From assembly GCA_024998645.1 (NCBI GenBank), contig JACOEJ010000001.1:40506-104505 (forward strand): a stretch of 64,000 nucleotides of DNA, read 5' to 3'. A program made the position numbers and the translations under genes. Under the pieces are notes generated by a model. It was not told the origin of the DNA, searched no databases, and saw only the letters and a program-made list of their open reading frames with translations. Shown piece after piece: positions 1 to 64,000 of this stretch (positions within the stretch are counted from its first letter, which is position 1; each line of letters starts with the position of its first letter). Origin of the DNA: Nitrospira sp. Its GTDB lineage: Bacteria; Nitrospirota; Nitrospiria; Nitrospirales; Nitrospiraceae.

Positions 1-1
1 C

Positions 2-172
2 GATGGAAGCGTCGTGCGCCTGACCTTGAACGGCAGCGGAGCTGATGACGTTTTCTGGTTTGACCCTGAGGACATGCAGAGCCTGCTCAACGATGTCCTC
101 ACCGACAGTTTCGCGAAGCTGACACAGGACACCACGGTTGAGAACAGGATGCTCCGGCTGAAAAATCCATGA
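2..172 (+). CDS. C-terminal end of an unidentified protein (partial)
   Basis: An open frame enters from the left edge and runs 56 codons to TGA at 170-172. The tail is acidic (FWFDPEDMQSLLNDVLTD) and ends in RMLRLKNP. The start lies outside the window. I do not recognise the family. The other two plus frames contain stops in this stretch, which supports this frame. Confidence 0.5.
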   Translation, partial: DGSVVRLTLNGSGADDVFWFDPEDMQSLLNDVLTDSFAKLTQDTTVENRMLRLKNP

Positions 173-325
173 ACAGACGAGTCCCCATGCGTCATCTGCG
201 CCGAAGGCGATCGATATGCACCGGGGCCACATTGGTTTCTGAAGCAGTCCCGCATCGCGAGTGTTGAGCCTTGAGGAAGAGGCACAGCACTCGGAATCCT
301 CCACTCCGAAATCGCGGAAACGTCT

Positions 326-2053
326 ATGTATCGCCGGATCATGGCTTTCGACTTCGACGGCACACTGGCCGTCAACGGGGATGTGCCTCCCGAGGTGGAG
401 TCGGCCTTGGCACGCTGCCGTGACAGCGGCCATGTGCTCTTCCTCGTCACGGGGCGCCGCTACGAAACCGTCCAGCTAGGCTATCTGGGAAGTCTGTTCG
501 CCGGTATCGTCTGGGAAAACGGCGCAGTCCTGTCCCATGCGGCCAGCGGGGAGACGTACCTCCCGTTCGGGCAGCTCGACAGTCGATTGCTCAAGGCGAT
601 TGAAGAGGCAGGCATTCCATTCGAGCGAGGACTCGCCATCGCCGCGACCTGGACACCCCATGACCAGGCTCTCTGGCGCATTCTCAGCGCCCACGGCGGC
701 AGCACGTCGGTCGAATACAACAAAGGCGCAGTCATGGTCCTGCCTCCTGGCGCGACAAAAGGCTCCGGTCTCGAACGGCTCCTCGCCTTGTGCGGTCTGT
801 CGCCGAGAAACCTGGCGGCGTTCGGCGACGCCGAAAACGACCTCTCCATGATGACCTTGGCCGAGGTGTCTGTCGCGGTAGGCGATGCGGTCCCGGCCGT
901 CAGAGAAATCGCCGATATCCTTGCCTCAGCCCCCGGCCCCCAGGGCGTCCTTGAAATTCTCAACGAGTATCCGCTGGGCGGGAAGTTCCTCGATATTCCG
1001 CTCAAACGCGAACGGCAAATCTTGCTCGGACAGACCGACTCCGGCACGGTAATCAATATCCCCGCTGCCCGCTTAGCCGGGCGCAATCTGGGGGTCTTCG
1101 GCAATTCGGCAACCGGCAAATCCTGGATGGTCGGCTTGATCGCGGAAGGCCTGCATCATGAAGACTATCAGGTCCTCCTCATCGATCCAGAAGGGGACTT
1201 TCGCGGGCTCCGCGTCCTCCCGCGATTCGTGTCGGTGAGCGGCGACCGAACTACCCTCCCCCCTCCATCCGCCGTCGTCTCACTCCTTGATGAGGGAGGG
1301 GTGTCGCTGGTCCTCGATCTGAGTCAATATCCCATCAGCTTGCGGAGCCCATATATTGCGGAGCTGATCCGGGCGCTACGCCCGGTGCGCGAACGCAAAT
1401 TTCGCCCCCACTGGATCGTCCTGGATGAAGCCCAGGAGTTTTTGCTTGAAGGGAGTGAAATCACAGGACTGCTCCGCCCATTGCTGGAAGCCGGCGGCTG
1501 GGCCTTCGTCTCCTACCGTCCGGACCGTTTGAGCGATTCGGTTCTCGCCTCCCTCCATCACCTGCTCTTGACCAGACTCACAGACCGCCAGATTGGGCAA
1601 TGCCTGCAGACACACTGCGCGATCTGCAGTTTGAAAGGAGCAAATCTTCAACAGATTCCGATGGGAAGCGCCCTGCTCTGTGGGGGCGAACTCGTTCGTA
1701 TGCGCCCGGCCATCCGGCGTGTCCCCCACATCCGCCATCTCTACAAATACCTCGATATCCCCCTTCCGCATGGGAAGCGCTTCTCTTTTAGAACGGAAAC
1801 GGGATATCTCGGCATCGAAGCAGCGAGTCTGTATGAGTTGTCTCGTTTGATTTCGACCCTTCCGTTCGAAAGCCTCGAGTATCACGACCGGCGGGAAGAT
1901 TTTGTGAAATGGGCCGACTGGACACTCGGCGACGGAGGACTCGCCTCACGACTTCGAAAGGTGGCGAATCGTCACTATCAGGGAGAGGAACTCCGTGAAG
2001 CGCTCAAACAAGTCGTGTCGACACACTACGAAGAGCTCCGGCAACTCCGGTAA
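326..2053 (+). CDS. HAD-family phosphatase fused to a HerA/DUF87-like ATPase
   Basis: This 575-residue protein has two modules. Residues 1-215 are a Cof-type HAD hydrolase: motif I DFDGT near residue 8, motif II VTGRR, a lysine in GATKGSG, and the metal-binding GDAENDLSM. These residues should support a Mg-dependent phosphohydrolase. Residues 230-575 are a P-loop ATPase, with Walker A GNSATGKS near 260 and Walker B IVLDEAQEF near 365, resembling the DUF87/HerA group of DNA- or membrane-linked motors. Both active sites look intact. The substrate of the phosphatase and the target of the ATPase are unknown. The next gene lies 49 bases downstream on the same strand. Confidence 0.8.
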   Translation: MYRRIMAFDFDGTLAVNGDVPPEVESALARCRDSGHVLFLVTGRRYETVQLGYLGSLFAGIVWENGAVLSHAASGETYLPFGQLDSRLLKAIEEAGIPFERGLAIAATWTPHDQALWRILSAHGGSTSVEYNKGAVMVLPPGATKGSGLERLLALCGLSPRNLAAFGDAENDLSMMTLAEVSVAVGDAVPAVREIADILASAPGPQGVLEILNEYPLGGKFLDIPLKRERQILLGQTDSGTVINIPAARLAGRNLGVFGNSATGKSWMVGLIAEGLHHEDYQVLLIDPEGDFRGLRVLPRFVSVSGDRTTLPPPSAVVSLLDEGGVSLVLDLSQYPISLRSPYIAELIRALRPVRERKFRPHWIVLDEAQEFLLEGSEITGLLRPLLEAGGWAFVSYRPDRLSDSVLASLHHLLLTRLTDRQIGQCLQTHCAICSLKGANLQQIPMGSALLCGGELVRMRPAIRRVPHIRHLYKYLDIPLPHGKRFSFRTETGYLGIEAASLYELSRLISTLPFESLEYHDRREDFVKWADWTLGDGGLASRLRKVANRHYQGEELREALKQVVSTHYEELRQLR

Positions 2054-2102
2054 CCTCGTCCCATAAGGAAGCCGGGAACTATTCGCGCCTCTTGTCTTGC
2101 CT

Positions 2103-4787
2103 ATGACCGGATGTGACACGCTACAGGCTTTTGTTCGCGCGCTGGCTGCTCAGAGGAACCGCCCGGCGCTTCTGGCGTTCCACAAACCTACAATCGAAAC
2201 ATGGTCTTTTGCAGAGCTGGTGGATGCCGCCACGCGGCTGGCCTCAGGTCTTCTAGAGGCTGGTCTGCGTGACGGCGAGCCTGTGGCGATCTACTCGCCG
2301 AACCGGGTCGAATGGATCATCGCCTGCCTGGCCCTGCTGGATGCGGGCGCCTTGCCGGTTCCCATCGACTCTCAGATGGCGAGCGACGACCTCGCACATG
2401 TGCTCGAGGACAGCGGGGCTCGGCGGCTGATAACCATTCGCCCTCTGGCGGACCGCTTAACGACACTGGGTCTCCACCGGGACCGCTCCATCATAGTATT
2501 GGATGCCGACAAGGATGATCCCCGGAGCTGGCAACAGTTCCGGCAGGAACCGGCACGCACAGGCCCTTCCGTAAAGCCTGAGAATCCAGCCTTGATGTTT
2601 TACACCTCCGGCGTCAGCGGCCGGCCCAAAGGCGTGCCGTTGAGCCATCGCAATCTCATGTCCAATCTCCAGGGGCTGCTGACCGCGCAGGTCTACCGCC
2701 CCGATGAACGGCTGCTCCTGCCGTTGCCGCTGCACCACGTGTATCCCTTTATGATCGGACTCCTTGCACCGTTCGCGCTGGGGCTTCCTGTCATCCTTCC
2801 CCATTCACTGACCGGGCCTCAGATCCTGCGCGCCCTGCGGGAAGGTCGCGTCACCGCAATCGTCGGGGTCACTCGACTCTATTCCGCGCTGTACGCGGCG
2901 ATCGAGCAGCAGGTGCGACAGAAAGGACGGGGCCTCTCCGCAGCCTTTCACGGGATGCTCATGCTGTCCGCTCTGTTGATTCGATATGGGAACATCCGGC
3001 TCGGTCTGCGCCTGTTCGCCCCGCTCCGCGCGCAGGTGGCACCGGAGCTGAGATCGTTGGTCTATGGCGGAGCCGGGCTGCCGCCGGATCTCGCCTGGCG
3101 ATTGGCGGGATTGGGCTGGCAGATCGCCGGAGGCTTCGGACTCACGGAAACGTCCCCGATTCTCACGCTCATCGCCCCCGGCAGCCGGCACATTGACACG
3201 GCGGGCACACCGCTCCCCGGTGTTCATATCCGCATCGCCGATCCGGACCCGGCCAGCGGCCAGGGGGAAATCCAGGCCCGGGGCCCCAATGTGTTTGCCG
3301 GCTATCTGCATCTGCCGCACAAGACAGTTGAAGCGTTCACTCAAGACGGCTGGTTCAGAACAGGCGATGTAGGCTTCATCGATAAGAACGGGTGCGTGCG
3401 CCTGGTCGGGCGCGCCTCCTCCCGTATCACCTTACCCGGCGGCGAAAAGATCTGGCCTGAGCGGGTGGAGGACGTCCTGGATGGCGCTCCCTCGATCAGG
3501 GAAACGGGCGTGCTCGCTTACGAAGGCCGCCTGGTGGGAGTCATCGTCCCGCGCGCCGCCGCGATCCAAGCAGGCGAGCGGGATGCCGTGACACGCCTGA
3601 TCCGTGCTGAGATTGAAGCGCGCCTGGGCCTCCTGCCTTCATATTGTCGTCTCACCGACTTCACGCTCAGCCTCGACCCCTTACCTCGAACGCGACTCGG
3701 CAAGATCCAACGCCATAAACTCGACGATCTCTTCGCAGCGGGCAAACAGCGACAGGACAAGGCCCTCGTCGAATCGCGACCGATCCCCATCGAGCTGATG
3801 GCGCCGGAAGACCGGCAATTGCTGGAAGATCCTGTCGTGTTGCGAATGTGGAACTGGCTGGCCGGCCGGTTTCCCGCCCTGCGGCTCACCCCAGACACTG
3901 CTCTGTCGCTCGAACTGGGTCTGGACTCACTGGAATGGATGTCGATGACGCTGGAGCTGCGCGACCAGGTCAGCGTCGATCTGCCTGAAGAAGCCCTCCA
4001 ACGGATCGGAACCGTGAGGGATCTGCTGCGGGAAGCAAGCGAAGCTGAAGAGGCGACCAGCGCGGCGATTGATCCGACGGTTCAACTCGCGCAGCCGGAA
4101 GAGCTGCTCGATCCACGACAACGGCGCTGGATTGCGGAGAGGGGATGGTTCTTACGAAGACTCGGGGCAGTGCTGTTTGGGCTCGACCGACTGCTCATGC
4201 GATCGCTGTTCGATTTCGAAATCCTTGGGGCCGAGCGGATACCGGCACAAGGCGCCTGCGTCCTGACACCCAATCATGCCAGCCTGCTCGATCCGCCGGC
4301 CCTCATTGCTGCGCTGCCCGCCGGTTTCGTGAACCGGACCTACTGGGGAGGGTGGACTGGGATTATGTTTCGCGATCCCGTGATGCGCCTCGTCAGCCGA
4401 GCGACGCGTGTCTTCCCCGTTGACCAGAGCAGCCGTCCGTTGACGAACCTTGGCCTCGGCGCGACTGTACTCGCGCGCGGCCATAATCTGGTGTGGTTTC
4501 CCGAAGGAAGTCGATCTCCGGACGGCACGCTCCGGCCGTTTCAGCCTGGAATCGGTTTGATTCTGGCGGCTCATCCGGTCCCGGTCGTTCCCGTCCGCAT
4601 CGAGGGGAGCTTTGAAGCGCTTCCGCCCGGCGCATGGTGGCCGCGCCGACGACGGATCACGATCATATTCGGCCGAGCGCTCAACCCGACCGCACTTGTC
4701 GGACAGAGTGAGGGAGCCGAACGCTATCGAGAGATCGCAGCCGCGCTTCATGATCATATCGCAGGACTGGGCGTTCATCCCGAATAA
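2103..4787 (+). CDS. acyl-AMP ligase / acyl carrier / 1-acylglycerol-phosphate acyltransferase fusion (Aas-like)
   Basis: This 894-residue protein has three enzymatic modules. The first ~560 residues are an AMP-binding acyl ligase: nucleotide loop YTSGVSGRPKG, GGFGLTETSPI, and a C-terminal RTRLGKIQRHKL carrying the catalytic lysine. Residues ~580-655 form an acyl-carrier domain, with GLDSLEWM supplying the phosphopantetheine serine near 609. Residues ~700-890 form a PlsC-type acyltransferase, with NHASLLD (HX4D) near 724 and FPEGSRS near 799. The likely role is to activate a free fatty acid and transfer it to a lysophospholipid at the inner membrane. ATG 2103 is preferred over TTG 2097, but neither has a clear ribosome-binding site. 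Confidence 0.85.
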   Translation: MTGCDTLQAFVRALAAQRNRPALLAFHKPTIETWSFAELVDAATRLASGLLEAGLRDGEPVAIYSPNRVEWIIACLALLDAGALPVPIDSQMASDDLAHVLEDSGARRLITIRPLADRLTTLGLHRDRSIIVLDADKDDPRSWQQFRQEPARTGPSVKPENPALMFYTSGVSGRPKGVPLSHRNLMSNLQGLLTAQVYRPDERLLLPLPLHHVYPFMIGLLAPFALGLPVILPHSLTGPQILRALREGRVTAIVGVTRLYSALYAAIEQQVRQKGRGLSAAFHGMLMLSALLIRYGNIRLGLRLFAPLRAQVAPELRSLVYGGAGLPPDLAWRLAGLGWQIAGGFGLTETSPILTLIAPGSRHIDTAGTPLPGVHIRIADPDPASGQGEIQARGPNVFAGYLHLPHKTVEAFTQDGWFRTGDVGFIDKNGCVRLVGRASSRITLPGGEKIWPERVEDVLDGAPSIRETGVLAYEGRLVGVIVPRAAAIQAGERDAVTRLIRAEIEARLGLLPSYCRLTDFTLSLDPLPRTRLGKIQRHKLDDLFAAGKQRQDKALVESRPIPIELMAPEDRQLLEDPVVLRMWNWLAGRFPALRLTPDTALSLELGLDSLEWMSMTLELRDQVSVDLPEEALQRIGTVRDLLREASEAEEATSAAIDPTVQLAQPEELLDPRQRRWIAERGWFLRRLGAVLFGLDRLLMRSLFDFEILGAERIPAQGACVLTPNHASLLDPPALIAALPAGFVNRTYWGGWTGIMFRDPVMRLVSRATRVFPVDQSSRPLTNLGLGATVLARGHNLVWFPEGSRSPDGTLRPFQPGIGLILAAHPVPVVPVRIEGSFEALPPGAWWPRRRRITIIFGRALNPTALVGQSEGAERYREIAAALHDHIAGLGVHPE

Positions 4788-4861
4788 GAACGAGCCGAAC
4801 AAGAACGAGACGACGATCCATTACCTCCCCCCTCGTTTGGTTCATACACCGCCGGATCGGA

Positions 4862-5029
4862 CTACTTCAGCCCATGGTAGGGGTCGTCGAATTTGGCGCC
4901 GCACTCGACACAGTGGACCTTGCCGGTCCGCTTGCCGTTTCTCGTCAGGACGTCATCGATGAGCCGACCGTGGCTGCAGGTTTTCTCAAGGATCATACTG
5001 CTTACCTGCTGGGCGGTCACGCTGTCCAT
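4862..5029 (-). CDS. small protein with a CxxC pair, unknown function
   Basis: This 55-residue protein contains HCVECGAKF near its C-terminus and a cysteine-histidine pair (CSHGRL) in the middle, so a small zinc site is plausible. ATG 5029 follows a strong purine tract (GAGGAGGAGAGC). ATG codons at 5062 and 5092 in the same frame would add acidic residues and cannot be excluded. It is the last gene of the minus-strand signalling block, and the convergent acyl ligase ends 74 bases away. Function unknown. Confidence 0.65.
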   Translation of the reverse strand: MDSVTAQQVSSMILEKTCSHGRLIDDVLTRNGKRTGKVHCVECGAKFDDPYHGLK

Positions 5030-5136
5030 GCTCTCCTCCTCATTATCTGAAGCAGAACCCATTGCTTCCTCCTCGTCTTGCTGCCGTGGCATAAGGCTAA
5101 CCCCCGCCTGTCTTCCTCATGACCCGATGGATCTCC

Positions 5137-5358
5137 TTAAGTCTGGAGCTCCCGGTCGTGAACGGCCTGAACTCTATACGTCCTGCCGTCGTCCACGGTC
5201 ATGCGAATCTGCCCGCTCCGGCTTAGATAGTCGACAGCAAGAAAGACCTCGTTCCAACTGAGATGCGGACAAAGCGCGCCGACCTCTTCCAGCGGACAAT
5301 CGGTGCCGAGCTGCTCCAGTGCGTTATAGACCTGCTGGACCATCGTCTCGACCCTCAT
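5137..5358 (-). CDS. small winged-helix-like protein, paralogue 1 of 3
   Basis: This 73-residue protein has the pattern CPLEEVGALCPHLSWNEVF followed by VDYLSRSGQIRM and a short basic/aromatic wing, as in minimal winged-helix DNA-binding folds. Two other genes in the window (11615-11866 and 24603-24857) share the signature C-x-LEEL, P-x3-(S/T)WN(Q/E)VF, (V/L)D-x-L(S/T)R-x-G-x-(V/I). Start ATG 5358 has GGGAGA 8 bases upstream; an upstream ATG at 5394 lacks such a site. It probably acts as a small regulator or adaptor. DNA binding is an inference from the predicted fold. Confidence 0.75.
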   Translation of the reverse strand: MRVETMVQQVYNALEQLGTDCPLEEVGALCPHLSWNEVFLAVDYLSRSGQIRMTVDDGRTYRVQAVHDRELQT

Positions 5359-5415
5359 CGCCCATCTCCCTTCCCCAGTGCATCGCAACTCCACCGTTCA
5401 ACCCGCGAGAAACCC

Positions 5416-5880
5416 TCAGCGAATCGACGGCCATTTAGATCGGACAAGACCCGCGGTTAACGCGCCGTCCCCAAGCTCCCCTTCCCCACTCACCCCCAGG
5501 CCGACATAGCGGTCGCCCGCGAGCACATGCAGCAGGGCTTGAGATAGTTCCGCATGAAGCGCCGTCTTCTTGAGAATATAGCCGCAAGCCCCCGCCTCGA
5601 ATGCCAGGGTCACGTAGGCCGGCTCCTGAAAGCTCGATAAAATAATAACCCGACTATCCGGCACCTGCGCACTGATCGCCCGCGTCGCGTCGAGGCCATC
5701 CATCTTGGGCATCGAGATATCGGTGAAAATAATGTCCGGCTTCAGCCGTTGCGCGGCTTGCACGAGTGCCTGACCATCCGTCACCGTTCCGACTACCTCG
5801 CCCAATTCGCTTACGAGATCCCGCAAGGCCTTCAGCAGGTCAGGATGATCATCGGCAAGTAAGATACGCGCGCTGGCCAT
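5416..5880 (-). CDS. stand-alone response regulator receiver protein
   Basis: This 154-residue protein is essentially one CheY-like receiver: acidic pocket LLADDHPD, phospho-acceptor aspartate in DIIFTDISMPKMDG (near residue 55), and conserved lysine in ILKKTA. It resembles the receiver of NarL/FixJ regulators but has no helix-turn-helix; the last ~30 residues are a Gly/Leu-rich tail. It may be a phosphate sink or a protein-interaction output for the kinase encoded at 6687-8345. GAGGG lies upstream of ATG 5880. Confidence 0.88.
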   Translation of the reverse strand: MASARILLADDHPDLLKALRDLVSELGEVVGTVTDGQALVQAAQRLKPDIIFTDISMPKMDGLDATRAISAQVPDSRVIILSSFQEPAYVTLAFEAGACGYILKKTALHAELSQALLHVLAGDRYVGLGVSGEGELGDGALTAGLVRSKWPSIR

Positions 5881-6042
5881 GGACCAATACCCTCAAATCT
5901 CACATAAGTCGGAGATATCGTAGGCTTCATGAAGGGGGGCTGGAACTAGGAAGAACCCTGGTGCCGCGGGAGATTCGTACTAGCGCTACTTGGTCATGCG
6001 GGATAGACAAAGGTGGAGAAACTGAGGTGTGCAGGGTGTTTG

Positions 6043-6690
6043 CTAGAGACCGGTGAGGCCGTGGGCGATGGCATACTTGGTCAAATCGGCGGTGGTATGA
6101 ATGTCCAGATGCTGCATGATGCGGGCTTTATGGAACTCCACCGTTTTCACCGACACATTGAGGATCGTGGCGATCTCCTTCGTGCCGTGGCCTTCAGCGA
6201 CGAGCTGCAACACTTCCCGCTGACGGTCGGTGAGCGAGGAGGACGCAGCCTTGACTGCCTCGCCGGTGGATGGCTTCAGGACCGATTCCAGCACATCCTT
6301 CGTCAGCGACGGCGTGAGATAGTGCTGGCCTTGGAGGACGGCCTTGATCGCCAGACCGAGTTCCGACGCCGCGGAACGTTTGAGGAGATACCCGGAGGCC
6401 CCGGCTTGGAAGGCCTCGGTCGCATAGGTCGGGCTGGCATGCATCGTCAGAAAAATGACTTTGCTTTCGGGAAGGAGCTTCCTCAGCTGGCGGGCCGCGT
6501 CGAGCCCGTTCAAGAGCGGCATGGAGATATCCAGGAGAATCAGATCGGGCCGCAGTCTCTGCGCCGCCTCCACCAGCGCCCGGCCGTCCTCCACTGCGCC
6601 GACCACATCACACTCAGCCTCTACCAGCTTCCGCAAGCCGGCCAGGATCAACGAGTGGTCGTCGGCCATGAGCACACGGGGCCGTTTCAT
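6043..6690 (-). CDS. NarL/FixJ-family response regulator
   Basis: This 215-residue transcription factor has an N-terminal receiver (MADDHSL, phospho-acceptor Asp in DLILLDISMPLLNGLD) and a C-terminal LuxR-type helix-turn-helix (LTDRQREVLQLVAEGHGTKEIA, then VSVKTVEFHKARIM). ATG 6690 overlaps the kinase stop codon (ATGA), so the two are translationally coupled. It is the evident partner of the upstream HisKA_3 kinase. Regulated genes are not visible from the sequence. Confidence 0.93.
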   Translation of the reverse strand: MKRPRVLMADDHSLILAGLRKLVEAECDVVGAVEDGRALVEAAQRLRPDLILLDISMPLLNGLDAARQLRKLLPESKVIFLTMHASPTYATEAFQAGASGYLLKRSAASELGLAIKAVLQGQHYLTPSLTKDVLESVLKPSTGEAVKAASSSLTDRQREVLQLVAEGHGTKEIATILNVSVKTVEFHKARIMQHLDIHTTADLTKYAIAHGLTGL

Positions 6691-8345
6691 GCGTCCTCCT
6701 GAGAGCGGGGAATCCAGACGCACACCTTCGTCCCATCCGCCGGAAGGGAATGGACGCGAAAAAACCCGCCCAACAGACGCGCCCGCTCTTGCATACTCGT
6801 GAGGCCGAGCCCTTTCACGCGGGCGGCCTTACTCTCAAGGTCGAACCCCTTGCCGTTATCACGCTCCGACACACCGACCCCCTTGGACGATCCGCTCAGC
6901 CTGACCGTCACACGGCTCGCATGGGCATGCTTGAGCACATTCTGGAGACTCTCCTGCAAGACGCGGAACAGATTGGTCTTCACTTCCGGTGAAAGCACCT
7001 TCGGCACCTCACGGGGAGTAAACGTCGCCGGAAGCCCTGTCCGTTTCGTAAACTCGGCGACATGGTCCCGCATAGCCACCTCCAAACCGACGTGATCGAG
7101 CAACGAGGGATGCAGATTGTACGCGAGATCGTGCAGGTCGTCGGATAGCCGCCCGATTCCAGCGCGAATTTCCGCGCACTGCCGGGAGATCGGCTCAGGG
7201 AGATGGACGATCAAGTTGCGTTCCAGCGTCTCGAGTTCGACCGCCAGCGCTGCGAGCCGCTGGTTGAAGTCGTCGTGCAAGTCGCGCGCAATCCGCTTGC
7301 GCTCCTGCTCCTGAGCCTGGAGGAGTTTCTGCGTCAACGATTCCAGCTCGCTCTGCTTCTCACGAAGCAGAGCGACGTGCCCCTCCAAGGCCCGCGCCGC
7401 CACAGACCGCTCCGTGACATCGCGCAGAATCACGGTCAAGAGCGTCTTGCCGACCAGCAAAACCCGGGAGATTGAGGCCTCGATGGGAAACTCCTCTCCA
7501 TTGGATCGCAGGCCGTACAAGGTGCCGCCGCGTTGCATCGTGCGGGAGACCACACCGCCCCTGGCGAAGAAGCTCATGTGACCGTGATGCGCCTCTCTGA
7601 ACCGTTCCGGAATGAACCGGTCCAGCAATTGTCCGATCGCGTCGTCCGCCCGGCAGCCGAACATGGATTGAGCCGCCCGGTTGAAGAGCAACACGCGCCC
7701 CTCTGCATCCACGGTAATGATGGCGTCCATCGCCGACTCGATAATCGCATTCAGCTGCGTCCGCTGCGCCTCCAGCTCCTGCTCAGTCCGCCTCCGATCA
7801 CTGATGTCCAGCAACGACGTCCGCCAGTGGGTGATGTGCCCGAACTCTTCGTGCACCGCGAGACTCTCGAGATGGACGCAATCGGAGGCGCCGGCCTTTT
7901 TCCGGATATGCACCTCACAGGTCTGTCGGGTACCGTTCTTCAAGACCTCCTGACAATGCCGGTGGAACAAGTCCTGGTCATCCGGCGTAACGAAGCGTGC
8001 GAGTGATTGTCCGATCAGCTCCTTCCGGTGGTTGCCCAGCAACAGCCCGGCCCTCAGACTGGCCTCCACAATCGTACCGTCCCGATCCAGCGTGAGATGG
8101 CCGGCGGGTGAAAAATCGTAGAGATCTTCATAGCGATCACGAGCGGCTTGGAGCTCCACCTGAGTCCGGCGGAGTTCGTCGTTCTGCATCTCCAGCTCGA
8201 CCTGATGGACTTGCAGCTCATGCACCAGCTGCTGTACATCCTTGACCGGCATGGCGGCCACGTCACGTTCGGCCATCCGGAGGAGTTCCTCCGCCTGTCG
8301 GCGAAGCCCGGTGAGGTGCTTGGGGTCGTCCGGCTTCTTAGCCAT
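6687..8345 (-). CDS. PAS-domain sensor histidine kinase, HisKA_3 (NarX/DegS) type
   Basis: This 552-residue kinase has no membrane segment and is probably cytoplasmic. Order: N-terminal coiled coil (~15-75, QxxxxELxxHQVELExQNDELRR), two PAS domains (~75-190 and ~200-320), HisKA_3 dimerisation helix with phospho-acceptor His in RIARDLHDDFNQ (~360), then a HATPase domain (RVLQESLQNVLKHAHA, DNGKGFD, GLGLTSMQER). ATG 8345 has GGGAAG upstream. It overlaps the CheB-CheR gene by 8 bases and the regulator by 4, forming one transcription unit. Confidence 0.92.
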   Translation of the reverse strand: MAKKPDDPKHLTGLRRQAEELLRMAERDVAAMPVKDVQQLVHELQVHQVELEMQNDELRRTQVELQAARDRYEDLYDFSPAGHLTLDRDGTIVEASLRAGLLLGNHRKELIGQSLARFVTPDDQDLFHRHCQEVLKNGTRQTCEVHIRKKAGASDCVHLESLAVHEEFGHITHWRTSLLDISDRRRTEQELEAQRTQLNAIIESAMDAIITVDAEGRVLLFNRAAQSMFGCRADDAIGQLLDRFIPERFREAHHGHMSFFARGGVVSRTMQRGGTLYGLRSNGEEFPIEASISRVLLVGKTLLTVILRDVTERSVAARALEGHVALLREKQSELESLTQKLLQAQEQERKRIARDLHDDFNQRLAALAVELETLERNLIVHLPEPISRQCAEIRAGIGRLSDDLHDLAYNLHPSLLDHVGLEVAMRDHVAEFTKRTGLPATFTPREVPKVLSPEVKTNLFRVLQESLQNVLKHAHASRVTVRLSGSSKGVGVSERDNGKGFDLESKAARVKGLGLTSMQERARLLGGFFRVHSLPADGTKVCVWIPRSQEDA

Positions 8346-11300
8346 CAAGACTCTTCCCTTCCCCCGCCTTCACCTCTTCCATCGCCAGCAGAATTCGACC
8401 CGGCTCCGGAGCGTCCTGCTCCAGGCGGCGGCCGTTGAGCGCCAGCACTTTGCGGCCGATGCGGGGGAACGTCTTCGCCACGATAAAATCCTGAAACGAG
8501 GTACGCTTGGGCAGAATCTCCTCCAGCATTGAGCGCAATTCGGGAATGTTCCAGGCCCCGTCGCAGAGGTGGTAGAGCAGCTGTTGCTCGACCTCGCGCG
8601 GCGTGACCTGAAAGATCCGGTAAAAGGACTGGTTCACCGAGACCACGCGAAGTTGATCGTCCAGCACCAGCAGCGGTTCTCGCACCGTCTCTACGATACT
8701 GGCAGCCACGCCGCGCACCGCTTCGATCGCCCGCTCCGCCTCCTTCACCTTGGTAATGTCCAGAAACGTCAGCACAAGCCCATCGATGATATTCTTAGCA
8801 GTTCGATACGGCAGGATCCGCATGAGGAACCAGCTACCGTCGGCGGCCTGGACTTCCCGCTCCTTGCTGACCAGCGTCTGCAACACGTCCTGCGCATCCT
8901 CCAACAGCCGGTCATAGGCCAGCTTCGAGACGATGTCCGAGAGCGGGCGGCCGACATCGATGGCGATCAGGTTGCTCACACGCTTCGCCTCCGCGGTGAA
9001 CCGCTTGATGTGCAGATCGTTGTCCAGGAAAATGGTGGCCACCTCGGTGCTGTTCAAGAGATTCTGCAAGTCGTCGTTCGCGTCCGCCAGCGCATCGAGC
9101 TTGCCTTGCAGTTCGGAGTTGACGGTCACCAACTCCTCGTTCAGGGATTGCAGTTCCTCCTTCGCCGTCTCCATCTCCTCGTTCGTGCTTTGCAGTTCTT
9201 CATTGGTGGATTGGAGTTCCTCGTTGGTGGACTTCAACTCCTCATTGGAGGTTTGCAGTTCCTCGATCGTCCGCTGCAGCCGCTGCTTGGTGAACTCCAG
9301 TTCCCGCTTGAGCCCGGTCTCCCCGGGCTTCGACAAGACCGCCGCTCGCGCCTGTCGCCCCTTTCGTACGGGGGTCTTGTCCACACGCTCGGTTTCAAAC
9401 GTCACCAGGAACAACCCCCGGAGGGACTCCGGTTCGGCAATCTTCCTGACCGTCAGAGTGACCAGAATGAACTCGCCGTTGGCCTTCACCCGCACACCAC
9501 GGCGCACGACTTCATCCTGCTTGCCATGCGCCTGATGGAGCGCAGTCGCCAGATCGTGATCCAATCCCTCCCGTGCCATCTCGACCAAGTGGTGCGTGGG
9601 TTGACCGGGAGCCGGTTGGAGATAGGCCCCGGTGTGCCCGTGGATGTAGACGACCTCGCCCCGCTCGTTGACGACAACGGCCGCCGGCGCGAAACGCGCG
9701 ACCAACAGGTGCTGGACCAGATCGGGAATCGAGGCAGGTCGCGTCGTGCCGGACTGCGCCTCGAAGTCCGCGCGGGCCTCGGCGATCTCTTTCATCAATC
9801 CACCGGGAAACCGTTCCAGCCGGGGGAACGCGCCGGGCTCCTCGGACCGCCTGAACAGTTTCCATTTCCGATCGATCACGCTATAGAGCCGCTCAAATCC
9901 GCCGATCGTTTCGGAAGAACCGAGAAACAGAATGCCGTTCGGTTTCAACGCGTAGTGGAACAGCGGCAGCATTTTCTGTTGTGCCTCGGCATCCAGATAG
10001 ATCAGGAGATTGCGACAGGACAACAGGTCCAGTTTCGTAAACGGCGCATCGGTCAGAATGTTATGCGTCGCAAATACCACCAGGTCCCGAATCTCCTTCT
10101 TGACCCGGTAACTACTGTCTTCCCGCGCAAAGAATCGCTGGAGCCGCTCCGGAGCAATATCTCCGGCGATGCCGATCGGATAGAGGCCGGCGCGGGCCGT
10201 TTCTATGGCCCGGCTGTCCAGATCCGACGCAAAGATCTGCACACCGAGACGAAGCTTTCGCTCGGTGAGGTATTCACGGATGAGCATGGCCAGGGAATAG
10301 GCTTCCTCTCCCGTGGAACAACCGGCCACCCACACACGCAACGTCGCGCCTTCGGGCTTGCCCTCCACGAGCTCGGGTAACACTTTCTGGGCAAGGACTT
10401 CGAAGGCTTGCGGGTCGCGAAAGAAGCTGGTGACCCCGATGAGCAACTCCTGAAACAGCGCATCGAGTTCGTGCGGATTCGCCAGCACAAACCGGAGATA
10501 CTGCTTCAGGTTGCCGATCTGATGCACGTTCATCCGGCGTTCGATGCGCCGCTGAATCGTGTTGGCTTTATAGAGCGCAAAATCGTTTCCGGTCCGATCG
10601 CGCAACAGGATGAAGATCTTCTGGAGCGTCTGAGCCGCATCATGTTCAGGCAGCGGCAGGCCCGGCTTCGTCAGGCTGCGGGCATAGGCCAGCAGCGGCA
10701 CCGACATCTGGCCCGCCGGCCGAACGACATCCACGACGCCGGCGGCAATGGCGCTGCGCGGCATGCCCTGATATTTGGCGGCCTGCGGATCCTGGGCCAT
10801 CGTCATGCCGGACTCGGCTTTGATCGCGCGCAACCCCAGGGTCCCGTCAGTGCCGGTCCCTGAGAGAATGATCCCGACAGCACCTTGCTTTCGATCTTCT
10901 GCCAGTGAGCGAAAGAAGTAATCGATCGGCAGCGGCACTCGCTCCTGCGAGACAGGCTCCATGAGATGCAACCTGCTATGCAGAGTCGCCAGATTGGCTC
11001 CGCCCGGCGCCAGGTAGACCCTGTTGGGCTCCACCTCCATCCCGTCTGAAACCTCAACCACCGGCATCGCGGTGCATTTGCTGAGCAGACCGGGCAGGAG
11101 ACTGACATGGCCCGCATGCTGATGCGACACCACCACGAAGGCCATCCCGCTGCTAGGCGGCATGTGCTGGAAAAACTCTTCCATGGCTTCCAACCCGCCG
11201 GCAGAGGCGCCGATCCCGACGATGAGAAAACCGGACGATTCCGGCGGCAGACCGGCCACTGAAGCAGGTTGTACGGAAGGGAGGGAGGAGGCACCGCGTT

Positions 11301-11376
11301 TCTTCTTGGTGGCTTTGGGCCTGGCGCCTACGGTGGCAGGGGTCGCTTTACTCGCCTTTTTTCGTACCTTGGCCAC
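8338..11376 (-). CDS. CheB-CheR-PAS hybrid chemosensory protein
   Basis: This protein of about 1012 residues joins a CheB methylesterase (GIGASAGGLEA, VSHQHAGH, GTGTDGTLG give the Ser-His-Asp triad, residues ~50-230), a CheR methyltransferase (~250-510; SAM loop VAGCSTGEEAYS, LLSCRNLLIYL), a long coiled coil with repeated NEELQSTNEE heptads (~640-740), and two PAS domains. GTG 11376 is chosen because GGGAGA lies about 8 bases before it; the longer frame from GTG 11589 has no ribosome site. CheR should methylate and CheB demethylate glutamates on a receptor. No receptor, CheA or CheW gene is nearby, so the substrate is unclear. Confidence 0.88.
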   Translation of the reverse strand: MAKVRKKASKATPATVGARPKATKKKRGASSLPSVQPASVAGLPPESSGFLIVGIGASAGGLEAMEEFFQHMPPSSGMAFVVVSHQHAGHVSLLPGLLSKCTAMPVVEVSDGMEVEPNRVYLAPGGANLATLHSRLHLMEPVSQERVPLPIDYFFRSLAEDRKQGAVGIILSGTGTDGTLGLRAIKAESGMTMAQDPQAAKYQGMPRSAIAAGVVDVVRPAGQMSVPLLAYARSLTKPGLPLPEHDAAQTLQKIFILLRDRTGNDFALYKANTIQRRIERRMNVHQIGNLKQYLRFVLANPHELDALFQELLIGVTSFFRDPQAFEVLAQKVLPELVEGKPEGATLRVWVAGCSTGEEAYSLAMLIREYLTERKLRLGVQIFASDLDSRAIETARAGLYPIGIAGDIAPERLQRFFAREDSSYRVKKEIRDLVVFATHNILTDAPFTKLDLLSCRNLLIYLDAEAQQKMLPLFHYALKPNGILFLGSSETIGGFERLYSVIDRKWKLFRRSEEPGAFPRLERFPGGLMKEIAEARADFEAQSGTTRPASIPDLVQHLLVARFAPAAVVVNERGEVVYIHGHTGAYLQPAPGQPTHHLVEMAREGLDHDLATALHQAHGKQDEVVRRGVRVKANGEFILVTLTVRKIAEPESLRGLFLVTFETERVDKTPVRKGRQARAAVLSKPGETGLKRELEFTKQRLQRTIEELQTSNEELKSTNEELQSTNEELQSTNEEMETAKEELQSLNEELVTVNSELQGKLDALADANDDLQNLLNSTEVATIFLDNDLHIKRFTAEAKRVSNLIAIDVGRPLSDIVSKLAYDRLLEDAQDVLQTLVSKEREVQAADGSWFLMRILPYRTAKNIIDGLVLTFLDITKVKEAERAIEAVRGVAASIVETVREPLLVLDDQLRVVSVNQSFYRIFQVTPREVEQQLLYHLCDGAWNIPELRSMLEEILPKRTSFQDFIVAKTFPRIGRKVLALNGRRLEQDAPEPGRILLAMEEVKAGEGKSLDG

Positions 11377-11614
11377 AGAATCTTCTCCCGGAAGCGGACG
11401 GAGAACCCGGCATCCCGCACACGTGTCGAGGAAAAGCCAATACAGAAGCCGGAGTTTAGGCTCTTTCCCCGTTTCCAGCAAGCGAGACAACCACGACCAG
11501 ACCGGCGCTGGTAAGGTCTCCAACCAGAACCAGGGTTTCTCCGAGTGTGCCCGGGGTGGCGCCTGTCGTACAAAGTCAGCGGAAGACACTCAGTCGTATT
11601 GCGCGGGAGATCTT

Positions 11615-11866
11615 ATGCTTCGGACAGACTCGCTTGAGTCGGCCATCTGCCGGGAACTTGGAAGGATCGGCCCTTGTTCGCTGGAGGAACTCAACGAGCG
11701 TTTACCCTACTATTCTTGGAACCAGGTATTTGCCGCCGTCGATCGGCTCACCCGTGAAGGCATCGTGACCCTCCAGCGACCGGACTCGTTAGACTACATC
11801 CTCTCGCTCGCTCGCCCCCGCTCTCCCTTTTCACCCATCAAAACACCCCACAAAATCCCGGCCTGA
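11615..11866 (+). CDS. small winged-helix-like protein, paralogue 2 of 3
   Basis: This 83-residue protein is transcribed divergently from the CheB-CheR gene. It carries the same signature as 5137-5358 and 24603-24857: CSLEELNERLPYYSWNQVF followed by VDRLTREGIVTLQ. The Pro-rich basic C-terminal tail (~15 residues) is unique to this copy. ATG 11615 has GGGAGA upstream. A DNA-binding role is inferred. Confidence 0.75.
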   Translation: MLRTDSLESAICRELGRIGPCSLEELNERLPYYSWNQVFAAVDRLTREGIVTLQRPDSLDYILSLARPRSPFSPIKTPHKIPA

Positions 11867-12196
11867 ATGCAGGCCGCACACATCTGGGCGCGGCATGACC
11901 TCCGGGCTATTTTCCCTCCGATGCGCTCACCTCATTCAACGTATTCCCATCGCGCCAGGAATCAACCCTCACGCATGTCCGGCTCTCCGGTAAACGCCCC
12001 GTATCCTCCCTCACTCTCTCTCCAGCGATTGTTTGGCACTAGTACATTGCGCTGGCGTAACTGGTGAGTTCCCCAGTTTCACAAACGGCTACGAATCGCC
12101 ATGATTGCCCCGTCACATCCACTATCAGTGTCGCCATAAGACGATGTTTCCGTGCCCTGTTCGCCGGGTGACTGAAGCGAATGAAGGAGGTGCTGC
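11867..12196. other. 330-base intergenic stretch
   Basis: No supported gene. It contains TGGCAC followed by TTGCG at 12034-12051, but the spacing is two bases too long for a sigma-54 promoter, and a half-palindrome TGTCGCCAT near 12127. The last bases hold the AAGGAGG ribosome site of the following zinc-ribbon frame. Confidence 0.4.
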
Positions 12197-12478
12197 ATGT
12201 CTCGCGAAGAACTATCCATGCAGAAGGCTCCTCACCCACCTTCCGCTTCGATGAGCAATCGATACATCACACAGCAACTGCTCCCTGTCTGTTGTATCTG
12301 CGGATTCGTTGGAGAAGAAGCGGGATGTCCCCCTCAGCGCGGGCGGTAGGTCGCGCCGCGGACCTATCAAAAGCTACATGGGGAGAATCTGGCGAATTCC
12401 TCTTTGACACATACCTACTGTCCGAAATGTCTGGTGAAAGTCCGGAAGACCGTTCGGCAGCCAGGAGGGGAGATTTGA
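12197..12478 (+). pseudogene. zinc-ribbon protein gene interrupted by an in-frame TAG
   Basis: ATG 12197 follows a strong AAGGAGG. Codons 1-50 contain LLPVCCICGFV and end at TAG 12347-12349. The same frame continues without shift through a His/Thr-rich segment and HTYCPKCLVKVRKT to TGA 12476. Together they give two CxxC knuckles in the arrangement C-x2-C...C-P-x-C known from the C-terminal tail of many PAS sensory proteins (IC-x2-C-K-x-IRDD...CPEC). The TAG probably replaces a tryptophan (TGG to TAG). It is either a recent nonsense mutation or a readthrough codon; the intact frame on both sides favours a very recent event. Confidence 0.6.
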
Positions 12479-12658
12479 ACAACCCAATGACTCCTTCTCT
12501 CCGACCTTCTGGATACCATCCCTTCCCGTCAGGGGGCAGATTCGGGCCGGCGCGCAGGACCGCCGGGAGGGCCTCAGAGCCCAGGTCTGGCGGGCGGAGC
12601 GGCAACAGGCATTACCCGGCAACACGTGCGTGAACGTAACGATCAGGAGGGCGACGCC

Positions 12659-13663
12659 GTGACTGCACCCAACACATCGGATCAGCTCTGGTCGATTATC
12701 CTGGCAGGAGGGGAAGGGTCGCGGATGAGCGCCTTCGTGCATCGGTGGCTGGGCCGGCCCAGACCGAAACAGTATTGCGCCTTCGTCGGCACACGCTCCA
12801 TGTTTCAGCACACGCTGGACCGGGCGAGCCGGCTGACGCCGCCGGACCGCATGGTTACCGTTGTCGCGCACAGCCATCGCCATGATGCGCTCGCCCAATG
12901 GGGAGACCGGCGGGGCGGCACCATCCTCTTCCAACCCGCCAATCGCGACACGGCGGCCGGCCTGTTCCTGCCGCTGACCTATATCCGCGCCAGGGCCCCG
13001 GAGGCCACCGTCGTGCTCTACCCGTCGGATCATTTCGTCTATCCCGAAGACCGGTTCCTCGAAGCGGTCCGGCGCGCGGTCCGGGTCGCCGAGTCGCGCA
13101 CTGATCGGGTGGTGATGCTCGGCGTCGCCCCTGATCGCCTGGAACTGGACTACGGATGGATCCAGCCCGGCTGCCCCCTCGATAGCCGGGACGGCGAACC
13201 GGTGCAGACCGTTCGCTCGTTTCTTGAAAAGCCCAACGCCGCCCAAGCCGACGCCGCGTTGCGGGCCGGCGCTCTCTGGAACACGCTGGTATTGACCGCA
13301 AAAGTTGATGTGCTGTGGAAGCTCGGCTGGCAATGCCTGCCGGACATGATGCGGCGCTTTGAGCAATTGGGACAGGCCATCGGAGGGCCGGAAGAAACGC
13401 GGCTTCTGAACGCCATGTATCACGATCTGCCGATGCACAATCTCTCGTCCGACCTGCTGCAACTAGTCCCGGATCAACTTGCGGTGATCGAACTCACCGG
13501 CGTCCTCTGGAGCGACTGGGGCAAGCCCGAACGGATTGCCGAGACGCTGCGGCGGATCAACCGGCGACCGGCGTTCCCCTTGACCTGCCTCGAGCATCCA
13601 TTCGTCCCGCTCCCGATGACCGCCCCGGAGGTAGGGCTGTCTCTGGGTGTGTCATTCCAATAA
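12659..13663 (+). CDS. sugar-phosphate nucleotidyltransferase, mannose-1-phosphate guanylyltransferase-like
   Basis: This 334-residue protein has the nucleotide-binding start IILAGGEGSRM, a lysine in RPRPKQYCAF, LYPSDHFVYPE and SFLEKPN, as in GDP-mannose pyrophosphorylases. It would make a nucleotide sugar for polysaccharide synthesis in the cytoplasm. GTG 12659 is preceded by CAGGAGG at 8 bases. The loop after the glycine motif (SAFVHRWLGRPRPK) is longer than in typical ManC, so the exact sugar is uncertain. The leader carries an imperfect hairpin at 12560-12593. DUF2934 follows 18 bases downstream. Confidence 0.8.
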   Translation: MTAPNTSDQLWSIILAGGEGSRMSAFVHRWLGRPRPKQYCAFVGTRSMFQHTLDRASRLTPPDRMVTVVAHSHRHDALAQWGDRRGGTILFQPANRDTAAGLFLPLTYIRARAPEATVVLYPSDHFVYPEDRFLEAVRRAVRVAESRTDRVVMLGVAPDRLELDYGWIQPGCPLDSRDGEPVQTVRSFLEKPNAAQADAALRAGALWNTLVLTAKVDVLWKLGWQCLPDMMRRFEQLGQAIGGPEETRLLNAMYHDLPMHNLSSDLLQLVPDQLAVIELTGVLWSDWGKPERIAETLRRINRRPAFPLTCLEHPFVPLPMTAPEVGLSLGVSFQ

Positions 13664-13681
13664 TCCAAGGAGGAAACAGCC

Positions 13682-13933
13682 ATGAAGTCAGTCACCATCA
13701 GCACGACAAAGCAGGAGCGCAAAGCACCGGTTGCCCAGCAACAACAACTGCCGAAAAAGACGGCGACGCAGAAGTTTCACGTGCTACCGCTGTCGCCCTG
13801 CCAGGACCCGCATGCCTTGATCACCAAGCGGGCCTATGAGCTCCATTGCGAGCGGGGTTATCGGCATGGCAATGCCCTGGAGGACTGGCTCGACGCAGAG
13901 CGGGAGATTCTGAGCCAGTACAATGGGCAATAA
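13682..13933 (+). CDS. DUF2934 family protein
   Basis: This 83-residue protein has a basic Gln/Lys-rich N-terminus and the DUF2934 core RAYELHCERGYRHGNALEDWLDAEREIL. The family is small, of unknown function, and common in Nitrospira and environmental Proteobacteria, often near stress genes. AAGGAGG precedes ATG 13682. Confidence 0.85.
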   Translation: MKSVTISTTKQERKAPVAQQQQLPKKTATQKFHVLPLSPCQDPHALITKRAYELHCERGYRHGNALEDWLDAEREILSQYNGQ

Positions 13934-13935
13934 TT

Positions 13936-14296
13936 ATGAAACTGCTTGACCAGACCAATGGGGCAGTTGAAGGGATCATCCTCCTACCCCCATCCTGTGA
14001 TGTACTGTATATGAGTCCGAGGGCGACACAGCAGATCACACAGCTCACGATCAGCCCGACGGGAGATCCGCCATCAGATGCAGGCCTCTCTGAAGCATGG
14101 CAACGGACTCACATGCAATGTAACGCATACGATTTCCTCAGCGGGAAGGACATTGTTCGTGCAGGGCCTGGGAGCGCCGAATCAGTATGAGGGAGGATTT
14201 ATTACGACTTTAGTTGTCTCCGAATCGCCGATACAGATCACTTTGCCGCGCAGGAGGTCTATGACGAGCCCTGTCCTGCCACGCATGGATCATTGA
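13936..14296 (+). pseudogene. frameshifted PAS-like regulator remnant
   Basis: ATG 13936 opens a frame (MKLLDQTNGAVEGIILLPPSCDVLYMS) of 84 codons to 14190. Around 14100 the protein-like signal moves to a second frame that reads SSAGRTLFVQGLGAPNQYEG and ends at 14296. The two halves read like the small N-terminal input domain of LuxR-type regulators (a phrase such as GRTLLLRGFGLP is typical). A single indel near 14095-14115 would explain this. No helix-turn-helix follows. The starting ATG lies directly after the DUF2934 stop codon. Confidence 0.4.
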
Positions 14297-14344
14297 ATAG
14301 CATAGGGCCGGCTCTCAGTCCCGATACGATCACCCATTGAACGA

Positions 14345-14363
14345 CTGTCGCCATTTGCGCCAG
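14345..14363 (+). promoter_or_regulatory. putative sigma-54 activator palindrome upstream of dodecin
   Basis: CTGTCGCCATTTGCGCCAG has arms CTGTCGC/GCGCCAG with one mismatch. Its centre is about 150 bp before the -12 GC of the promoter at 14490. It matches sites at 18213, 24434, 31683 and others. Confidence 0.55.
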
Positions 14364-14489
14364 GAGCTTTCTCTGAATTGGAGCGCTTTGCGGCAGGAGA
14401 CGGAATGCAACTCGGCTTCTCCTGCGTCTCCAGGGCCCAAAACCCTAACCCTATCAATATTCTCTCCCTGCAACCAGACCTGCAATCAT

Positions 14490-14505
14490 CGGCATGTCGC
14501 TTGCT
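14490..14505 (+). promoter_or_regulatory. sigma-54 -24/-12 promoter for dodecin (and possibly mlaC)
   Basis: CGGCATGTCGCTTGCT has the obligatory GG and GC spaced by ten bases and a perfect TTGCT -12 element. Transcription would start near 14516. Confidence 0.6.
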
Positions 14506-14685
14506 CCTTAATGTCTGACATCGATAAAGTCACTGGTACCTTGCGATGTCCTGAAGTATCGATCATGTTGCCTGTGCGCGATGCAGTCACGGCTCAATCC
14601 AGGGGCATATTCTCTTACCCTGTAACCGTGTGGGGCAAATAACCGATCATCACCCGCGCGCAAGCGCGTCACAAAGGAGGGGTCC

Positions 14686-14886
14686 ATGTCCGTCGCCAAG
14701 ATCATCGAGATCAGTTCCGAATCGCCGAAGAGTTTTGAGGATGCCATTCAGAACGGGATCGCCCGGGCATCCAAGACCGTGCATAACATCAAATCGGCCT
14801 GGGTGAAGGAGCAGCATGTCGTAGTCGACAACGGGAAAGTTTCTCTCTATCGCGTGGACCTGAAAGTCACCTTTGTGCTGGACTAA
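14686..14886 (+). CDS. dodecin family flavin-binding protein
   Basis: This 66-residue protein is the full length of a dodecin: AKIIEISSESPKSFEDAIQNGIARAS, then NIKSAWVKEQHVVVDNGKV and YRVDLKVTFVLD. Dodecins form a hollow dodecamer that stores flavin or flavin-like cofactors; the tryptophan that sandwiches the isoalloxazine is present (SAWVKEQ). AAAGGAGGGG precedes ATG. A sigma-54-type promoter lies 180 bases upstream. Confidence 0.92.
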   Translation: MSVAKIIEISSESPKSFEDAIQNGIARASKTVHNIKSAWVKEQHVVVDNGKVSLYRVDLKVTFVLD

Positions 14887-14964
14887 CAAGCATCTCCGAT
14901 CGCTCAGCATGGCCGTTCGGTCGCGGCGTCGTACCGCGGCCGTACCACAGTGAGGATCCATCAC

Positions 14965-15621
14965 ATGACTCCCACCCGCCTCCGCCGCTGGAATCTCCGG
15001 GCTGCAGCCTGCTCTCTGCTTCTACTTCTTATTCTCGCGGCAATTCCACATGCATCTTGGGCATCAAGCCAGCCCGCCGAATCGCCCACTGCGGTCGTGC
15101 GGGCGACGCTCACAGAAGTGTTCCGCATTCTGGATGATCCCAAGCTGAAGGATCCGGACAAGCTCATGCCGCGCCGGCGCATGCTGGAACAGGTCATCGG
15201 CGAGCGCTTCGACTATGCGGAAATGTCCAAGCGCGCCCTGGCCGCCAACTGGACTCCTTTGACCAACGACCAACGAGCCGAATTCGTCGAGTTATTCAAA
15301 GCCTTCCTGTCTGACCGGTATGCGGGAAAAATCGAAGGTTATTCCGGCGAGCGGACCGAGTATTTGAGCGAGCGGCTGGAAGGGCAATATGCGGAAGTCC
15401 GCACCAGGCTGATCTCCAGCAAGACCGAAATCCCGATGGATTACCGAATGATCAATAAAGCGGGCCGCTGGTATGCCTACGATATCATCGCGGATGGCGT
15501 CAGCCTGGTGAAAAATTACCGCAGCCAGTTCGACAAGATCATCCACTCCGACTCCTATGATGAACTGGTCAAACGACTGCGCGACCGCACCGTCGGCGAA
15601 GAGAAGAAGGAAACACGGTAG
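14965..15621 (+). CDS. mlaC: MlaC/Ttg2D-type periplasmic phospholipid-binding protein
   Basis: This 218-residue protein has an N-terminal signal segment (RRWNLRAAACSLLLLLILA, cleavage near ASWAS) and the MlaC fold motifs: LEQVIGERFDYAEMSKRALAANW, LTNDQRAEFVELFKAFLSDRYAGKI, and MDYRMINKAGRWYAYDIIADGVSLVKNYRSQF. It should ferry phospholipids between the outer-membrane complex and the inner-membrane MlaFED transporter. The rest of the system (mlaE, mlaF, mlaD) is 35 kb away at 50.2-53.2 kb, so the operon is split. ATG 14965 fits the TGAGGA site; GTG 14950 would extend it by five residues. Confidence 0.88.
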   Translation: MTPTRLRRWNLRAAACSLLLLLILAAIPHASWASSQPAESPTAVVRATLTEVFRILDDPKLKDPDKLMPRRRMLEQVIGERFDYAEMSKRALAANWTPLTNDQRAEFVELFKAFLSDRYAGKIEGYSGERTEYLSERLEGQYAEVRTRLISSKTEIPMDYRMINKAGRWYAYDIIADGVSLVKNYRSQFDKIIHSDSYDELVKRLRDRTVGEEKKETR

Positions 15622-15650
15622 CGCGCTGGTCGGATCACCCTTCCCGCCGA

Positions 15651-15890
15651 CTAGCCGCCGGCAGGAAACTTCCGTACACCCGTGCGCCCGGCCAGCTCAT
15701 GCAGTTTCTCATGCACCGATTCATTGCAATAGGTCTGCACTTCGGAGAGGGCCACACAGTAATCAGTCAGCGCCTCCAACCATGCCTTCTGGTTCTCACA
15801 GGTCAGGGGGCCTTGCCGGGCCGCCTCGATCCTGAACGAGGCTTCCTTCATCCTGGCCGCGGCGTTGTCCAGATGCTGAGGTACTGTCAT
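15651..15890 (-). CDS. conserved small protein, unknown function
   Basis: This 79-residue helical protein begins MTVPQHLDNAAARMKEAS, contains two cysteines (LTCENQKAWLEAL and QTYCNESVHEKL), and ends in a short Gly tail. GGAGG precedes ATG 15890. The longer upstream frame has no ribosome site. It lies about 200 bases downstream of the phosphoesterase gene and may be the tail of the stress-protein operon. No family recognised. Confidence 0.65.
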   Translation of the reverse strand: MTVPQHLDNAAARMKEASFRIEAARQGPLTCENQKAWLEALTDYCVALSEVQTYCNESVHEKLHELAGRTGVRKFPAGG

Positions 15891-16092
15891 ACGTGCCTCC
15901 CTGTGTGATGGCGGCACCTTCACGAAAGAGGAACGATCCGGCATCGTTCGCGTGATCATCCGATGCCACTGCCGTTCCGCCGGGCGCCGCTGTTCATGGT
16001 CTCTGGTTGCCAGCCCCACATTCCACCATCGGGAAGACTGAGGTATTTCGTTCGCTGCCATTGATGCCACCGGCCTCTTCACACTATTACCT

Positions 16093-16632
16093 TCACCCGC
16101 AGCGATACGTCTCCAATGTCCCGGCTTCGACCGCGGTTTCCAGGTCCTTGATGGTTCTCCCGGACAATACCGAGTCGTCATGTTCCTCCACCACCTCCCG
16201 GCCTGGACACGCCTCCGCGTCCCGCTGTTTGATGAGCAGCCACTGCCGGGGCCGGTCTTTCATCCGCACCAGCGTAAAACCGCCACGCAGACATTGCCCG
16301 TGCAAACACACCTCCACTTTGCCTGCATGAACCATCCCGGCCAGGGACTCCATGTCGTGGTTCGCATCAAGCGGCTCGAACCAACCTGTATCCCACACCA
16401 ACACCGGCCCGCTTCCATAATGACCTTCTTCGATGACACCTTCGAAGTTCGCATAGTCGAGATCGTGGTCCTCCACTTTAACGGCCAGCCGCTTGACCGA
16501 AGGATCCAATGAGGGACCTTTGGGGATTGCCCAGGACTTCAACACCCCGCCGATCTCCAGCCGGAAATCATAATGGACGTGAGAAGCCCGGTGTTTCTGT
16601 ACCGTAAAGATCGGCCGCTTGATTCCCGACAT
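16093..16632 (-). CDS. stand-alone LigD-type 3'-phosphoesterase
   Basis: This 179-residue protein matches the phosphoesterase domain of the NHEJ ligase LigD over its whole length: HRASHVHYDFRLEIGG, LKSWAIPKGPSLDPSVKRLAV, EDHDLDYANFEGVI, GHYGSGPVLVWDTG and RQWLLIKQRD. The conserved histidines and aspartate that bind the metal are visible. The enzyme trims 3'-phosphate or 3'-ribonucleotide ends at DNA breaks. There is no ligase or polymerase domain. It is the third gene of an operon with the adenosine-specific kinase (13-base gap) and a universal stress protein, which suggests DNA protection during dormancy. Confidence 0.9.
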   Translation of the reverse strand: MSGIKRPIFTVQKHRASHVHYDFRLEIGGVLKSWAIPKGPSLDPSVKRLAVKVEDHDLDYANFEGVIEEGHYGSGPVLVWDTGWFEPLDANHDMESLAGMVHAGKVEVCLHGQCLRGGFTLVRMKDRPRQWLLIKQRDAEACPGREVVEEHDDSVLSGRTIKDLETAVEAGTLETYRCG

Positions 16633-16645
16633 GGGCTCCTGTGCC

Positions 16646-17134
16646 TCAGAGCTTGTAGCCGAATCGGCGTAATAGTGCTTTCCGTTCGGCGATCTCTGTC
16701 TCCCCTTCGATCCCCTTTGGAGGATATCCGTCGATCACGCCGAGAATGCCGCGCCCCTGCTCCGTCTCCGCCACGATCACCTCTACCGGATTGGCCGTCG
16801 CACAAAAGATCTGACACACTTCCGGAACCAGACGGAGAACCGGCAGCACATTGATAGGAAAACAATCCCGCAACAGCACGACGAAACTATGTCCTGCGCC
16901 GATTGCCAGTGCGTTGGTCTGTGCCAACGCCATCAACTCCTGATCCGTCCCGCTCCTTCGCACCAGGCAAGGCTCCGAGGCTTCGCAGAACGCCAGACCG
17001 AATTTGATGCCGGGCACGGCGGTCACGAGCGCCTCGTGCAGATCCTCCACCGTCTTAATAAAGTGGGCCTGGCCGAGCATGACATTGACCGACTCAGGTT
17101 TCTGAACCGGGACCGCATGCAACGTGATCGACAT
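16646..17134 (-). CDS. adenosine-specific kinase family protein (DUF355)
   Basis: This 162-residue protein fits the small adenosine-specific kinase family throughout: VNVMLGQAHFIKTVEDLHEALV, GIKFGLAFCEASEPCLVRRSG, GAGHSFVVLLRDCFPINVL and EVCQIFCATANPVEVIVAETEQGRGILGVIDG. Members bind adenosine nucleosides; a kinase activity has been reported for the family, but its physiological role is open. It sits between the universal stress protein (18 bases upstream) and the phosphoesterase. GGAGAGG precedes ATG. Confidence 0.9.
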   Translation of the reverse strand: MSITLHAVPVQKPESVNVMLGQAHFIKTVEDLHEALVTAVPGIKFGLAFCEASEPCLVRRSGTDQELMALAQTNALAIGAGHSFVVLLRDCFPINVLPVLRLVPEVCQIFCATANPVEVIVAETEQGRGILGVIDGYPPKGIEGETEIAERKALLRRFGYKL

Positions 17135-17152
17135 CGACGCCTCTCCGGTCTT

Positions 17153-18043
17153 CTATGGTTTCACGATAAGAACAGGACACGTGGCCAACTGCGCCACTGC
17201 GCGGGATACGCTTCCAAGCGAAATTGCTTTAACACCCGTGAGACCGCGCGATCCGACGACCAGCAAATCCACCCCCTCGCGTTGCGCCGCCCGGACAATC
17301 GTTTGGGCCGGATGGCCGGACAACACTCGTGTGCGAAGTGGGGCTTGAATACCTTTCAATGCTTCCATCGCCCCCTCGATGGCCTGATGCGCAAGCTCCT
17401 TTCGATGACGGATGAACTTCGCCTGCATTTTCCGGCTCTCGGCGTCATGAAAACGGTCGAGTACCAGCTTTTCAGCTCCCAGCGGACGTGCCACACTGAC
17501 GACGGCGATCTCGCGCAACTCGGGCAGCGTGGCTAACACACGAGCCGCTCTCTGCGCATCGGCCGAACCATCCGTCGCCAGCATGACCCGCAGCCCTCCG
17601 CCACGCTGAACCCTGCCGGGGACTAAGAGCACCGAGCAGGGAGCATAGGACACCAAGCGATGAGAGACGCTGCCTAATCCAAATCCGGCAGCCTGGTGGG
17701 GCCCGCCCCGTCCGGAGATCACAAGATCCGGCTCACATTCCCGTATTAATCGAAGAAGCTCCTGACCTGGGACTCCTTCCCGCGTGATCACCTCCACAGC
17801 CGTAAACTTCTCTTTCAGAATCCGTTGCGCCCAGCTGAGAGCCGTATCGATCATCGCTTCCTGTTGCTGCAGGAGAAGCTGTCGACCGGCGGCTCCGATC
17901 GCGTCAGGAATCTCCAGCGGCCCCAGGACATGCACCAGCGTCACAACCGTATTCCCTGGATGCGGGAAGTCCCGCATCCACTGGACGATCTTTTCTGCCG
18001 TACCGGATTCGTCCAGTGCGACCATCCAACGCCTGGCTACCAC
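17153..18043 (-). CDS. tandem-domain universal stress protein
   Basis: This 296-residue protein has two UspA domains. Each ends in an ATP-binding G-x2-G-x9-G(S) type segment: ISGRGGPHQAAGFGLGSVSH near 140 and VVGSRGLTGVKAISLGSVSR near 270. GTG 18043 is preceded by AGGAGG at 6 bases. It heads the operon with the adenosine-specific kinase and phosphoesterase. A sigma-54-type promoter (18085-18100) and activator palindrome (18213-18231) lie directly upstream, so induction under stress or low oxygen is likely. Confidence 0.92.
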   Translation of the reverse strand: MVARRWMVALDESGTAEKIVQWMRDFPHPGNTVVTLVHVLGPLEIPDAIGAAGRQLLLQQQEAMIDTALSWAQRILKEKFTAVEVITREGVPGQELLRLIRECEPDLVISGRGGPHQAAGFGLGSVSHRLVSYAPCSVLLVPGRVQRGGGLRVMLATDGSADAQRAARVLATLPELREIAVVSVARPLGAEKLVLDRFHDAESRKMQAKFIRHRKELAHQAIEGAMEALKGIQAPLRTRVLSGHPAQTIVRAAQREGVDLLVVGSRGLTGVKAISLGSVSRAVAQLATCPVLIVKP

Positions 18044-18084
18044 AAGCCCCCTCCTGAGACTTCCAGCCTCCCTCCACGTTGATA

Positions 18085-18100
18085 AGCATCGGCCGTGCCG
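18085..18100 (-). promoter_or_regulatory. sigma-54 -24/-12 promoter for the universal stress protein operon
   Basis: Read on the minus strand: CGGCACGGCCGATGCT. GGCAC and TGC elements have the correct 10-base GG-GC spacing. It closely resembles the promoter at 24546 (TGGCACCGTCGATGCT). Predicted start near 18074, 31 bases before GTG 18043. Confidence 0.7.
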
Positions 18101-18212
18101 GACTCATTCGATTCGCTGACGATCACAAGCAAGACAATCACCCGCCCTTTCTTCAAGAGAACCGGTGCTTACGCGCAAGGGGCCGTTCTAGGAATCAGTC
18201 CCCGACGAGATG

Positions 18213-18231
18213 CTGTCCTATAATGCGACAG
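18213..18231 (-). promoter_or_regulatory. putative sigma-54 activator palindrome upstream of the usp operon
   Basis: Minus-strand reading CTGTCGCATTATAGGACAG, an imperfect palindrome centred ~136 bp before the -12 GC. It is nearly the same sequence as the site at 24434-24452. Confidence 0.65.
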
Positions 18232-18904
18232 ATACAGCAAAGAACGGTGTGGCATCACCGCCCTCAAGATGAAGCTTGACCGGGCGCGGAAGAGCGTTAT
18301 GTAATAATTGAGCGGAGGCCTCGGTGAGAGGAACAGTCAAGGACAAGAGGCCGAGCGCAGGGGTGGTGAGCAAGCCCGCAGAACGAGCGGGAAGCCTGAA
18401 GCTCCTCCAAGGTCTCAAAAATTGGCCCAAGCTCTCTAAACCCGCCCCCGCTCCGCTTTTTGTTTCCGGATAAACCCCTTCCAAGATGAGTGGACTCTTC
18501 AACTTCTCCAGGGAGGTGTTTTTGTATGATTTCGATGAGATGTATGGCGGGCTAAAAAAAAGGGGCCTGCCCTTATGTGGTTCCACGGAATGCCGCCCAC
18601 TGGCCGGAATCGGATTCAGCAACCCTTCAGTCGCTTGAGGCTGATTGCTCCGCGTCTCGACTTCATACAGACTCGAATCAACGACCATGCCTAATGGCAC
18701 CGATGATCGATAACGCGTCCCTCGAACCCGAACCCGCTACTCTCTCGACAACCGCGCCCTCTGCACGTTGGCTGCATAAGAGCAGATCGAACTTCCAAGA
18801 GGTTGCTACCCTCACTACGCCGCTCCCACCTCCCTCACTTTTATGGTAATCACTCTCCCCCGGGGATCAAGCGAGTCTCCAAGCCGCGACGGTCGCCCGA
18901 TATC
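18232..18904. other. 670-base stretch without a supported gene
   Basis: A 160-codon minus frame (18218-18700) exists but has no ribosome site and a low-complexity composition. GC-rich complementary segments occur (GGCCTC at 18319 with GAGGCC at 18347; CCCGC/GCGGG near 18376-18392), so a structured RNA is conceivable. Nothing recognisable otherwise. Confidence 0.35.
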
Positions 18905-20248
18905 TCACGGTTCAGGATTCGGCGGTGTTGGAATAACCCCTTGGCCGGTGAGGACGGCAAGAGCCTTCCGGGCATCGCTGATCCGGTCCACCGCAGACCG
19001 GTGCAACTCTTCGGCGGTTTTCAGCAGCCGGGCGACGCCCTGCGCTTGCGCTTTCATCGCCGTTGCCACAGCCACTCTCGGAACGACCTCCCATTCATCC
19101 ATCGCCGGCAGAATGTACCCGTCGTGGAGTCCCTTGTCCGCCGCACACTGGGCGAGCTCATGCGCTGCCGCCATCGCCATCTCATCGGTGATGGTCCCGG
19201 CCCGCACATCGAGCGCGCCACGGAAGACGGCCGGAAAGACGAGGGAGTTGTTGACCTGATTCGGGAAGTCCGACCGCCCCGTGGCGACAATGCGGGCGCC
19301 CGCCGCTTTCGCCTCCCACGGCCAGATCTCAGGGACCGGATTCGCACAGGCCAACACGATGGCGTCCCGGGCCATCGTCCGCACCCACTCCGGCCTGATG
19401 ATACCGCCGGCGGCAAAGGCCACACACACATCCGCTCCGGCCAACGCCTCGGCTATTCCTCCTCGACGCTGCTCCCTGTTCGATTCCACGCACACCGTCC
19501 ATTGCTCGCTATAGTCCTGATCCGTTTGATACTCACGACGATACGGTCCGAGAATCCCTCCGAGATCGCAGGCCACGATCTTCCCCGCATCCGCGCCGCA
19601 GGCCTTCAGATAGCGATAGGTCGGGATATTGGCCGCACCCATACCGATCATCGCGAGACGGACATGGCCGATCTGTTTGCCGACGACCTTCAAGGCGTTC
19701 AGCACCGCCGCGAGCACCACCGTGCCGGTCCCCTGCTGATCGTCATGCCACACCGGAATCGTGCACAGCCGACGGGCTTCGCGCAGAACGCGAAAGCACT
19801 TCGGCATCGAGATATCTTCGAGATTGATCCCCCCGAACGAGGGCTCCAGCACCTTCACCGTGCGAACGATTTCATCCGGATCTTTGGTCCCGAGACAAAT
19901 CGGCACCGCATCCACTCCGCCCAGATACTTAAACAGCAGCGCCTTGCCTTCCATGACCGGCAGCCCGGCCTCCGGTCCGATGTCGCCTAGGCCGAGGACT
20001 CGCGTACCGTCTGAAATGACGGCGATCGAATTCGCCTTATTGGTGTGCTCATAAACCAAATCCGGCCGAGCCTGAATCGCACGGCAGGGAGCGGCGACGC
20101 CCGGCGTGTACCAAATCGAGAAATCCTCGACGCCTCGAATGGGACACTTGGGCGCCGTCTGGATCTTGCCCTTGTAATAAGCGTGGAGCCGGAGCGCCTC
20201 TTCGGCCGGCTTCCGGGCTTTGGCGAGCAACTCTTCCGGCGTGGGCAT
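18905..20248 (-). CDS. NAD(P)-dependent malic enzyme
   Basis: This 447-residue enzyme decarboxylates malate to pyruvate with reduction of NAD(P). Motifs are intact: SIWYTPGVAAPCRAIQ (catalytic Tyr), NSIAVISDGTRVLGLGDIG, GKALLFKYLGGVDA (catalytic Lys), NLEDISMPKCF, WHDDQQGTGTVVLA (metal ligands) and the Rossmann loop MIGMGAANI. It lacks the C-terminal phosphotransacetylase-like domain of MaeB. ATG 20248 is preceded by AAAGGGGG. It may supply pyruvate to the acetyl-CoA/acetate reactions encoded elsewhere in this window. Confidence 0.93.
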   Translation of the reverse strand: MPTPEELLAKARKPAEEALRLHAYYKGKIQTAPKCPIRGVEDFSIWYTPGVAAPCRAIQARPDLVYEHTNKANSIAVISDGTRVLGLGDIGPEAGLPVMEGKALLFKYLGGVDAVPICLGTKDPDEIVRTVKVLEPSFGGINLEDISMPKCFRVLREARRLCTIPVWHDDQQGTGTVVLAAVLNALKVVGKQIGHVRLAMIGMGAANIPTYRYLKACGADAGKIVACDLGGILGPYRREYQTDQDYSEQWTVCVESNREQRRGGIAEALAGADVCVAFAAGGIIRPEWVRTMARDAIVLACANPVPEIWPWEAKAAGARIVATGRSDFPNQVNNSLVFPAVFRGALDVRAGTITDEMAMAAAHELAQCAADKGLHDGYILPAMDEWEVVPRVAVATAMKAQAQGVARLLKTAEELHRSAVDRISDARKALAVLTGQGVIPTPPNPEP

Positions 20249-20381
20249 CAGCGCCCCCTTTCCTGCACATGATCGTGCGTCAACCGCATGACGCACCAAT
20301 GCGCTGCGGCGCACGTTCAATTCGTCGTATCGTGGACTCTTGCTTCCGGTCTTGAAGCCGGCGGGACTGTCGGCCTTGTCC

Positions 20382-20410
20382 GAACAGGGAGCGGCAAGGC
20401 TCCCTTGTTC
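20382..20410 (-). terminator. hairpin between the zinc-ribbon and malic enzyme genes
   Basis: GAACAGGGAGC and GCTCCCTTGTTC form a 6-bp perfect stem (GGGAGC/GCTCCC) extended by GAACA/TGTTC with a one-base bulge; loop of six. It lies 16 bases after the stop of the zinc-ribbon gene on the minus strand. There is no U-tract, so it is a weak or factor-dependent terminator at best. Confidence 0.35.
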
Positions 20411-20425
20411 CGGCAGGCCTGTGGG

Positions 20426-20662
20426 TTAGCTGAGAGAGAAATGTCTCTGGCTGGTACCGATGTGTCCACGTTCCGGCTCCGCGACGGGTTGCCGACGATG
20501 GGCGAGAATCACCGGATCGATCCGCTCGCCGCAACTGACGCAGCGCCAGTCGAACGAGGCGAGTTCGTGCACCGGCTCCGGAACCATGAGACCGCCGCAA
20601 CGATGACAGTGGTCGGCATGAGCCTGCCCTCGCGCGACGGATAGACTTGAGCGTTTGATCAT
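20426..20662 (-). CDS. small double zinc-ribbon protein
   Basis: This 78-residue protein carries two CxxC pairs, HCHRCGGLMVPEP and WRCVSCGERIDPVI, a four-cysteine zinc ribbon. Small proteins with the CxxCGGLM...CxxCGxxxDPVI pattern are frequent in Nitrospira and Deltaproteobacteria; their role is not established. GGAG lies 6 bases before ATG 20662. Confidence 0.75.
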   Translation of the reverse strand: MIKRSSLSVARGQAHADHCHRCGGLMVPEPVHELASFDWRCVSCGERIDPVILAHRRQPVAEPERGHIGTSQRHFSLS

Positions 20663-20817
20663 ACGCAACTCCTTCCTTGTGGCTGAAGTATCGGTTTACA
20701 CCTATGAGCCACAATCCCGTAAAAGGATTCATCCCTGCTATTCCTCCTTCAATTCCAAGTGAGGCCGCTTCATGATCGTTGCGTAGTCCGGACCGCTCAC
20801 GCCTGAGCGTGACGGTT

Positions 20818-22551
20818 TCACGCCCTCCGCATCGTACGCATGAGCAATGGGCGCAGCTCATGCAGTGGCCTGGCATTCAGGACCTCGCGCGTTTCGATCC
20901 ACCCCCGTCGCGCCTGTCCCACCCCGTACCGGAGATTCCCGAGGTCGAGGGTGCTGTGGGCATCGGAGTTGATGCTCACCATGACGCCTGCTTCTTTCGC
21001 CAGCTGACAGTCTGTATCGGCCAGATCCAGACGGATCGGATGCGCATTCACCTCCAGGAAGCAGCCCCGCTCACGCGCATGACGGATGACCCGCGGCATA
21101 TCCACATCGTACGGCGCACGTTCATCGATGAGCCGGCCGCTGGGGTGCGCCAGGATCGTAAAATACGGATGGTCCATGGCCCGCAGAATCCGCTCGGTCT
21201 GCTTCTGCCGGGAGAGCCGGAAGTGGCTATGGACGGCGCCGACAACCAGGTCGAGCCGGCTCAGATCGTCATCCGGAAGATCCAGGCTGCCGTCCTCCAG
21301 AATATCCACCTCGATCCCCTTCAAGAGCGTGATGCCGATCGCGGTGTCGTTCAGCCGGTCGATCTCCTCAAGCTGTTCACGCAACCGTTGGGAATCGAGG
21401 CCTTTCGCCATCGCGAGCCGTCGTGAATGCTCGGTGATCGCCAGATATTCCAGCCCGCGGTCGCGCGCCGCCGCCGCCATTTCTTTGAGGCTGTTCTGAC
21501 CGTCGGTCGCCTTGGTATGGGCATGCAGGTCCCCTTTCAGATCGGCAACCTCCACGAGCCTCGGCAGGCGTCCGGCCAGCGCCGCGTCGAACTCTCCGCG
21601 ATTCTCCCGCAGTTCCGGTGGAATCCAGGGCAGCCCCACCGCGGCGTAGACCGATTCTTCGGTGGCGCCAGCGACAGCTCGATCGCCCTTGAACACTCCG
21701 TACTCATTGATCTTGAGCCCTCGCCGTTGAGCCATCTGGCGAAGCGCCACATTGTGCGCCTTGCTCCCGGTGAAATATTGAAGCGCCGCTCCATAGCTTT
21801 CCCCGGGTACAACCCTCACATCGACTTGCAGCTTACAGGCAAGGCGAAGACTTGCTTTCGTGGCACCCTGCGCCAGCACCTCTTCGACTTCCGGATAGGA
21901 CACGAACCGGTCCATCACAGCACTGCCGGGAGCAGCCGTGACCAGAAGATCGAGATCCCCGATCGTTTCTTTCGCCCGCCGGTAGCTCCCCGCTGCGACA
22001 ACTCGTTCCACCCCGGGAGACTCTTTGAGGTATGCGATCAGAGATTCGGCATATTGGGCCGCAATCGCCAGTTTGACGCGCTTCGCTTCACCGGTCCTGG
22101 CTTGCAGATGATGCAGGAGATATTGTTCGGTTTTGTCTCCGAACCCACGGAGCGTTCTCACGCGCCCCTCCTCCGCCGCCTTTTGCAACTGGTCGAGGGT
22201 CCGGATACCGAGATCGTGATACAGCACTTTCACCCGCTTCGGTCCGATACCGGGGATTTTGAGCAATTCGACCAGCGTCGCCGGCACCGTCTTTCGATGT
22301 TCTTCCAGCATGGCCGCTGTGCCGGTTTCGACAATCTCCCGAATCTTCGCGGCCAGATCTTTGCCGATCCCCGGCAATTCGGTCAGATCCTGGCCCTTTG
22401 CGAGCATCGCCGCGACATCCTGAGGCAGATCGCGAAGTGTACGCGCCGCGTTACGATAGGCGCGGATGCGGAACGGGTTGGCGCCTTCAATCTCAAGCAG
22501 GTCCGCCAACTCATCGAAGTCCGCGGCGATATCCGCATTGTGTACCGGCAT
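20818..22551 (-). CDS. polX: PolX-type DNA polymerase/3'-5' exonuclease
   Basis: This 577-residue protein is full length for bacterial PolX. The N-terminal Pol-beta part has helix-hairpin-helix segments (LLKIPGIGPKRVKVLY, VRTLRGFGDKTEQYLL) and the nucleotidyltransferase motif GSYRRAKETIGDLDLLV with its aspartates, plus a further aspartate in VDVRVV. The C-terminal PHP domain (~335-577) begins GDLHAHTKATDG and contains HSHFRLSRQ and NSDAHST metal ligands. It fills short gaps in base-excision repair. With the LigD phosphoesterase nearby it supports a DNA-maintenance theme. Confidence 0.93.
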   Translation of the reverse strand: MPVHNADIAADFDELADLLEIEGANPFRIRAYRNAARTLRDLPQDVAAMLAKGQDLTELPGIGKDLAAKIREIVETGTAAMLEEHRKTVPATLVELLKIPGIGPKRVKVLYHDLGIRTLDQLQKAAEEGRVRTLRGFGDKTEQYLLHHLQARTGEAKRVKLAIAAQYAESLIAYLKESPGVERVVAAGSYRRAKETIGDLDLLVTAAPGSAVMDRFVSYPEVEEVLAQGATKASLRLACKLQVDVRVVPGESYGAALQYFTGSKAHNVALRQMAQRRGLKINEYGVFKGDRAVAGATEESVYAAVGLPWIPPELRENRGEFDAALAGRLPRLVEVADLKGDLHAHTKATDGQNSLKEMAAAARDRGLEYLAITEHSRRLAMAKGLDSQRLREQLEEIDRLNDTAIGITLLKGIEVDILEDGSLDLPDDDLSRLDLVVGAVHSHFRLSRQKQTERILRAMDHPYFTILAHPSGRLIDERAPYDVDMPRVIRHARERGCFLEVNAHPIRLDLADTDCQLAKEAGVMVSINSDAHSTLDLGNLRYGVGQARRGWIETREVLNARPLHELRPLLMRTMRRA

Positions 22552-22595
22552 AGGTGGCCTGCTCTCTCTCTCCTACGGCTGGCTGGAAGCGGGCT

Positions 22596-22754
22596 TCACG
22601 GCCCCGCCTTGTCGCTTCTTTTTCTCTGAGACCGTTTCCTGCTCGGTTTGACCGCTGCCCCCTTGGCCGCTTCCCGCTCTTTCTCCAACCTCAACTTCTT
22701 GAATCGCTTCGCCTGGATTTTCGGCAGATTCTTAAACAACAGGCGCTGCTTCAT
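22596..22754 (-). CDS. small very basic protein
   Basis: This 52-residue protein starts MKQRLLFKNLPKIQAKRFKKLRLEKERE and ends in a Lys/Arg/Ser tail. GAGGA precedes ATG 22754 by 6 bases. The composition suggests nucleic-acid or ribosome contact. Family not recognised. It lies 44 bases upstream of polX. Confidence 0.55.
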   Translation of the reverse strand: MKQRLLFKNLPKIQAKRFKKLRLEKEREAAKGAAVKPSRKRSQRKRSDKAGP

Positions 22755-22806
22755 GAACGGTCCTCGCGACTCCCGGAATATCGGGTTGCATGGCCCCGGC
22801 CTTTCG

Positions 22807-23280
22807 TTAGAAGCTCCCCAATGAGGCCGCGAAGCCGGCAACCACATGCCTGGCCACCGGACTCTTGCCGGCTCCCGTCCGTACCGCACAGATGGAAATC
22901 ACGGGTTTCGTCGACCGGAGCATCGTGGCATGCGGACCCATCAGCCGGAAGTCCGCGCCTGCGGCCAGTGCACGCGATGCCTTATGCATGAGCTCTTCAT
23001 GCGAGACATCGCTGTACGCAAAAATCACTTGATCAACCGCCTGGTCTGCAATGAGGGTTTCCAGAGATTCCTCCGGCATGATCGGGATACCGTCCGGATA
23101 CAGCGCTCCGGCCAGAGCGGGCGGATACATCCGTCCCGCGATGTTGGGAATCTGCGCGGCAGTAAAGGCCATGACCCGGTAGTCGGGGTCGGATCGGAAC
23201 ACGACGTTGAAGTTGTGGAAGTCTCGGCCGGCTGCCCCCATAATCACGACCTTGATAACCTTGCTGACGCGATTTGCCAC
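22807..23280 (-). pseudogene. truncated cyclic 2,3-diphosphoglycerate synthetase-like GTPase
   Basis: This 157-residue frame reproduces the N-terminal third of the family: VVIMGAAGRDFHNFNVVFR, FTAAQIPNIAGRMYPPALAG, QVIFAYSDVSHEELMHKASR, AGADFRLMGPHATMLRSTKP and ISICAVRTGAGKSPVARHVV. It stops within about 15 residues after the P-loop GAGKS, whereas family members run to roughly 450 residues. No continuation is visible in any minus frame downstream. GTG 23280 has AGGAGA at 8 bases. It is either a broken gene or a deliberately short Rossmann-only variant. Confidence 0.7.
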
Positions 23281-23305
23281 TAGCCTTCTCCTGCTCTGGT
23301 GATTT

Positions 23306-23324
23306 CTGCGACAAACTGAGACAG
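23306..23324 (+). promoter_or_regulatory. weak activator-type palindrome
   Basis: CTGCGACAAACTGAGACAG keeps the outer CTG/CAG and GACAG of the proposed motif. Its centre is ~95 bp before the -12 of the candidate promoter at 23397. This is the weakest of the series. Confidence 0.25.
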
Positions 23325-23396
23325 CCTTATGCCCTGCCCCTGAGTTGGAATCCCTGGATTCACAAGAAGATCGCGCAGGCCGCCGCACTTACTTCC

Positions 23397-23412
23397 TGGT
23401 CTCTACCTTGCA
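23397..23412 (+). promoter_or_regulatory. possible sigma-54 promoter for the SnoaL-like gene
   Basis: TGGTCTCTACCTTGCA has GG and GC with correct spacing and a perfect TTGCA. The -24 side (TGGTCT) is poor but resembles the promoter at 59412. Confidence 0.35.
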
Positions 23413-23462
23413 GTTCTCATACTCACGGTCACAGACAGATCACTCACAGGAGGACGATTCCT

Positions 23463-24008
23463 ATGAATGTTCGATCAGCCTCGATTTTGGGTGTCGCATG
23501 TCTCGGGATAGGGCTCTGGGCGGCACAACCACTTCTCGCCGTTGCCAAAACCCAGGTCACAGCGAGCACGATTCTGGAGGTCGACCCACAAACGACGAAG
23601 GACTTGCTCGCCACCTTCGAGCAGGCCGAAAAGGCGATGCAAGCCCAGGATCTGGATGGCATCATGGCGTTGTATGCGGATGACTATTACTACCATGGCC
23701 TCAAGAAGGCCGACATCCGGAAAGTCTGGGCACAACTCTTCGACCATTACAAAGATCTGGAAAGCTTTCACACGTTTTCAGTCATCCGGACGGTAGGAGC
23801 CGGAAGCAAGCTTACCGCTGAAATGACTTGCACCGGCGTCGTCTGGGGCACCGCCAAGAACACCAAACTGAGAAGTCCGGTCGATAGCTGGTATGAAGAA
23901 GTCCACTTTCTGAAAAAGGAAAACGGCAGATGGCGTATTACGGGAAACGCCGGTGGTGAATCGGAGCCGATTCTTCCTTTTGGAACGGCCCCGCATCCAT
24001 TGTTCTGA
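23463..24008 (+). CDS. exported SnoaL/NTF2-like protein
   Basis: This 181-residue protein has a signal peptide (VRSASILGVACLGIGLWAAQPLLAVAK) and an NTF2-like cone fold: LLATFEQAEKAMQAQDLDGIMALYADDYYYHG, then VIRTVGAGSKLTAEMTCTG and VHFLKKENGRWRITGN. Such periplasmic DUF4440/SnoaL-type proteins usually bind small ligands without known catalysis. AGGAGG precedes ATG 23463. It is divergent from the truncated GTPase gene. Confidence 0.8.
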   Translation: MNVRSASILGVACLGIGLWAAQPLLAVAKTQVTASTILEVDPQTTKDLLATFEQAEKAMQAQDLDGIMALYADDYYYHGLKKADIRKVWAQLFDHYKDLESFHTFSVIRTVGAGSKLTAEMTCTGVVWGTAKNTKLRSPVDSWYEEVHFLKKENGRWRITGNAGGESEPILPFGTAPHPLF

Positions 24009-24433
24009 GCATCATTCCTCCAATTCCGTTCCGGTTCTCTGGACTGGAGGCGAAGAACCCGCACCCGGGACGGGTACGACCGGCATCATTCACAGGAAAC
24101 AATAAAACACCCCGCTTCTGTGAGGAGCCCTCCGGTCCGACCTTCACTTCTGGAGTGAAACCGAGCGACCCGGCACGCCCAACCCTTTCCGATCACTCTG
24201 CGCCTCTCAGTCTTCGGGCTCTCTTTAGAGCCGTGCCTCCTACGGGCACCGCGATAGAAGCGCATCCCCTCAGACCCACTCCACTCCCGGCCTGGACCCG
24301 AGCCCCGAACCAACCGTCCAGCACAGAAGCGGGAACTTCCGATTATCCTGGTCTCACCTCCCCTCCTACTTTTCTGATAACGCAGAGCGGTGCGAGATCA
24401 ATGGCGAACAACTCCCCAGCGGCACAATCGGCG

Positions 24434-24452
24434 CTGTCCTATAACGCAACAG
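24434..24452 (+). promoter_or_regulatory. putative sigma-54 activator palindrome upstream of the Hsp20 operon
   Basis: CTGTCCTATAACGCAACAG, centred ~117 bp before the -12 GC. It matches 18213-18231 at 17 of 19 positions when that site is read on the plus strand (CTGTCCTATAATGCGACAG). Confidence 0.65.
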
Positions 24453-24545
24453 TACCCGATTCATTCTCTCACCTCCGACTCCGGCTCCATGATCGAACCC
24501 GTTGAATCTTCACCAATTGCATTTTTTGGCAAGACCTCTTTTCTT

Positions 24546-24561
24546 TGGCACCGTCGATGCT
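24546..24561 (+). promoter_or_regulatory. sigma-54 -24/-12 promoter for the winged-helix/Hsp20 operon
   Basis: TGGCACCGTCGATGCT has a perfect TGGCAC, five-base spacer and ATGCT. Predicted start near 24572, 31 bases before ATG 24603. Confidence 0.75.
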
Positions 24562-24602
24562 ATTGCTCTTCTTAGCAATACACCGGTTGGTTGAGGTGCA
24601 CC

Positions 24603-24857
24603 ATGGCGACCGCTCAAGATCTCAGCGCCATTCTCCTGGAGATGGTCGAAGAGACTCCGGATTGCGACGTAGAAGAGCTAACGGCGCACTGCCCCCAGGC
24701 CACGTGGAATCAGGTGTTTTTGGCTCTGGACAACTTGAGTCGTGCAGGGCGAGTGACGCTTCGGCAAGAGGGTCCAGGGCGTTACAAGGTCGGGTTGGCC
24801 TCACAGAGGTCAGTCAATAGTCAGGTTTCTCACAACATTACGCCTAACGCAGTATAG
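24603..24857 (+). CDS. small winged-helix-like protein, paralogue 3 of 3
   Basis: This 84-residue protein heads the Hsp20 operon. The signature CDVEELTAHCPQATWNQVF followed by LDNLSRAGRVTLR is shared with 5137-5358 and 11615-11866. GAGGTG precedes ATG. Its position as first gene after a sigma-54-type promoter suggests autoregulation or co-regulation of the stress operon; this is inference. Confidence 0.78.
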   Translation: MATAQDLSAILLEMVEETPDCDVEELTAHCPQATWNQVFLALDNLSRAGRVTLRQEGPGRYKVGLASQRSVNSQVSHNITPNAV

Positions 24858-24874
24858 GCAAGGAGGAATAGGTT

Positions 24875-25348
24875 ATGAGTACTCTCACGAGATGGGAACC
24901 GATGAGCCGCTGGAGCCCCTTTAAGGAAGTGGAAGAACTGGAGAAGCGCCTCTCTCAGCTCCTGGGTCGGAGTGCACCGGCGGGAAGCGGTGAGAAAAAC
25001 GAGGCGATTTCCGTGGCCCAATGGTCGCCGGTGGTCGATATCAGCGAGGACGAGAAGGAATATGCGATCAAGGCCGAGTTGCCGGATGTGAAGAAAGAAG
25101 ACATCAAGCTGAACGTGCATGACGATGTCCTGACGATTACCGGCGAACGGAAGTATGAAAAGGAAGAGAAGGGGAAGAAGTATCATCGAGTCGAACGCGC
25201 GTACGGAAGCTTTATGCGCAGTTTCACTCTGCCGGAAGATGCGGACGGGACGAAGGTGACGGCAGAATACAAGGATGGCTTGCTCAACGTCCGATTGCCG
25301 AAATCGGAAAAGGCCAAGCCGAAATCGATCGAAGTCAAAGTGGCCTGA
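24875..25348 (+). CDS. Hsp20/alpha-crystallin small heat-shock protein
   Basis: This 157-residue chaperone has the alpha-crystallin domain at ~45-145: WSPVVDISEDEKEYAIKAELP, DIKLNVHDDVLTITGERKYEKEE, SFMRSFTLPEDADGTKVTAEYKDGLLNV, and the C-terminal KPKSIEVKV anchoring strand. It holds unfolding proteins without ATP. AAGGAGGAA precedes ATG. Small Hsps are hallmark genes of hypoxia and stationary-phase regulons. Confidence 0.96.
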   Translation: MSTLTRWEPMSRWSPFKEVEELEKRLSQLLGRSAPAGSGEKNEAISVAQWSPVVDISEDEKEYAIKAELPDVKKEDIKLNVHDDVLTITGERKYEKEEKGKKYHRVERAYGSFMRSFTLPEDADGTKVTAEYKDGLLNVRLPKSEKAKPKSIEVKVA

Positions 25349-25422
25349 GACAAGCGGTCGAGTTCAAGGTTAGGCTGAAGTGGGTACGCTTTCCTCAGAC
25401 TGACCTGTTTAGAAAGGAGGCG

Positions 25423-25581
25423 ATGATGTTTCGCCATCCCCATTACTTGGACATTCCCTGGGATATCCACTGGCACCAGGACGCACAGACACGCCATCGG
25501 CACGTCTGGTGGCTGGTCGGCGTTCTGGTGCTGATCGCACTGCTCCTGATCGGAGTGCGTGCCGTCGGCGGAGAGTTCTAG
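25423..25581 (+). CDS. small single-pass membrane protein
   Basis: This 52-residue protein has a His-rich N-terminus (FRHPHYLDIPWDIHWHQDAQTRHRH), one transmembrane helix (VWWLVGVLVLIALLLIGV) and a short tail. AAAGGAGG precedes the tandem ATGs at 25423/25426. The histidines could bind metal or haem. It lies in the stress operon. No family recognised. Confidence 0.7.
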   Translation: MMFRHPHYLDIPWDIHWHQDAQTRHRHVWWLVGVLVLIALLLIGVRAVGGEF

Positions 25582-25630
25582 GCCGCGGGTTTCGTTGTTC
25601 GTTGAATGACGTAGCAGTAAGGGAGGCGTA

Positions 25631-26332
25631 ATGTTGTTCCGCGATCGTCGCCATGCCGGTATTCTGTTAGCCAATCATCTGCAGGCCTACCGGGGAGATC
25701 ATCACGCGGTCGTGCTCGCGCTTCCGCGCGGAGGGGTCGAGGTGGGACATGAGCTGAGCATGGCGCTCCATCTCCCGCTGGACGTCTTCATCACCCGGAA
25801 GATTGCGGCACCGGAATCGCCGGAATATGCCGTCGGGGCCGTGAGCGAAACGGGCTCCGTCTATCTCAACCAGGAAGCCGTGCGGGGGATGCAGCTTTCC
25901 CAAGAAGATCTCGACGGGCTAATCGCCGCGCAACGCCGTGAAATTGAGCGGCGTCGGGTCCTCTATCGCGAGGGGCGCGGTTTACCACACCTCAATCATC
26001 GGACGGTGATTCTTGTCGACGACGGAGTCGCGACGGGGGCGACTCTATTTGCCACGCTCGATGCCCTGTCCGCGCTGAATCCTTTGCGCGTGGTGGTGGC
26101 GATGCCGGTCGCGCCGCCCTCGACAGCCGAACGCATTCGAGCACTCGTCGACGAGTGCGTGATTCTCTCGACCCCGGAACCGTTCGCAGCCGTCGGCTGT
26201 TTCTACGAAGAGTTCGAGCAAGTGACGGACGACGAAGTGATTCGCACCCTGCACCAGGCCAACGAGGCCTTCCAGGGTGAACCCAATGCCAGACGGACAC
26301 GTTCTGCCATGCCTTCAACCAAGGGAGTATGA
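25631..26332 (+). CDS. phosphoribosyltransferase family protein
   Basis: This 233-residue protein starts FRDRRHAGILLANHLQAYRGD, with VLALPRGGVEVGHELS and the PRPP loop VILVDDGVATGATLFATLDAL. Proteins of this type (type I PRTase fold) sit in stress islands beside Hsp20 and universal stress proteins. The acceptor base is unknown. GGGAGG precedes ATG 25631. The following gene begins four bases after its stop, indicating coupling. Confidence 0.88.
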   Translation: MLFRDRRHAGILLANHLQAYRGDHHAVVLALPRGGVEVGHELSMALHLPLDVFITRKIAAPESPEYAVGAVSETGSVYLNQEAVRGMQLSQEDLDGLIAAQRREIERRRVLYREGRGLPHLNHRTVILVDDGVATGATLFATLDALSALNPLRVVVAMPVAPPSTAERIRALVDECVILSTPEPFAAVGCFYEEFEQVTDDEVIRTLHQANEAFQGEPNARRTRSAMPSTKGV

Positions 26333-26335
26333 TCG

Positions 26336-26836
26336 ATGACCAACAGTCCCAATGCCGGAGGGCATGAGGCCCGCCGAGACCGTTTTGTTGAAGAACACCG
26401 ACACGACTCGTACAAATTGCCGAATAAACTGGAAGAGCCGACGGTGTGCCCCAAATGCAGCGCAGTGTTTCATAATGGACGGTGGAGCTGGGTTGCCCCG
26501 CCGGTCGGCGCACATGAAACAATCTGTCCCGCCTGCCATCGGTTGCAGGACAAGCGCCCGAAGGGCGTGCTCATGCTGAAAGGCAGCTTTGCTTCCCAGC
26601 AGTCGGAACAGGTGATGGGTGTGATCAAGAATATCGAAACGAAAGAAAATAAAGAGCATCCTCTCGCCCGCATCATGAGCATCGAGACCACCCCGGACGG
26701 GCTGGTCGTCTCGACCACGGATTCGCATTTACCCAGGCAGATCGGCGAGGCATTGAAGCATGCCTATCATGGTGAGCTGGACATCCACTATGGCGAAGGT
26801 GAAGATTCCGTCCGGGTCAACTGGACGAAATCCTAA
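26336..26836 (+). CDS. BCAM0308-type protein
   Basis: This 166-residue protein has a zinc-ribbon N-terminal half (CPKCSAVFHNGRWSW then CPACHRLQDKRP) and a C-terminal alpha/beta half (IMSIETTPDGLVVSTTDSHLPRQIGEALKHAYHGELDIHYGE). It matches the family named after BCAM0308 of the low-oxygen-activated locus of Burkholderia cenocepacia. Molecular function unknown; the second half resembles an RNA-binding or ribosome-associated fold. The phosphoribosyltransferase precedes it and a universal stress protein follows. Confidence 0.85.
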   Translation: MTNSPNAGGHEARRDRFVEEHRHDSYKLPNKLEEPTVCPKCSAVFHNGRWSWVAPPVGAHETICPACHRLQDKRPKGVLMLKGSFASQQSEQVMGVIKNIETKENKEHPLARIMSIETTPDGLVVSTTDSHLPRQIGEALKHAYHGELDIHYGEGEDSVRVNWTKS

Positions 26837-26878
26837 CACCCCCGCTACAAGGCCGGGAATGCCACACAGGGAGCAGCC

Positions 26879-27736
26879 ATGAAGATTGTCGCGGGTGTCG
26901 ATTGGTCCGATGAGGCGTTTGCCGCGGTTGAGCAACTCGGCCTCTTATACAAGCCGGAGGAGGTCCTGTTGGTCCACGGAGTGGATCTGGGCATGTTTCA
27001 ATCGCCCCTGCTGGCCGGAGCGGCTAATCTACAAGGATACGACGAATTCCGCGGAGCGATGATCGACGCGGGACGCCAGGCCGTCGAACGCGGCCGAACC
27101 GTGTTACCCGCCGATATCCCATCCGTAAAGACCAAGTCCGAGCTGCACCACGCCGCCGCATTTATTCTCGACAACGCCAGTGCCCTCAAGGCCGACCTCA
27201 TCGTCGTCGGCACCCATGACCACTCCCGCCTCGCAGAACTGCTCGTCGGCAGCGTGTCGCATCATGTATTGCTCCACTCACGCATCCCGACACTCATCGT
27301 CAAAGGCAAAGCCAAGCCCGTCGCGCGCGTACTCCTGGCCATCGAGGGCCATGACGATGCCGCACGTGTGCAGTCCTGGCTCACGAAACACCCTTTCAGA
27401 AATCCCGTAGCCCTGACCATCCTATCGATCGTGCCGTCGCTCACCATGGTCGAGCCGGACATCATGGCAGGCTACCAAACCTGGTCAGAGGAGCATAAGC
27501 GCCAGGCCGAACACATCGTGACCGAGGCAGCCAAAGCGTTGGCCGGCCCGCGGGTCACCGTCACTACCCAGGTTCGCTCGGGCGATCCGGTCACCGCGGT
27601 CTGCGAGGCGGCAACCGGATACGATTTGCTCATCGTCGGGTCACACGGCCGTACGGGAATGGATCGGTTCCTTCTCGGCAGCGTATCGCATGGCATCGTT
27701 CATAAAGCCGGATGCTCCGTCCTCGTGGTACGGTAA
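26879..27736 (+). CDS. tandem-domain universal stress protein
   Basis: This 285-residue protein has two UspA domains. ATP-site segments are VVGTHDHSRLAELLVGSVSH (~105) and IVGSHGRTGMDRFLLGSVSH (~260). It is distinct from the copy at 17153-18043. GGGAGCA precedes ATG 26879. It is the sixth gene of the stress operon, and a cytochrome c gene follows after 30 bases. Confidence 0.92.
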   Translation: MKIVAGVDWSDEAFAAVEQLGLLYKPEEVLLVHGVDLGMFQSPLLAGAANLQGYDEFRGAMIDAGRQAVERGRTVLPADIPSVKTKSELHHAAAFILDNASALKADLIVVGTHDHSRLAELLVGSVSHHVLLHSRIPTLIVKGKAKPVARVLLAIEGHDDAARVQSWLTKHPFRNPVALTILSIVPSLTMVEPDIMAGYQTWSEEHKRQAEHIVTEAAKALAGPRVTVTTQVRSGDPVTAVCEAATGYDLLIVGSHGRTGMDRFLLGSVSHGIVHKAGCSVLVVR

Positions 27737-27766
27737 CGCCGGTTCTACAAAGGAGTTCACACCGCT

Positions 27767-28129
27767 ATGAGAACCTTTTCCGTGATCTGTGCGCTCGGTC
27801 TCGTCATCCTCGGATCCTCCTGGGCCGCCGGACAGACCGCACGGGGGAACCCTGATGCCGGCCAGGCCGTCTACGAGAAACAATGTCTGCGCTGCCATGG
27901 CAGTAAGCTGGATGGGAAAGGCCCGGACAGCCAGGATCTCATCGTCCGCCCCGCCAACCTCCAGTCGCAAGCCTCCCGCACCAAGACCGATTGGGAATTG
28001 CTCGTGACCATTTCCAATGGCGTGCTCTTCAGCCCGATGCACGGGTTTCGAGGCAAGTTGACGGATCAGCAGATGCTCGACGTCTTGTCGTACATCAGAA
28101 GCGTCGTGCCGTCTGAAACCGTGAGTTAG
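27767..28129 (+). CDS. monohaem c-type cytochrome
   Basis: This 120-residue periplasmic protein has a signal peptide (TFSVICALGLVILGSSWAAGQ), a haem motif CLRCH near residue 41 and a candidate Met ligand in FSPMHGFRG. AAGGAG precedes ATG. It ends the stress operon, linking it to the electron-transfer genes of the following operons. Partner unknown. Confidence 0.9.
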   Translation: MRTFSVICALGLVILGSSWAAGQTARGNPDAGQAVYEKQCLRCHGSKLDGKGPDSQDLIVRPANLQSQASRTKTDWELLVTISNGVLFSPMHGFRGKLTDQQMLDVLSYIRSVVPSETVS

Positions 28130-28220
28130 AACCGGCCCGGTACCCACTGGAGCATGAGCGGTATCTGCCCCGCATCACAAGCGTTGGTAATATTTCTTGA
28201 CCAAAGGACGATGAGTACTA

Positions 28221-28239
28221 ACCCCCGCTAATTGGGGGT
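28221..28239 (+). terminator. candidate terminator after the stress operon
   Basis: ACCCCC-GCTAATT-GGGGGT is a perfect 6-bp stem followed by a pyrimidine-rich stretch (CGGCTTCCTTATT), 92 bases after the cytochrome stop. Confidence 0.45.
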
Positions 28240-28428
28240 CGGCTTCCTTATTCCACCCTTCAAGTTGCACGCGTATTTATTGAGCCCTGACGGCGAGCGG
28301 ATCCGCACGATGCGCACGCCAGAGCTATCTTGCGTCAACATTCGATTGGCGTCCGAAAACTTTTCATGCATACTTGCCACTTCGCTGACGGAACTTCACG
28401 CTGGCTTTATACACACAGGGTAAAGACT
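28240..28428. other. promoter region of the following exported protein
   Basis: No gene. A loose sigma-70 match (CTGACG at 28385, TATACA at 28408, 17-base spacer) would leave a very short leader, so it is uncertain. Confidence 0.2.
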
Positions 28429-28884
28429 ATGGCACTTGTACAGCATTCTGTTCTTACATCGAGAACTCTGCTGCCCTTTATTACGGGTATGATCGCGTTG
28501 ACTGAATCAGCACTTGCTTGCCCGGGAGTCGGTGAATGGCGCCTGCCTGCTGAACTTGAGAGCAAACTACAATCAACTGCAGCCGCCGAAGACCATCTCT
28601 CGGCTGCATTGATCTATCAGAAACAGGCTCAACAAGCAGAAGTTACGGCTCTGAAGTTTGAAGATTCGGCACGGAAGATTACTCCGCTCGAAGATCCTAA
28701 GAATTTCCGGCGAAGCGGCCTCAAGATTGCCGGCCAAGAATGCCGCAAGGAAGTGATCGAACTCCGGAAGCTTGCGGATCATCATCAGCAAAGAGCCGAA
28801 ACTCTCCAGGAGAACCACCGGGCAGAACTTAATGGGACAGCCCCCTTATCCCAATCCGGCTTTGATTCAACGAGCCGTCAGTAG
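28429..28884 (+). CDS. exported coiled-coil protein, unknown function
   Basis: This 151-residue protein has a signal peptide (LPFITGMIALTESALA, cleavage before CPGVGEW) and a mature part that is mostly helical with heptads (SAALIYQKQAQQAEVTALKFEDSA; IELRKLADHHQQRAETLQENH). AGGG precedes ATG 28429. It is transcribed alone on the plus strand. The cysteine at the cleavage site could make it a lipoprotein, although the lipobox is poor. Family not recognised. Confidence 0.6.
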   Translation: MALVQHSVLTSRTLLPFITGMIALTESALACPGVGEWRLPAELESKLQSTAAAEDHLSAALIYQKQAQQAEVTALKFEDSARKITPLEDPKNFRRSGLKIAGQECRKEVIELRKLADHHQQRAETLQENHRAELNGTAPLSQSGFDSTSRQ

Positions 28885-29204
28885 TGCAGGCTCATCGTCA
28901 GATCCAGGGTCTCGCCGTTATACAGGAAGCTGGCGGCAGAGAATGAAGGCGCGCCCAAAACACCCTTTCGCGTCAGCTGTTTCTTACGTTCAGAATATTC
29001 ACATGGATTCCCGGGCAGTGGGATTGGGGAAAAGCGAACGTCGGAAGATTCGCACAGACCAGTACTGCGAGCGATGCGACGCCCCGAACCCCACTGCAGC
29101 CTCATTGAGAGGATTGCTTGACCGCGAAGACAACCACCGACTTGAGAAGGCTTGGCGTGGTCATGGAGGAACGTCCGGTGTCGGACCTTTTGATTTTCTT
29201 CAAG
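28878..29204 (-). pseudogene. possible degraded cytochrome/secreted-protein fragment
   Basis: The otherwise empty interval after the cytochrome operon has a minus frame (28878-29105) ending GVLGAPSFSAASFLYNGETL. This recalls the 'PSL-x-A-P-Y-x-H-(D/N)-G-x-x-x-TL' end of dihaem peroxidase-type cytochromes. Upstream, another minus frame reads TTPSLLKSV. No haem motif remains. Treated as a possible relic with low confidence. Confidence 0.2.
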
Positions 29205-29579
29205 TCACCGCAACGTCTTCAGCCAGGCTTGAATGTCGGCCATCTGCTGTTCGGTGATCGCGCCTTTCAACGGTGGCATCACGTGCCGCCCTTCGTACAC
29301 GACTTTCCAAAACGCATGCTCATTGGATAGCACGGGATTGCCCGCTAACCGGGGACCAAGGCCACCTGTGGCACCGGATTTATGACAGACAATACAACTG
29401 GCATTGTAGAGTTCCTCGCCTCTGCTGCTGTCCCCCACAGGACGCATCGACACACTCCCGCTCGATCCAATCGTGTCCGCGTTCTGCGGCCCACCGTCGC
29501 TCGCCCCATTCACAACCCCGTTTCCCGCGACCTCAAGAACGACTAAAGAGAGGACGGCGCAGATCACCCATCTATTCAT
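29205..29579 (-). CDS. monohaem c-type cytochrome
   Basis: This 124-residue protein has a signal peptide (RWVICAVLSLVVLEVAGNGVVNGA) and haem motif CIVCH. The downstream sequence GLGPRLAGNPVLSNEHAFWKVVYEGRHVMPPLKGAIT with candidate ligand Met resembles the second domain of the dihaem protein at 40776-41393. ATG 29579 follows GGAG. It is the last intact gene of the operon starting at 31456. Confidence 0.9.
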   Translation of the reverse strand: MNRWVICAVLSLVVLEVAGNGVVNGASDGGPQNADTIGSSGSVSMRPVGDSSRGEELYNASCIVCHKSGATGGLGPRLAGNPVLSNEHAFWKVVYEGRHVMPPLKGAITEQQMADIQAWLKTLR

Positions 29580-29607
29580 CGGCATCACTCCATTTCGTTT
29601 TCCGGCA

Positions 29608-30036
29608 TCACTTGGGTGCCGCTGCGCCTCCCTTCCTAAGGAGGGCCAGATACGCCAGAGTATCGGCAAGTTCCTGATTCGTCATCGTCGTATCGGGAAA
29701 CATCCCGGTGCCCGGATGGCCCTCACGAACGGCTTTCGCACGCTGCTTGTCGTTTTTCAGATGGAGTGTTTTCGAATTACGGAGATCGGCCGGCGGAGGA
29801 CTCAGGCGGGCAATCAATGCAGCGGTATCGGCGGCTAACTGAGGCCGCTTCTCCATTTGCCCGTCGACACCATGACAGTAGTAACAGACGCCTTTCCCGT
29901 TGAACACCGCTCGCCCGGCACCGGCATTGCCTTGTGCGGAAGTCGACTGGCTTGCCTGCTGCCGCGCCGCTTGAACAGAATGGCCATCACATAAGACAAA
30001 CCCGATCAGGGCAAGACCAACGTAGGATATTCTCAT
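29608..30036 (-). CDS. monohaem c-type cytochrome
   Basis: This 142-residue protein has a signal peptide (ISYVGLALIGFVLCDGHSVQA), haem motif CYYCH and probable Met ligand in GTGMFPDTTMTNQELADTLAYL. AAGGA precedes ATG. It belongs to the minus-strand operon 31456-29205. Confidence 0.9.
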   Translation of the reverse strand: MRISYVGLALIGFVLCDGHSVQAARQQASQSTSAQGNAGAGRAVFNGKGVCYYCHGVDGQMEKRPQLAADTAALIARLSPPPADLRNSKTLHLKNDKQRAKAVREGHPGTGMFPDTTMTNQELADTLAYLALLRKGGAAAPK

Positions 30037-30106
30037 CGTGATATTCCTTCTGCGTTAGCTGTTCCGGGCTTACCTCATAGGTGCGGCGGAGATGTGCAGT
30101 AGCCCA

Positions 30107-30451
30107 CTAGTATTTCTCCACTCCCTTTCGTCCTCCCGCATGACAACGAAGACAGTCGGCAAAACGCCCGGGGCCATGAATGCCCTGCGCTTTCGACCGA
30201 AGATTTCTGACCAGATCGTTATCCAACGTCCGGGGGCTGAGGCTCTGGTCTCGTTCCGCCCGGTGACAGTCCCAACAAGTCTTCGCACCGGTGGCGCGAA
30301 AGATCAGATCGCTGTGGGGATTGATTGTCTGGTCAACCGCAACGGGTACCAATAAGGTCTCGTGCGACGCTCCTTCGCTGCCCCCGATCCATACCCCCGC
30401 GACGAAGACCCCCACAAAGAAGCCAGACCATCGAGCAACCCTATCAGGCAT
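30107..30451 (-). CDS. dihaem c-type cytochrome, NapB/NrfB-like small multihaem type
   Basis: This 114-residue exported protein has an N-terminal hydrophobic segment (GFFVGVFVAGVWIGGSEG) and two haem motifs, CWDCH and CLRCH. Extra histidines (SHETLL, NPHSDLIF) could serve as distal ligands, suggesting bis-His low-potential haems rather than His-Met. ATG 30451 is chosen over TTG 30457 because GGA lies 8 bases upstream. Confidence 0.85.
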   Translation of the reverse strand: MPDRVARWSGFFVGVFVAGVWIGGSEGASHETLLVPVAVDQTINPHSDLIFRATGAKTCWDCHRAERDQSLSPRTLDNDLVRNLRSKAQGIHGPGRFADCLRCHAGGRKGVEKY

Positions 30452-30483
30452 GAACAACGTCCTTCTCCGCCAGGCATCATGCT

Positions 30484-30927
30484 TTAGGCAATCTGCTCCA
30501 TGGCGCGAAACGCTGTCTCGCGCTCCTCTGCGCTGATCATGCGATCCATTTCAGGATAGAGCACCTCCTCTTCCGACATGTTGTGCCGGTCCAGCAAATC
30601 GAGCAGAGTCTCTTCCTCCCGCTCGGTGTCCGGATTCTGCGCCTGGATCTTGCGATAAATGGCTTCCAACCAGTCCCCGATTTCCCGGTGCTCGTTACGC
30701 ATGACAATCGTGGGGCCTCCGCCGGTCATCCCCGACTTTCTCTCCCACAGGGGAAACAACACATCCTCCTCCCACACCACATGCCGCTGCAGTCCCGCCT
30801 TGAACTCAAGAAATGCGCTCTTGGCCTTGGGAAAATCGCTTCGCTTCAGAGTCTGGAAGGATTTGAACAGCGCATCCAGCCGTTCATGGTCTTCGTCAAA
30901 CATGGTGCTGATGGTGCGTTCGGGCAT
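30484..30927 (-). CDS. hemerythrin-like HHE domain protein
   Basis: This 147-residue cytoplasmic protein keeps the diiron ligands of hemerythrin-like domains: DEDHERLDALF, LQRHVVWEEDVLFP, MRNEHREIGDWL and DRHNMSEEEVLYPEMD. Such proteins bind O2 or NO or handle iron. GGGAGG precedes ATG. It is placed between cytochrome genes and a cytochrome c'-like lipoprotein, which suits an oxygen or nitric-oxide defence function. Confidence 0.92.
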   Translation of the reverse strand: MPERTISTMFDEDHERLDALFKSFQTLKRSDFPKAKSAFLEFKAGLQRHVVWEEDVLFPLWERKSGMTGGGPTIVMRNEHREIGDWLEAIYRKIQAQNPDTEREEETLLDLLDRHNMSEEEVLYPEMDRMISAEERETAFRAMEQIA

Positions 30928-30940
30928 ACACGCTCCCTCC

Positions 30941-31456
30941 CTATGAACTTCGCAGTTTGTATTCCAGATGGCAGGCCACGCAGGCCTTCAACACGTTATT
31001 GAATTGCGGCAGAATCTGCTTGAGATCTTTTGTCGGAATGATGCGGGCAAGCTCCTCCGCGGCCGCATGATGGGCCATGGTCAGGTCATGATAGGCCGGA
31101 GGAAAGTTCCCCGGCTGCTGATTCGCCATCGCCTGCCGATGCATGAAGAAGCCCAGATGTGTTTCCGTTAAACCTTTCGCCAACTCATAGTCTTCATCAA
31201 CCAGCGCATTCATGATCACTTGAATGGTTTCCAGATGCTGCAGCATCACGGCGCGATGTTCTGTTCCGGCTGCCGGCGACAGCGGAATGGCCTGTCTGAC
31301 ATCGGACGTCAGAATAGGATTCGACCGTTGCTCTCCGTGGCGATGTTCGACCTTCGTGCAACCAGCGAAGAACAACACACAGAGAGCTCCAAGACTCGCC
31401 GCTCCAAGAAGCACCTGCTTCCCTTTGTATCTTGATTGCGACCAACTCTGAAACAT
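30941..31456 (-). CDS. cytochrome c'-like haem lipoprotein
   Basis: This 171-residue protein has a lipobox (LCVLFFAGC) and a helical mature part ending in ACVACHLEYKLRSS. A single CxxCH at the extreme C-terminus of a four-helix protein is the cytochrome c'/c-556 arrangement; these bind NO or CO at five-coordinate haem. GAGGGG precedes ATG. It is the first gene of the operon that continues to 29205. A sigma-54-type promoter and palindrome lie upstream. Confidence 0.85.
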   Translation of the reverse strand: MFQSWSQSRYKGKQVLLGAASLGALCVLFFAGCTKVEHRHGEQRSNPILTSDVRQAIPLSPAAGTEHRAVMLQHLETIQVIMNALVDEDYELAKGLTETHLGFFMHRQAMANQQPGNFPPAYHDLTMAHHAAAEELARIIPTKDLKQILPQFNNVLKACVACHLEYKLRSS

Positions 31457-31471
31457 TCCAAACCCCTCTCA

Positions 31472-31492
31472 ATAGCATCCAGCTGTTGCTAT
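31472..31492. repeat. inverted repeat upstream of the cytochrome c'-like gene
   Basis: ATAGCA-TCCAGCTGT-TGCTAT, perfect 6-bp arms, 16 bases before ATG 31456 and inside the predicted leader. Operator or RNA hairpin; function unknown. Confidence 0.35.
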
Positions 31493-31560
31493 CAGTAAGT
31501 CAGAGTGCGCCGCTCACCCGCCAAACTATCAATCGGCCTATACCAGGATGATGAGCAATG

Positions 31561-31576
31561 GGCATGCCTCCGACCA
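31561..31576 (-). promoter_or_regulatory. putative sigma-54 promoter for the cytochrome c'/hemerythrin operon
   Basis: Minus-strand reading TGGTCGGAGGCATGCC; GG and GC correctly spaced, ATGC -12 as in the usp and Hsp20 promoters. Predicted start near 31550. The rest of the interval 31457-31795 holds no gene. Confidence 0.45.
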
Positions 31577-31682
31577 CTCCACCAGAAGCACGTGATTATT
31601 TCACAGAGACAGCAACTTGGCTGACTCTTCTGAAATGTGGTCGATGAGAATGGGGTCAATTGCTCCAGCAGCCCGATCGGTA

Positions 31683-31701
31683 CTGGCGCACAATGCGACA
31701 A
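31683..31701 (-). promoter_or_regulatory. putative sigma-54 activator palindrome
   Basis: Minus reading TTGTCGCATTGTGCGCCAG, 15 of 19 positions of the idealised palindrome, centred ~130 bp before the -12 of the promoter at 31561. Confidence 0.55.
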
Positions 31702-31795
31702 TTGGATCCTCTACTATGGATTCACAAATACTAAAGTTCCGCCAGGCCGCAATGTAGTAGTATTGCATTCACCTCCACCACCACGAGTGCAAGCC

Positions 31796-34474
31796 ATGGG
31801 ACAGCATTACCTACGCAGCCTTTTTTCTCCCAGGTCGGTAGCCGTCATCGGTGCCAGCGAGCGTACCAATGCAGTGGGCGAGATCGTATTCCGGAACATC
31901 CTGGGGAGTGGGTATACGGGCTTACTCTATCCGGTAAATCCAGCCCATCAGAAAGTGCAGGGCCGGCGTGCCTACGCCACAATAAAAGAAATCGAAACCC
32001 CAGTCGAGTTGGCCGTGATATGCACTGAGGCCGAGACCGTGCCCGATATCATCGAGGCCTGCGGCAAACATGGCGTGCGCGCTGCGATGGTGCTCTCCGC
32101 CGGTTTCACCGAAGTGGGTACCCGAGGCGCTGCGCTCGAGCGCACGATGCTGGCCAATGCCAAGAACTATGGGGTGCGTATCATCGGCCCCAATTGCTTG
32201 GGGATTATCCGTACAGCGATCGGGCTCAACGCCACGTTTTTCAAAGGCAGCGTCAAGGCTGGGAACCTTGCGCTGGTTTCTCAGTCGGGGGCCTTGTGCA
32301 CGGCTATCCTCGACTGGGCACCGGCCAACGACATCGGCTTTTCAAGTGTGGTGTCGATGGGTGCCGCATCCGATGTGGACTTTGGTGAAATTCTCGACTA
32401 TCTCGCGACCGACGTGGAGACCGGCAGTATTCTGGTCTATGTCGAAGGCGTCCGCAAAGCGCGTGGCTTCATGAGTGCCTTGCGCGCTGCCGCAAGAAGT
32501 AAACCAGTGTTCGTGATCAAAGTCGGGCGTCATGATGCCGGCTCAAGAGCGGTGATGTCGCACACGGGCGCGCTGGTTGGTTCGGATGACGTGTTCGACG
32601 CCGCGCTGCGTCGCGCCGGAGTGGTCCGCGTGGCATCGATCGGCGGGCTGTTTTCTGCCGCGAAGTCACTCGCCTCGCCCCACAGGTACCGCGGCAACCG
32701 TCTGGCCATCATCACCAACGGCGGCGGACCCGGCGTGATGGCAATCGACCGCGCGGTGGATCTGGGTGTGAGCGTCGCCAGCCTGTCTCCCGAAACCGTC
32801 GAGAGGCTCAACCAGGTGTTACCTGTTACCTGGTCGCACAACAACCCGGTAGACATCATCGGCGACGCCACGCCGCAGCGCTATCGTGACGCCGTAGGCA
32901 TTTGCATGGAGGACCCCGGCGTGGATGGTGTGCTAGTGATTCTCACCCCCCAGGCAATGACACAGCCGCTGGAAGTCGCCAAATTGCTGGTCGATGACGC
33001 AGGAAAATTCAGCAAGCCGCTGCTCACCAGTTGGATGGGGGCTTCTCAAACCATGGACGGGCGGGCACAGTTCGTTCAGGCTGGAATTCCATCATTTAGC
33101 AACCCTGAAGCGGCAGTCGAGGCCTATTCTTACATCACCGCCTATTACCGCAATCAGCGCCTGTTGGCACAAGTACCGGAACCCTTGTCGCACCACGATG
33201 TGCCGGATGTAGCGGGTGCACGCATGGTGATTGAGACCGTATTGGCGGAACGGCGCAAGGTGTTGTCTGAAATGGAATCGAAGGCGCTACTGTCGGCCTT
33301 CCATATTCCGGTGGCGAATACGGTGGTTGCCCGTTCTCCCGGCGAGGCACTCCTGCTGGCGGAGGAGTTCGGTTTCCCGGTGGCAATGAAAGTCAATTCG
33401 CCGGACATCACCCACAAATCCGATGCCGGCGGTGTGAAGCTAAACCTGATGAATGCCGCCGCAGTTCGCGCGGCCTATAACGAGATTCTCGAGGAGGTGA
33501 AGGCAAACCGTCCGGATGCACGAGTCGACGGCATCGCCCTCCAGCCGATGGTGCGTAAGCCCAACGGGCGCGAATTGATGGTAGGGGTCATCTCGGATCC
33601 GATTTTCGGCCCGGTTATCAGCTTCGGCGCGGGAGGCACCACAGTGGAAGTGCTGAGGGATCGCGCCATTGCACTGCCCCCTCTGAACGGTTTTCTGGCA
33701 AGAGAACTGATCGGTGGCACGCGCATCGCAAAACTGCTCGGTTCGTTTCGGCATATGCCGCCGGTGCAGATGGAGGCGCTGGAAAGTCTGCTTCTACGGG
33801 TTTCCGAGATGGTGTGCGAACTGCCATGGTTAAAGGAAATGGATATCAATCCACTGATTGTGGATGAGCATGGCCTGATAGTGGTCGATGCGCGCGTCGT
33901 GGTGGATTTTGCGCCGGTCTCAGCCGACCGTTACGCCCACATGGCGATTCATCCTTACCCGGCCCACCTGGTCACACATTGGCAATTGCCCGATGGCACG
34001 GACATCAACATTCGTCCTATGCGTCCCGAAGACGCCGCGATCGAACAGGAATTTGTGCGCCACCTGTCGGAAGAAGCGAAATACTTCCGGTTTATGCACG
34101 CCGTGCAAGAGCTTTCCGAACCCATGCTGGTGCGTTTTACCCAACTCGACTACGACCGTGAGTTAGCGCTGATCGCCGTGACCGAAGAGCAGGGCCGGGA
34201 AGTTGAAATCGGCGTATGCCGCTATGCCATCAATCCAGATGGAGAATCATGCGAATTTGCGCTGGTGGTCAGCGACCAGTGGCAGCACAAGGCGATCGGC
34301 CACAGGCTGATGGGCAGCTTGATCGACGCAGCCCGCAGCAAGGGGCTAAAGGCTATGGAGGGCGAAGTCATGGCAAGCAACCACGAAATGCTTAAATTAG
34401 TGGCAACGCTTGGCTTTACCGTTGCCACCAGTCAGGAAGACTCATCGATCAAGAAGATCACCAAGGTATTGTAG
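31796..34474 (+). CDS. ADP-forming acetate/acyl-CoA ligase with C-terminal GNAT domain
   Basis: This 892-residue protein has a CoA-binding domain (SVAVIGASERTNAVGEIVFRN), succinyl-CoA-synthetase-like domains with the phospho-His segment MSHTGALVGSDDVFDAALRRAG, an ATP-grasp domain (~500-700; KVNSPDITHKSDAGGVKLNL, DAGG loop), and a GNAT acetyltransferase at ~735-892 (INIRPMRPEDAAIEQEFV, SDQWQHKAIGHRLMGSLI). It could interconvert acetyl-CoA and acetate with ATP synthesis, or act as a Pat-type protein acyltransferase. The ribosome site is weak; the first convincing family residues begin at ATG 31796. It is the only plus-strand gene in a long minus-strand region. Confidence 0.88.
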   Translation: MGQHYLRSLFSPRSVAVIGASERTNAVGEIVFRNILGSGYTGLLYPVNPAHQKVQGRRAYATIKEIETPVELAVICTEAETVPDIIEACGKHGVRAAMVLSAGFTEVGTRGAALERTMLANAKNYGVRIIGPNCLGIIRTAIGLNATFFKGSVKAGNLALVSQSGALCTAILDWAPANDIGFSSVVSMGAASDVDFGEILDYLATDVETGSILVYVEGVRKARGFMSALRAAARSKPVFVIKVGRHDAGSRAVMSHTGALVGSDDVFDAALRRAGVVRVASIGGLFSAAKSLASPHRYRGNRLAIITNGGGPGVMAIDRAVDLGVSVASLSPETVERLNQVLPVTWSHNNPVDIIGDATPQRYRDAVGICMEDPGVDGVLVILTPQAMTQPLEVAKLLVDDAGKFSKPLLTSWMGASQTMDGRAQFVQAGIPSFSNPEAAVEAYSYITAYYRNQRLLAQVPEPLSHHDVPDVAGARMVIETVLAERRKVLSEMESKALLSAFHIPVANTVVARSPGEALLLAEEFGFPVAMKVNSPDITHKSDAGGVKLNLMNAAAVRAAYNEILEEVKANRPDARVDGIALQPMVRKPNGRELMVGVISDPIFGPVISFGAGGTTVEVLRDRAIALPPLNGFLARELIGGTRIAKLLGSFRHMPPVQMEALESLLLRVSEMVCELPWLKEMDINPLIVDEHGLIVVDARVVVDFAPVSADRYAHMAIHPYPAHLVTHWQLPDGTDINIRPMRPEDAAIEQEFVRHLSEEAKYFRFMHAVQELSEPMLVRFTQLDYDRELALIAVTEEQGREVEIGVCRYAINPDGESCEFALVVSDQWQHKAIGHRLMGSLIDAARSKGLKAMEGEVMASNHEMLKLVATLGFTVATSQEDSSIKKITKVL

Positions 34475-34721
34475 GCGGCGATTGAAGCGGTATGGGAACG
34501 GACAAAAGCACGTTCGCGCTGAGATTCTGCCGAAGTATGAAGTGATTGGTCTTAGTAGATCGGTTATGAGCTAGGCGTTAGTAGCCATCGTCAAACGTCA
34601 TATTACATCACGCCATAGCCGTGACTGATCTCCCCTCCAAGATACTCTTGCGCAGTTACGCTGCGGTCCTTGTCTGGGTCACCTGAGCTGCGAAGTTAAC
34701 ACGCGACGCGGGATGATCATC

Positions 34722-35156
34722 CTAGATTTGACTGCGAACCCAACGCACAATGTCCTGTAGGCCGAGGGCTCCGGATTGCCGCGCTACTTCACGCCCTCCG
34801 CGAAGCAACATCACGGTCGGGATACTCTGAATGCCGAAGCGAGCCCCAAGCGCCTCTTCCTCTTCGGTGTTTACCTTCGCCAGACGAAACTGTGGCTCCA
34901 GAATCTTGGCAGCCTGCTCATACGCCGGCGCCATCATTCGGCATGGGCCGCACCACGGCGCCCAGAAATCTACGGCCAGAGGAATGTCGCTTCGGGTGGC
35001 ATGCAGGTTGAAATCCTCCGCTGTCAGCGCGATCGGATGTCCGGTGAACAGCCGCTCGTGACACTGGCCGCATTTAGGGCCTTCGCTCAGACGGGTTCCG
35101 GGCACGCGATTGACGCTCCGGCAATGGGGACAGACGATGTGCAACGGCTCATGCAT
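34722..35156 (-). CDS. trxC: thioredoxin 2 (TrxC)
   Basis: This 144-residue protein has the zinc-binding N-terminal extension of TrxC (VCPHCRSVNRVP and KCGQCHERLF) and a thioredoxin domain with WAPWCGPCRMMAP and IQSIPTVMLLRGG. It reduces protein disulfides in the cytoplasm, particularly under oxidative stress. ATG 35156 overlaps the cbpM end by 8 bases, so the genes are translationally linked. Confidence 0.95.
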   Translation of the reverse strand: MHEPLHIVCPHCRSVNRVPGTRLSEGPKCGQCHERLFTGHPIALTAEDFNLHATRSDIPLAVDFWAPWCGPCRMMAPAYEQAAKILEPQFRLAKVNTEEEEALGARFGIQSIPTVMLLRGGREVARQSGALGLQDIVRWVRSQI

Positions 35157-35472
35157 CCACGTCCAGCCCCGCCCGCTTCAAGCGAGCGCGCAACTGTTCG
35201 ATCTGATCGAGCAGATCGAGCATCACTGCGGCCGCATCGAGGCTGGCATCAAAATCACGTTGCAGGCGGGCTACCCGGCGGGCACAGGTGAGATCCGCCG
35301 CGCGGAACCGCCAGCGCGAGGTTTCCGTACCTTGCGGCTCCAGCACCCCCACGGCCACCAATTCGATAACCCACTGCGCCTCCGCGCGACAGGCTTTCGC
35401 TAACTCCTCGATCGACAACACACCCTCATCACCGATCACACTGCCCATCAGAATGTCCTGCTCTCTGTCCAT
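35149..35472 (-). CDS. cbpM: chaperone modulator CbpM
   Basis: This 107-residue MerR-like protein has an N-terminal helix-turn-helix (LSIEELAKACRAEAQWVIELVAVGVLEP; WRFRAADLTCARRVARLQRDFD) and a helical C-terminus (VMLDLLDQIEQLRARL). CbpM inhibits the DnaJ-like CbpA; the two-base gap to cbpA upstream supports the assignment. Confidence 0.9.
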   Translation of the reverse strand: MDREQDILMGSVIGDEGVLSIEELAKACRAEAQWVIELVAVGVLEPQGTETSRWRFRAADLTCARRVARLQRDFDASLDAAAVMLDLLDQIEQLRARLKRAGLDVDA

Positions 35473-35474
35473 AA

Positions 35475-36407
35475 TTAGACCCCCAGTGCTTGGCGCGGAT
35501 TGAACGCCAGTTCCCGAGCCATGGTCTGATAAATCTGTTGGGCCGACTCCGTGTCCGCTTTCGGCAGAACCACGTTCAGGGCGAGATAGAGATCGCCGGC
35601 AGGTTCGCCGGGTATGCCACGTCCTTTGAGTCGTAGCTTCCGCCCGCTCTGTGATCCCGGAGGGATTTTGACTTCCACCACGCCGGTCGGGGTCGGCGCT
35701 TTGACCGTCGCCCCAAGCGCCGCTTCCCAGGGTGCAATGGGCAATGACAGCGAGAGGTCCCGACCCTGCACCTGATAGAGGGGGTGGGGATGAAAATGGA
35801 TCTCGAGATACAGATCACCGGGGGTACCCCCCTGGATTCCCGGCGCACCTTGCCCGGCAAGTCGGATATGCTGGCTTTCACGGATGCCCTTGGGGATCTG
35901 GACATTCAGCGACCGCTCCCGCAGCACCACCCGGCCTTGCGCCTCCACCTGCGGCGAGCGCAGGGTCACCGTGTGGGTTCCGCCGTGAAATGCGGCCTCA
36001 AGATCTATGAAGATCTTGGCATGGTGGTCCTCGCCATGAGCACGAGTGGATGCGCCGTGACGAGAGAAGTTGCCGAACAGAGTGGAGAAGAAGTCGCTAT
36101 AGTCGGTACCTTCCGCTGCGGAATCGCCGCCTGGGGTGAACTCGAACCCCGCACCCCATTCGGGCGGAGGGGTAAATTCCTGCCCCCCTCGCCAGCGATC
36201 GCCGAGTTGGTCGTAGGCGACGCGCTTCTCCGGATCCTGAAGTACTTCGTAGGCTTCGCCGATTTCCTTGAAGCGCGCTTCAGCTCCGGGCTCCTTACTC
36301 ACATCGGGGTGATACTTGCGCGCCAGCTTGCGGTAGGCGCTTTTGATGTCGTCGGCCGTCGCCGTGCGGTCAACCTCGAGAAGCTTGTAGTAATCCTTAA
36401 ACTCCAT
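35475..36407 (-). CDS. cbpA: DnaJ-like curved-DNA-binding protein CbpA
   Basis: This 310-residue co-chaperone starts with a J domain (residues 1-70, KYHPDVSKE contains the HPD motif). A Gly/Phe-containing linker and two C-terminal substrate-binding domains follow (IPKGIRESQHIRLAGQGAPG; IPPGSQSGRKLRLKGRGIPG). The zinc-finger region of DnaJ is absent, as expected for CbpA. GGAGA precedes ATG. It works with DnaK and is typical of stationary-phase or starvation chaperone sets. Confidence 0.94.
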   Translation of the reverse strand: MEFKDYYKLLEVDRTATADDIKSAYRKLARKYHPDVSKEPGAEARFKEIGEAYEVLQDPEKRVAYDQLGDRWRGGQEFTPPPEWGAGFEFTPGGDSAAEGTDYSDFFSTLFGNFSRHGASTRAHGEDHHAKIFIDLEAAFHGGTHTVTLRSPQVEAQGRVVLRERSLNVQIPKGIRESQHIRLAGQGAPGIQGGTPGDLYLEIHFHPHPLYQVQGRDLSLSLPIAPWEAALGATVKAPTPTGVVEVKIPPGSQSGRKLRLKGRGIPGEPAGDLYLALNVVLPKADTESAQQIYQTMARELAFNPRQALGV

Positions 36408-36507
36408 CTGGCGTCGTCTCCGGCTGTTCAGTCGACCGCGTCGGGGACTCTCCGGCTGTCCGTTACGCTCCTGATAAATGATTCATGAGCGCGGACGATC
36501 TACTCAC

Positions 36508-36864
36508 TTATTTCCTGAGCGCCGCCTGGGTCTCTCCCGCCTGTTCGCAAACCATACACATGGCGGCCGCAGGGACTACGTCCAGCCTGGACTGAGGGAT
36601 AGCCTTTCCGCATTGCTCACATCGGCCATACTGTTCGGACCCCAGCTTGAAAAGCGCCCGGTCGATCGCCTCGATCTCGGCCTTCTCTCGCCCGTCCAAA
36701 CGATCGAGCAGCCGCACTATCGTCTCCTCCTGCCCCCGCTCCTCCACTTCGCTTTCGATATCGCTTTGGAGCCAGCGCAGATCCTCTTCCGTCTTGGCCA
36801 CTTCCCGAAACAACTCACGCCGTTGGGCAATCAGCTTCTTTCGAATATCGTCGACCAGTAGCAT
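36508..36864 (-). CDS. DksA/TraR-family zinc-finger protein
   Basis: This 118-residue protein has a coiled-coil N-terminal part (LREVAKTEEDLRWLQSDIE-type helices) and a four-cysteine finger, YGRCEQCGKAIPQSRLDVVP then AAMCMVCEQ. DksA-like factors bind the RNA polymerase secondary channel and mediate stringent-type control. The coiled-coil tip lacks the clear DxxDxA of DksA, so it may be a TraR/YbiI-type variant. Confidence 0.9.
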   Translation of the reverse strand: MLLVDDIRKKLIAQRRELFREVAKTEEDLRWLQSDIESEVEERGQEETIVRLLDRLDGREKAEIEAIDRALFKLGSEQYGRCEQCGKAIPQSRLDVVPAAAMCMVCEQAGETQAALRK

Positions 36865-36893
36865 CGCTCTACCCCTTCCTGACGATGGCCGCG

Positions 36894-37205
36894 TCAGCTA
36901 CAACATTTATCCATCTTCTCTTTCATGGCTTCTTTGCCTGCCGTGACCGCGGCGTCAACATCCGCGCGTTTCTCGGCCACGAAATGCTTCCCTCGCTCAA
37001 TCATGTCATCGAGCGCGGCCCGCGCTTCCTTGGCTCTCTCGATCACCTCTTCCTCCGCCTTCCTCGCATATCCTCGTAACTCACGCCTCGTCTCTTCTCC
37101 CGACTTCGGCGCGAGCAGAATCCCGGCGACCGCTCCCGCAAGGGCACCGCCGAGAAAGGCCAGGGCAACAGCTTGTGATGAACATCGTGCGTCGTGGTTA
37201 TCCAT
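36894..37205 (-). CDS. YtxH-domain membrane protein
   Basis: This 103-residue protein has an N-terminal transmembrane segment (AVALAFLGGALAGAVAGILLAP), the YtxH signature KSGEETRREL, and a charged helical tail (EEVIERAKEARAALDDMIERGKH). Members are stress-induced membrane-anchored helices of unknown function. GGAGGA precedes ATG 37205. It heads the dksA-cbpAM-trxC transcription unit. Confidence 0.88.
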   Translation of the reverse strand: MDNHDARCSSQAVALAFLGGALAGAVAGILLAPKSGEETRRELRGYARKAEEEVIERAKEARAALDDMIERGKHFVAEKRADVDAAVTAGKEAMKEKMDKCCS

Positions 37206-37246
37206 GGCTATTCCTCCGTGATGAATAAGTTCCTCATAAATTGAAA

Positions 37247-37262
37247 AGCCAGGTTCATGCCA
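37247..37262 (-). promoter_or_regulatory. putative sigma-54 promoter for ytxH-dksA-cbpAM-trxC
   Basis: Minus reading TGGCATGAACCTGGCT; TGGCA and GGCT with the correct spacing. Predicted start near 37236, 31 bases before ATG 37205. Confidence 0.5.
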
Positions 37263-37376
37263 GACTCGACCAGCCGGTCATCCGCCGATTGCGCCGGTTT
37301 GATGAGTGCTTACAGAGCGGAAAGGAGATGAAGAAGAGCGGTACTGGGGCATTCCAGGTCTTGAAGGGAAAGAGGC

Positions 37377-37395
37377 CTGATGCAAAAGGCCCCAG
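37377..37395 (-). promoter_or_regulatory. degenerate activator palindrome upstream of ytxH
   Basis: Minus reading CTGGGGCCTTTTGCATCAG, 12 of 19 positions, centred ~138 bp before the -12. Confidence 0.35.
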
Positions 37396-37581
37396 TGGCA
37401 AGCAGGAGAAAGATGATCAGGTCGGTCCGTCAGTCATATGTGCAATCGCTGAATGACCGAGAGGAAGGGAACCATGAGGAAGGACACTGCCGATGAAAGG
37501 ATTCTGACTGGCGTGATCGATGCGGTAGCTGAAGCCGTCTCAAGAGGACGGCTCTAGCTTCACCGCAATGGTACTCTCATA

Positions 37582-38151
37582 TTACCGATTACAGGCTTCG
37601 CCCTCACATCCGCCCATTCCACCTCTCGGGCCTCGATGCTCCATGCCGCCCATTCCTCCGCCGGGTCCCATCCCAGGGCCCATACCCTCGCCGCGCCCCA
37701 TCATCCCGTGACCATGCTCTCCGGCAAAGCTCCGCTCGTATTGGATGATCGACCAGATCTCTTCGTCGGTGAGCTGATCGCCGAATCCGATCATGGCCGT
37801 CCCGGGCGAGCCGTGCTTGATGACCCAGTAAATCTCGCCTTCCGTCCGATGCCGCCAGAATCCATGGTGCTGAAAATTACGCGGCGAGGGATCGAGGCCG
37901 ACTGCCGCCATGCCGTTTCCCGATCCGTCTTTGCCGTGGCAATTGAAGCAGGTGCCTTTGCCGTTGTAGAGCGCCTTGCCCTTCTCGACGATCTCGGCAG
38001 AATCCGGCAACGGACTCGCCAATGCGCGCGCTTCCGCCAGCTTGTCGGCCGGCACCAGCGACTGCATCATCTGGCGCTCAGCCGCCGACAAGGCCGATGC
38101 ACTCAAGACCGCACAAGCCAGCACAACCGCCAGCATACGTGTAATTGTCAT
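37582..38151 (-). CDS. c-type cytochrome with Met/Gly-rich C-terminal tail
   Basis: This 189-residue protein has a signal peptide (LAVVLACAVLSASALSA), haem motif CFNCH, and probable Met ligands in PGTAMIGFGDQL. After the domain, the last ~40 residues form a low-complexity tail rich in Gly, Met and His (HGHGMMGRGEGMG...) ending in a Cys pair (CEGEAC). Such tails bind Cu(I) in copper-handling proteins. It lies 17 bases downstream of ppk2, the last gene of the long minus operon. ATG 38151 has AGGA upstream. Confidence 0.88.
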   Translation of the reverse strand: MTITRMLAVVLACAVLSASALSAAERQMMQSLVPADKLAEARALASPLPDSAEIVEKGKALYNGKGTCFNCHGKDGSGNGMAAVGLDPSPRNFQHHGFWRHRTEGEIYWVIKHGSPGTAMIGFGDQLTDEEIWSIIQYERSFAGEHGHGMMGRGEGMGPGMGPGGGMGGMEHRGPRGGMGGCEGEACNR

Positions 38152-38168
38152 GGCCGCAATCCTGCTCC

Positions 38169-39230
38169 TCACAAATCGAGCTCCACCATCTTGCGATGAA
38201 AGCGCGTGATGATATTGGGATCCGGGGTCAGACGAATCTGGGTCTCTTCTTTGCCCTTGTAGGGCAGGAGATTCAACACATACCGCAGGCTCTCCAGCCG
38301 GGCGGACTGCTTGTCATTCGCCTTCACAATGATCCAGGGACTGAAGGTGGCGTGCGTTTTACTGAACATTTCCTCTTTATAGCGTGTATAGGAATCCCAG
38401 AGTTCCTGCGCTTTCTCATCGACCGGACTCAGCTTCCACTGTTTGAGGGGATTCTGCCGGCGCGCTTCAAACCGTTTCGCCTGCTCTTCTTTGGAAATGG
38501 AAAACCAGAACTTGATGATGGTCACGCCATCTTCATAGAGCATATGCTCGAACTCAGTGACCTGCTGCAGGAAGCGCTGATGATCCTTCTTGCTGCAGAA
38601 TCCCATCACCGGTTCGACCACCGCGCGGTTGTACCAACTGCGGTCGAAGAAGACGATCTCGCCTTTGTTCGGCAATTGCCGGATATAGCGCTGGAAATAC
38701 CATTGGCCCTTTTCTTCATCGCTCGGTTTCGGCAACGCGACCACGCGCATCGCACGAGGATTCAGATGCTCGGTAAACCGACGGATCGTGCCGCCCTTGC
38801 CGGCCGCGTCGCGGCCTTCGACCAGAATCGCAATGCGCTGGCCGCTCTCCTGCACCCACCGTTGCAATCGAACGAGTTCAACCTGAAGCTGCCGCAATTC
38901 CTGCTCATAGAGCAGCGTCTTGCGCACTTCCTCCAGATCGACCTCTTTACGCTTCAGGAGTGTCAGCAGCCCTCTTCGGGTGTTGATGCGAATCAGTTCG
39001 TCATCCGTCAACGCGTGCCCGGCTACACCGATCGCATAGGCGATCTGATCGACGGTTTTGCTCTGTCTCTGGCGATAGCCATCACCTTGCTTGGGGATCG
39101 CCGTGGGAATGGTTTCCAGTTCATCGGCCAACAGTTCGCCGTCATGACCGATAATGCCATCGGAGCCTTGCTCGTTTCGGCTCTCTTTTTTGTTCTTGGC
39201 TTTGCCGGTCGACTCATCATCAGCAGCCAT
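38169..39230 (-). CDS. ppk2: polyphosphate kinase 2 (PPK2) family
   Basis: This 353-residue protein has Walker A VEGRDAAGKGGTIRRF, lid and Walker B segments (SDEEKGQWYFQRYIRQLP; IVFFDRSWYNRAVVEPVMGFC), and KFWFSISKEEQAKRFEAR. PPK2 enzymes phosphorylate nucleoside di- or monophosphates from polyphosphate. The ~90-residue N-terminal helical extension is usual for the single-domain class. It would let the cell make GTP/ATP from stored polyphosphate when respiration stops. GGGGGG precedes ATG. Confidence 0.94.
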   Translation of the reverse strand: MAADDESTGKAKNKKESRNEQGSDGIIGHDGELLADELETIPTAIPKQGDGYRQRQSKTVDQIAYAIGVAGHALTDDELIRINTRRGLLTLLKRKEVDLEEVRKTLLYEQELRQLQVELVRLQRWVQESGQRIAILVEGRDAAGKGGTIRRFTEHLNPRAMRVVALPKPSDEEKGQWYFQRYIRQLPNKGEIVFFDRSWYNRAVVEPVMGFCSKKDHQRFLQQVTEFEHMLYEDGVTIIKFWFSISKEEQAKRFEARRQNPLKQWKLSPVDEKAQELWDSYTRYKEEMFSKTHATFSPWIIVKANDKQSARLESLRYVLNLLPYKGKEETQIRLTPDPNIITRFHRKMVELDL

Positions 39231-39262
39231 GACATCCCCCCGCGTTAGACTCGCTCCGCGAA

Positions 39263-39622
39263 TTAGAATACGACACTGCGGTCCCGCTCCGCGACCGCTT
39301 TGATGTAATCCGGCATGCCTTTAATAGACGCGCCGGCGACCAGATCCGCTCCGCCGATTTGCCTGGCCACCGCGCAGGCGCCGCAGACCCATATGGGAAT
39401 ATTTGCAGTTTGCACCCCGGCAAGCAAGTCTTTTAACGGAGTCAAATTCACGCCATGGACATGATCGGCTGTGCCCTTCCGTCCCAGCGTGACCGCTTCA
39501 TTCCAGAGCCAGAGGACGACATCGTGCCCCTGCTCCTTGGCCGCTTTCGCCGCGACGAACGGGAGCGTCGCCATCGTGGGATCATCCGTGCCGCGGCTCC
39601 CAGAAATAATAAACGTCGCCAT
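39263..39622 (-). CDS. DsrE-family protein (cytoplasmic)
   Basis: This 119-residue protein has the DsrE/TusD fold (ATLPFVAAKAAKEQGHDVVLWLWNEAVTLGR, then IWVCGACAVARQIGG and ASIKGMPDYIKAV). The CGAC cysteine is at the position used for persulfide relay in TusD/DsrE. It is likely a sulfur carrier or redox sensor linked to the neighbouring sulfur-oxidation-type genes. GGAGGAG precedes ATG. Confidence 0.85.
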   Translation of the reverse strand: MATFIISGSRGTDDPTMATLPFVAAKAAKEQGHDVVLWLWNEAVTLGRKGTADHVHGVNLTPLKDLLAGVQTANIPIWVCGACAVARQIGGADLVAGASIKGMPDYIKAVAERDRSVVF

Positions 39623-39677
39623 TAATTGCTCCTCCGTGAATCGTCACTCGTCAAGCGTCGCTCGCAAATCGGACGGT

Positions 39678-39717
39678 GAGGCGTCTCTCGCGCATTACGC
39701 TTCGAGAGAGACGCCTC
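39678..39717. repeat. long hairpin between cytochrome and dsrE genes
   Basis: GAGGCGTCTCTC (39678-39689) and GAGAGACGCCTC (39706-39717) form a perfect 12-bp stem with a 16-base loop. No U-tract follows on either strand. It may attenuate or process the transcript; short repeats of TCACTCGTCA/CGTC type flank it. Confidence 0.5.
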
Positions 39718-39728
39718 CCGCGCTTGCG

Positions 39729-40739
39729 CTACTTCGGCCCTTTGAACGTCGTCTTCAAATACGCCATGACATCGGCCACGCCCTGTTGCCCGATGGTCAG
39801 ACCCCAATAGGGCATGTTGGCGGACTTTCCCATCGCCGCGCCGCCGTGATTGATCATGTTGTAGAGATATTCCGTCGGCACTTCGCTGAAATTGATGTTG
39901 GCGTGAATCGCCGGTTTCGGCTCAAGAGTGGGGGCCGCAGGTCCGTCGCCTTTTCCGGTGGCTCCGTGACACTGCATGCAGTACTCCTTGTAAATGATCT
40001 TGCCGCGCCCCGGGCTCGCCTTTGCGAATTCCGGCGCCGTCCAAGGCTCGTAATACGTGAAGTCAGGGACGCCCTGCGCGGCGAGATAGCCGATGACCGC
40101 CCGCAATTGCGGCTCGGTGGCGTCGGCCAGAAATTCCCCGGTGTGAATGATGAAATCCTGCGGGTTCTGGCCGAAACGGAACAGCCAATCCATGTTGTAC
40201 CGCTGTCCGGATTTCTCCAATGCAATGCTCTGCTGTCCGCCGATGAGCTTCCCGTTTTCTTCGATCGTATGACAGCCGAGACAGGCGTGCGCCTTGTAAG
40301 CCATCCCGCCGAACGCCACTTCATACTTGGAGACCTTCCCAACATCGAAAGCCCCGACTTTCACTCGGGGATCCTTGTTGTGCTCGGCAAAATAATCGGC
40401 GATGCCGTTGGCCTCGGCCTCCGATACGGTCACATGTTTATGCGCTTCCTGCGATTGATCCCAGCGATACCCTTTGACGTACAGAGGCGCTTCTTTGCCG
40501 GTCAACCATCGAATCAACCAGGCCCGGTTATACTTGCTCCCGGCCCAGATAAGATCGGGCGCCTTGAGATTGAAACGGGATTCAGCCTGGCCTTCCATCC
40601 GGTGACATTGGACGCAGTTCTGCTGGACCAGCTCCTTCGCCTTCGGCAGATCGGCGCCGAACAACACCGGCGGAATCGACAGCGCTCCCACCAACGTCAG
40701 CAACGCCCCTCCGACAACCACGCTCTTTCTCACGTTCAT
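39729..40739 (-). CDS. trihaem c-type cytochrome
   Basis: This 336-residue exported protein carries three CxxCH sites: CVQCH (~43), CLGCH (~155) and CMQCH (~257), in separate cytochrome c domains, with candidate Met ligands such as GKSANMPYWG. The signal segment is VVVGGALLTLVGALSIPPVLFGA. AAAGGAG precedes ATG. Placed just after the sulfite-oxidase-type pair, it is a plausible electron acceptor passing electrons to the terminal oxidase. Confidence 0.9.
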   Translation of the reverse strand: MNVRKSVVVGGALLTLVGALSIPPVLFGADLPKAKELVQQNCVQCHRMEGQAESRFNLKAPDLIWAGSKYNRAWLIRWLTGKEAPLYVKGYRWDQSQEAHKHVTVSEAEANGIADYFAEHNKDPRVKVGAFDVGKVSKYEVAFGGMAYKAHACLGCHTIEENGKLIGGQQSIALEKSGQRYNMDWLFRFGQNPQDFIIHTGEFLADATEPQLRAVIGYLAAQGVPDFTYYEPWTAPEFAKASPGRGKIIYKEYCMQCHGATGKGDGPAAPTLEPKPAIHANINFSEVPTEYLYNMINHGGAAMGKSANMPYWGLTIGQQGVADVMAYLKTTFKGPK

Positions 40740-40775
40740 GCCGCTCCTTTCCTCTGTAGTGAACTCCGCTCTCCG

Positions 40776-41393
40776 CTACTTCGTCAGTAACCATGTGTGA
40801 ACATCGGCAATATCCTGCTGACTCAGCACCGATCCCCAGGCCGGCATCGGCCCCCGCCCATGCAACACAGTTTCCCAGAACAGATCGTCCTGTTTCAGGA
40901 TCGGATTCTTCGCCAGCTTCGGTCCCATGCCACCGGTTGCACCGGCGCCGTGACAGGCCTGGCAATTGTGTTCGAAGATGCCCGCCCCTCTTGTCGATAC
41001 GCCGACGAGCGGACCGGTGTCCGCCGGCTCTTGTGTCAGCGGCTCCGCTTTTCTCAATTCATGATCAAGCGTCGGCAGATGATCCGGCGCAGCCGGGTGA
41101 TAGCGGGCGGACAGATACCGCACGAGAAGGTCGGCTTCATCGTCAGCAATCTCCGCCCCCCAATGTTTCATCTTGTCGACGGTCGCTGCCCAGCGGTCTT
41201 TCGGCAGGCGCTGTTGAGACACCAGATCAGGACTGTGGCACACCGAGCAACGCGCAATGATCAACCCTTCGGCACGCGGCGCCAGCGCGGCGCTCACCGA
41301 CGCCAGATCGTCTTCTTGCGCCGCCGTCATCGCAGCCAGCCCTGCAAGCCCCAAGACGAACAGGCCAATGAGTGGAAGGCTCCGCGTCATCAT
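40776..41393 (-). CDS. dihaem cytochrome subunit, SorB/SoxD-like
   Basis: This 205-residue protein has a signal peptide (LPLIGLFVLGLAGLAAMTAA) and two domains: CSVCH followed by RLPKDRWAATVDKMKHWGAEI, the phrase seen in sulfite dehydrogenase cytochrome subunits, then CQACHGAGATGGMGP. ATG 41393 overlaps the upstream enzyme stop (ATGA), so the pair is co-translated, which supports subunit pairing. Confidence 0.88.
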   Translation of the reverse strand: MMTRSLPLIGLFVLGLAGLAAMTAAQEDDLASVSAALAPRAEGLIIARCSVCHSPDLVSQQRLPKDRWAATVDKMKHWGAEIADDEADLLVRYLSARYHPAAPDHLPTLDHELRKAEPLTQEPADTGPLVGVSTRGAGIFEHNCQACHGAGATGGMGPKLAKNPILKQDDLFWETVLHGRGPMPAWGSVLSQQDIADVHTWLLTK

Positions 41394-42574
41394 AACGCCA
41401 CCGTAATAGCAACATGGTCCCACCCGTTCCACAAGAATCCGCCGGGGTTCCACGGGCTCTCTTGGGGTTGGACCTGTCCATTGGCATCCGTCGCTCGACA
41501 GAGGATCGTCACGGCACCAGCTGTCTTGGGCCTCCACAGAAACTGCCATTGCCGCCAGGCGTAGGGCTCGTCCTCGCCGACCAGCCGGGCCTGTTCCCAG
41601 GTCTTGCCGTCGTCGAACGAGAGCTCCACGGTCGCGACAGCGGCGTCTCCGCTCCAAGCCACGCCCTGCACGGTGACCGGTCCCCGTCCGACCTGGTCGC
41701 CGTTTGCCGGCAAGGCGATCAGCGACTTCACCACCATCGCTTCGACGGGAACCATCGAGGTCCCCGGCAGACCGGAGTTCGGCTGAATCGCCGTGACCGG
41801 CACGCGGTAGGCCGTCTGCATGTAATAGCCCTTAGCTTCATCCGCCTGCACCGTGATATCCGTCAGCCACTTGGTGCAGGAGTCCGCCATCCAGCCGGGA
41901 GTAATGACCCGCAACGGCGCGCCATGCAGCAGCGGCAAGGGCCGCCCGTTCATGTCATAAGCAAGGATCGTGTCCGGATGAACGGCTTTCTCCAGCGGAA
42001 TGCTTCGAGTAAATAACGGGACAGACGATACAACCGGGCGATCGGCGCCCTGGAGTTGCACATGTTTCCCATTGGGGCGTACACCGGCCTTGGCCAGCAC
42101 GTCCCGCAGCCGCACACCGGTCCACTGCGCATTGCCGACCGCGCCGCGCTCCCATTGCACACCCGGCACTTTCGGACGATGGAATGCGCGCCCGTTGCCG
42201 CTGCATTGGACGACCGCCGTAATTGTCACCTGCTCGAATTCTTTGAGATCCTTGAGCGTGAGTTCCAACGGATGTTCGATCAATCCCCCGACATGCAGCC
42301 GCCAATTGGCCGCCGCAATCAATTCAGGCGCGGGCGGGCCGAAATGACTCCGCACGAAAAACCGATGATTGGGGGTCAGATAGGACGTGAATTCGCGCAC
42401 GGGCGTTTCTGCATCGTACGGCCGCATCACGCGAACGGTCTGCGGGCCGGTTTCCGGTGAAGCCGTCTGCTCGGCCGGCGCCGGTCGCACCTGATGCCAG
42501 ACCGCGAGTCCGCCTAGGATTTGGGCCATGCGCTGCCAGAGGGTTCGACGTGACAGTGAGAGGGATTCGCTCAT
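41390..42574 (-). CDS. molybdenum sulfite-oxidase family enzyme (SorA/SoxC-like)
   Basis: This 394-residue protein has a Tat-type signal (SLSRRTLWQRMAQILGG, cleavage near APA), the molybdopterin domain with the Mo-coordinating cysteine in VVQCSGNGRAFHRPK (~150), GAPLRVITPGWMADSCTKWL, and a C-terminal Mo-co dimerisation domain (VATVELSFDDGKTWEQA). The family oxidises sulfite to sulfate, passing electrons to a cytochrome c; the downstream dihaem gene fits that role. ATG 42574 overlaps the OsmC stop. The exact substrate is inferred. Confidence 0.88.
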   Translation of the reverse strand: MSESLSLSRRTLWQRMAQILGGLAVWHQVRPAPAEQTASPETGPQTVRVMRPYDAETPVREFTSYLTPNHRFFVRSHFGPPAPELIAAANWRLHVGGLIEHPLELTLKDLKEFEQVTITAVVQCSGNGRAFHRPKVPGVQWERGAVGNAQWTGVRLRDVLAKAGVRPNGKHVQLQGADRPVVSSVPLFTRSIPLEKAVHPDTILAYDMNGRPLPLLHGAPLRVITPGWMADSCTKWLTDITVQADEAKGYYMQTAYRVPVTAIQPNSGLPGTSMVPVEAMVVKSLIALPANGDQVGRGPVTVQGVAWSGDAAVATVELSFDDGKTWEQARLVGEDEPYAWRQWQFLWRPKTAGAVTILCRATDANGQVQPQESPWNPGGFLWNGWDHVAITVAL

Positions 42575-42984
42575 GCATGCACTCCCGGTGCATGAGGATT
42601 GAGCTGGATCGTGACGGCCGGGGCACCGGAGAGAGATTGGTGCACCGTGCACCCCTGGGCGACCTTCAACAAGCGCTCTTTCATGTCCGGCGTGAGACGA
42701 TGCGGCAACCGGATCGCCAACATCATCTTCCCCACGCGATGAGGCCCTTCTGCCATCTCCCACTCGGCATCCACCGCGAGGCCTTCGCGCGAAATGTCAT
42801 GCCGCGCGCAGAACTGACCGACGAAGTAGCCGACACAGCTGGCGACCGAGCCGACAAAGAGTTCGACCGGACTCATACCCGCATTGTGGCCGCCGTCTTC
42901 TTTCGGCTGATCGGTCACCACACGATGCTGACCGCTGGTGATGTCATAGCGTGTACCACCGTGATAGGCCACAGTAAGATTCAT
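42571..42984 (-). CDS. OsmC-family protein
   Basis: This 137-residue protein matches OsmC/YhfA: GHNAGMSPVELFVGSVASCVGYFVGQFCARH gives the catalytic cysteine, with a second cysteine in KVAQGCTVHQSL. OsmC proteins reduce organic peroxides or persulfides with dithiol donors. GGGAGG precedes ATG 42984. Co-translation with the sulfite-oxidase-type gene suggests a sulfur-related function. Confidence 0.9.
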   Translation of the reverse strand: MNLTVAYHGGTRYDITSGQHRVVTDQPKEDGGHNAGMSPVELFVGSVASCVGYFVGQFCARHDISREGLAVDAEWEMAEGPHRVGKMMLAIRLPHRLTPDMKERLLKVAQGCTVHQSLSGAPAVTIQLNPHAPGVHA

Positions 42985-43030
42985 CGCACACCTCCCGACT
43001 ACGCTCGATTGCCGCCTGACAAACGACGAT

Positions 43031-43885
43031 TTAGTACGGTATATCCGCCGGCTTGCCACCCTTCGGCCAATCGAGCTGCTTGCCGGGGAAATCCGGACGC
43101 GGCTGGCTGTTCACATAGGCCGCCACATCGAAGGCTTCATCGTCGGTCAGTGTCCAACCCCAGCCCCTCGGCATATTGGACTTGATAAACGACGCCGCCA
43201 CCGTGACGCGAGCCATCCCGGCTGCAACATTGTAGGAATGCGGACCCCAGACCGGCGGCGCGGCCATCGTCCCCTGTCCGTCCGCGCCATGGCAGAACAC
43301 ACACTTCGTGGCAAACTGCTTCTTGCCGTTCACGAGATCCGGAATGTGACTGGAGGTCAGACGTGGAATCCCTCGCCACGGCACCGCACTGCCCGGCGGG
43401 ACGTTTTGCGATAACCATTCGATATAGGCCACGACGGCCTGCAACTTAGAACTATCGGGGGGAAGGGCCTTGCCGTTCATACTGCGTTCGAAACATTCGT
43501 TGATGCGGTCCGCCAGCGTCATCTGCCGGTCCGCCCGCGCCCGATACTCCGGATACAAACGGCTGATGCCCACAAAAGACGCGGTGTTCGGATTCATGCC
43601 GGCATCGAGATGACAATTCGTACAATTCAGCCGATTGCCCACATAGGGACGCCCATAGTCCTGCGTATCGACCACGATCTTGTAGCCTAAACGTATCTGT
43701 TCCCCTCGCTGATCGCCCGGGATCGCATCCGGCGATGGCGGCGCAAACAACATATCAGCGGACGTTAACCCGTCCCCCCGGTGGCCGGACTCAAGAGTCG
43801 AAACGGCCTTCGGGGTTGGCGTGCACCCCCCCTCGCCGACCAAAAATCCAACCACCATAACGCAGGTCCAGAAATATGATCGCAT
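43031..43885 (-). CDS. TsdA-like dihaem cytochrome (thiosulfate dehydrogenase family)
   Basis: This 284-residue protein has a lipobox (VGFLVGEGGC) and two haem sites. The first is NRLNCTNCHLDAG followed by FVGISRLYPEYRARADRQ and DRINECFERSMNGKALPPDSS; the second is CVFCHGADGQGTM. The first-domain phrases are characteristic of TsdA, which joins two thiosulfates to tetrathionate (or the reverse). Whether the catalytic Cys ligand of TsdA is retained cannot be settled by eye. GAGGAG precedes ATG 43885. Confidence 0.85.
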   Translation of the reverse strand: MRSYFWTCVMVVGFLVGEGGCTPTPKAVSTLESGHRGDGLTSADMLFAPPSPDAIPGDQRGEQIRLGYKIVVDTQDYGRPYVGNRLNCTNCHLDAGMNPNTASFVGISRLYPEYRARADRQMTLADRINECFERSMNGKALPPDSSKLQAVVAYIEWLSQNVPPGSAVPWRGIPRLTSSHIPDLVNGKKQFATKCVFCHGADGQGTMAAPPVWGPHSYNVAAGMARVTVAASFIKSNMPRGWGWTLTDDEAFDVAAYVNSQPRPDFPGKQLDWPKGGKPADIPY

Positions 43886-43895
43886 GGGCTCCTCG

Positions 43896-44114
43896 CTAGC
43901 TCTTTCTTCCTGAGGTGATGGGACAGGTATTGATCCCGAACACGGCCCACAGCGGGCAAAATCCAATTGCGCCCGTCACCAGCGCAATAGTCCCAACCAC
44001 CAGTGCCACCCCGGTACCCACCGGCGGCAACCCCGCAAAGGCCCCGATTCCAAGTGCCAGAATACCAACGACAATTCGAATGGGTCGCTCAATTCCGCCC
44101 ACGTTGCATGTCAC
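43896..44114 (-). CDS. DUF2892 membrane protein
   Basis: This 72-residue protein begins MTCNVGGIERPIRIVVGILALGIGAFAG and contains a second helix (GVALVVGTIALVTGAIGFCPLWAVFGINTC). This is the YgaP-tail/DUF2892 pattern, commonly adjacent to rhodanese or sulfur genes. GTG 44114 follows AGGAGG at 6 bases. Confidence 0.9.
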   Translation of the reverse strand: MTCNVGGIERPIRIVVGILALGIGAFAGLPPVGTGVALVVGTIALVTGAIGFCPLWAVFGINTCPITSGRKS

Positions 44115-44210
44115 AATGGCACCTCCTGGTCTGAGGGATATATGAACTCTGTGCTACCGGCTGGTTGGAGGCACGGAGCCTGAAAGAGATTCATCCGCAC
44201 ATCAAGCGAC

Positions 44211-44576
44211 TTACTCCTGCCGGAACGTTCGCACATAGGCCAATACATCCCAGATTTCGTCGTCTGATAATGCAGTACTCCATGCCCCCATCGCCGTATT
44301 AGGCTTGCCATCGTGAATTCGTTTGAAGAGGCTGGCATCCAACCGGCTCTGGATACCCGGGGAGGTCAGGTCGGCCGGCTTTGGAACGAGGTGAAGTCCC
44401 ATCGTTCCCTTGCCGTCGATCCCATGACAGCGGATGCAGGTATTGGAATAGATTTCTCGACCGGTCACCGCGTCATATTCTTTCCCTGACGCGGGAAGAT
44501 CTTTCAATCCGCCGCCACCGAACCCGACCGAGACCATCCCGATCACAACGCTGAATATGATTCCGACAACACGCAT
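44211..44576 (-). CDS. monohaem c-type cytochrome
   Basis: This 121-residue exported protein has haem motif CIRCH near residue 48 and likely Met ligand in NTAMGAWSTALSDDEIWDVLAYVRTF. It is a close relative of the cytochrome at 49180-49530 (same KPADLTS and IHDG-x-x-NT segments). It is first in the operon running toward ppk2 and sits behind a sigma-54-type promoter. Confidence 0.92.
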   Translation of the reverse strand: MRVVGIIFSVVIGMVSVGFGGGGLKDLPASGKEYDAVTGREIYSNTCIRCHGIDGKGTMGLHLVPKPADLTSPGIQSRLDASLFKRIHDGKPNTAMGAWSTALSDDEIWDVLAYVRTFRQE

Positions 44577-44605
44577 ACGACCTCATCTGTTTACCAGAAA
44601 AGTAA

Positions 44606-44621
44606 TGCGAGCGATGTGCCA
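44606..44621 (-). promoter_or_regulatory. sigma-54 promoter for the cytochrome/sulfur operon
   Basis: Minus reading TGGCACATCGCTCGCA: perfect TGGCAC, five-base spacer, TCGCA. Predicted start near 44594. Confidence 0.6.
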
Positions 44622-44744
44622 TCGGTGCGGAAGTCAGGCGAGAAAACTATTCAATGATCCCAGTAGGTTAGCCTCTATGCCTGAAGGACGGATGGGCGCG
44701 TGAACTTCAACTGGCGAGAAACACCCCAGGCCAGCTTTCACACA

Positions 44745-44763
44745 TTGTCCCAGGATGCCCCAA
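44745..44763 (-). promoter_or_regulatory. degenerate activator palindrome upstream of the cytochrome/sulfur operon
   Basis: Minus reading TTGGGGCATCCTGGGACAA, centred ~147 bp before the -12; it keeps GCAT and GGACA of the proposed motif. Confidence 0.4.
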
Positions 44764-44773
44764 TACGAGGGAA

Positions 44774-45208
44774 TTAACGAATGGTTGGAACGAGGGTGAC
44801 GTGAGCCTTCATGGAGTTGGAAATGAGGCAATTGGCTTCAGCCTTTTCGATCAGCTCCTTCGCTTTGGCGGCATCCCCTCCGGCAGGAAGCGTAATCACC
44901 GGTTTCAGCATGATGGCCGTGAACTGAAACTTTCCCTCCACAAGTTCGAGCCGCCCTTCGGCGGAGCTCTCGTACGCCGTGAATGCTAATCCGGCCCGCT
45001 CGGCCACTGCGAGAAACGTCGTCATCAGACAGATATTCGCCGATGCCACGAACAAATCCTCCGGCGACCAGATGCCGTCGTGCCCTTTGAATTCCGGCGG
45101 CGTCGCGATCTGCACATCGGGTTTGCCCGCGCAGGAGATCACTCCCTTGCGCTGCTCCGTCCATTTCACTGCCGTGTGGTACAGATAGACTTTCGGTTTC
45201 GATTCCAT
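44774..45208 (-). CDS. OsmC-family protein, second copy
   Basis: This 144-residue protein has GIWSPEDLFVASANICLMTTFLAVAERAGLAF with the conserved Cys, and a second Cys in KAEANCLISNSMKAHV. The region before the cysteine differs from the copy at 42571, placing it in another OsmC subgroup. GGAAGGAGC precedes ATG. Probably a peroxide/persulfide reductase. Confidence 0.9.
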   Translation of the reverse strand: MESKPKVYLYHTAVKWTEQRKGVISCAGKPDVQIATPPEFKGHDGIWSPEDLFVASANICLMTTFLAVAERAGLAFTAYESSAEGRLELVEGKFQFTAIMLKPVITLPAGGDAAKAKELIEKAEANCLISNSMKAHVTLVPTIR

Positions 45209-45251
45209 GCTCCTTCCCCTTCTTCTTGTTTCTCAGGTTATATTTCACGTT

Positions 45252-45701
45252 TCACGGCTTTATGTACGCCCACCCTTGCTCCTGTCGCTCCATCAGCCGC
45301 ACCATCGCCGGTACCGTATCGCCGACTTCATCGAGCAGATCTTCACGCGAGACCTGCATCGCCTTCATCGTGTTGGAACAGGCCGTGTACTGCACCCCGT
45401 ACTCGGTCTTGAGCTGAGCCAGTTCAGCGCCGAATGTGGTCGTCTTCTTGGTGAGCAGCCCGAGCCCGGCCCCATGCACCACCAGTTCCAGTTCAAGACG
45501 CTCGCGCCCGACCGCCTGATAGAGATGACGGATATTATTCAATACTCCCCGTTGAACTTTCTCATCGCCTGAATTCAGATGCATGACGACACGATGTTGC
45601 TGATCCGGTTGATTCTGCCGACCAACTCTGTCTCCGGCCAAGAGAGGTGACGCCATGACCACCACTAGAAGCGCTGACATGGCAACCCACTGTTTCCTCA
45701 T
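45252..45701 (-). CDS. exported DsrE-like protein
   Basis: This 149-residue protein has a signal peptide (AMSALLVVVMASPLLAGD) and a DsrE-like core (VVMHLNSGDEKVQRGVLNNIRHLYQAV; ELELVVHGAGLGLLTK; GVQYTACSNTMKAM). The single cysteine in YTACSNTM matches the active cysteine of periplasmic DsrE proteins. GGGGGGAG precedes ATG. Confidence 0.85.
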   Translation of the reverse strand: MRKQWVAMSALLVVVMASPLLAGDRVGRQNQPDQQHRVVMHLNSGDEKVQRGVLNNIRHLYQAVGRERLELELVVHGAGLGLLTKKTTTFGAELAQLKTEYGVQYTACSNTMKAMQVSREDLLDEVGDTVPAMVRLMERQEQGWAYIKP

Positions 45702-45725
45702 AGCTCCCCCCCGTCACTGGCGATA

Positions 45726-46268
45726 TTAGGATGAACCGCCGGCTATCAGTCGAATCAGCTGTGCCGCGGCCCAGACAAAAAATACTCCGTACACCGATCC
45801 AAAAAACCAGGGAAAGCTGACGGCGCGATGGGCCCACCACTGGCGATGTTGGCGGAACGCCCAGTTCGGCAGGAATACCGGCGGCTCGTTCCGTGGGTCT
45901 TGAATCGGCTGCCTCGACTCATGGAGCTGATAGAGACTCGTGACCAGCTTCTGCCGATCCCAGCCGGGAGATTGCTCGATCCCGCGCAACCGCCACTCCC
46001 ACAAGGCATTCTGGCCCGACAATCGTCCAAGCACGATCGCCATCTGGAGGCACATCAACACGCCAAACGCGCAGAGCAGGACAATCAAGATGGTGAACGA
46101 CAGAGGCAGCAATTCCCGCGACACTATCAGGCCGATCACCGCCACGAAAATGGAATGCGCCGTCAGGTAGTCGGAGAGCATCGTATGATAGTCGCGCACT
46201 CCCGAAGTCCAGAGCATCAGCAGATGCTCATAACTGGAATCGAGATCGGAGTTAGCTGCCGCAGTCAT
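45726..46268 (-). CDS. membrane protein with three or four helices, unknown function
   Basis: This 180-residue protein has transmembrane segments at ~38-58 (FVAVIGLIVSRELL), 60-80 (LSFTILIVLLCAFGVLMCLQMAIVL) and ~150-172 (PWFFGSVYGVFFVWAAAQLI), with a long Arg/Trp-rich cytoplasmic loop between. It resembles RipA-like small integral proteins of mixed annotation. Start ATG 46268 has GGGAGG upstream. No firm family. Confidence 0.7.
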   Translation of the reverse strand: MTAAANSDLDSSYEHLLMLWTSGVRDYHTMLSDYLTAHSIFVAVIGLIVSRELLPLSFTILIVLLCAFGVLMCLQMAIVLGRLSGQNALWEWRLRGIEQSPGWDRQKLVTSLYQLHESRQPIQDPRNEPPVFLPNWAFRQHRQWWAHRAVSFPWFFGSVYGVFFVWAAAQLIRLIAGGSS

Positions 46269-46381
46269 CCTGGCCTCCCGTCCGTCATGTACTACTAAAC
46301 TCCGCACCAGCCGCAAGGGTGTGAGGGCGCCTCCCGTAGCGCAATCACCGACGATCTTTCAGTTCCCCAACATCATCGGAC

Positions 46382-48985
46382 TCAGAGGGGTGCCGGGATT
46401 TGCGGGATGGACAGTCCCTTCGCATTGCCTCTACCAAACCGTTTCGTCGCTTCAAAGGCGACGAGACTGACAATCCCCGCAGCCACACACACAGCCAGAT
46501 CAATGGGCTCGAGTGCTGAGAACCGAAATACCTCCCGCAGAAACGGGAGAGTCAGCACAAGCGTCAATAACGCCAGGGCGCTCCCGGCCACCCACCACAG
46601 GGCTTGATTGGGCACGCGAAACATGTCGGCCATTGAGCGTGACCAAGACCGATTGGTAACGATGAGTCCGAGACTCGCCAATATCAGCGCCGTGAACGTC
46701 AATGTTCTCGCATGCTCCGCACCGTCACCACGGTACAGCGAAACAGAAAAGATCGTCAGCACAATCAGGAACAGACAGAGCCCTTGCACCAGACCCAGCG
46801 TGATGGTGGATCGATCAAAGAGCGGGGCATCGGTGGCACGTGGCGGTCGGCGCATGATGTCGTTTTCTTCCGACTCCGCTTCGAAGACGATTGAACAGGC
46901 CGGATCGATAATCAGCTGCAGGAATAAGATGTGGACCGGCAACAGAATCAACGGCCAGCCCAACATGACCGGCACGAGCGACAAACCGACGATCGGGAAA
47001 TGCGCCGCGATCACGAAGGCGATGGCCTTCTTCAGGTTGTCGAAAATCCGTCGCCCCAGCTTCACCGCCTCAACGATCGATGAGAAATCGTCATCCAACA
47101 ACACCACCCCCGCCGCTTCGCGCGCCACATCGGTCCCGCGCCCCCCCATGGCGATACCGATATCCGCCGCCTTCAGTGCCGGAGCATCGTTGACGCCGTC
47201 TCCGGTCATCGCGACGATTTCACCGCTGGCCTTGAGCGCATTCACGAGACGAAGCTTTTGCTCCGGCACGACCCGACAGAATACGTTGATACGGCCGACC
47301 TGACGCTGCAACTCCGCATCGCTCATGGCATCAAGCTCCGGCCCGGAAATGATGCCATCGTCAGACACGAGGCCGATTTGCTGTGCGATCCTCCGCGCAG
47401 TGGTCGGATGATCCCCTGTCATCATTACCACCCGAATACCGGCTTCCCGGCTCTCCTTGATCGCCGCAGGAACGGCGGGGCGTACCGGATCCAGTAGGCC
47501 GATAAGCCCGAGCAGCTGGAACTCGAAATCATGCTGGATGTCCGGCAAGGTAGTGCGCATAAACCTCGCCTGAGCCACACCCAACACGCGTAGGCCTTGC
47601 TCCGCCATGACATTGATCTGCCGGCTGACCGCTTCGGCTCGTTGCGGATCCAGGTGGCACAAATCTACGATCGCTTCCGGGGCACCCTTGGCGGCAATGA
47701 CATATCGGTCGCCCTCTGGTGATTGCCACACCCGGGACATCGCCAGCAGCTCCGGAGATAACGGATACTCTTCCACCAGCATCCAGTCCTCGTGCCAATG
47801 TTCTGTGCCGGCAAGGAGCGTCTGTCCCGCATCACGGATGGCCTTTTCCATCGGGTCAAACGGATCGCGTTGACTTGCCAGAACACTGAACTCCAGCAGC
47901 TCGTGATACGTCTCGGGGAGGCCACCGGGGTCAGGCGCACTGACATCGAACGATTGTCCGTCGACAGACACCATCGCCAGCGCCATGCGGTTCTGAGTCA
48001 GCGTGCCGGTCTTGTCGACACAGAGCACCGTGGTCGATCCAAGCGATTCGACTGCGGGGATGTGCCGAATCAAGACTCGTTTTTTGGAGAGGCGCCACGC
48101 CCCTAACCCGAGAAAAATCGTGAGAATGACCGGCAGCTCTTCCGGCAAAATGGCCATGGCCAGCGTAATCCCGACGAGGAACCCGTTCAGCCAATCGGTG
48201 CGGGTCACGCCATACCAGATGGCCACGAGGGCCGCCAGCGCTAACCCGACCCAGGCCAATCGTTTCACCGTGACCCCGGTTTCACGCTGAATGCGAGTCG
48301 GTTCCTGCTCCAGGCGAGTCAACGCCTTGCCGATACGGCCGATTTCCGTGCGCGGTCCGGTTGCATGGACCGTCGCAGTCCCTTTCCCTTGCACCACCAG
48401 CGAGCCTGAAAAGATGAAGGGCAGATCATCGCCCCCCGGCCGCCCCTGCTGTGTCTCCTGGGCCCGACCGGCCCTCTTTCGCACAGGAACGGATTCCCCC
48501 GTCAGGAGCGACTCGTCGATTGCCAGGACCGAACAGGACCTCAGCACCGCATCGGCCGGCACTCGATCACCTTCGGCGAGCATGATGAGATCGCCGCACA
48601 CGACATCTCGGCCGGGAATCCGAATTGGTTCACCATCACGGACCACCAACGCGCGCGGGCTGGACAGGTCGCGCAGCGCCTCCAATGCGCGTTCAGTTTT
48701 TCGTTCCTGAAACAATGTGATGCCTATCACGATACAGACAAACCCGAGCAGCATCAGCGCCTCTTGGGCATCCCCGATGACCAGGTAAATCGCACCACAG
48801 ATCATCAACAGTATGAACATCGGCTCGCGGGCCACATTGAACGCGATCGCCCACGTGCTCCGCGGCTTGGAGGAAGGCAATTCGTTATAACCCTCCGTCG
48901 CTATGAGTGCTTCCGCGGCGGCGGCCGTTAAGCCCGCTGTCGAGGCCGTAATCGGCAGACGATCGTTTAATTCACGCGTTGGCAA
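46382..48985 (-). CDS. cation-translocating P-type ATPase (Ca2+-type, P2)
   Basis: This 867-residue pump has the actuator TGES (SLLTGESVPV), phosphorylation loop DKTGTLTQN (~325), nucleotide-site KGAPE and hinge TGDGVNDAPAL (~600), and about ten membrane segments. M4 reads PEELPVILT and M6 LIIDPACSIVFEAE, so the ion may not be Ca2+ alone. The N-terminal domain (ASTAGLTAAAAEALIATEGYNELP) is the usual cation-ATPase N-terminus. TTG 48985 follows GAGGTG. Such pumps recur in hypoxia islands. Confidence 0.9.
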   Translation of the reverse strand: MPTRELNDRLPITASTAGLTAAAAEALIATEGYNELPSSKPRSTWAIAFNVAREPMFILLMICGAIYLVIGDAQEALMLLGFVCIVIGITLFQERKTERALEALRDLSSPRALVVRDGEPIRIPGRDVVCGDLIMLAEGDRVPADAVLRSCSVLAIDESLLTGESVPVRKRAGRAQETQQGRPGGDDLPFIFSGSLVVQGKGTATVHATGPRTEIGRIGKALTRLEQEPTRIQRETGVTVKRLAWVGLALAALVAIWYGVTRTDWLNGFLVGITLAMAILPEELPVILTIFLGLGAWRLSKKRVLIRHIPAVESLGSTTVLCVDKTGTLTQNRMALAMVSVDGQSFDVSAPDPGGLPETYHELLEFSVLASQRDPFDPMEKAIRDAGQTLLAGTEHWHEDWMLVEEYPLSPELLAMSRVWQSPEGDRYVIAAKGAPEAIVDLCHLDPQRAEAVSRQINVMAEQGLRVLGVAQARFMRTTLPDIQHDFEFQLLGLIGLLDPVRPAVPAAIKESREAGIRVVMMTGDHPTTARRIAQQIGLVSDDGIISGPELDAMSDAELQRQVGRINVFCRVVPEQKLRLVNALKASGEIVAMTGDGVNDAPALKAADIGIAMGGRGTDVAREAAGVVLLDDDFSSIVEAVKLGRRIFDNLKKAIAFVIAAHFPIVGLSLVPVMLGWPLILLPVHILFLQLIIDPACSIVFEAESEENDIMRRPPRATDAPLFDRSTITLGLVQGLCLFLIVLTIFSVSLYRGDGAEHARTLTFTALILASLGLIVTNRSWSRSMADMFRVPNQALWWVAGSALALLTLVLTLPFLREVFRFSALEPIDLAVCVAAGIVSLVAFEATKRFGRGNAKGLSIPQIPAPL

Positions 48986-49179
48986 TCACACCTCTGGGCC
49001 ACACTCATTGGCATTGGCAACGGCTGGTTCATCTTGGCTATGGACGGCACCATCACTCGTGCAAGCTCTCAGCCTGCCGATGAAGGACGGGCAATCGGAC
49101 AGCGCATTGCCTGGAATACCGAGTTTGTACGCGACTGGGAGTATGAGATGGGCCGACTCCCGAAACAATCGCACCATCC

Positions 49180-49530
49180 TCATCGAGGAAAGGTCAGGAT
49201 GTAGGCCAACACATCGCGGATCGCCTCATCCGACAATGTCGTCTTCCACGCGTCCATCACCGTATTCGTCCGGCCGTCATGGATGCTTCGGAGTAACCGC
49301 GAATCGGGTTTCATCAGGACCTCGCTCGACGTCAGATCCGCCACCGGCGGATCAAACTGCGTCGCGCCGTCCCCTCTCCCCTGCGGGCCATGGCAGGCCA
49401 GGCAATATTTCTCATAGACCTGCTTCCCTCGAGACAGATTCGCTTCGCCGGCCGCATGTCCTGGAATGACCGGCACCAGCCACCAGCCGATCACGGCGAC
49501 CACGATCATCTGCATGCGAAAATCCATCAT
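49180..49530 (-). CDS. monohaem c-type cytochrome
   Basis: This 116-residue exported protein has a signal peptide (MIVVAVIGWWLVPVIPGHAA), CLACH near residue 42 and Met ligand candidate in NTVMDAWKTTLSDEAIRDVLAYI. It is similar to 44211-44576. It sits 40 bases after the lipid-transport lipoprotein gene in the Mla operon. Confidence 0.92.
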   Translation of the reverse strand: MMDFRMQMIVVAVIGWWLVPVIPGHAAGEANLSRGKQVYEKYCLACHGPQGRGDGATQFDPPVADLTSSEVLMKPDSRLLRSIHDGRTNTVMDAWKTTLSDEAIRDVLAYILTFPR

Positions 49531-49570
49531 GATCTCCCTACCGCCCCGCTTCGAATGGCCTGCCGCTCAT

Positions 49571-50203
49571 CTACCGATTGCACTCCGGCTGATGCCGCAC
49601 ACAGCTCTGGAGCCACGACGTGACCTGCGTGAGCACGGCGGCGGTTGCCTGGTTCGCCGCCAATACACCCCCGTAGGCATCCTCGCTCGGAGCCTGGGCC
49701 ACCGCTTCGAATGTTTTCGTACTCACAACGCGAGACTCTTTGAGATCCACGAGCTGGCTGCGGAGCGTCATCCGCACGCGGCTCGGCCGTTGCAGAAACT
49801 CCTGCTGAACGGCGAACCCCGCCACATCCAACCGATAATCCCCGCGAATGGAACTCGGCAAGGCGACGACCGTGCGCCAGTCACCGGTTCGACCGGCCGA
49901 CTGCACCAGCAACGGCGAGAACAGACGCGCGGGACTCTCGGCCCATTGATTCGCGGCGTAGTACTCCAATTCGAACTGCCGCGTGACATAGACCATCCGC
50001 TGCGTCTCAAACCCGGGTTCCGCCTGTGGCAGACTCACCAACAAGACCGGCCCATCCACTGGAACAGGAAGCCCTTCATCAGACCCTCCGTCCACACTCA
50101 ATTGAAAGGTATGAACCGGAAGGGCATCGCCCCGCGGCGAGAGACAGCCCGGTGCCGTCAACAACAACAGCGTCAATACCGTTCGTCCAGACCACGATTT
50201 CAT
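49571..50203 (-). CDS. ABC-type transport auxiliary lipoprotein (PqiC/LptE-like)
   Basis: This 210-residue protein has a lipobox (LTLLLLTAPGC) and the auxiliary lipoprotein pattern VYVTRQFELEYYAANQWAESPARLFSPLLVQSAGRTG near ~70-110, followed by DYRLDVAGFAVQQEF. It probably acts in the outer membrane or periplasm with the MlaD-type protein next door. GGGAGG precedes ATG. Confidence 0.85.
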   Translation of the reverse strand: MKSWSGRTVLTLLLLTAPGCLSPRGDALPVHTFQLSVDGGSDEGLPVPVDGPVLLVSLPQAEPGFETQRMVYVTRQFELEYYAANQWAESPARLFSPLLVQSAGRTGDWRTVVALPSSIRGDYRLDVAGFAVQQEFLQRPSRVRMTLRSQLVDLKESRVVSTKTFEAVAQAPSEDAYGGVLAANQATAAVLTQVTSWLQSCVRHQPECNR

Positions 50204-50213
50204 CTGTGCCTCC

Positions 50214-51176
50214 CTACTCGCCGGGCCCGCGGCGCTGCGCCGGCTTCCCGAACACCAGCGCGTTCGGTTCCCGCTCCAGATCGCGCACCACGCGATTGAG
50301 GGTTCCGGTCAATTGCCGCAGTTCGCTCACCAACAGACTCGACTCCGGCAAGGTCTGTCGTGAGAACTGCTCGACCTCCGGCTTCGTCTCATTGACCAAC
50401 GCCCCGACGGCTTTGCTCGTCACCGCCAACTCGTCGGTCAATCGCTGAAGCGACAGGGCACTCTTGTTGATCCGCCCGAGCAGCAACGGTACATGCTCGT
50501 TGAGCGACAGGGTCATCTTCGCGAGATTGTCCGCACTCCGCTCCGCGCCGGTCAGCCCGCGGTCCAGCTGATCTTTATGAGCGGCGATCGTCTGCGCCAC
50601 CTCGGACAGATCTTTGAGCGTCTGCTTTAACCGGACACTGTTCTCCTCATCCACCACCTCCGACGCCCCCTTCACCAACACGTCAAGATCGGTGAGCAGT
50701 TTGGTCAGCCCCTTTTCGGATAAGAGCCGGGACACAGCCTCGTCGAGACGAAAGAACAAGGACGGCCCCGTCTTAATGACGGGGTATGCCTGCCCTGCCG
50801 CCGCCTGCAGCGGAGGAGCCTCCCGGCTTCCCCCGGTCAGATTGATCGTCGCCAGGCCCGTCAATCCCTGGGTCTCGAGAACGGCGATGGTATCGGTCTT
50901 GATCGGCGTCCCGCGGGCAATATCCAACGTCAGCCGCACCTCTTCGGGATTGTTCTGATTCAAATCAATGGCCTTCACCCGTCCCACATCGACGCCGCGA
51001 TACTTCACCGTGGAGTCCACGCTCAAGCCGGCGACGGACTCCCGCATAAACGCTTCGTACCGGTCATTGACGCCGCGGTAGTCCGTTTTCCCCAGCCAGA
51101 ACATGGCGATCACCATCGCCGCGCCGAGAACGACGACAAAGGAGCCCACGAGAAAATAATTTACCTTCGGTTCCAT
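50214..51176 (-). CDS. mlaD: MlaD-type MCE-domain protein
   Basis: This 320-residue protein has one N-terminal membrane helix (YFLVGSFVVVLGAAMVIAMFWL), an MCE domain (~45-125, AGLSVDSTVKYRGVDVGRVKAIDL; ARGTPIKTDTIAVLETQGLTGLATINLTGG) and a long helical C-terminus. It binds phospholipid between membranes as part of MlaFEDB-type transporters. GAGGG precedes ATG. Confidence 0.93.
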   Translation of the reverse strand: MEPKVNYFLVGSFVVVLGAAMVIAMFWLGKTDYRGVNDRYEAFMRESVAGLSVDSTVKYRGVDVGRVKAIDLNQNNPEEVRLTLDIARGTPIKTDTIAVLETQGLTGLATINLTGGSREAPPLQAAAGQAYPVIKTGPSLFFRLDEAVSRLLSEKGLTKLLTDLDVLVKGASEVVDEENSVRLKQTLKDLSEVAQTIAAHKDQLDRGLTGAERSADNLAKMTLSLNEHVPLLLGRINKSALSLQRLTDELAVTSKAVGALVNETKPEVEQFSRQTLPESSLLVSELRQLTGTLNRVVRDLEREPNALVFGKPAQRRGPGE

Positions 51177-51216
51177 GACACCCTCATTCTACTCGCTTCC
51201 TGCTCTCCTGAACGCG

Positions 51217-52032
51217 TCACGTGCGGCGACCTTGTTGATTCCAGGCCGCCTGCTCCTGCGCCGCCCGCCCCCGCTGGCCCTGGAAATATTCACGAATGAC
51301 GGGGTCGTCGGACTGTGACAACTCCTGCATCGTCCCGACGCCGAGGACCTTCCCGTTACCCAAGACGGCCACCCGATCGGCGATGCGCCACAGCGAATCC
51401 AGATCGTGCGTCACCATGACCACCGTCAGCCCCAGCAGGCGCTTCAGAGAGAGCACCAGATCATCAAATCCCGCGGCGATGATCGGATCCAAACCGGCCG
51501 TCGGCTCATCGAGGAACAACAGTTCAGGATCCATCACGATCGCCCGGGCCAGCGCCGCCCGCCGCCGCATCCCGCCGCTCAACTCGCTGGGAAATTTGGT
51601 GGCGCTATCCGGCGGCAATCCCACCATTGCAATCTTGACGGCCACAATCTCCCGGATCAGCTGTGCGCTCAGGCCCGTAAATTCCCGCAGCGGCACCGCG
51701 ACATTTTCCGCCAGCGTGAAGGAACTGAACAACGCGCCCTGCTGGAACATCACCCCGAACCGCCGATGGATCGGTCGACCGTCGTATTCTTCCAACGCCC
51801 GGCTGTCTAAACCGAATAGGTGGATCGAACCGGACGAGGGTGTGAGCAGCCCCACGATTTCCCTCAGCAACGTCGATTTTCCGCACCCGTTGCCGCCGGC
51901 AATAGCAAAGACTTCGCCGCGCCGGACCGAAAGGTTCACGTCCGCGTGCACCACGGCCTGGCCGAATCGAGTCGCCACATGGCTGACCTCGATAATCGAT
52001 TGCTGTTTCTCGACGCGTTCTGGGTTCGCCAT
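51217..52032 (-). CDS. mlaF: MlaF-type ABC transporter ATPase
   Basis: This 271-residue ATPase has Walker A GGNGCGKSTLL, Q-loop MFQQGALF, ABC signature LSGGMRRRAALARAIVMDPELLFLDEPTAGLDP (the key part), and H-loop VMVTHDLD. It powers lipid transport with MlaE. It begins two bases after the mlaE stop, so the pair is coupled. Confidence 0.93.
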   Translation of the reverse strand: MANPERVEKQQSIIEVSHVATRFGQAVVHADVNLSVRRGEVFAIAGGNGCGKSTLLREIVGLLTPSSGSIHLFGLDSRALEEYDGRPIHRRFGVMFQQGALFSSFTLAENVAVPLREFTGLSAQLIREIVAVKIAMVGLPPDSATKFPSELSGGMRRRAALARAIVMDPELLFLDEPTAGLDPIIAAGFDDLVLSLKRLLGLTVVMVTHDLDSLWRIADRVAVLGNGKVLGVGTMQELSQSDDPVIREYFQGQRGRAAQEQAAWNQQGRRT

Positions 52033-52034
52033 TG

Positions 52035-53159
52035 CTAGAGATCCCACCAGTTCAGCAGAATACTGCAAATCGCGTCGAACACGATCACCAGGAAAATCCC
52101 CTGGACCACACTGATCGTCGTATGACGTCCGACATCGTCCACCCCGCCGCGAATCTGGAATCCCTGGTAGCATCCGACCAGTGCAATGATAATGGCAAAA
52201 AACGGCGCCTTGGCGATCCCGATGAAAAAGTGCCGGACGGCGACCGCGTCTTCAAAGCGCGAGACAAACTCCGTAAAGCTGACATTCAACTGGCCCGAGG
52301 CGATCAGCATCCCCCCGAAGACTCCCAACACATCCGCGTACACCGTCAGCAACGGCAAAGCGATGACCAACGCCAGCGCCCGTGGAAGCACGAGCAGCGC
52401 CATCGGCGAAATGCCCAGCGTCCGCACGGCATCCAGCTCTTCCGTCACCTTCATGGTCCCGATCTCGGCCGCATAGGCCGATCCCGATCGCCCGGCAATC
52501 AGGATGGCCACGATCAATGGTGAAATCTCACGGAGCAACGAGATGCCCACCAGATCGACGATAAAAATGTTCGTCCCGAACTTTCGCAGCTGCTCGGCGC
52601 CCTGATAAGCAATCACCACGCCGATGAGAAACGTCAGCAACCCCGTGATCGGCAGGGCATTCACCCCGTCGATTTGCAGCATCCGTAAGAGAGAGCGCCA
52701 GCGCAGCGATCCCGGTCGACGCAGCACGCGCAGAAAGGCGACGGTGCTCTCGCCAAGAAAGGCGAGACCGCGACTACCGGACTCCAGTTGATGCCACGCG
52801 GCCCGACCCACTCGCTCAATCCATCCCCCTTGCCACCCTTGCGCAGGGACCATCCCGGACGCGCTCACCGACTGAGTCTCGACCATTTGGAGCAACGCAG
52901 CAAATTCCGGTGGCAGGCCTTGGAGAGACGACGTTCGTCCACCCCGACCGGCCGCACGGACGCTTTGATGCAAGAGCACCGCCCCGCCCGTATCCATCGC
53001 AGTAATCTTGCTCGCGTCATAGATCACCCCGCCCCTCTCGGGCCAGCCGAGCGCACCGGCCTGGTGTTCAAGGTCGGCGACATTCGGCAGAACCCACCGG
53101 CCGCGGCAATGCATCACGTTGTCCACGCGCTCGATCGATGCCTGCTGTTCCATCGTCAT
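52035..53159 (-). CDS. mlaE: MlaE-type permease with N-terminal STAS domain
   Basis: This 374-residue protein has an N-terminal STAS-like domain (~1-100; GVIYDASKITAMDTGGAVLLHQ) and a MlaE permease (~130-374; LPITGLLTFLIGVVIAYQGAEQLRKFG; ISLLREISPLIVAILIAGRSGSAYAAEIGTMKVTEELDA). The STAS domain, which in E. coli is the separate subunit MlaB, is fused here. Confidence 0.93.
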   Translation of the reverse strand: MTMEQQASIERVDNVMHCRGRWVLPNVADLEHQAGALGWPERGGVIYDASKITAMDTGGAVLLHQSVRAAGRGGRTSSLQGLPPEFAALLQMVETQSVSASGMVPAQGWQGGWIERVGRAAWHQLESGSRGLAFLGESTVAFLRVLRRPGSLRWRSLLRMLQIDGVNALPITGLLTFLIGVVIAYQGAEQLRKFGTNIFIVDLVGISLLREISPLIVAILIAGRSGSAYAAEIGTMKVTEELDAVRTLGISPMALLVLPRALALVIALPLLTVYADVLGVFGGMLIASGQLNVSFTEFVSRFEDAVAVRHFFIGIAKAPFFAIIIALVGCYQGFQIRGGVDDVGRHTTISVVQGIFLVIVFDAICSILLNWWDL

Positions 53160-53232
53160 ACTCGATTCACACCTCGTGTCACCCAGCCCCGCCGTCCGGC
53201 GCATCCCAGGCGCCGCACACCCTTCGCGCAGA

Positions 53233-55035
53233 TCAGTGCGTATCCATGATCGCTCTCAGCTCACTCCCGCTGATGACTTCCCGTTCCAGCAGGACCCGCG
53301 CACCTTCGACCAAGGCAGCTTTGCGCTGCTCGAGTAGCTGCGTCACCCGCTCGTACTGTTCGTCGATAATCCGCCGCACTTCACAATCGATCTCCCGGGC
53401 CGTCTCTTCGGAGTAGTCCCCTTTTTCAGAGGCTACCGGAATCTGGACGAACTGCGGCTGCCGTTCCCGTTCCAGCGTAATGGTGCCCAGTCTCTCGCTC
53501 ATTCCGTAGGCCTTCACCATGCTCTTGGCAATGTCCGTCGTTTTGACCAGATCGTTCTGCGCGCCGGTGGAGGCTTCGCCGAAGATCATTTCCTCGGCAA
53601 TCCGTCCCCCTAAGAGCACCGCAATCTTGTTCTCCAACTCGGACTTCGTCATCAGAAACCGGTCCTCTGTGGGCAGTTGCAGCGTGTACCCGAGCGCCGC
53701 CACGCCGCGAGGAATGATCGAGATTTTCTGCACCTGGTCCGAGCCCGGCAACGAGATCGCCACCAACGCATGACCGGTCTCATGATAGGCCACCCGTTCT
53801 TTTTCCATCTTATTGAGGACCCGATTCTTCTTTTCCAATCCGGCGATCACCCGTTCCACCGCTTCCTGCAACTCCGAAATCCCCACCAGGTCTTTGCCTC
53901 GCCGAACTGCCAGCAAGGCCGCCTCATTGATGATATTGGCCAGATCGGCGCCGGAGAACCCGGGCGTCATTGCCGCGATGTTCTCGAGATCCGCATCAGG
54001 ACCCAACGGCACCTGCTTGGCATGCACCAGGAGGATGGCCAGACGGCCGATCTTGTCCGGACGGTCCACGACGACGTGGCGATCGAACCGGCCGGCGCGC
54101 AAGAGCGCCGGATCGAGAATTTCCGGACGGTTGGTCGCCGCCATCAAGATGACGCCGATGCGCGGATCGAACCCGTCCATCTCAACCAGCAATTGATTGA
54201 GCGTCTGCTCGCGTTCTTCGTGGGCCATAGGCCCCATGCCCCGCGCTTTTCCCAACGCATCAAGTTCATCGATGAAGATGATGCAGGGCGCCTTCAGCTT
54301 CGCCTGTTCGAAGAGATCCCGCACGCGCGCCGCCCCCACTCCCACAAACATTTCCACAAACTCCGAGCCACTGATGCTGAAGAACGTCACCCCGGCTTCT
54401 CCGGCAACCGCCCGGGCCAACAGCGTCTTGCCGGTTCCCGGCGGGCCGACCAATAAGATGCCTTTGGGGATCTTTCCCCCCAGTCGGGTGAACTTCTCCG
54501 GAGTCTTGAGGAACTCAATCACCTCGCGGAGTTCCTCCTTCGCTTCGTCCACGCCTGCGACATCGGCAAAGGTAATCTTGATATCGGTCTCAGCGTAAAT
54601 CTTCGCTTTGGACTGGCCCACCTGCATAAAGCCACCCTGGGTCTGCCCCAACCGGCGAATGAAAAAATACCAAATGGCCCCGAAAATGGCGGCCGGAAGA
54701 ATCCAGGACAAGACATCACGCCAGAAGGTGGTCTCGATGACTCCGACGAACTTCACTCCGTGCTGATTCAACTCCCGAACGAGATCCTGATCTTCGACCC
54801 GAATGGTCGAAAACAGCTTCGGCTCCTTGGCATCGCCCTCCGGCTTAAGCGTCCCCGTCAAGGTGTGGCTGCCGACCGCAACCTCGGCAACTTTGCCGGC
54901 CACCACGAGCTGCCTGAATTCGCTGTAGGGAAGCTCTTCGATCTTCTGGAGAGCATGGATCAAGTCATGGACGAGGATCACCGCCCAGATGGCGAGGAAG
55001 ACGTACCAGATGGAAAAAGAGATTTTCTTATTCAT
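53233..55035 (-). CDS. ftsH: ATP-dependent zinc metalloprotease FtsH
   Basis: This 600-residue membrane protease has two transmembrane segments, Walker A GPPGTGKT (~197), Walker [12 protein letters not shown], the SRH region, and the zinc motif HETGH (~420) with a downstream Asp ligand. It removes misfolded membrane proteins. ATG 55035 overlaps the phosphoketolase stop codon. Such coupling to phosphoketolase is unusual and suggests a stress-specific second FtsH rather than the housekeeping copy. Confidence 0.95.
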
Positions 55036-57410
55036 CGCCGGGCTCCCGGCCATGTCCAATTGCGAATCTCCGGCAGGTCCTCGCCATGTTCGGTGATGTA
55101 TTGTTTGTGTTCGATGAGTTTGTCACGCATCGCCTGCCTCACATAATCGGCGCGGGACCCGTGCAATGGTACCCGGTCGATGACGTCCCCGGCCAGATGA
55201 AAGCGGTCCAGATCGTTCATCACCACCATGTCGAACGGGGTACTCGTCGTGCCTTCCTCCTTGTAGCCCCGCACATGTAAATTCCCATGGTTGGTTCGCC
55301 GGTACGTGAGCCGATGGATCAACCAGGGATAGCCATGGAACGCGAAGATGATCGGCTTATCGACGGTGAAGAGCGCATCGAACTCCTTGTCGCTCAGTCC
55401 ATTGGGATGCTCTCTGGTCGGTTGCAACTTCATGAGATCCACGACGTTGACGACCCGGACCCTCAATTCCGGCAGGTGCTCGTGCAGCAATGCGACCGCC
55501 GCCAGCGTTTCCATCGTCGGCACATCTCCGCAACAAGCCATGACCACGTCCGGTTCGCTGTCCTGGTCGTTGCTCGCCCACTCCCAAATGCCGATACCGG
55601 CCGTGCAATGTTTGATCGCGGAGTCCATGTCCAGCCACTGCGGCGCTGATTGCTTGCCGGCGACGATCACGTTGACGTGGTTGCGGCTGCGCAGGCAATG
55701 GTCCGTGACGGACAACAAGGTGTTGGCATCGGGCGGAAGAAAGACCCGGATCACCTCCGCCTTCTTATTGACGACGTGATCGATAAAACCGGGATCCTGA
55801 TGGCTGAACCCGTTATGGTCCTGCCGCCAGACGTGGGACGACAACAGATAATTGAGCGATGCGATCGGCCGCCGCCAGGGGATGTGGCGGCAGACCTTCA
55901 ACCATTTGGCATGCTGGTTGAACATCGAGTCGATAATGTGGATGAACGCCTCATAGCAGGAAAAGAATCCGTGCCGGCCGGTTAGAAGATAGCCCTCCAG
56001 CCACCCCTGGCACTGGTGCTCGCTGAGCATTTCCATCACCCGACCGTCCGGTGCCAGGTGATCGTCGTACGGATAGCGATCCGCCACCCAGGCGCGATCG
56101 GTCACCTCCAGGACATCCTGCCAGCGATTCGAGTTGTTCTCATCCGGGCTGAAGAGGCGGAAGTTGCGGCTGTCCATATTGATTTTCATCGTATCGCGCA
56201 GGAACTGTCCCATGAGACGGGTGGACTCCGCGTCAACCCCGCCCGGCTTGATCACCTTGACGGCGTACGTGCGGAAATCCGGCAGGCGCAAATCCTTGAG
56301 GAGGAGCCCGCCGTTGGTCTGGGGATTGGCGCTCATGCGACGCGCCTTCTTAGGTGCGAGCTCTGCGAGTTCCGGCTTGAGTCGTCCGGCCTTGTCGAAC
56401 AACTCCCTCGGTTTGTAGCTCTTCATCCACTTTTCAAGAATCTTGATGTGCCCCGGCTTACCCATATCGCCCATGGGCACCTGGTGAGAGCGCCAGTAAT
56501 CCTCCGCTCGCTTGCCATCGATCAACTTCGGACAGGTCCAGCCCTTCGGCGAGCGCAGGACGATCATCGGCCATCGCGGACGGCCGGTGAATCTTTTCGT
56601 GCGGGCTGCGCGCTGAATCTTCTTGATCTCCGCGACGACGGCATCCAGCGTAGCCGCCATGAGTTGATGCATCGTGCGGGGATCCCGCCCTTCGACGAAA
56701 TAGGGCCTGTAGCCGTACCCGCGAAACAGCTGATCCAGTTCCTCGTGGCTGATTCGGGCCAGGACCGTGGGATTCGCAATCTTGTATCCGTTCAGATGAA
56801 GGATGGGCAGTACCGCACCGTCCGTAGCGGGATTCAGAAACTTGTTCGAATGCCAACTCGTCGCAAGCGGACCGGTTTCCGCTTCGCCGTCGCCGACCAC
56901 GCAAGCGGCAATAAGGTCGGGATTGTCGAACACGGCCCCATAGGCATGCGACAACGAATACCCTAACTCGCCGCCTTCATGGATGGAACCCGGCGTTTCC
57001 GGCGCCACGTGACTCGGGATACCGCCGGGAAATGAAAACTGTTTAAAAAGCCGCTTCATCCCCGTTTCGTCCTGCGAGATGTTCGGATAGACCTCGCTGT
57101 AGGTGCCTTCCAGATAGGCATTCGCCACAATTCCAGGACCGCCGTGCCCCGGACCGGTGATATTGATCATATCCAGGTCGTGCTGCGTGATCACCCGGTT
57201 CAAATGCATATAGATAAAGTTGAGCCCCGGCGTGGTTCCCCAGTGCCCCAATAGCCGCGGCTTGATGTGCGCACGCGTCAGCGGCTTCTTCAGGAGCGGG
57301 TTATCGTAGAGATAGATCTTACCGACCGACAGGTAGTTCGCCGCCCGCCAATAGGCATCCATCTTCTTGAGCAGATCCTGTTTGAGCGGTTTCTTCTTTG
57401 TCAGCAGCAT
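55032..57410 (-). CDS. xfp: xylulose-5-phosphate/fructose-6-phosphate phosphoketolase
   Basis: This 792-residue thiamine-diphosphate enzyme has the N-terminal phrase [46 protein letters not shown], and the ThDP motif [13 protein letters not shown]. It splits sugar phosphates to acetyl phosphate plus a triose or tetrose phosphate. Acetate kinase lies directly upstream in the operon and would turn acetyl phosphate into ATP. Length and order match the family. GTGAGAAG precedes ATG 57410. Confidence 0.96.
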
Positions 57411-57426
57411 CGTCTTCTCACCGCTC

Positions 57427-58632
57427 CTATCCCGTCTTAGCCAGTAACGGAAGCACGGATTGCGCAATCTCACGCTCTTCATCCGTATGGATGACACGCA
57501 CGCTCACCCGGCCACCCTCTGTCGAAATCACTGCGTCATTGATCCCGTTGCGCCGGGCATCAATCGTGATGCCGAGAAACCCCAAACCCTCACAAATCCT
57601 GGTGCGGACGACCGGCGAGTGCTCGCCGATTCCGGCACTGAACACCAAGGTGTCCACACCGCCTAACGCGGCGGCCAACGCGCCGATGGCTTTCTTCGCC
57701 TGATAACAAAACAGCGCGACCGCTTCGGCGGCCCGCGGGTCATGCTCCTCCAGGGCGAGTAAATCGCGTATATCAGAACTGCTCTCCGACAGGCCGAGCA
57801 GGCCGGACTCTGAATTGACCATCGTGTGGAATTGCTCCACGGTCAGGCCTTCCGTTCTCGTGAGATAGGACATCAATCCCGGGTCGAGATCGCCAGAGCG
57901 CCGGCTCATAGGCAGACCCGAAGTCGGCGTGAACCCCATGGTCGTCTCGATGCTCTTCCCGCCCAGCACCGCCGTCATGCTGGCCCCGTTGCCCAGATGC
58001 GCGAGAATGATCCGCCCCTCGGCCTCCCCCTGCTTGCCGATTCTGGCCAACTCCTTCATCAGGAACGCATAGGATAGTCCGTGAAAGCCGTACCGTTGGA
58101 TGCCCAGCTTGTCATACCTTCTCGGGATCGCCAGCAGGTGAGCCACGCGCGGCATGTCGCGATGAAAGGCCGTGTCGAAACAGGCGATTTGAGGCACCCG
58201 TGGATAACGCCGGCTGAACACTTCCATGAGACCGATTTCTGCCGGCAGATGTTCCGGATCATAGGGGCTGATTCGCCGCAACTCAGCGATCAATGCCGGA
58301 GTCACCGGCTCAGGCTGGCTGTACTTCATACCGCCATGGACAATGCGATGCCCCGCAGCCAGCAGAGCGGATGCACCGACTCGTTGCTCAATCCGATCCA
58401 GTAGAGGCTCGACACAGGCCGCATGATCAGCCCCCTGTATCGCGATCTGCTCTGTCCGGCTGCTCAGGACATCCGTCATCGACAGCCGGGTGCCGGGCAA
58501 TCCGATGCGTTCGACCTGACCTTCCATGAGACGACGCAGCGGCGGCTTAGCCTCAAACAACGCCAGCTTGATACTGGACGAACCGGCATTGATCGCCAGA
58601 ATTCCAGGAGCCGGCTGAGGCAATGACGACAT
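57427..58632 (-). CDS. ackA: acetate kinase
   Basis: This 401-residue enzyme has [63 protein letters not shown] and [17 protein letters not shown]. It converts acetyl phosphate and ADP to acetate and ATP. ATG 58632 overlaps the stop of the upstream HAD gene (TGATG). Confidence 0.96.
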
Positions 58633-59318
58633 CAGGCCCTCCTCTGAAGTGAGGCAGGCAACACCGAACAATCATGGTCGAGCAAGTCACCGATACGCTC
58701 GACCGTCACATCCGGCGACGGATAACGGCCCGGCAGCTGCGGATCCAACGCATAGTGCCCCTGGCGCGGAAGCACGGTCGTCACCCGTGAGCCCCAGGAT
58801 TTTTTCACCGCAGTGAGAATACGTAATTTGTCATCGATCAGCACGTACTGCTGAGCCGGATACCGTTGCGCCACATCGCGTAACTCCTGCTCCTTATGCA
58901 CATAAATCAATACATTCCCCTCAACGGCTTCAAACAATCCCGACCGCTCGACTTTCCTGGGCTGAAACACCGCGTCACCATCGGAAAGAATGACGACCTT
59001 GCCCCACCGCTTGACATGTTCCACGACTGCCAGCGCCTTCGGGTAAAGCCGGTCGGCAAACGGATAATGAATCATGAAGCGAGAGACCGTTAACAGATGG
59101 GGGTCATGGGGATACTCGATGCGGTACTGTTGCAGAGCGCCTAAATAGTCTGCGTAGCCCAGCTTGGCCCGTAACTGTTCGAAAATGATCCAATAGCGTT
59201 GCTGACGCTCGTGCCCGACCTCCTGATCAAGGTAATCCGCGAGATCTTCTGTGACCCGATCGTTGTCCAGCAGCGTGTTATCGACATCAAACAGAAACAC
59301 CATGTCTGATGACGACAT
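58632..59318 (-). CDS. HAD-family phosphatase
   Basis: This 228-residue protein has motif I FLFDVDNTLLDND, motif II VILSDGD and motif III/IV VLIDDKLRI, as in the small HAD group that includes phosphoserine/phosphoglycolate-like phosphatases. The substrate is unknown; in an operon with phosphoketolase it may remove toxic sugar-phosphate by-products. GGGAG precedes ATG. It heads the ackA-xfp-ftsH-mla operon. Confidence 0.85.
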   Translation of the reverse strand: MSSSDMVFLFDVDNTLLDNDRVTEDLADYLDQEVGHERQQRYWIIFEQLRAKLGYADYLGALQQYRIEYPHDPHLLTVSRFMIHYPFADRLYPKALAVVEHVKRWGKVVILSDGDAVFQPRKVERSGLFEAVEGNVLIYVHKEQELRDVAQRYPAQQYVLIDDKLRILTAVKKSWGSRVTTVLPRQGHYALDPQLPGRYPSPDVTVERIGDLLDHDCSVLPASLQRRA

Positions 59319-59411
59319 AACGAACTCCCTCTCAGACGTAAAGACCCGATACCATGAACCTATCGTCCTTCCAAACTATCAGCCATGGCAGAACTTCGCA
59401 TTGTGGAAGAG

Positions 59412-59427
59412 TGCAAGCAAAAGACCG
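59412..59427 (-). promoter_or_regulatory. putative sigma-54 promoter for HAD-ackA-xfp-ftsH
   Basis: Minus reading CGGTCTTTTGCTTGCA: GG/GC spacing correct, TTGCA perfect, -24 side weak. Predicted start near 59401. Confidence 0.5.
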
Positions 59428-59511
59428 GAATGGCTGACAAGAGCAATTCTGTCTCTCAGTAGTCAATTCCAGCAGTTGCCGGAGACCGATACAGATCGAA
59501 CCCTCTCAACA

Positions 59512-59526
59512 GGGGAGCCTCTCCCC
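59512..59526. terminator. short GC hairpin after the RND pump gene
   Basis: GGGGAG-CCT-CTCCCC, perfect 6-bp stem, no U-tract. Confidence 0.35.
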
Positions 59527-59542
59527 AGCACTCTTTGACGAG

Positions 59543-59561
59543 CTGTAGCGGAATGCGTCAG
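59543..59561 (-). promoter_or_regulatory. putative sigma-54 activator palindrome
   Basis: Minus reading CTGACGCATTCCGCTACAG, 13 of 19 matches to the site at 24434, centred ~139 bp before the -12. Confidence 0.5.
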
Positions 59562-59628
59562 TCTCTAAATAATGAACCTTCCGCTCCGACGACGCAACGG
59601 AGGCCGTTTCCTGCCCTGGGTCAGACTT

Positions 59629-62600
59629 TCAGAGGGCACCGGCGGGCACAACAGAGCGCCGCTGCACATGGTAGTACAGCAACGGGATGACGATGAGCGT
59701 GAGCAAGGTCGAAGCCCCCACGCCGAACAGCAGCGACACGGCTAACCCTTGGAAGATGGGATCGAGGATGATCACGAACGCGCCGACCATCAGCGCGGCG
59801 GCCGTCAACAAAATAGGTCTGGTGCGGATCGCACCGGCCGTGATGACGGCTTCCAGCAACGGCACTCCCGCCTGTTCCTGCAACTGGATAAAGTCCACCA
59901 GCAGAATGGAGTTCCTCACGATGATACCGGCAAGCGCAATGAAGCCGATCATGGAGGTCGCGGTGAAATAGGAACCAGTGAGCCAGTGGCCCGGCAGAAT
60001 CCCGATGAGCGTGAGCGGGATCGGCGCCATGATGATGACCGGCGTGAGAAACGATTGGAACTGACCGACGATCAACAGATAGATCAGCAGCATCGCCACT
60101 GCGAATGCGATGCCCATGTCGCGGAACGTTTCATAGGTGATCTGCCACTCCCCGTCCCATTTCATCGCCAGCTTCTCTTCCGACCAGGGTTGTGACGTGT
60201 AATACTGCTCCACTTGATAGCCCTCTGGCGGCCGATACCCTTCCAGTTTCTTTCCGACACCGAGCACCCCATAGACGGGGCTTTCGGCCTTCTCCGCGCC
60301 GGGGCCACCCACATCGGCCACGATATAGACCACCGGCTTCTGATTCTTGTGATAGATCGCCTTCTCCAGCCTCGTCTGCTCCATGGTCAGGAGCTCGGAC
60401 AGTTGCACCATCCCGCCGGTATTCGTCCGCAGGCCGATCTCCCCGATGTGCTCAAGTCCGGTCCGCTCGGCCAAGGGCAGCCGCAACACGATTTGCACCG
60501 GGCTTTTTTCCTGGGGGATGTGGACCAATCCGATCTTCGTACCTTCCAAGGCCATCCGCAACGTATGCACAATTTCCTCGGACGGAATGCCGGCCAGCGC
60601 CGCCTTTGCATGATCAACGGTAAACAGGTACTTCACCTGATCGGCTTCAATATAGTCGTCGACATCAACAACCCCGATCGTAGATTCCATCAACGCCCGG
60701 ATCTCCCGCGCGACAGCGAGTTGCCGGCCATAATCAGGTCCGTATATTTCAGCCACCAGCACCGATTGCACGGGAGGCCCCGGCGGGACTTCGACGACTT
60801 TCACATTGGCCCCGTACGGACGGGCAATCTTCTGCACCTGCGGACGCAGCCGTTGCGCGATCTGATGACTTTGCGCGGAACGCAGACCCTTCGCCACCAG
60901 GTTGATTTGGATATCGGCCTCATGCGGCTGCTCCCGCAGATAATAGTGGCGGACCAATCCATTGAAGTTGAACGGCGAAGCCGTGCCGACATAGGCCTGA
61001 TAGTCCCGCACCTCCGGAACGGTGCTCACGTAGCGGCCGAGCGCCTGCGTGACTCGTGCCGTTTCCTCCAGCGTCGTGCCTTCCGGCATATCCACCACCA
61101 GCTGCAATTCGCTCTTGTTGTCGAACGGCATCATCTTCACCACCACATGCCGGGTATAGAACAATAAGCAGGATCCGACCAGCAGCAGCGCAACGCCCCC
61201 CAAGAACGCATAGGCCAGAATCGGATGAACCAGCAGCGGCGACAGCACTCGCCGGTAGAAGCGAGCGATCAGCCCCTGATCATCCGTTTCATGATCGATC
61301 CCTTTCACGACGGATCCCGGTCGATAGCAGGTCTGGCAAAACCAGGGAATGACGATGAACGCGACGAGCAGCGAAAAGAACATGGCAATGGAGGCATTCA
61401 CCGGAATCGGCCGCATGTAGGGGCCCATCAATCCTGACACGAACGCCATCGGAAGCAGCGCTGCGATGACCGTGAACGTAGCCAGAATCGTGGGATTTCC
61501 GACTTCGTCGACCGCATAGATCGACGCTTCCTGGTGGGGCTTCAGGCGCAACGTCAAATGGCGGTAGGTGTTCTCGACCACGACGATTGCATCGTCCACC
61601 AGGATGCCGATGGAGAAAATCAGCGCAAAGAGCGTGACCCGATTGATCGTGTACCCGATGAGCATGGAAGTGAACAGGGTCAATGCCAGCGTCAGCGGAA
61701 TCGCCAGCGAGACGACAATAGCCGGGCGAAACCCCAGCGTCAGTCCGAGAAAAGCCACGACCGCGGCCACCGCAATGAAGAGATGCCAGAGCAACTCGTC
61801 GGCCTTCTCGCGGGCCGTCTCCCCGTAGTCGCGCGTCACCGTGACGCGTACATCGGCAGGAACAGTCACCCCCTTCATATCCTCAACCTTGCGGATGACG
61901 TTCTCGGCCACGGTGACGGCATTCGTCCCGCCCTGCTTGGCAATCGCCACGGTCACGGCGGGGCTTTGCTCCAGATCGCGCGCCCCGAACCAGACATACT
62001 GCTTCGCCTCATTCGGTCCGTCGGTCACTTCAGCCACCTGCCGGAGATAGACCGGACGTTGCTCATTGATACCAACGACTAAAGATTCCAGATCCGCACG
62101 GGATCGAAGGAATCGCCCCGTTTCCACCAGGAAACTCTGATTGCGGCTATCGAACCGGCCCGTCGGCAAGGCCCGATTCTCGCCGCGGATCACGCCGGCC
62201 ACCTGCAACGGGGTCAGGCCATAGGCTTTCAATCGCGTCGGATCGATCTGTACTCCGAGTTCGCGCGCCCGCCCCCCGACGATGAAGCCGTTGGAAGTCC
62301 CCGGCACTTTCTTGGTCTCTTCCAACACCTGCTCGGCCAGTCGATGGAGTTCAAACTCGCCGTATCGCTGGCTCGACAGTGTGACGGTCACGATCGGCAC
62401 GTCGTTGACGTCTTTCGGCTTCACCAGAAAGGGCTCGGCTCCCGGCGGCAGAAGATCCTGGTTCGACATCAACTTGTCATACAGGTCGACCAGACTCTGC
62501 TCCATCGGCTGGCCGACGTAGAACCGCACGATGATCAGTGCGCCGCCGGGGCGCGAGGTCGAATAGACGTACTCCACGCCTTTGATCTCGGAGATTTTGC

Positions 62601-62829
62601 GCTCGAAGGGCTTGGTCAGCTGTTCTTCGACGATCTTGGCGGAGGCGCCGGGAAAGGATAGCCACACGTCGGCCATCGGGACGACGATCTGCGGCTCTTC
62701 TTCGCGAGGGGTGACGATGATGGCAAACAGGCCCAGCAACAACGCCGCCAGCATGATCAGGGGCGTCAGCTTGCTCCCGATAAACAGAGCCGCGATCCGA
62801 CCACTGAGCCCTGGGCGATACTGGTCCAT
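59629..62829 (-). CDS. RND-family multidrug/solute efflux permease
   Basis: This 1066-residue pump has the RND plan: N-terminal helix (TPLIMLAALLLGLFAIIV), two large periplasmic loops, and twelve membrane segments, with the charged TM4 sequence GILVDDAIVVVENTYRH and the C-terminal helix group GMIVRNSILLVDF-type. It belongs to the HAE/NFE branch, close to solute and drug exporters rather than CusA (no Met triad seen). It works with the adaptor encoded upstream. No outer-membrane channel gene is in the window. Confidence 0.92.
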   Translation of the reverse strand: MDQYRPGLSGRIAALFIGSKLTPLIMLAALLLGLFAIIVTPREEEPQIVVPMADVWLSFPGASAKIVEEQLTKPFERKISEIKGVEYVYSTSRPGGALIIVRFYVGQPMEQSLVDLYDKLMSNQDLLPPGAEPFLVKPKDVNDVPIVTVTLSSQRYGEFELHRLAEQVLEETKKVPGTSNGFIVGGRARELGVQIDPTRLKAYGLTPLQVAGVIRGENRALPTGRFDSRNQSFLVETGRFLRSRADLESLVVGINEQRPVYLRQVAEVTDGPNEAKQYVWFGARDLEQSPAVTVAIAKQGGTNAVTVAENVIRKVEDMKGVTVPADVRVTVTRDYGETAREKADELLWHLFIAVAAVVAFLGLTLGFRPAIVVSLAIPLTLALTLFTSMLIGYTINRVTLFALIFSIGILVDDAIVVVENTYRHLTLRLKPHQEASIYAVDEVGNPTILATFTVIAALLPMAFVSGLMGPYMRPIPVNASIAMFFSLLVAFIVIPWFCQTCYRPGSVVKGIDHETDDQGLIARFYRRVLSPLLVHPILAYAFLGGVALLLVGSCLLFYTRHVVVKMMPFDNKSELQLVVDMPEGTTLEETARVTQALGRYVSTVPEVRDYQAYVGTASPFNFNGLVRHYYLREQPHEADIQINLVAKGLRSAQSHQIAQRLRPQVQKIARPYGANVKVVEVPPGPPVQSVLVAEIYGPDYGRQLAVAREIRALMESTIGVVDVDDYIEADQVKYLFTVDHAKAALAGIPSEEIVHTLRMALEGTKIGLVHIPQEKSPVQIVLRLPLAERTGLEHIGEIGLRTNTGGMVQLSELLTMEQTRLEKAIYHKNQKPVVYIVADVGGPGAEKAESPVYGVLGVGKKLEGYRPPEGYQVEQYYTSQPWSEEKLAMKWDGEWQITYETFRDMGIAFAVAMLLIYLLIVGQFQSFLTPVIIMAPIPLTLIGILPGHWLTGSYFTATSMIGFIALAGIIVRNSILLVDFIQLQEQAGVPLLEAVITAGAIRTRPILLTAAALMVGAFVIILDPIFQGLAVSLLFGVGASTLLTLIVIPLLYYHVQRRSVVPAGAL

Positions 62830-62838
62830 AGAAATCAG

Positions 62839-63888
62839 CTAGGGCATTGCCGGAGCGGCAATGGAGTTGAGAATCTGCACAGGCGCGCCGTCGATCCCCC
62901 GGCTCCCGTCCAGCAACACCCGCTCACCCACGTTCACACCGGAGAGGATTTCGAGTTGTTGATCAAACCGCCGTCCGGCCTTGATCCAGCGGAGTCGGGC
63001 GACCCGGTCGGCCCCGACGACATAGACACTCGTCAGTTCCCCCCGCTCGACCACAGAGGACGCCGGAATCAGGATCGTGTGACTGATCCCTTTGTCCAGC
63101 TGAAACCGGCCGAACATGCCGGTCTTCAACCCGGCGGTCTTGGGAAGATCGACTTTTACCATGAAGGTATGAGTTTGCGGATCGCCGGCCGGCAGGATCT
63201 GGCTCACCACTCCGCTCAGCGCCTGCGCCGCCAACGCATCGATGAGCACGGGAATCTTGTCTCCCCGGGAAATCGATTTCAGATCGCCTTCCGCCACAGT
63301 CGCCTCCAGGCGGAGTTGGAGAGGGTCTTCCATCTTCAGCAAGGGTTGACCGGGCGACGCCAACTCCCCTGCTTCCACTTTTTTTTCGGTGATCACACCG
63401 TCGAACGGAGCCTTCACCACAGTGTAGCTGAGTTGGGCTAGCACGGCCTTGCGATTCGCCTCGGCAACCTTGAACGTACGGGACGCATTCTCCACTTCCT
63501 GCTTGGAAACGGCCTCATCCTTCAGTAGAGAGTTCATCCTCTTCAGCTGTGTCCTCGCATTCTCCTCTTCCGCCTTGGCGCGCGCCAGATCGGCTTGTAC
63601 ATCGCGGTTATCGAGCTGAATGAGAGTCTGTCCCTTAGAGACACGCGTGCCTTCCCTCACCAATAATGTATCAATCGTGCCTTGGATACGGCTGGAAAGC
63701 ACGGCCTGGAAAATGGGCGTCACCTGCCCGGTGACCTCGACGCGGACCGGTACCTGCGATGACGCAATCTCAACAACCGCAGCCTCAATAGTCGCCTGCG
63801 ATGCTGCCGACACGACAGCGGTAGCCGGCTCCTCTTTGGAACCGCATCCGCTCAGCACCAGAAGCGCTGCGATAAGCCAACGTTTCAC
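62839..63888 (-). CDS. RND efflux periplasmic adaptor lipoprotein
   Basis: This 349-residue protein has a lipobox (LVLSGCGSKEEP), barrel-sandwich half motifs (GTIDTLLVREGTRVSKGQTLIQLDNRD; VVKAPFDGVITEKKVEAGELASPGQPLLKM), a coiled coil between them (~95-145) and a C-terminal membrane-proximal domain. GGGGAGA precedes GTG 63888. It begins the operon with the permease. Confidence 0.92.
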   Translation of the reverse strand: MKRWLIAALLVLSGCGSKEEPATAVVSAASQATIEAAVVEIASSQVPVRVEVTGQVTPIFQAVLSSRIQGTIDTLLVREGTRVSKGQTLIQLDNRDVQADLARAKAEEENARTQLKRMNSLLKDEAVSKQEVENASRTFKVAEANRKAVLAQLSYTVVKAPFDGVITEKKVEAGELASPGQPLLKMEDPLQLRLEATVAEGDLKSISRGDKIPVLIDALAAQALSGVVSQILPAGDPQTHTFMVKVDLPKTAGLKTGMFGRFQLDKGISHTILIPASSVVERGELTSVYVVGADRVARLRWIKAGRRFDQQLEILSGVNVGERVLLDGSRGIDGAPVQILNSIAAPAMP

Positions 63889-63914
63889 TCGACTCTCCCC
63901 GCCTCATCAACTTT

Positions 63915-64000
63915 CTACTCTTGTACACCTAACTTCCTCAGAAGCGCCATCATCGGACACCAGCCCGTAAACGCCGACTGAATCAAGTTCGCCGCCACAA
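63915..64000 (-). CDS. C-terminal end of a DUF2892/YgaP-tail membrane protein (partial)
   Basis: The minus frame that enters at the right edge reads VAANLIQSAFTGWCPMMALLRKLG then stops at 63915-63917. This matches the end of DUF2892/YgaP-type membrane proteins (NLIQSAFTGFCP). The start is outside the window. Confidence 0.7.
   Translation of the reverse strand, partial: VAANLIQSAFTGWCPMMALLRKLGVQE

Follow-up and report, generated by a model that had tools for sequence, protein, structure and literature searches.

Judging from its sequence, the gene cluster described here probably equips Nitrospira with a module that oxidises sulfur oxyanions in the periplasm. It lies in a 64,000-nt stretch of Nitrospira sp. 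DNA (GCA_024998645.1, contig JACOEJ010000001.1), which we call the window and whose positions are used throughout. We favor the sulfur-module reading since the catalytic residues are intact and the gene order is conserved, both of which are directly observed together with the genes themselves, and since sulfur-transporter and Rieske/cytochrome b genes are found as neighbors in relatives.

Gene content and order

The genes are listed below in the direction of reading.

45252..45701, minus strand: DsrE2, DsrE family protein with a signal-like start read from the sequence (Pfam DsrE 33.4 bits, cut-off 22.7)
44774..45208, minus strand: OsmC2, OsmC/Ohr-like (PF02566 64.6 bits; Ohr and OsmC models match weakly)
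44211..44576, minus strand: cytS, small monohaem cytochrome c with a CIRCH motif (PF13442/PF00034)
43896..44114, minus strand: DUF2892/YgaP-like transmembrane protein (PF11127 67.1 bits), 10 bp before TsdA
43031..43885, minus strand: dihaem cytochrome c of the TsdA type, probably a lipoprotein (E 2.3e-55 against A. vinosum TsdA; PF21342; haem ligands conserved)
42571..42984, minus strand: OsmC1, OsmC family (PF02566 48.8 bits), 4-bp overlap with SorA
41390..42574, minus strand: SorA-like molybdopterin sulfite dehydrogenase with Tat-type signal (2blf E 8.8e-72; PF00174 and PF03404)
40776..41393, minus strand: SorB-like dihaem cytochrome c (NCBIfam SorB in domain 1, SorU in domain 2; two CXXCH)
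39729..40739, minus strand: trihaem cytochrome c (three CXXCH, at residues 42, 153 and 254)
39263..39622, minus strand: DsrE1, cytosolic DsrE family protein whose VCGACA cysteine motif is conserved (PF02635 66.4 bits; weak YchN match)
38169..39230, minus strand: PPK2 polyphosphate kinase, a constant downstream neighbor (PF03976 320 bits)
37582..38172, minus strand: monohaem cytochrome c overlapping PPK2

All genes named in the original prediction, which covered 39263-45208, are present on the minus strand in the order it gave, including OsmC (two PF02566 proteins), DUF2892 (PF11127 match at 43896-44114) and the trihaem cytochrome (three CXXCH in 39729-40739). Both ATGA overlaps proposed for OsmC1-SorA-SorB were found, each of 4 bp. 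DsrE proteins had been placed in the same interval; DsrE1 is there, while the second DsrE (45252-45701) lies just beyond it, yet forms part of the same gene run. A terminator-like stem was located at 37393-37372, past the monohaem cytochrome c gene, and a promoter scan returned no promoter.

Gene order was counted in 80 loci of relatives and, for SorA, in 24 SorA-bearing loci. OsmC1 adjoins SorA in all 24 SorA-bearing loci and SorA adjoins SorB in 23, while DUF2892 directly precedes TsdA in 44/80 relatives and cytS is found upstream of TsdA in most. The third cytochrome, trihaem in the window, is tetrahaem in 47/62 relatives; DsrE1 is 83-99% identical in relatives. A PF04143 YeeE/YedE pair is inserted between TsdA and OsmC1 in 27/80 loci; 12/80, those of N. 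defluvii and N. moscoviensis among them, have Rieske/cytochrome b genes upstream. These neighbors support a role in sulfur metabolism and electron transport. PPK2, DksA and DnaJ/CbpM are encoded just downstream of the cluster, which could suggest a general cytochrome and stress cluster where the sulfur enzymes reside by chance. This is very improbable given that the TsdA-OsmC and OsmC-SorA-SorB orders are kept across many species and that sulfur-transporter genes are inserted at the same place in relatives.

The SorA-like enzyme and its cytochrome partner

The original prediction of a Tat-exported sulfite-oxidase family enzyme was borne out by an N-terminal SRRTLWQ motif read from the sequence, by PF00174 and PF03404, and by Starkeya SorA (2blf) as the closest match (E 8.8e-72). 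Residues R75, H77, C124, R129 and Y256 correspond to Starkeya R55, H57, C104, R109 and Y236 and are kept in 31-33 of 33 orthologues. NCBIfam SorA is still the best of all models for this protein, yet at 330 bits it falls short of the cut-off of 600, as do SorT (243 bits, cut-off 570) and SoxC (214 bits, cut-off 420). The SorA of the window belongs to a distinct clade, under every curated SorA, SorT and SoxC cut-off. These scores, and the replacement of Starkeya Y199, Y212, W213 and W231 by A, S, C and Y, could point to a substrate other than sulfite; we regard this as improbable since the active-site residues checked are of the sulfite dehydrogenase type and SorA is the best model.

The adjoining gene, joined to SorA by an ATGA overlap, had been described as a SorB/SoxD-like cytochrome. 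The protein has two CXXCH motifs and a SorB-like first domain, where residues 44-98 score 52.8 bits for SorB against a cut-off of 93. Its second domain is cytochrome c6/SorU-like (SorU 28.2 bits on residues 143-200), and both CXXCH motifs, M75 and M183 are invariant. A monohaem SorB partner above the curated cut-off was not found; the partner in the window is dihaem. The Tat-type motif of SorA and the Sec-like start of the SorB-like protein would mark both for export. The structure model of the SorB-like protein is too uncertain for claims about haem pockets.

The pair resembles SorAB of Starkeya novella in SorA family fold, active-site residues, Tat-type export and an adjoining cytochrome gene, but differs in the separate SorA clade, the dihaem SorB and the OsmC gene overlapping SorA. 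Like this pair, SoxCD and the SoxC-type paralogues found in some Nitrospira combine a molybdoenzyme with a dihaem cytochrome, which is SoxD in the case of SoxC; these paralogues, however, score 531-571 bits for SoxC against 214 for the SorA of the window.

The TsdA-type cytochrome

The protein predicted to be a TsdA-like dihaem lipoprotein has two CXXCH motifs and is a probable lipoprotein; its Cys21, in lipobox position, is nearly invariant. It matches A. vinosum TsdA (4wqc) far above chance (E 2.3e-55) over the dihaem domain, and PF21342 scores 49.3 bits (cut-off 27). C88/C91/H92 and C131 (equivalent to A. vinosum Cys96) at haem 1, and C195/C198/H199 and M238 (equivalent to Met209) at haem 2, each occur in at least 93 of 97 aligned sequences. 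Judged by sequence, H92 and C131, conserved in 93 of 97, would provide the His/Cys ligation of haem 1 known from A. vinosum His53 and Cys96. The catalytic residues of both TsdA and SorA, whose loss was checked for, are all intact. An AlphaFold2 model (pLDDT 57.9) has TsdA structures as its top Foldseek matches (TM 0.37-0.45), and is too uncertain for haem pockets.

Like the A. vinosum and C. jejuni enzymes, the TsdA of the window has two c haems, a Cys/His active-site haem and a haem-2 Met; unlike them, it is a probable lipoprotein and has OsmC, SorAB and many cytochrome genes as neighbors. Where A. vinosum has Lys208, the window has Asn, as in C. jejuni, and Asn237-Met238 and Lys235 align with C. 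jejuni N254-M255 and K252. C. jejuni TsdA, with Asn-Met at haem 2, is mainly a tetrathionate reductase, and N254K did not make it oxidation-adapted (PMC5146829). Because of the N254K result, the direction of TsdA cannot be read from the Asn residue. The protein belongs to the thiosulfate dehydrogenase/tetrathionate reductase family and, given the shared Asn-Met pair, could act in either direction.

A genome may have TsdA or SorAB without the other. Among 147 Nitrospiraceae genomes, TsdA was found in 99 and SorA of the window clade in 71, with TsdA without SorA in 46 and SorA without TsdA in 18. One explanation is that TsdA serves as a tetrathionate reductase, a low-oxygen electron sink, while SorAB oxidises sulfite under different conditions. 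The match to C. jejuni and the separability of the two enzymes favor this; we consider it rather unlikely, as the residue does not tell direction and TsdA enzymes are bidirectional.

Proposed role and distribution in Nitrospira

For the sulfur module we infer the substrates, the direction of TsdA, the path of the electrons, what OsmC and DsrE do, and whether the gain is energy or detoxification. SorA, Tat-exported with a Mo cofactor, would oxidise sulfite to sulfate and pass two electrons via the dihaem SorB-like protein, while the TsdA lipoprotein would interconvert two thiosulfate and tetrathionate at its Cys/His haem. The small and trihaem cytochromes could pass electrons on to the cytochrome c pool, which would serve nitrite oxidation as well, and OsmC and DsrE proteins may deal with cytosolic sulfur, whether reactive or sulfane. 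Residues, order and neighbors in relatives partly support the predicted feeding of cytochromes from sulfur oxidation, in which TsdA may run in either direction and SorA is SorA-like. Counting against the sulfur module are the SorA score (330 against 600 bits), the dihaem, sub-cut-off SorB, Asn237-Met238 of TsdA, the separability of TsdA and SorAB, the lack of PF04143 and SoxB in the window genome, and the poor structure models. The literature examined describes no physiological test of the module.

Another possibility, to which we give appreciable though lesser credence than an even chance, is detoxification, with SorAB and TsdA clearing leaked-in or endogenous sulfite and thiosulfate, OsmC removing peroxides or persulfides, and growth on sulfur not the purpose; electrons would still reach cytochrome c. 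The enzymes are flanked by two OsmC proteins and DsrE, the window genome (89% complete) gave no match to SoxB or the PF04143 transporter, and eukaryotic sulfite oxidases act in this way (PMC3578206). The many dedicated cytochromes, and the Rieske/cytochrome b genes adjoining in some relatives, suggest respiration instead. SoxC above its cut-off combined with SoxB, as in a Sox system, was not found in the window genome, and neither was TIGR03478 (NXR-like beta subunit), a model which may not fit NXR. In Hyphomicrobium, YeeE-like SoxT imports sulfur for oxidation (PMC11582611); H. denitrificans resembles the 27/80 relatives in having YeeE-type transporters beside sulfur-oxidising genes, while the window genome has neither transporter nor SoxB.

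SorAB proposed as a sulfite:cytochrome c oxidoreductase is known from the nitrite oxidisers Nitrospina gracilis and lineage IV Nitrospira (PMC3578206, PMC12342949), and a 2025 survey describes SorAB as largely restricted to lineage IV Nitrospira (PMC12342949). That picture appears to miss the SorA clade of the window. Family f3 SorA copies (same order), which we infer are probably those of lineage IV, score 584-589 bits with NCBIfam SorA and are 38-39% identical to the SorA of the window. N. moscoviensis and N. defluvii have the cluster in their own loci, and their relatives are among its carriers as well. SorA is rare with ammonia monooxygenase (5/53 AMO genomes vs 66/94 others). A strict exclusion based on amoA alone (1/46) was rejected, since amoB revealed that amoA is missing from several draft genomes; repeated switching was likewise given up after the amoB-based count.

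In soils, drinking water and wastewater, Nitrospira rank with the main nitrite oxidisers. Sulfur compounds may be a further source of electrons for these bacteria of the nitrogen cycle. We tentatively suggest, at somewhat under even chances, that lineage I/II Nitrospira possess an unrecognised and distinct sulfite dehydrogenase, this SorA clade with dihaem SorB, coupled with TsdA; that canonical nitrite oxidisers therefore share a periplasmic sulfur-electron route; and that the sulfite arm of this route is largely gone from comammox relatives. If so, surveys holding SorAB restricted to lineage IV overlook a clade. A thiosulfate/sulfite module conserved in cultured species, N. moscoviensis and N. 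defluvii, would bring the nitrogen and sulfur cycles together within a single cell and could help explain survival without nitrite.

Gene run and partners

The genome carrying this locus is Nitrospira-like (3.2 Mb, 140 contigs, 89% complete), and its nearest named loci belong to MAGs such as that of Nitrospira sp. CG24D (TsdA identity 92%). Nine minus-strand genes fill positions 39263-45208 and are listed here with their flanks and junctions.

Genes and junctions of the proposed sulfur module
45252-45701: second DsrE, just upstream of the interval, signal-like start
44774-45208, minus: OsmC2
44211-44576, minus: small cytochrome
43896-44114, minus: DUF2892/YgaP-type protein; 10 bp gap to TsdA
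43031-43885, minus: TsdA; 46 bp gap to OsmC1
42571-42984, minus: OsmC1; -4 bp (ATGA) junction with SorA
41390-42574, minus: SorA; -4 bp (ATGA) junction with SorB
40776-41393, minus: SorB-like cytochrome with two haems; 36 bp gap to the trihaem cytochrome
39729-40739, minus: trihaem cytochrome
39263-39622, minus: DsrE1; 32 bp gap to PPK2
38169-39230: PPK2; -4 bp junction with the cytochrome
37582-38172: last cytochrome
37393-37372: terminator-like stem, 3' of the last cytochrome

The tight OsmC-SorA-SorB order with ATGA overlaps described in the original prediction is borne out at both junctions, while of the DsrE proteins it placed in the module one lies inside and the second just outside. Terminator-like sites such as the one listed occur near chance level (10 found, 7.4 expected). 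Elsewhere on the minus strand, 29205-31456 holds a row of small cytochromes c, a hemerythrin and a cytochrome c'-like protein.

A regular TsdA and a divergent SorA

TsdA matches the Allochromatium vinosum enzyme (phmmer E 2.3e-55). When orthologues were aligned with the latter, the haem motifs fell at C88-X-X-C91-H92 and C195-X-X-C198-H199, C131 at the catalytic Cys96 and N237-M238 at Lys208-Met209. Each of these features occurs in at least 93 of 97 alignment rows, and C131, N237 and M238 are invariant in a 32-sequence alignment. The predicted TsdA-like haem ligands thus appear to be in place by alignment (CXXCH motifs, C131, M238). The Asn-Met pair is shared with TsdA of Campylobacter jejuni, which serves tetrathionate respiration, has Cys138 and Met255 as sixth ligands with Asn254 directly before Met255, and was not converted by an N254K substitution (PMC5146829). 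Since that substitution did not convert the enzyme, and TsdA enzymes are described as working in both directions (PMC6879331), we assign no direction to the TsdA studied here.

SorA is closest to the Starkeya enzyme (E 8.8e-72); R75, H77, C124, R129 and Y256 correspond to R55, H57, C104, R109 and Y236 and are conserved in 31-33 of 33 orthologues, and SRRTLWQ reads as a Tat-type motif. The protein scores below all three curated NCBIfam cut-offs (SorA, 330 bits against 600; SorT, 243 against 570; SoxC, 214 against 420), while SorA proteins of another family in the same order reach 584-589 bits with the SorA model. Identity is 54% or more within two families and does not exceed 46% in the rest of the phylum sample, and the SorA tree puts this protein in a clade distinct from both Starkeya SorA and the SorA of the other family. 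The first domain of the SorB-like partner resembles SorB (52.8 bits, under the cut-off of 93), the second is of cytochrome c6/SorU type, and both CXXCH motifs, M75 and M183 are invariant in 22 sequences. A distinct SoxC-type paralogue (531-565 bits) occurs in several Nitrospira; such a molybdoenzyme, above the curated SoxC cut-off, is found in the genomes of loci L016 and L024 (G012 and G001).

Distribution among Nitrospiraceae

In 147 Nitrospiraceae genomes, TsdA was found in 99, SorA in 71 and ammonia monooxygenase (AMO; amoA or amoB) in 53. SorA is rarer with AMO (5/53 against 66/94 of the others), although the Fisher p of 2e-13 overstates the evidence because the genomes are related. The cluster-gene tree, on which AMO labels denote amoA only, suggests that SorA was lost only a few times, once on the branch leading to an AMO-bearing clade of genus g17 and at other points within genus g1, where the early-branching AMO genome G021 keeps SorA. 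The SorA proteins of three further AMO genomes form their own clade in the SorA tree, and TsdA is kept in 45 of the 53. Neither amoA nor amoB was found in the 89% complete genome studied here, in line with its putative identity as a canonical nitrite oxidiser.

According to a 2025 Nitrospirales survey, SorAB is for the most part confined to lineage IV, apart from two exceptions; when the main text was searched by term, thiosulfate came up only alongside sox genes (PMC12342949). A 2020 comammox study described periplasmic sulfite dehydrogenases from LK70, WS110 and some further comammox genomes, as well as from three closed genomes of nitrite oxidisers (PMC7078480). The LK70 locus has TsdA and OsmC1, and no SorA of the present clade was found there, so the 2020 study may have been describing a different paralogue, for example SoxC. 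Earlier work mentions TsdA in Ca. Nitrotoga, an unrelated nitrite oxidiser (PMC9239080); judged by titles, abstracts and term counts, the openly available literature searched contained no discussion of TsdA in Nitrospira.

Conserved neighbours and function

Across the 80 named genome loci that carry TsdA, every OsmC1 found (72/72) is located no more than 2 kb from TsdA; SorA directly follows OsmC1 in all 24 SorA-bearing loci, with SorB after it in 23. Nitrospira moscoviensis and Nitrospira defluvii each have TsdA, OsmC1, SorA, SorB, a multihaem cytochrome, DsrE1 and PPK2, and loci lacking SorA usually keep the order TsdA-OsmC1-cytochrome-DsrE1-PPK2. Of all the cluster's proteins DsrE1 is the best conserved, at 83-99% identity among relatives, and it persists where SorAB is missing. 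The trihaem cytochrome has a tetrahaem counterpart in 47 of 62 relatives, whose C-terminal fourth haem domain is missing here.

A pair of genes for half-size PF04143 (YeeE/YedE sulfur-transport) membrane proteins directly follows TsdA, before OsmC1, in 27 of the 80 loci (L082:10891-11966; L101:10943-11982 in N. moscoviensis). YeeE-like SoxT proteins of Hyphomicrobium bring in sulfur for oxidation (PMC11582611); neither a PF04143 protein nor SoxB was found in the 89% complete genome. In 12 of the 80 loci, genes for a Rieske protein and for a cytochrome b fused to a c domain are found upstream; in one of these 12 the contig reaches only the cytochrome b end. In N. defluvii (L133:6575-9680) these two, a small cytochrome c and a Tll0287-like haem protein directly precede TsdA, and 11 other loci have Rieske and/or cytochrome b genes.

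In the proposed scheme SorA-SorB would oxidise sulfite to sulfate and pass the electrons to the cytochrome c pool, with which TsdA would exchange electrons for thiosulfate/tetrathionate. The same chemistry is compatible with detoxification, the main rival explanation. The module pairs a regular TsdA member with a SorA from a divergent clade, whose SorB carries two haems and whose gene overlaps that of an OsmC protein; its most likely function is to shuttle electrons in the periplasm between the cytochrome c pool and sulfur oxyanions.
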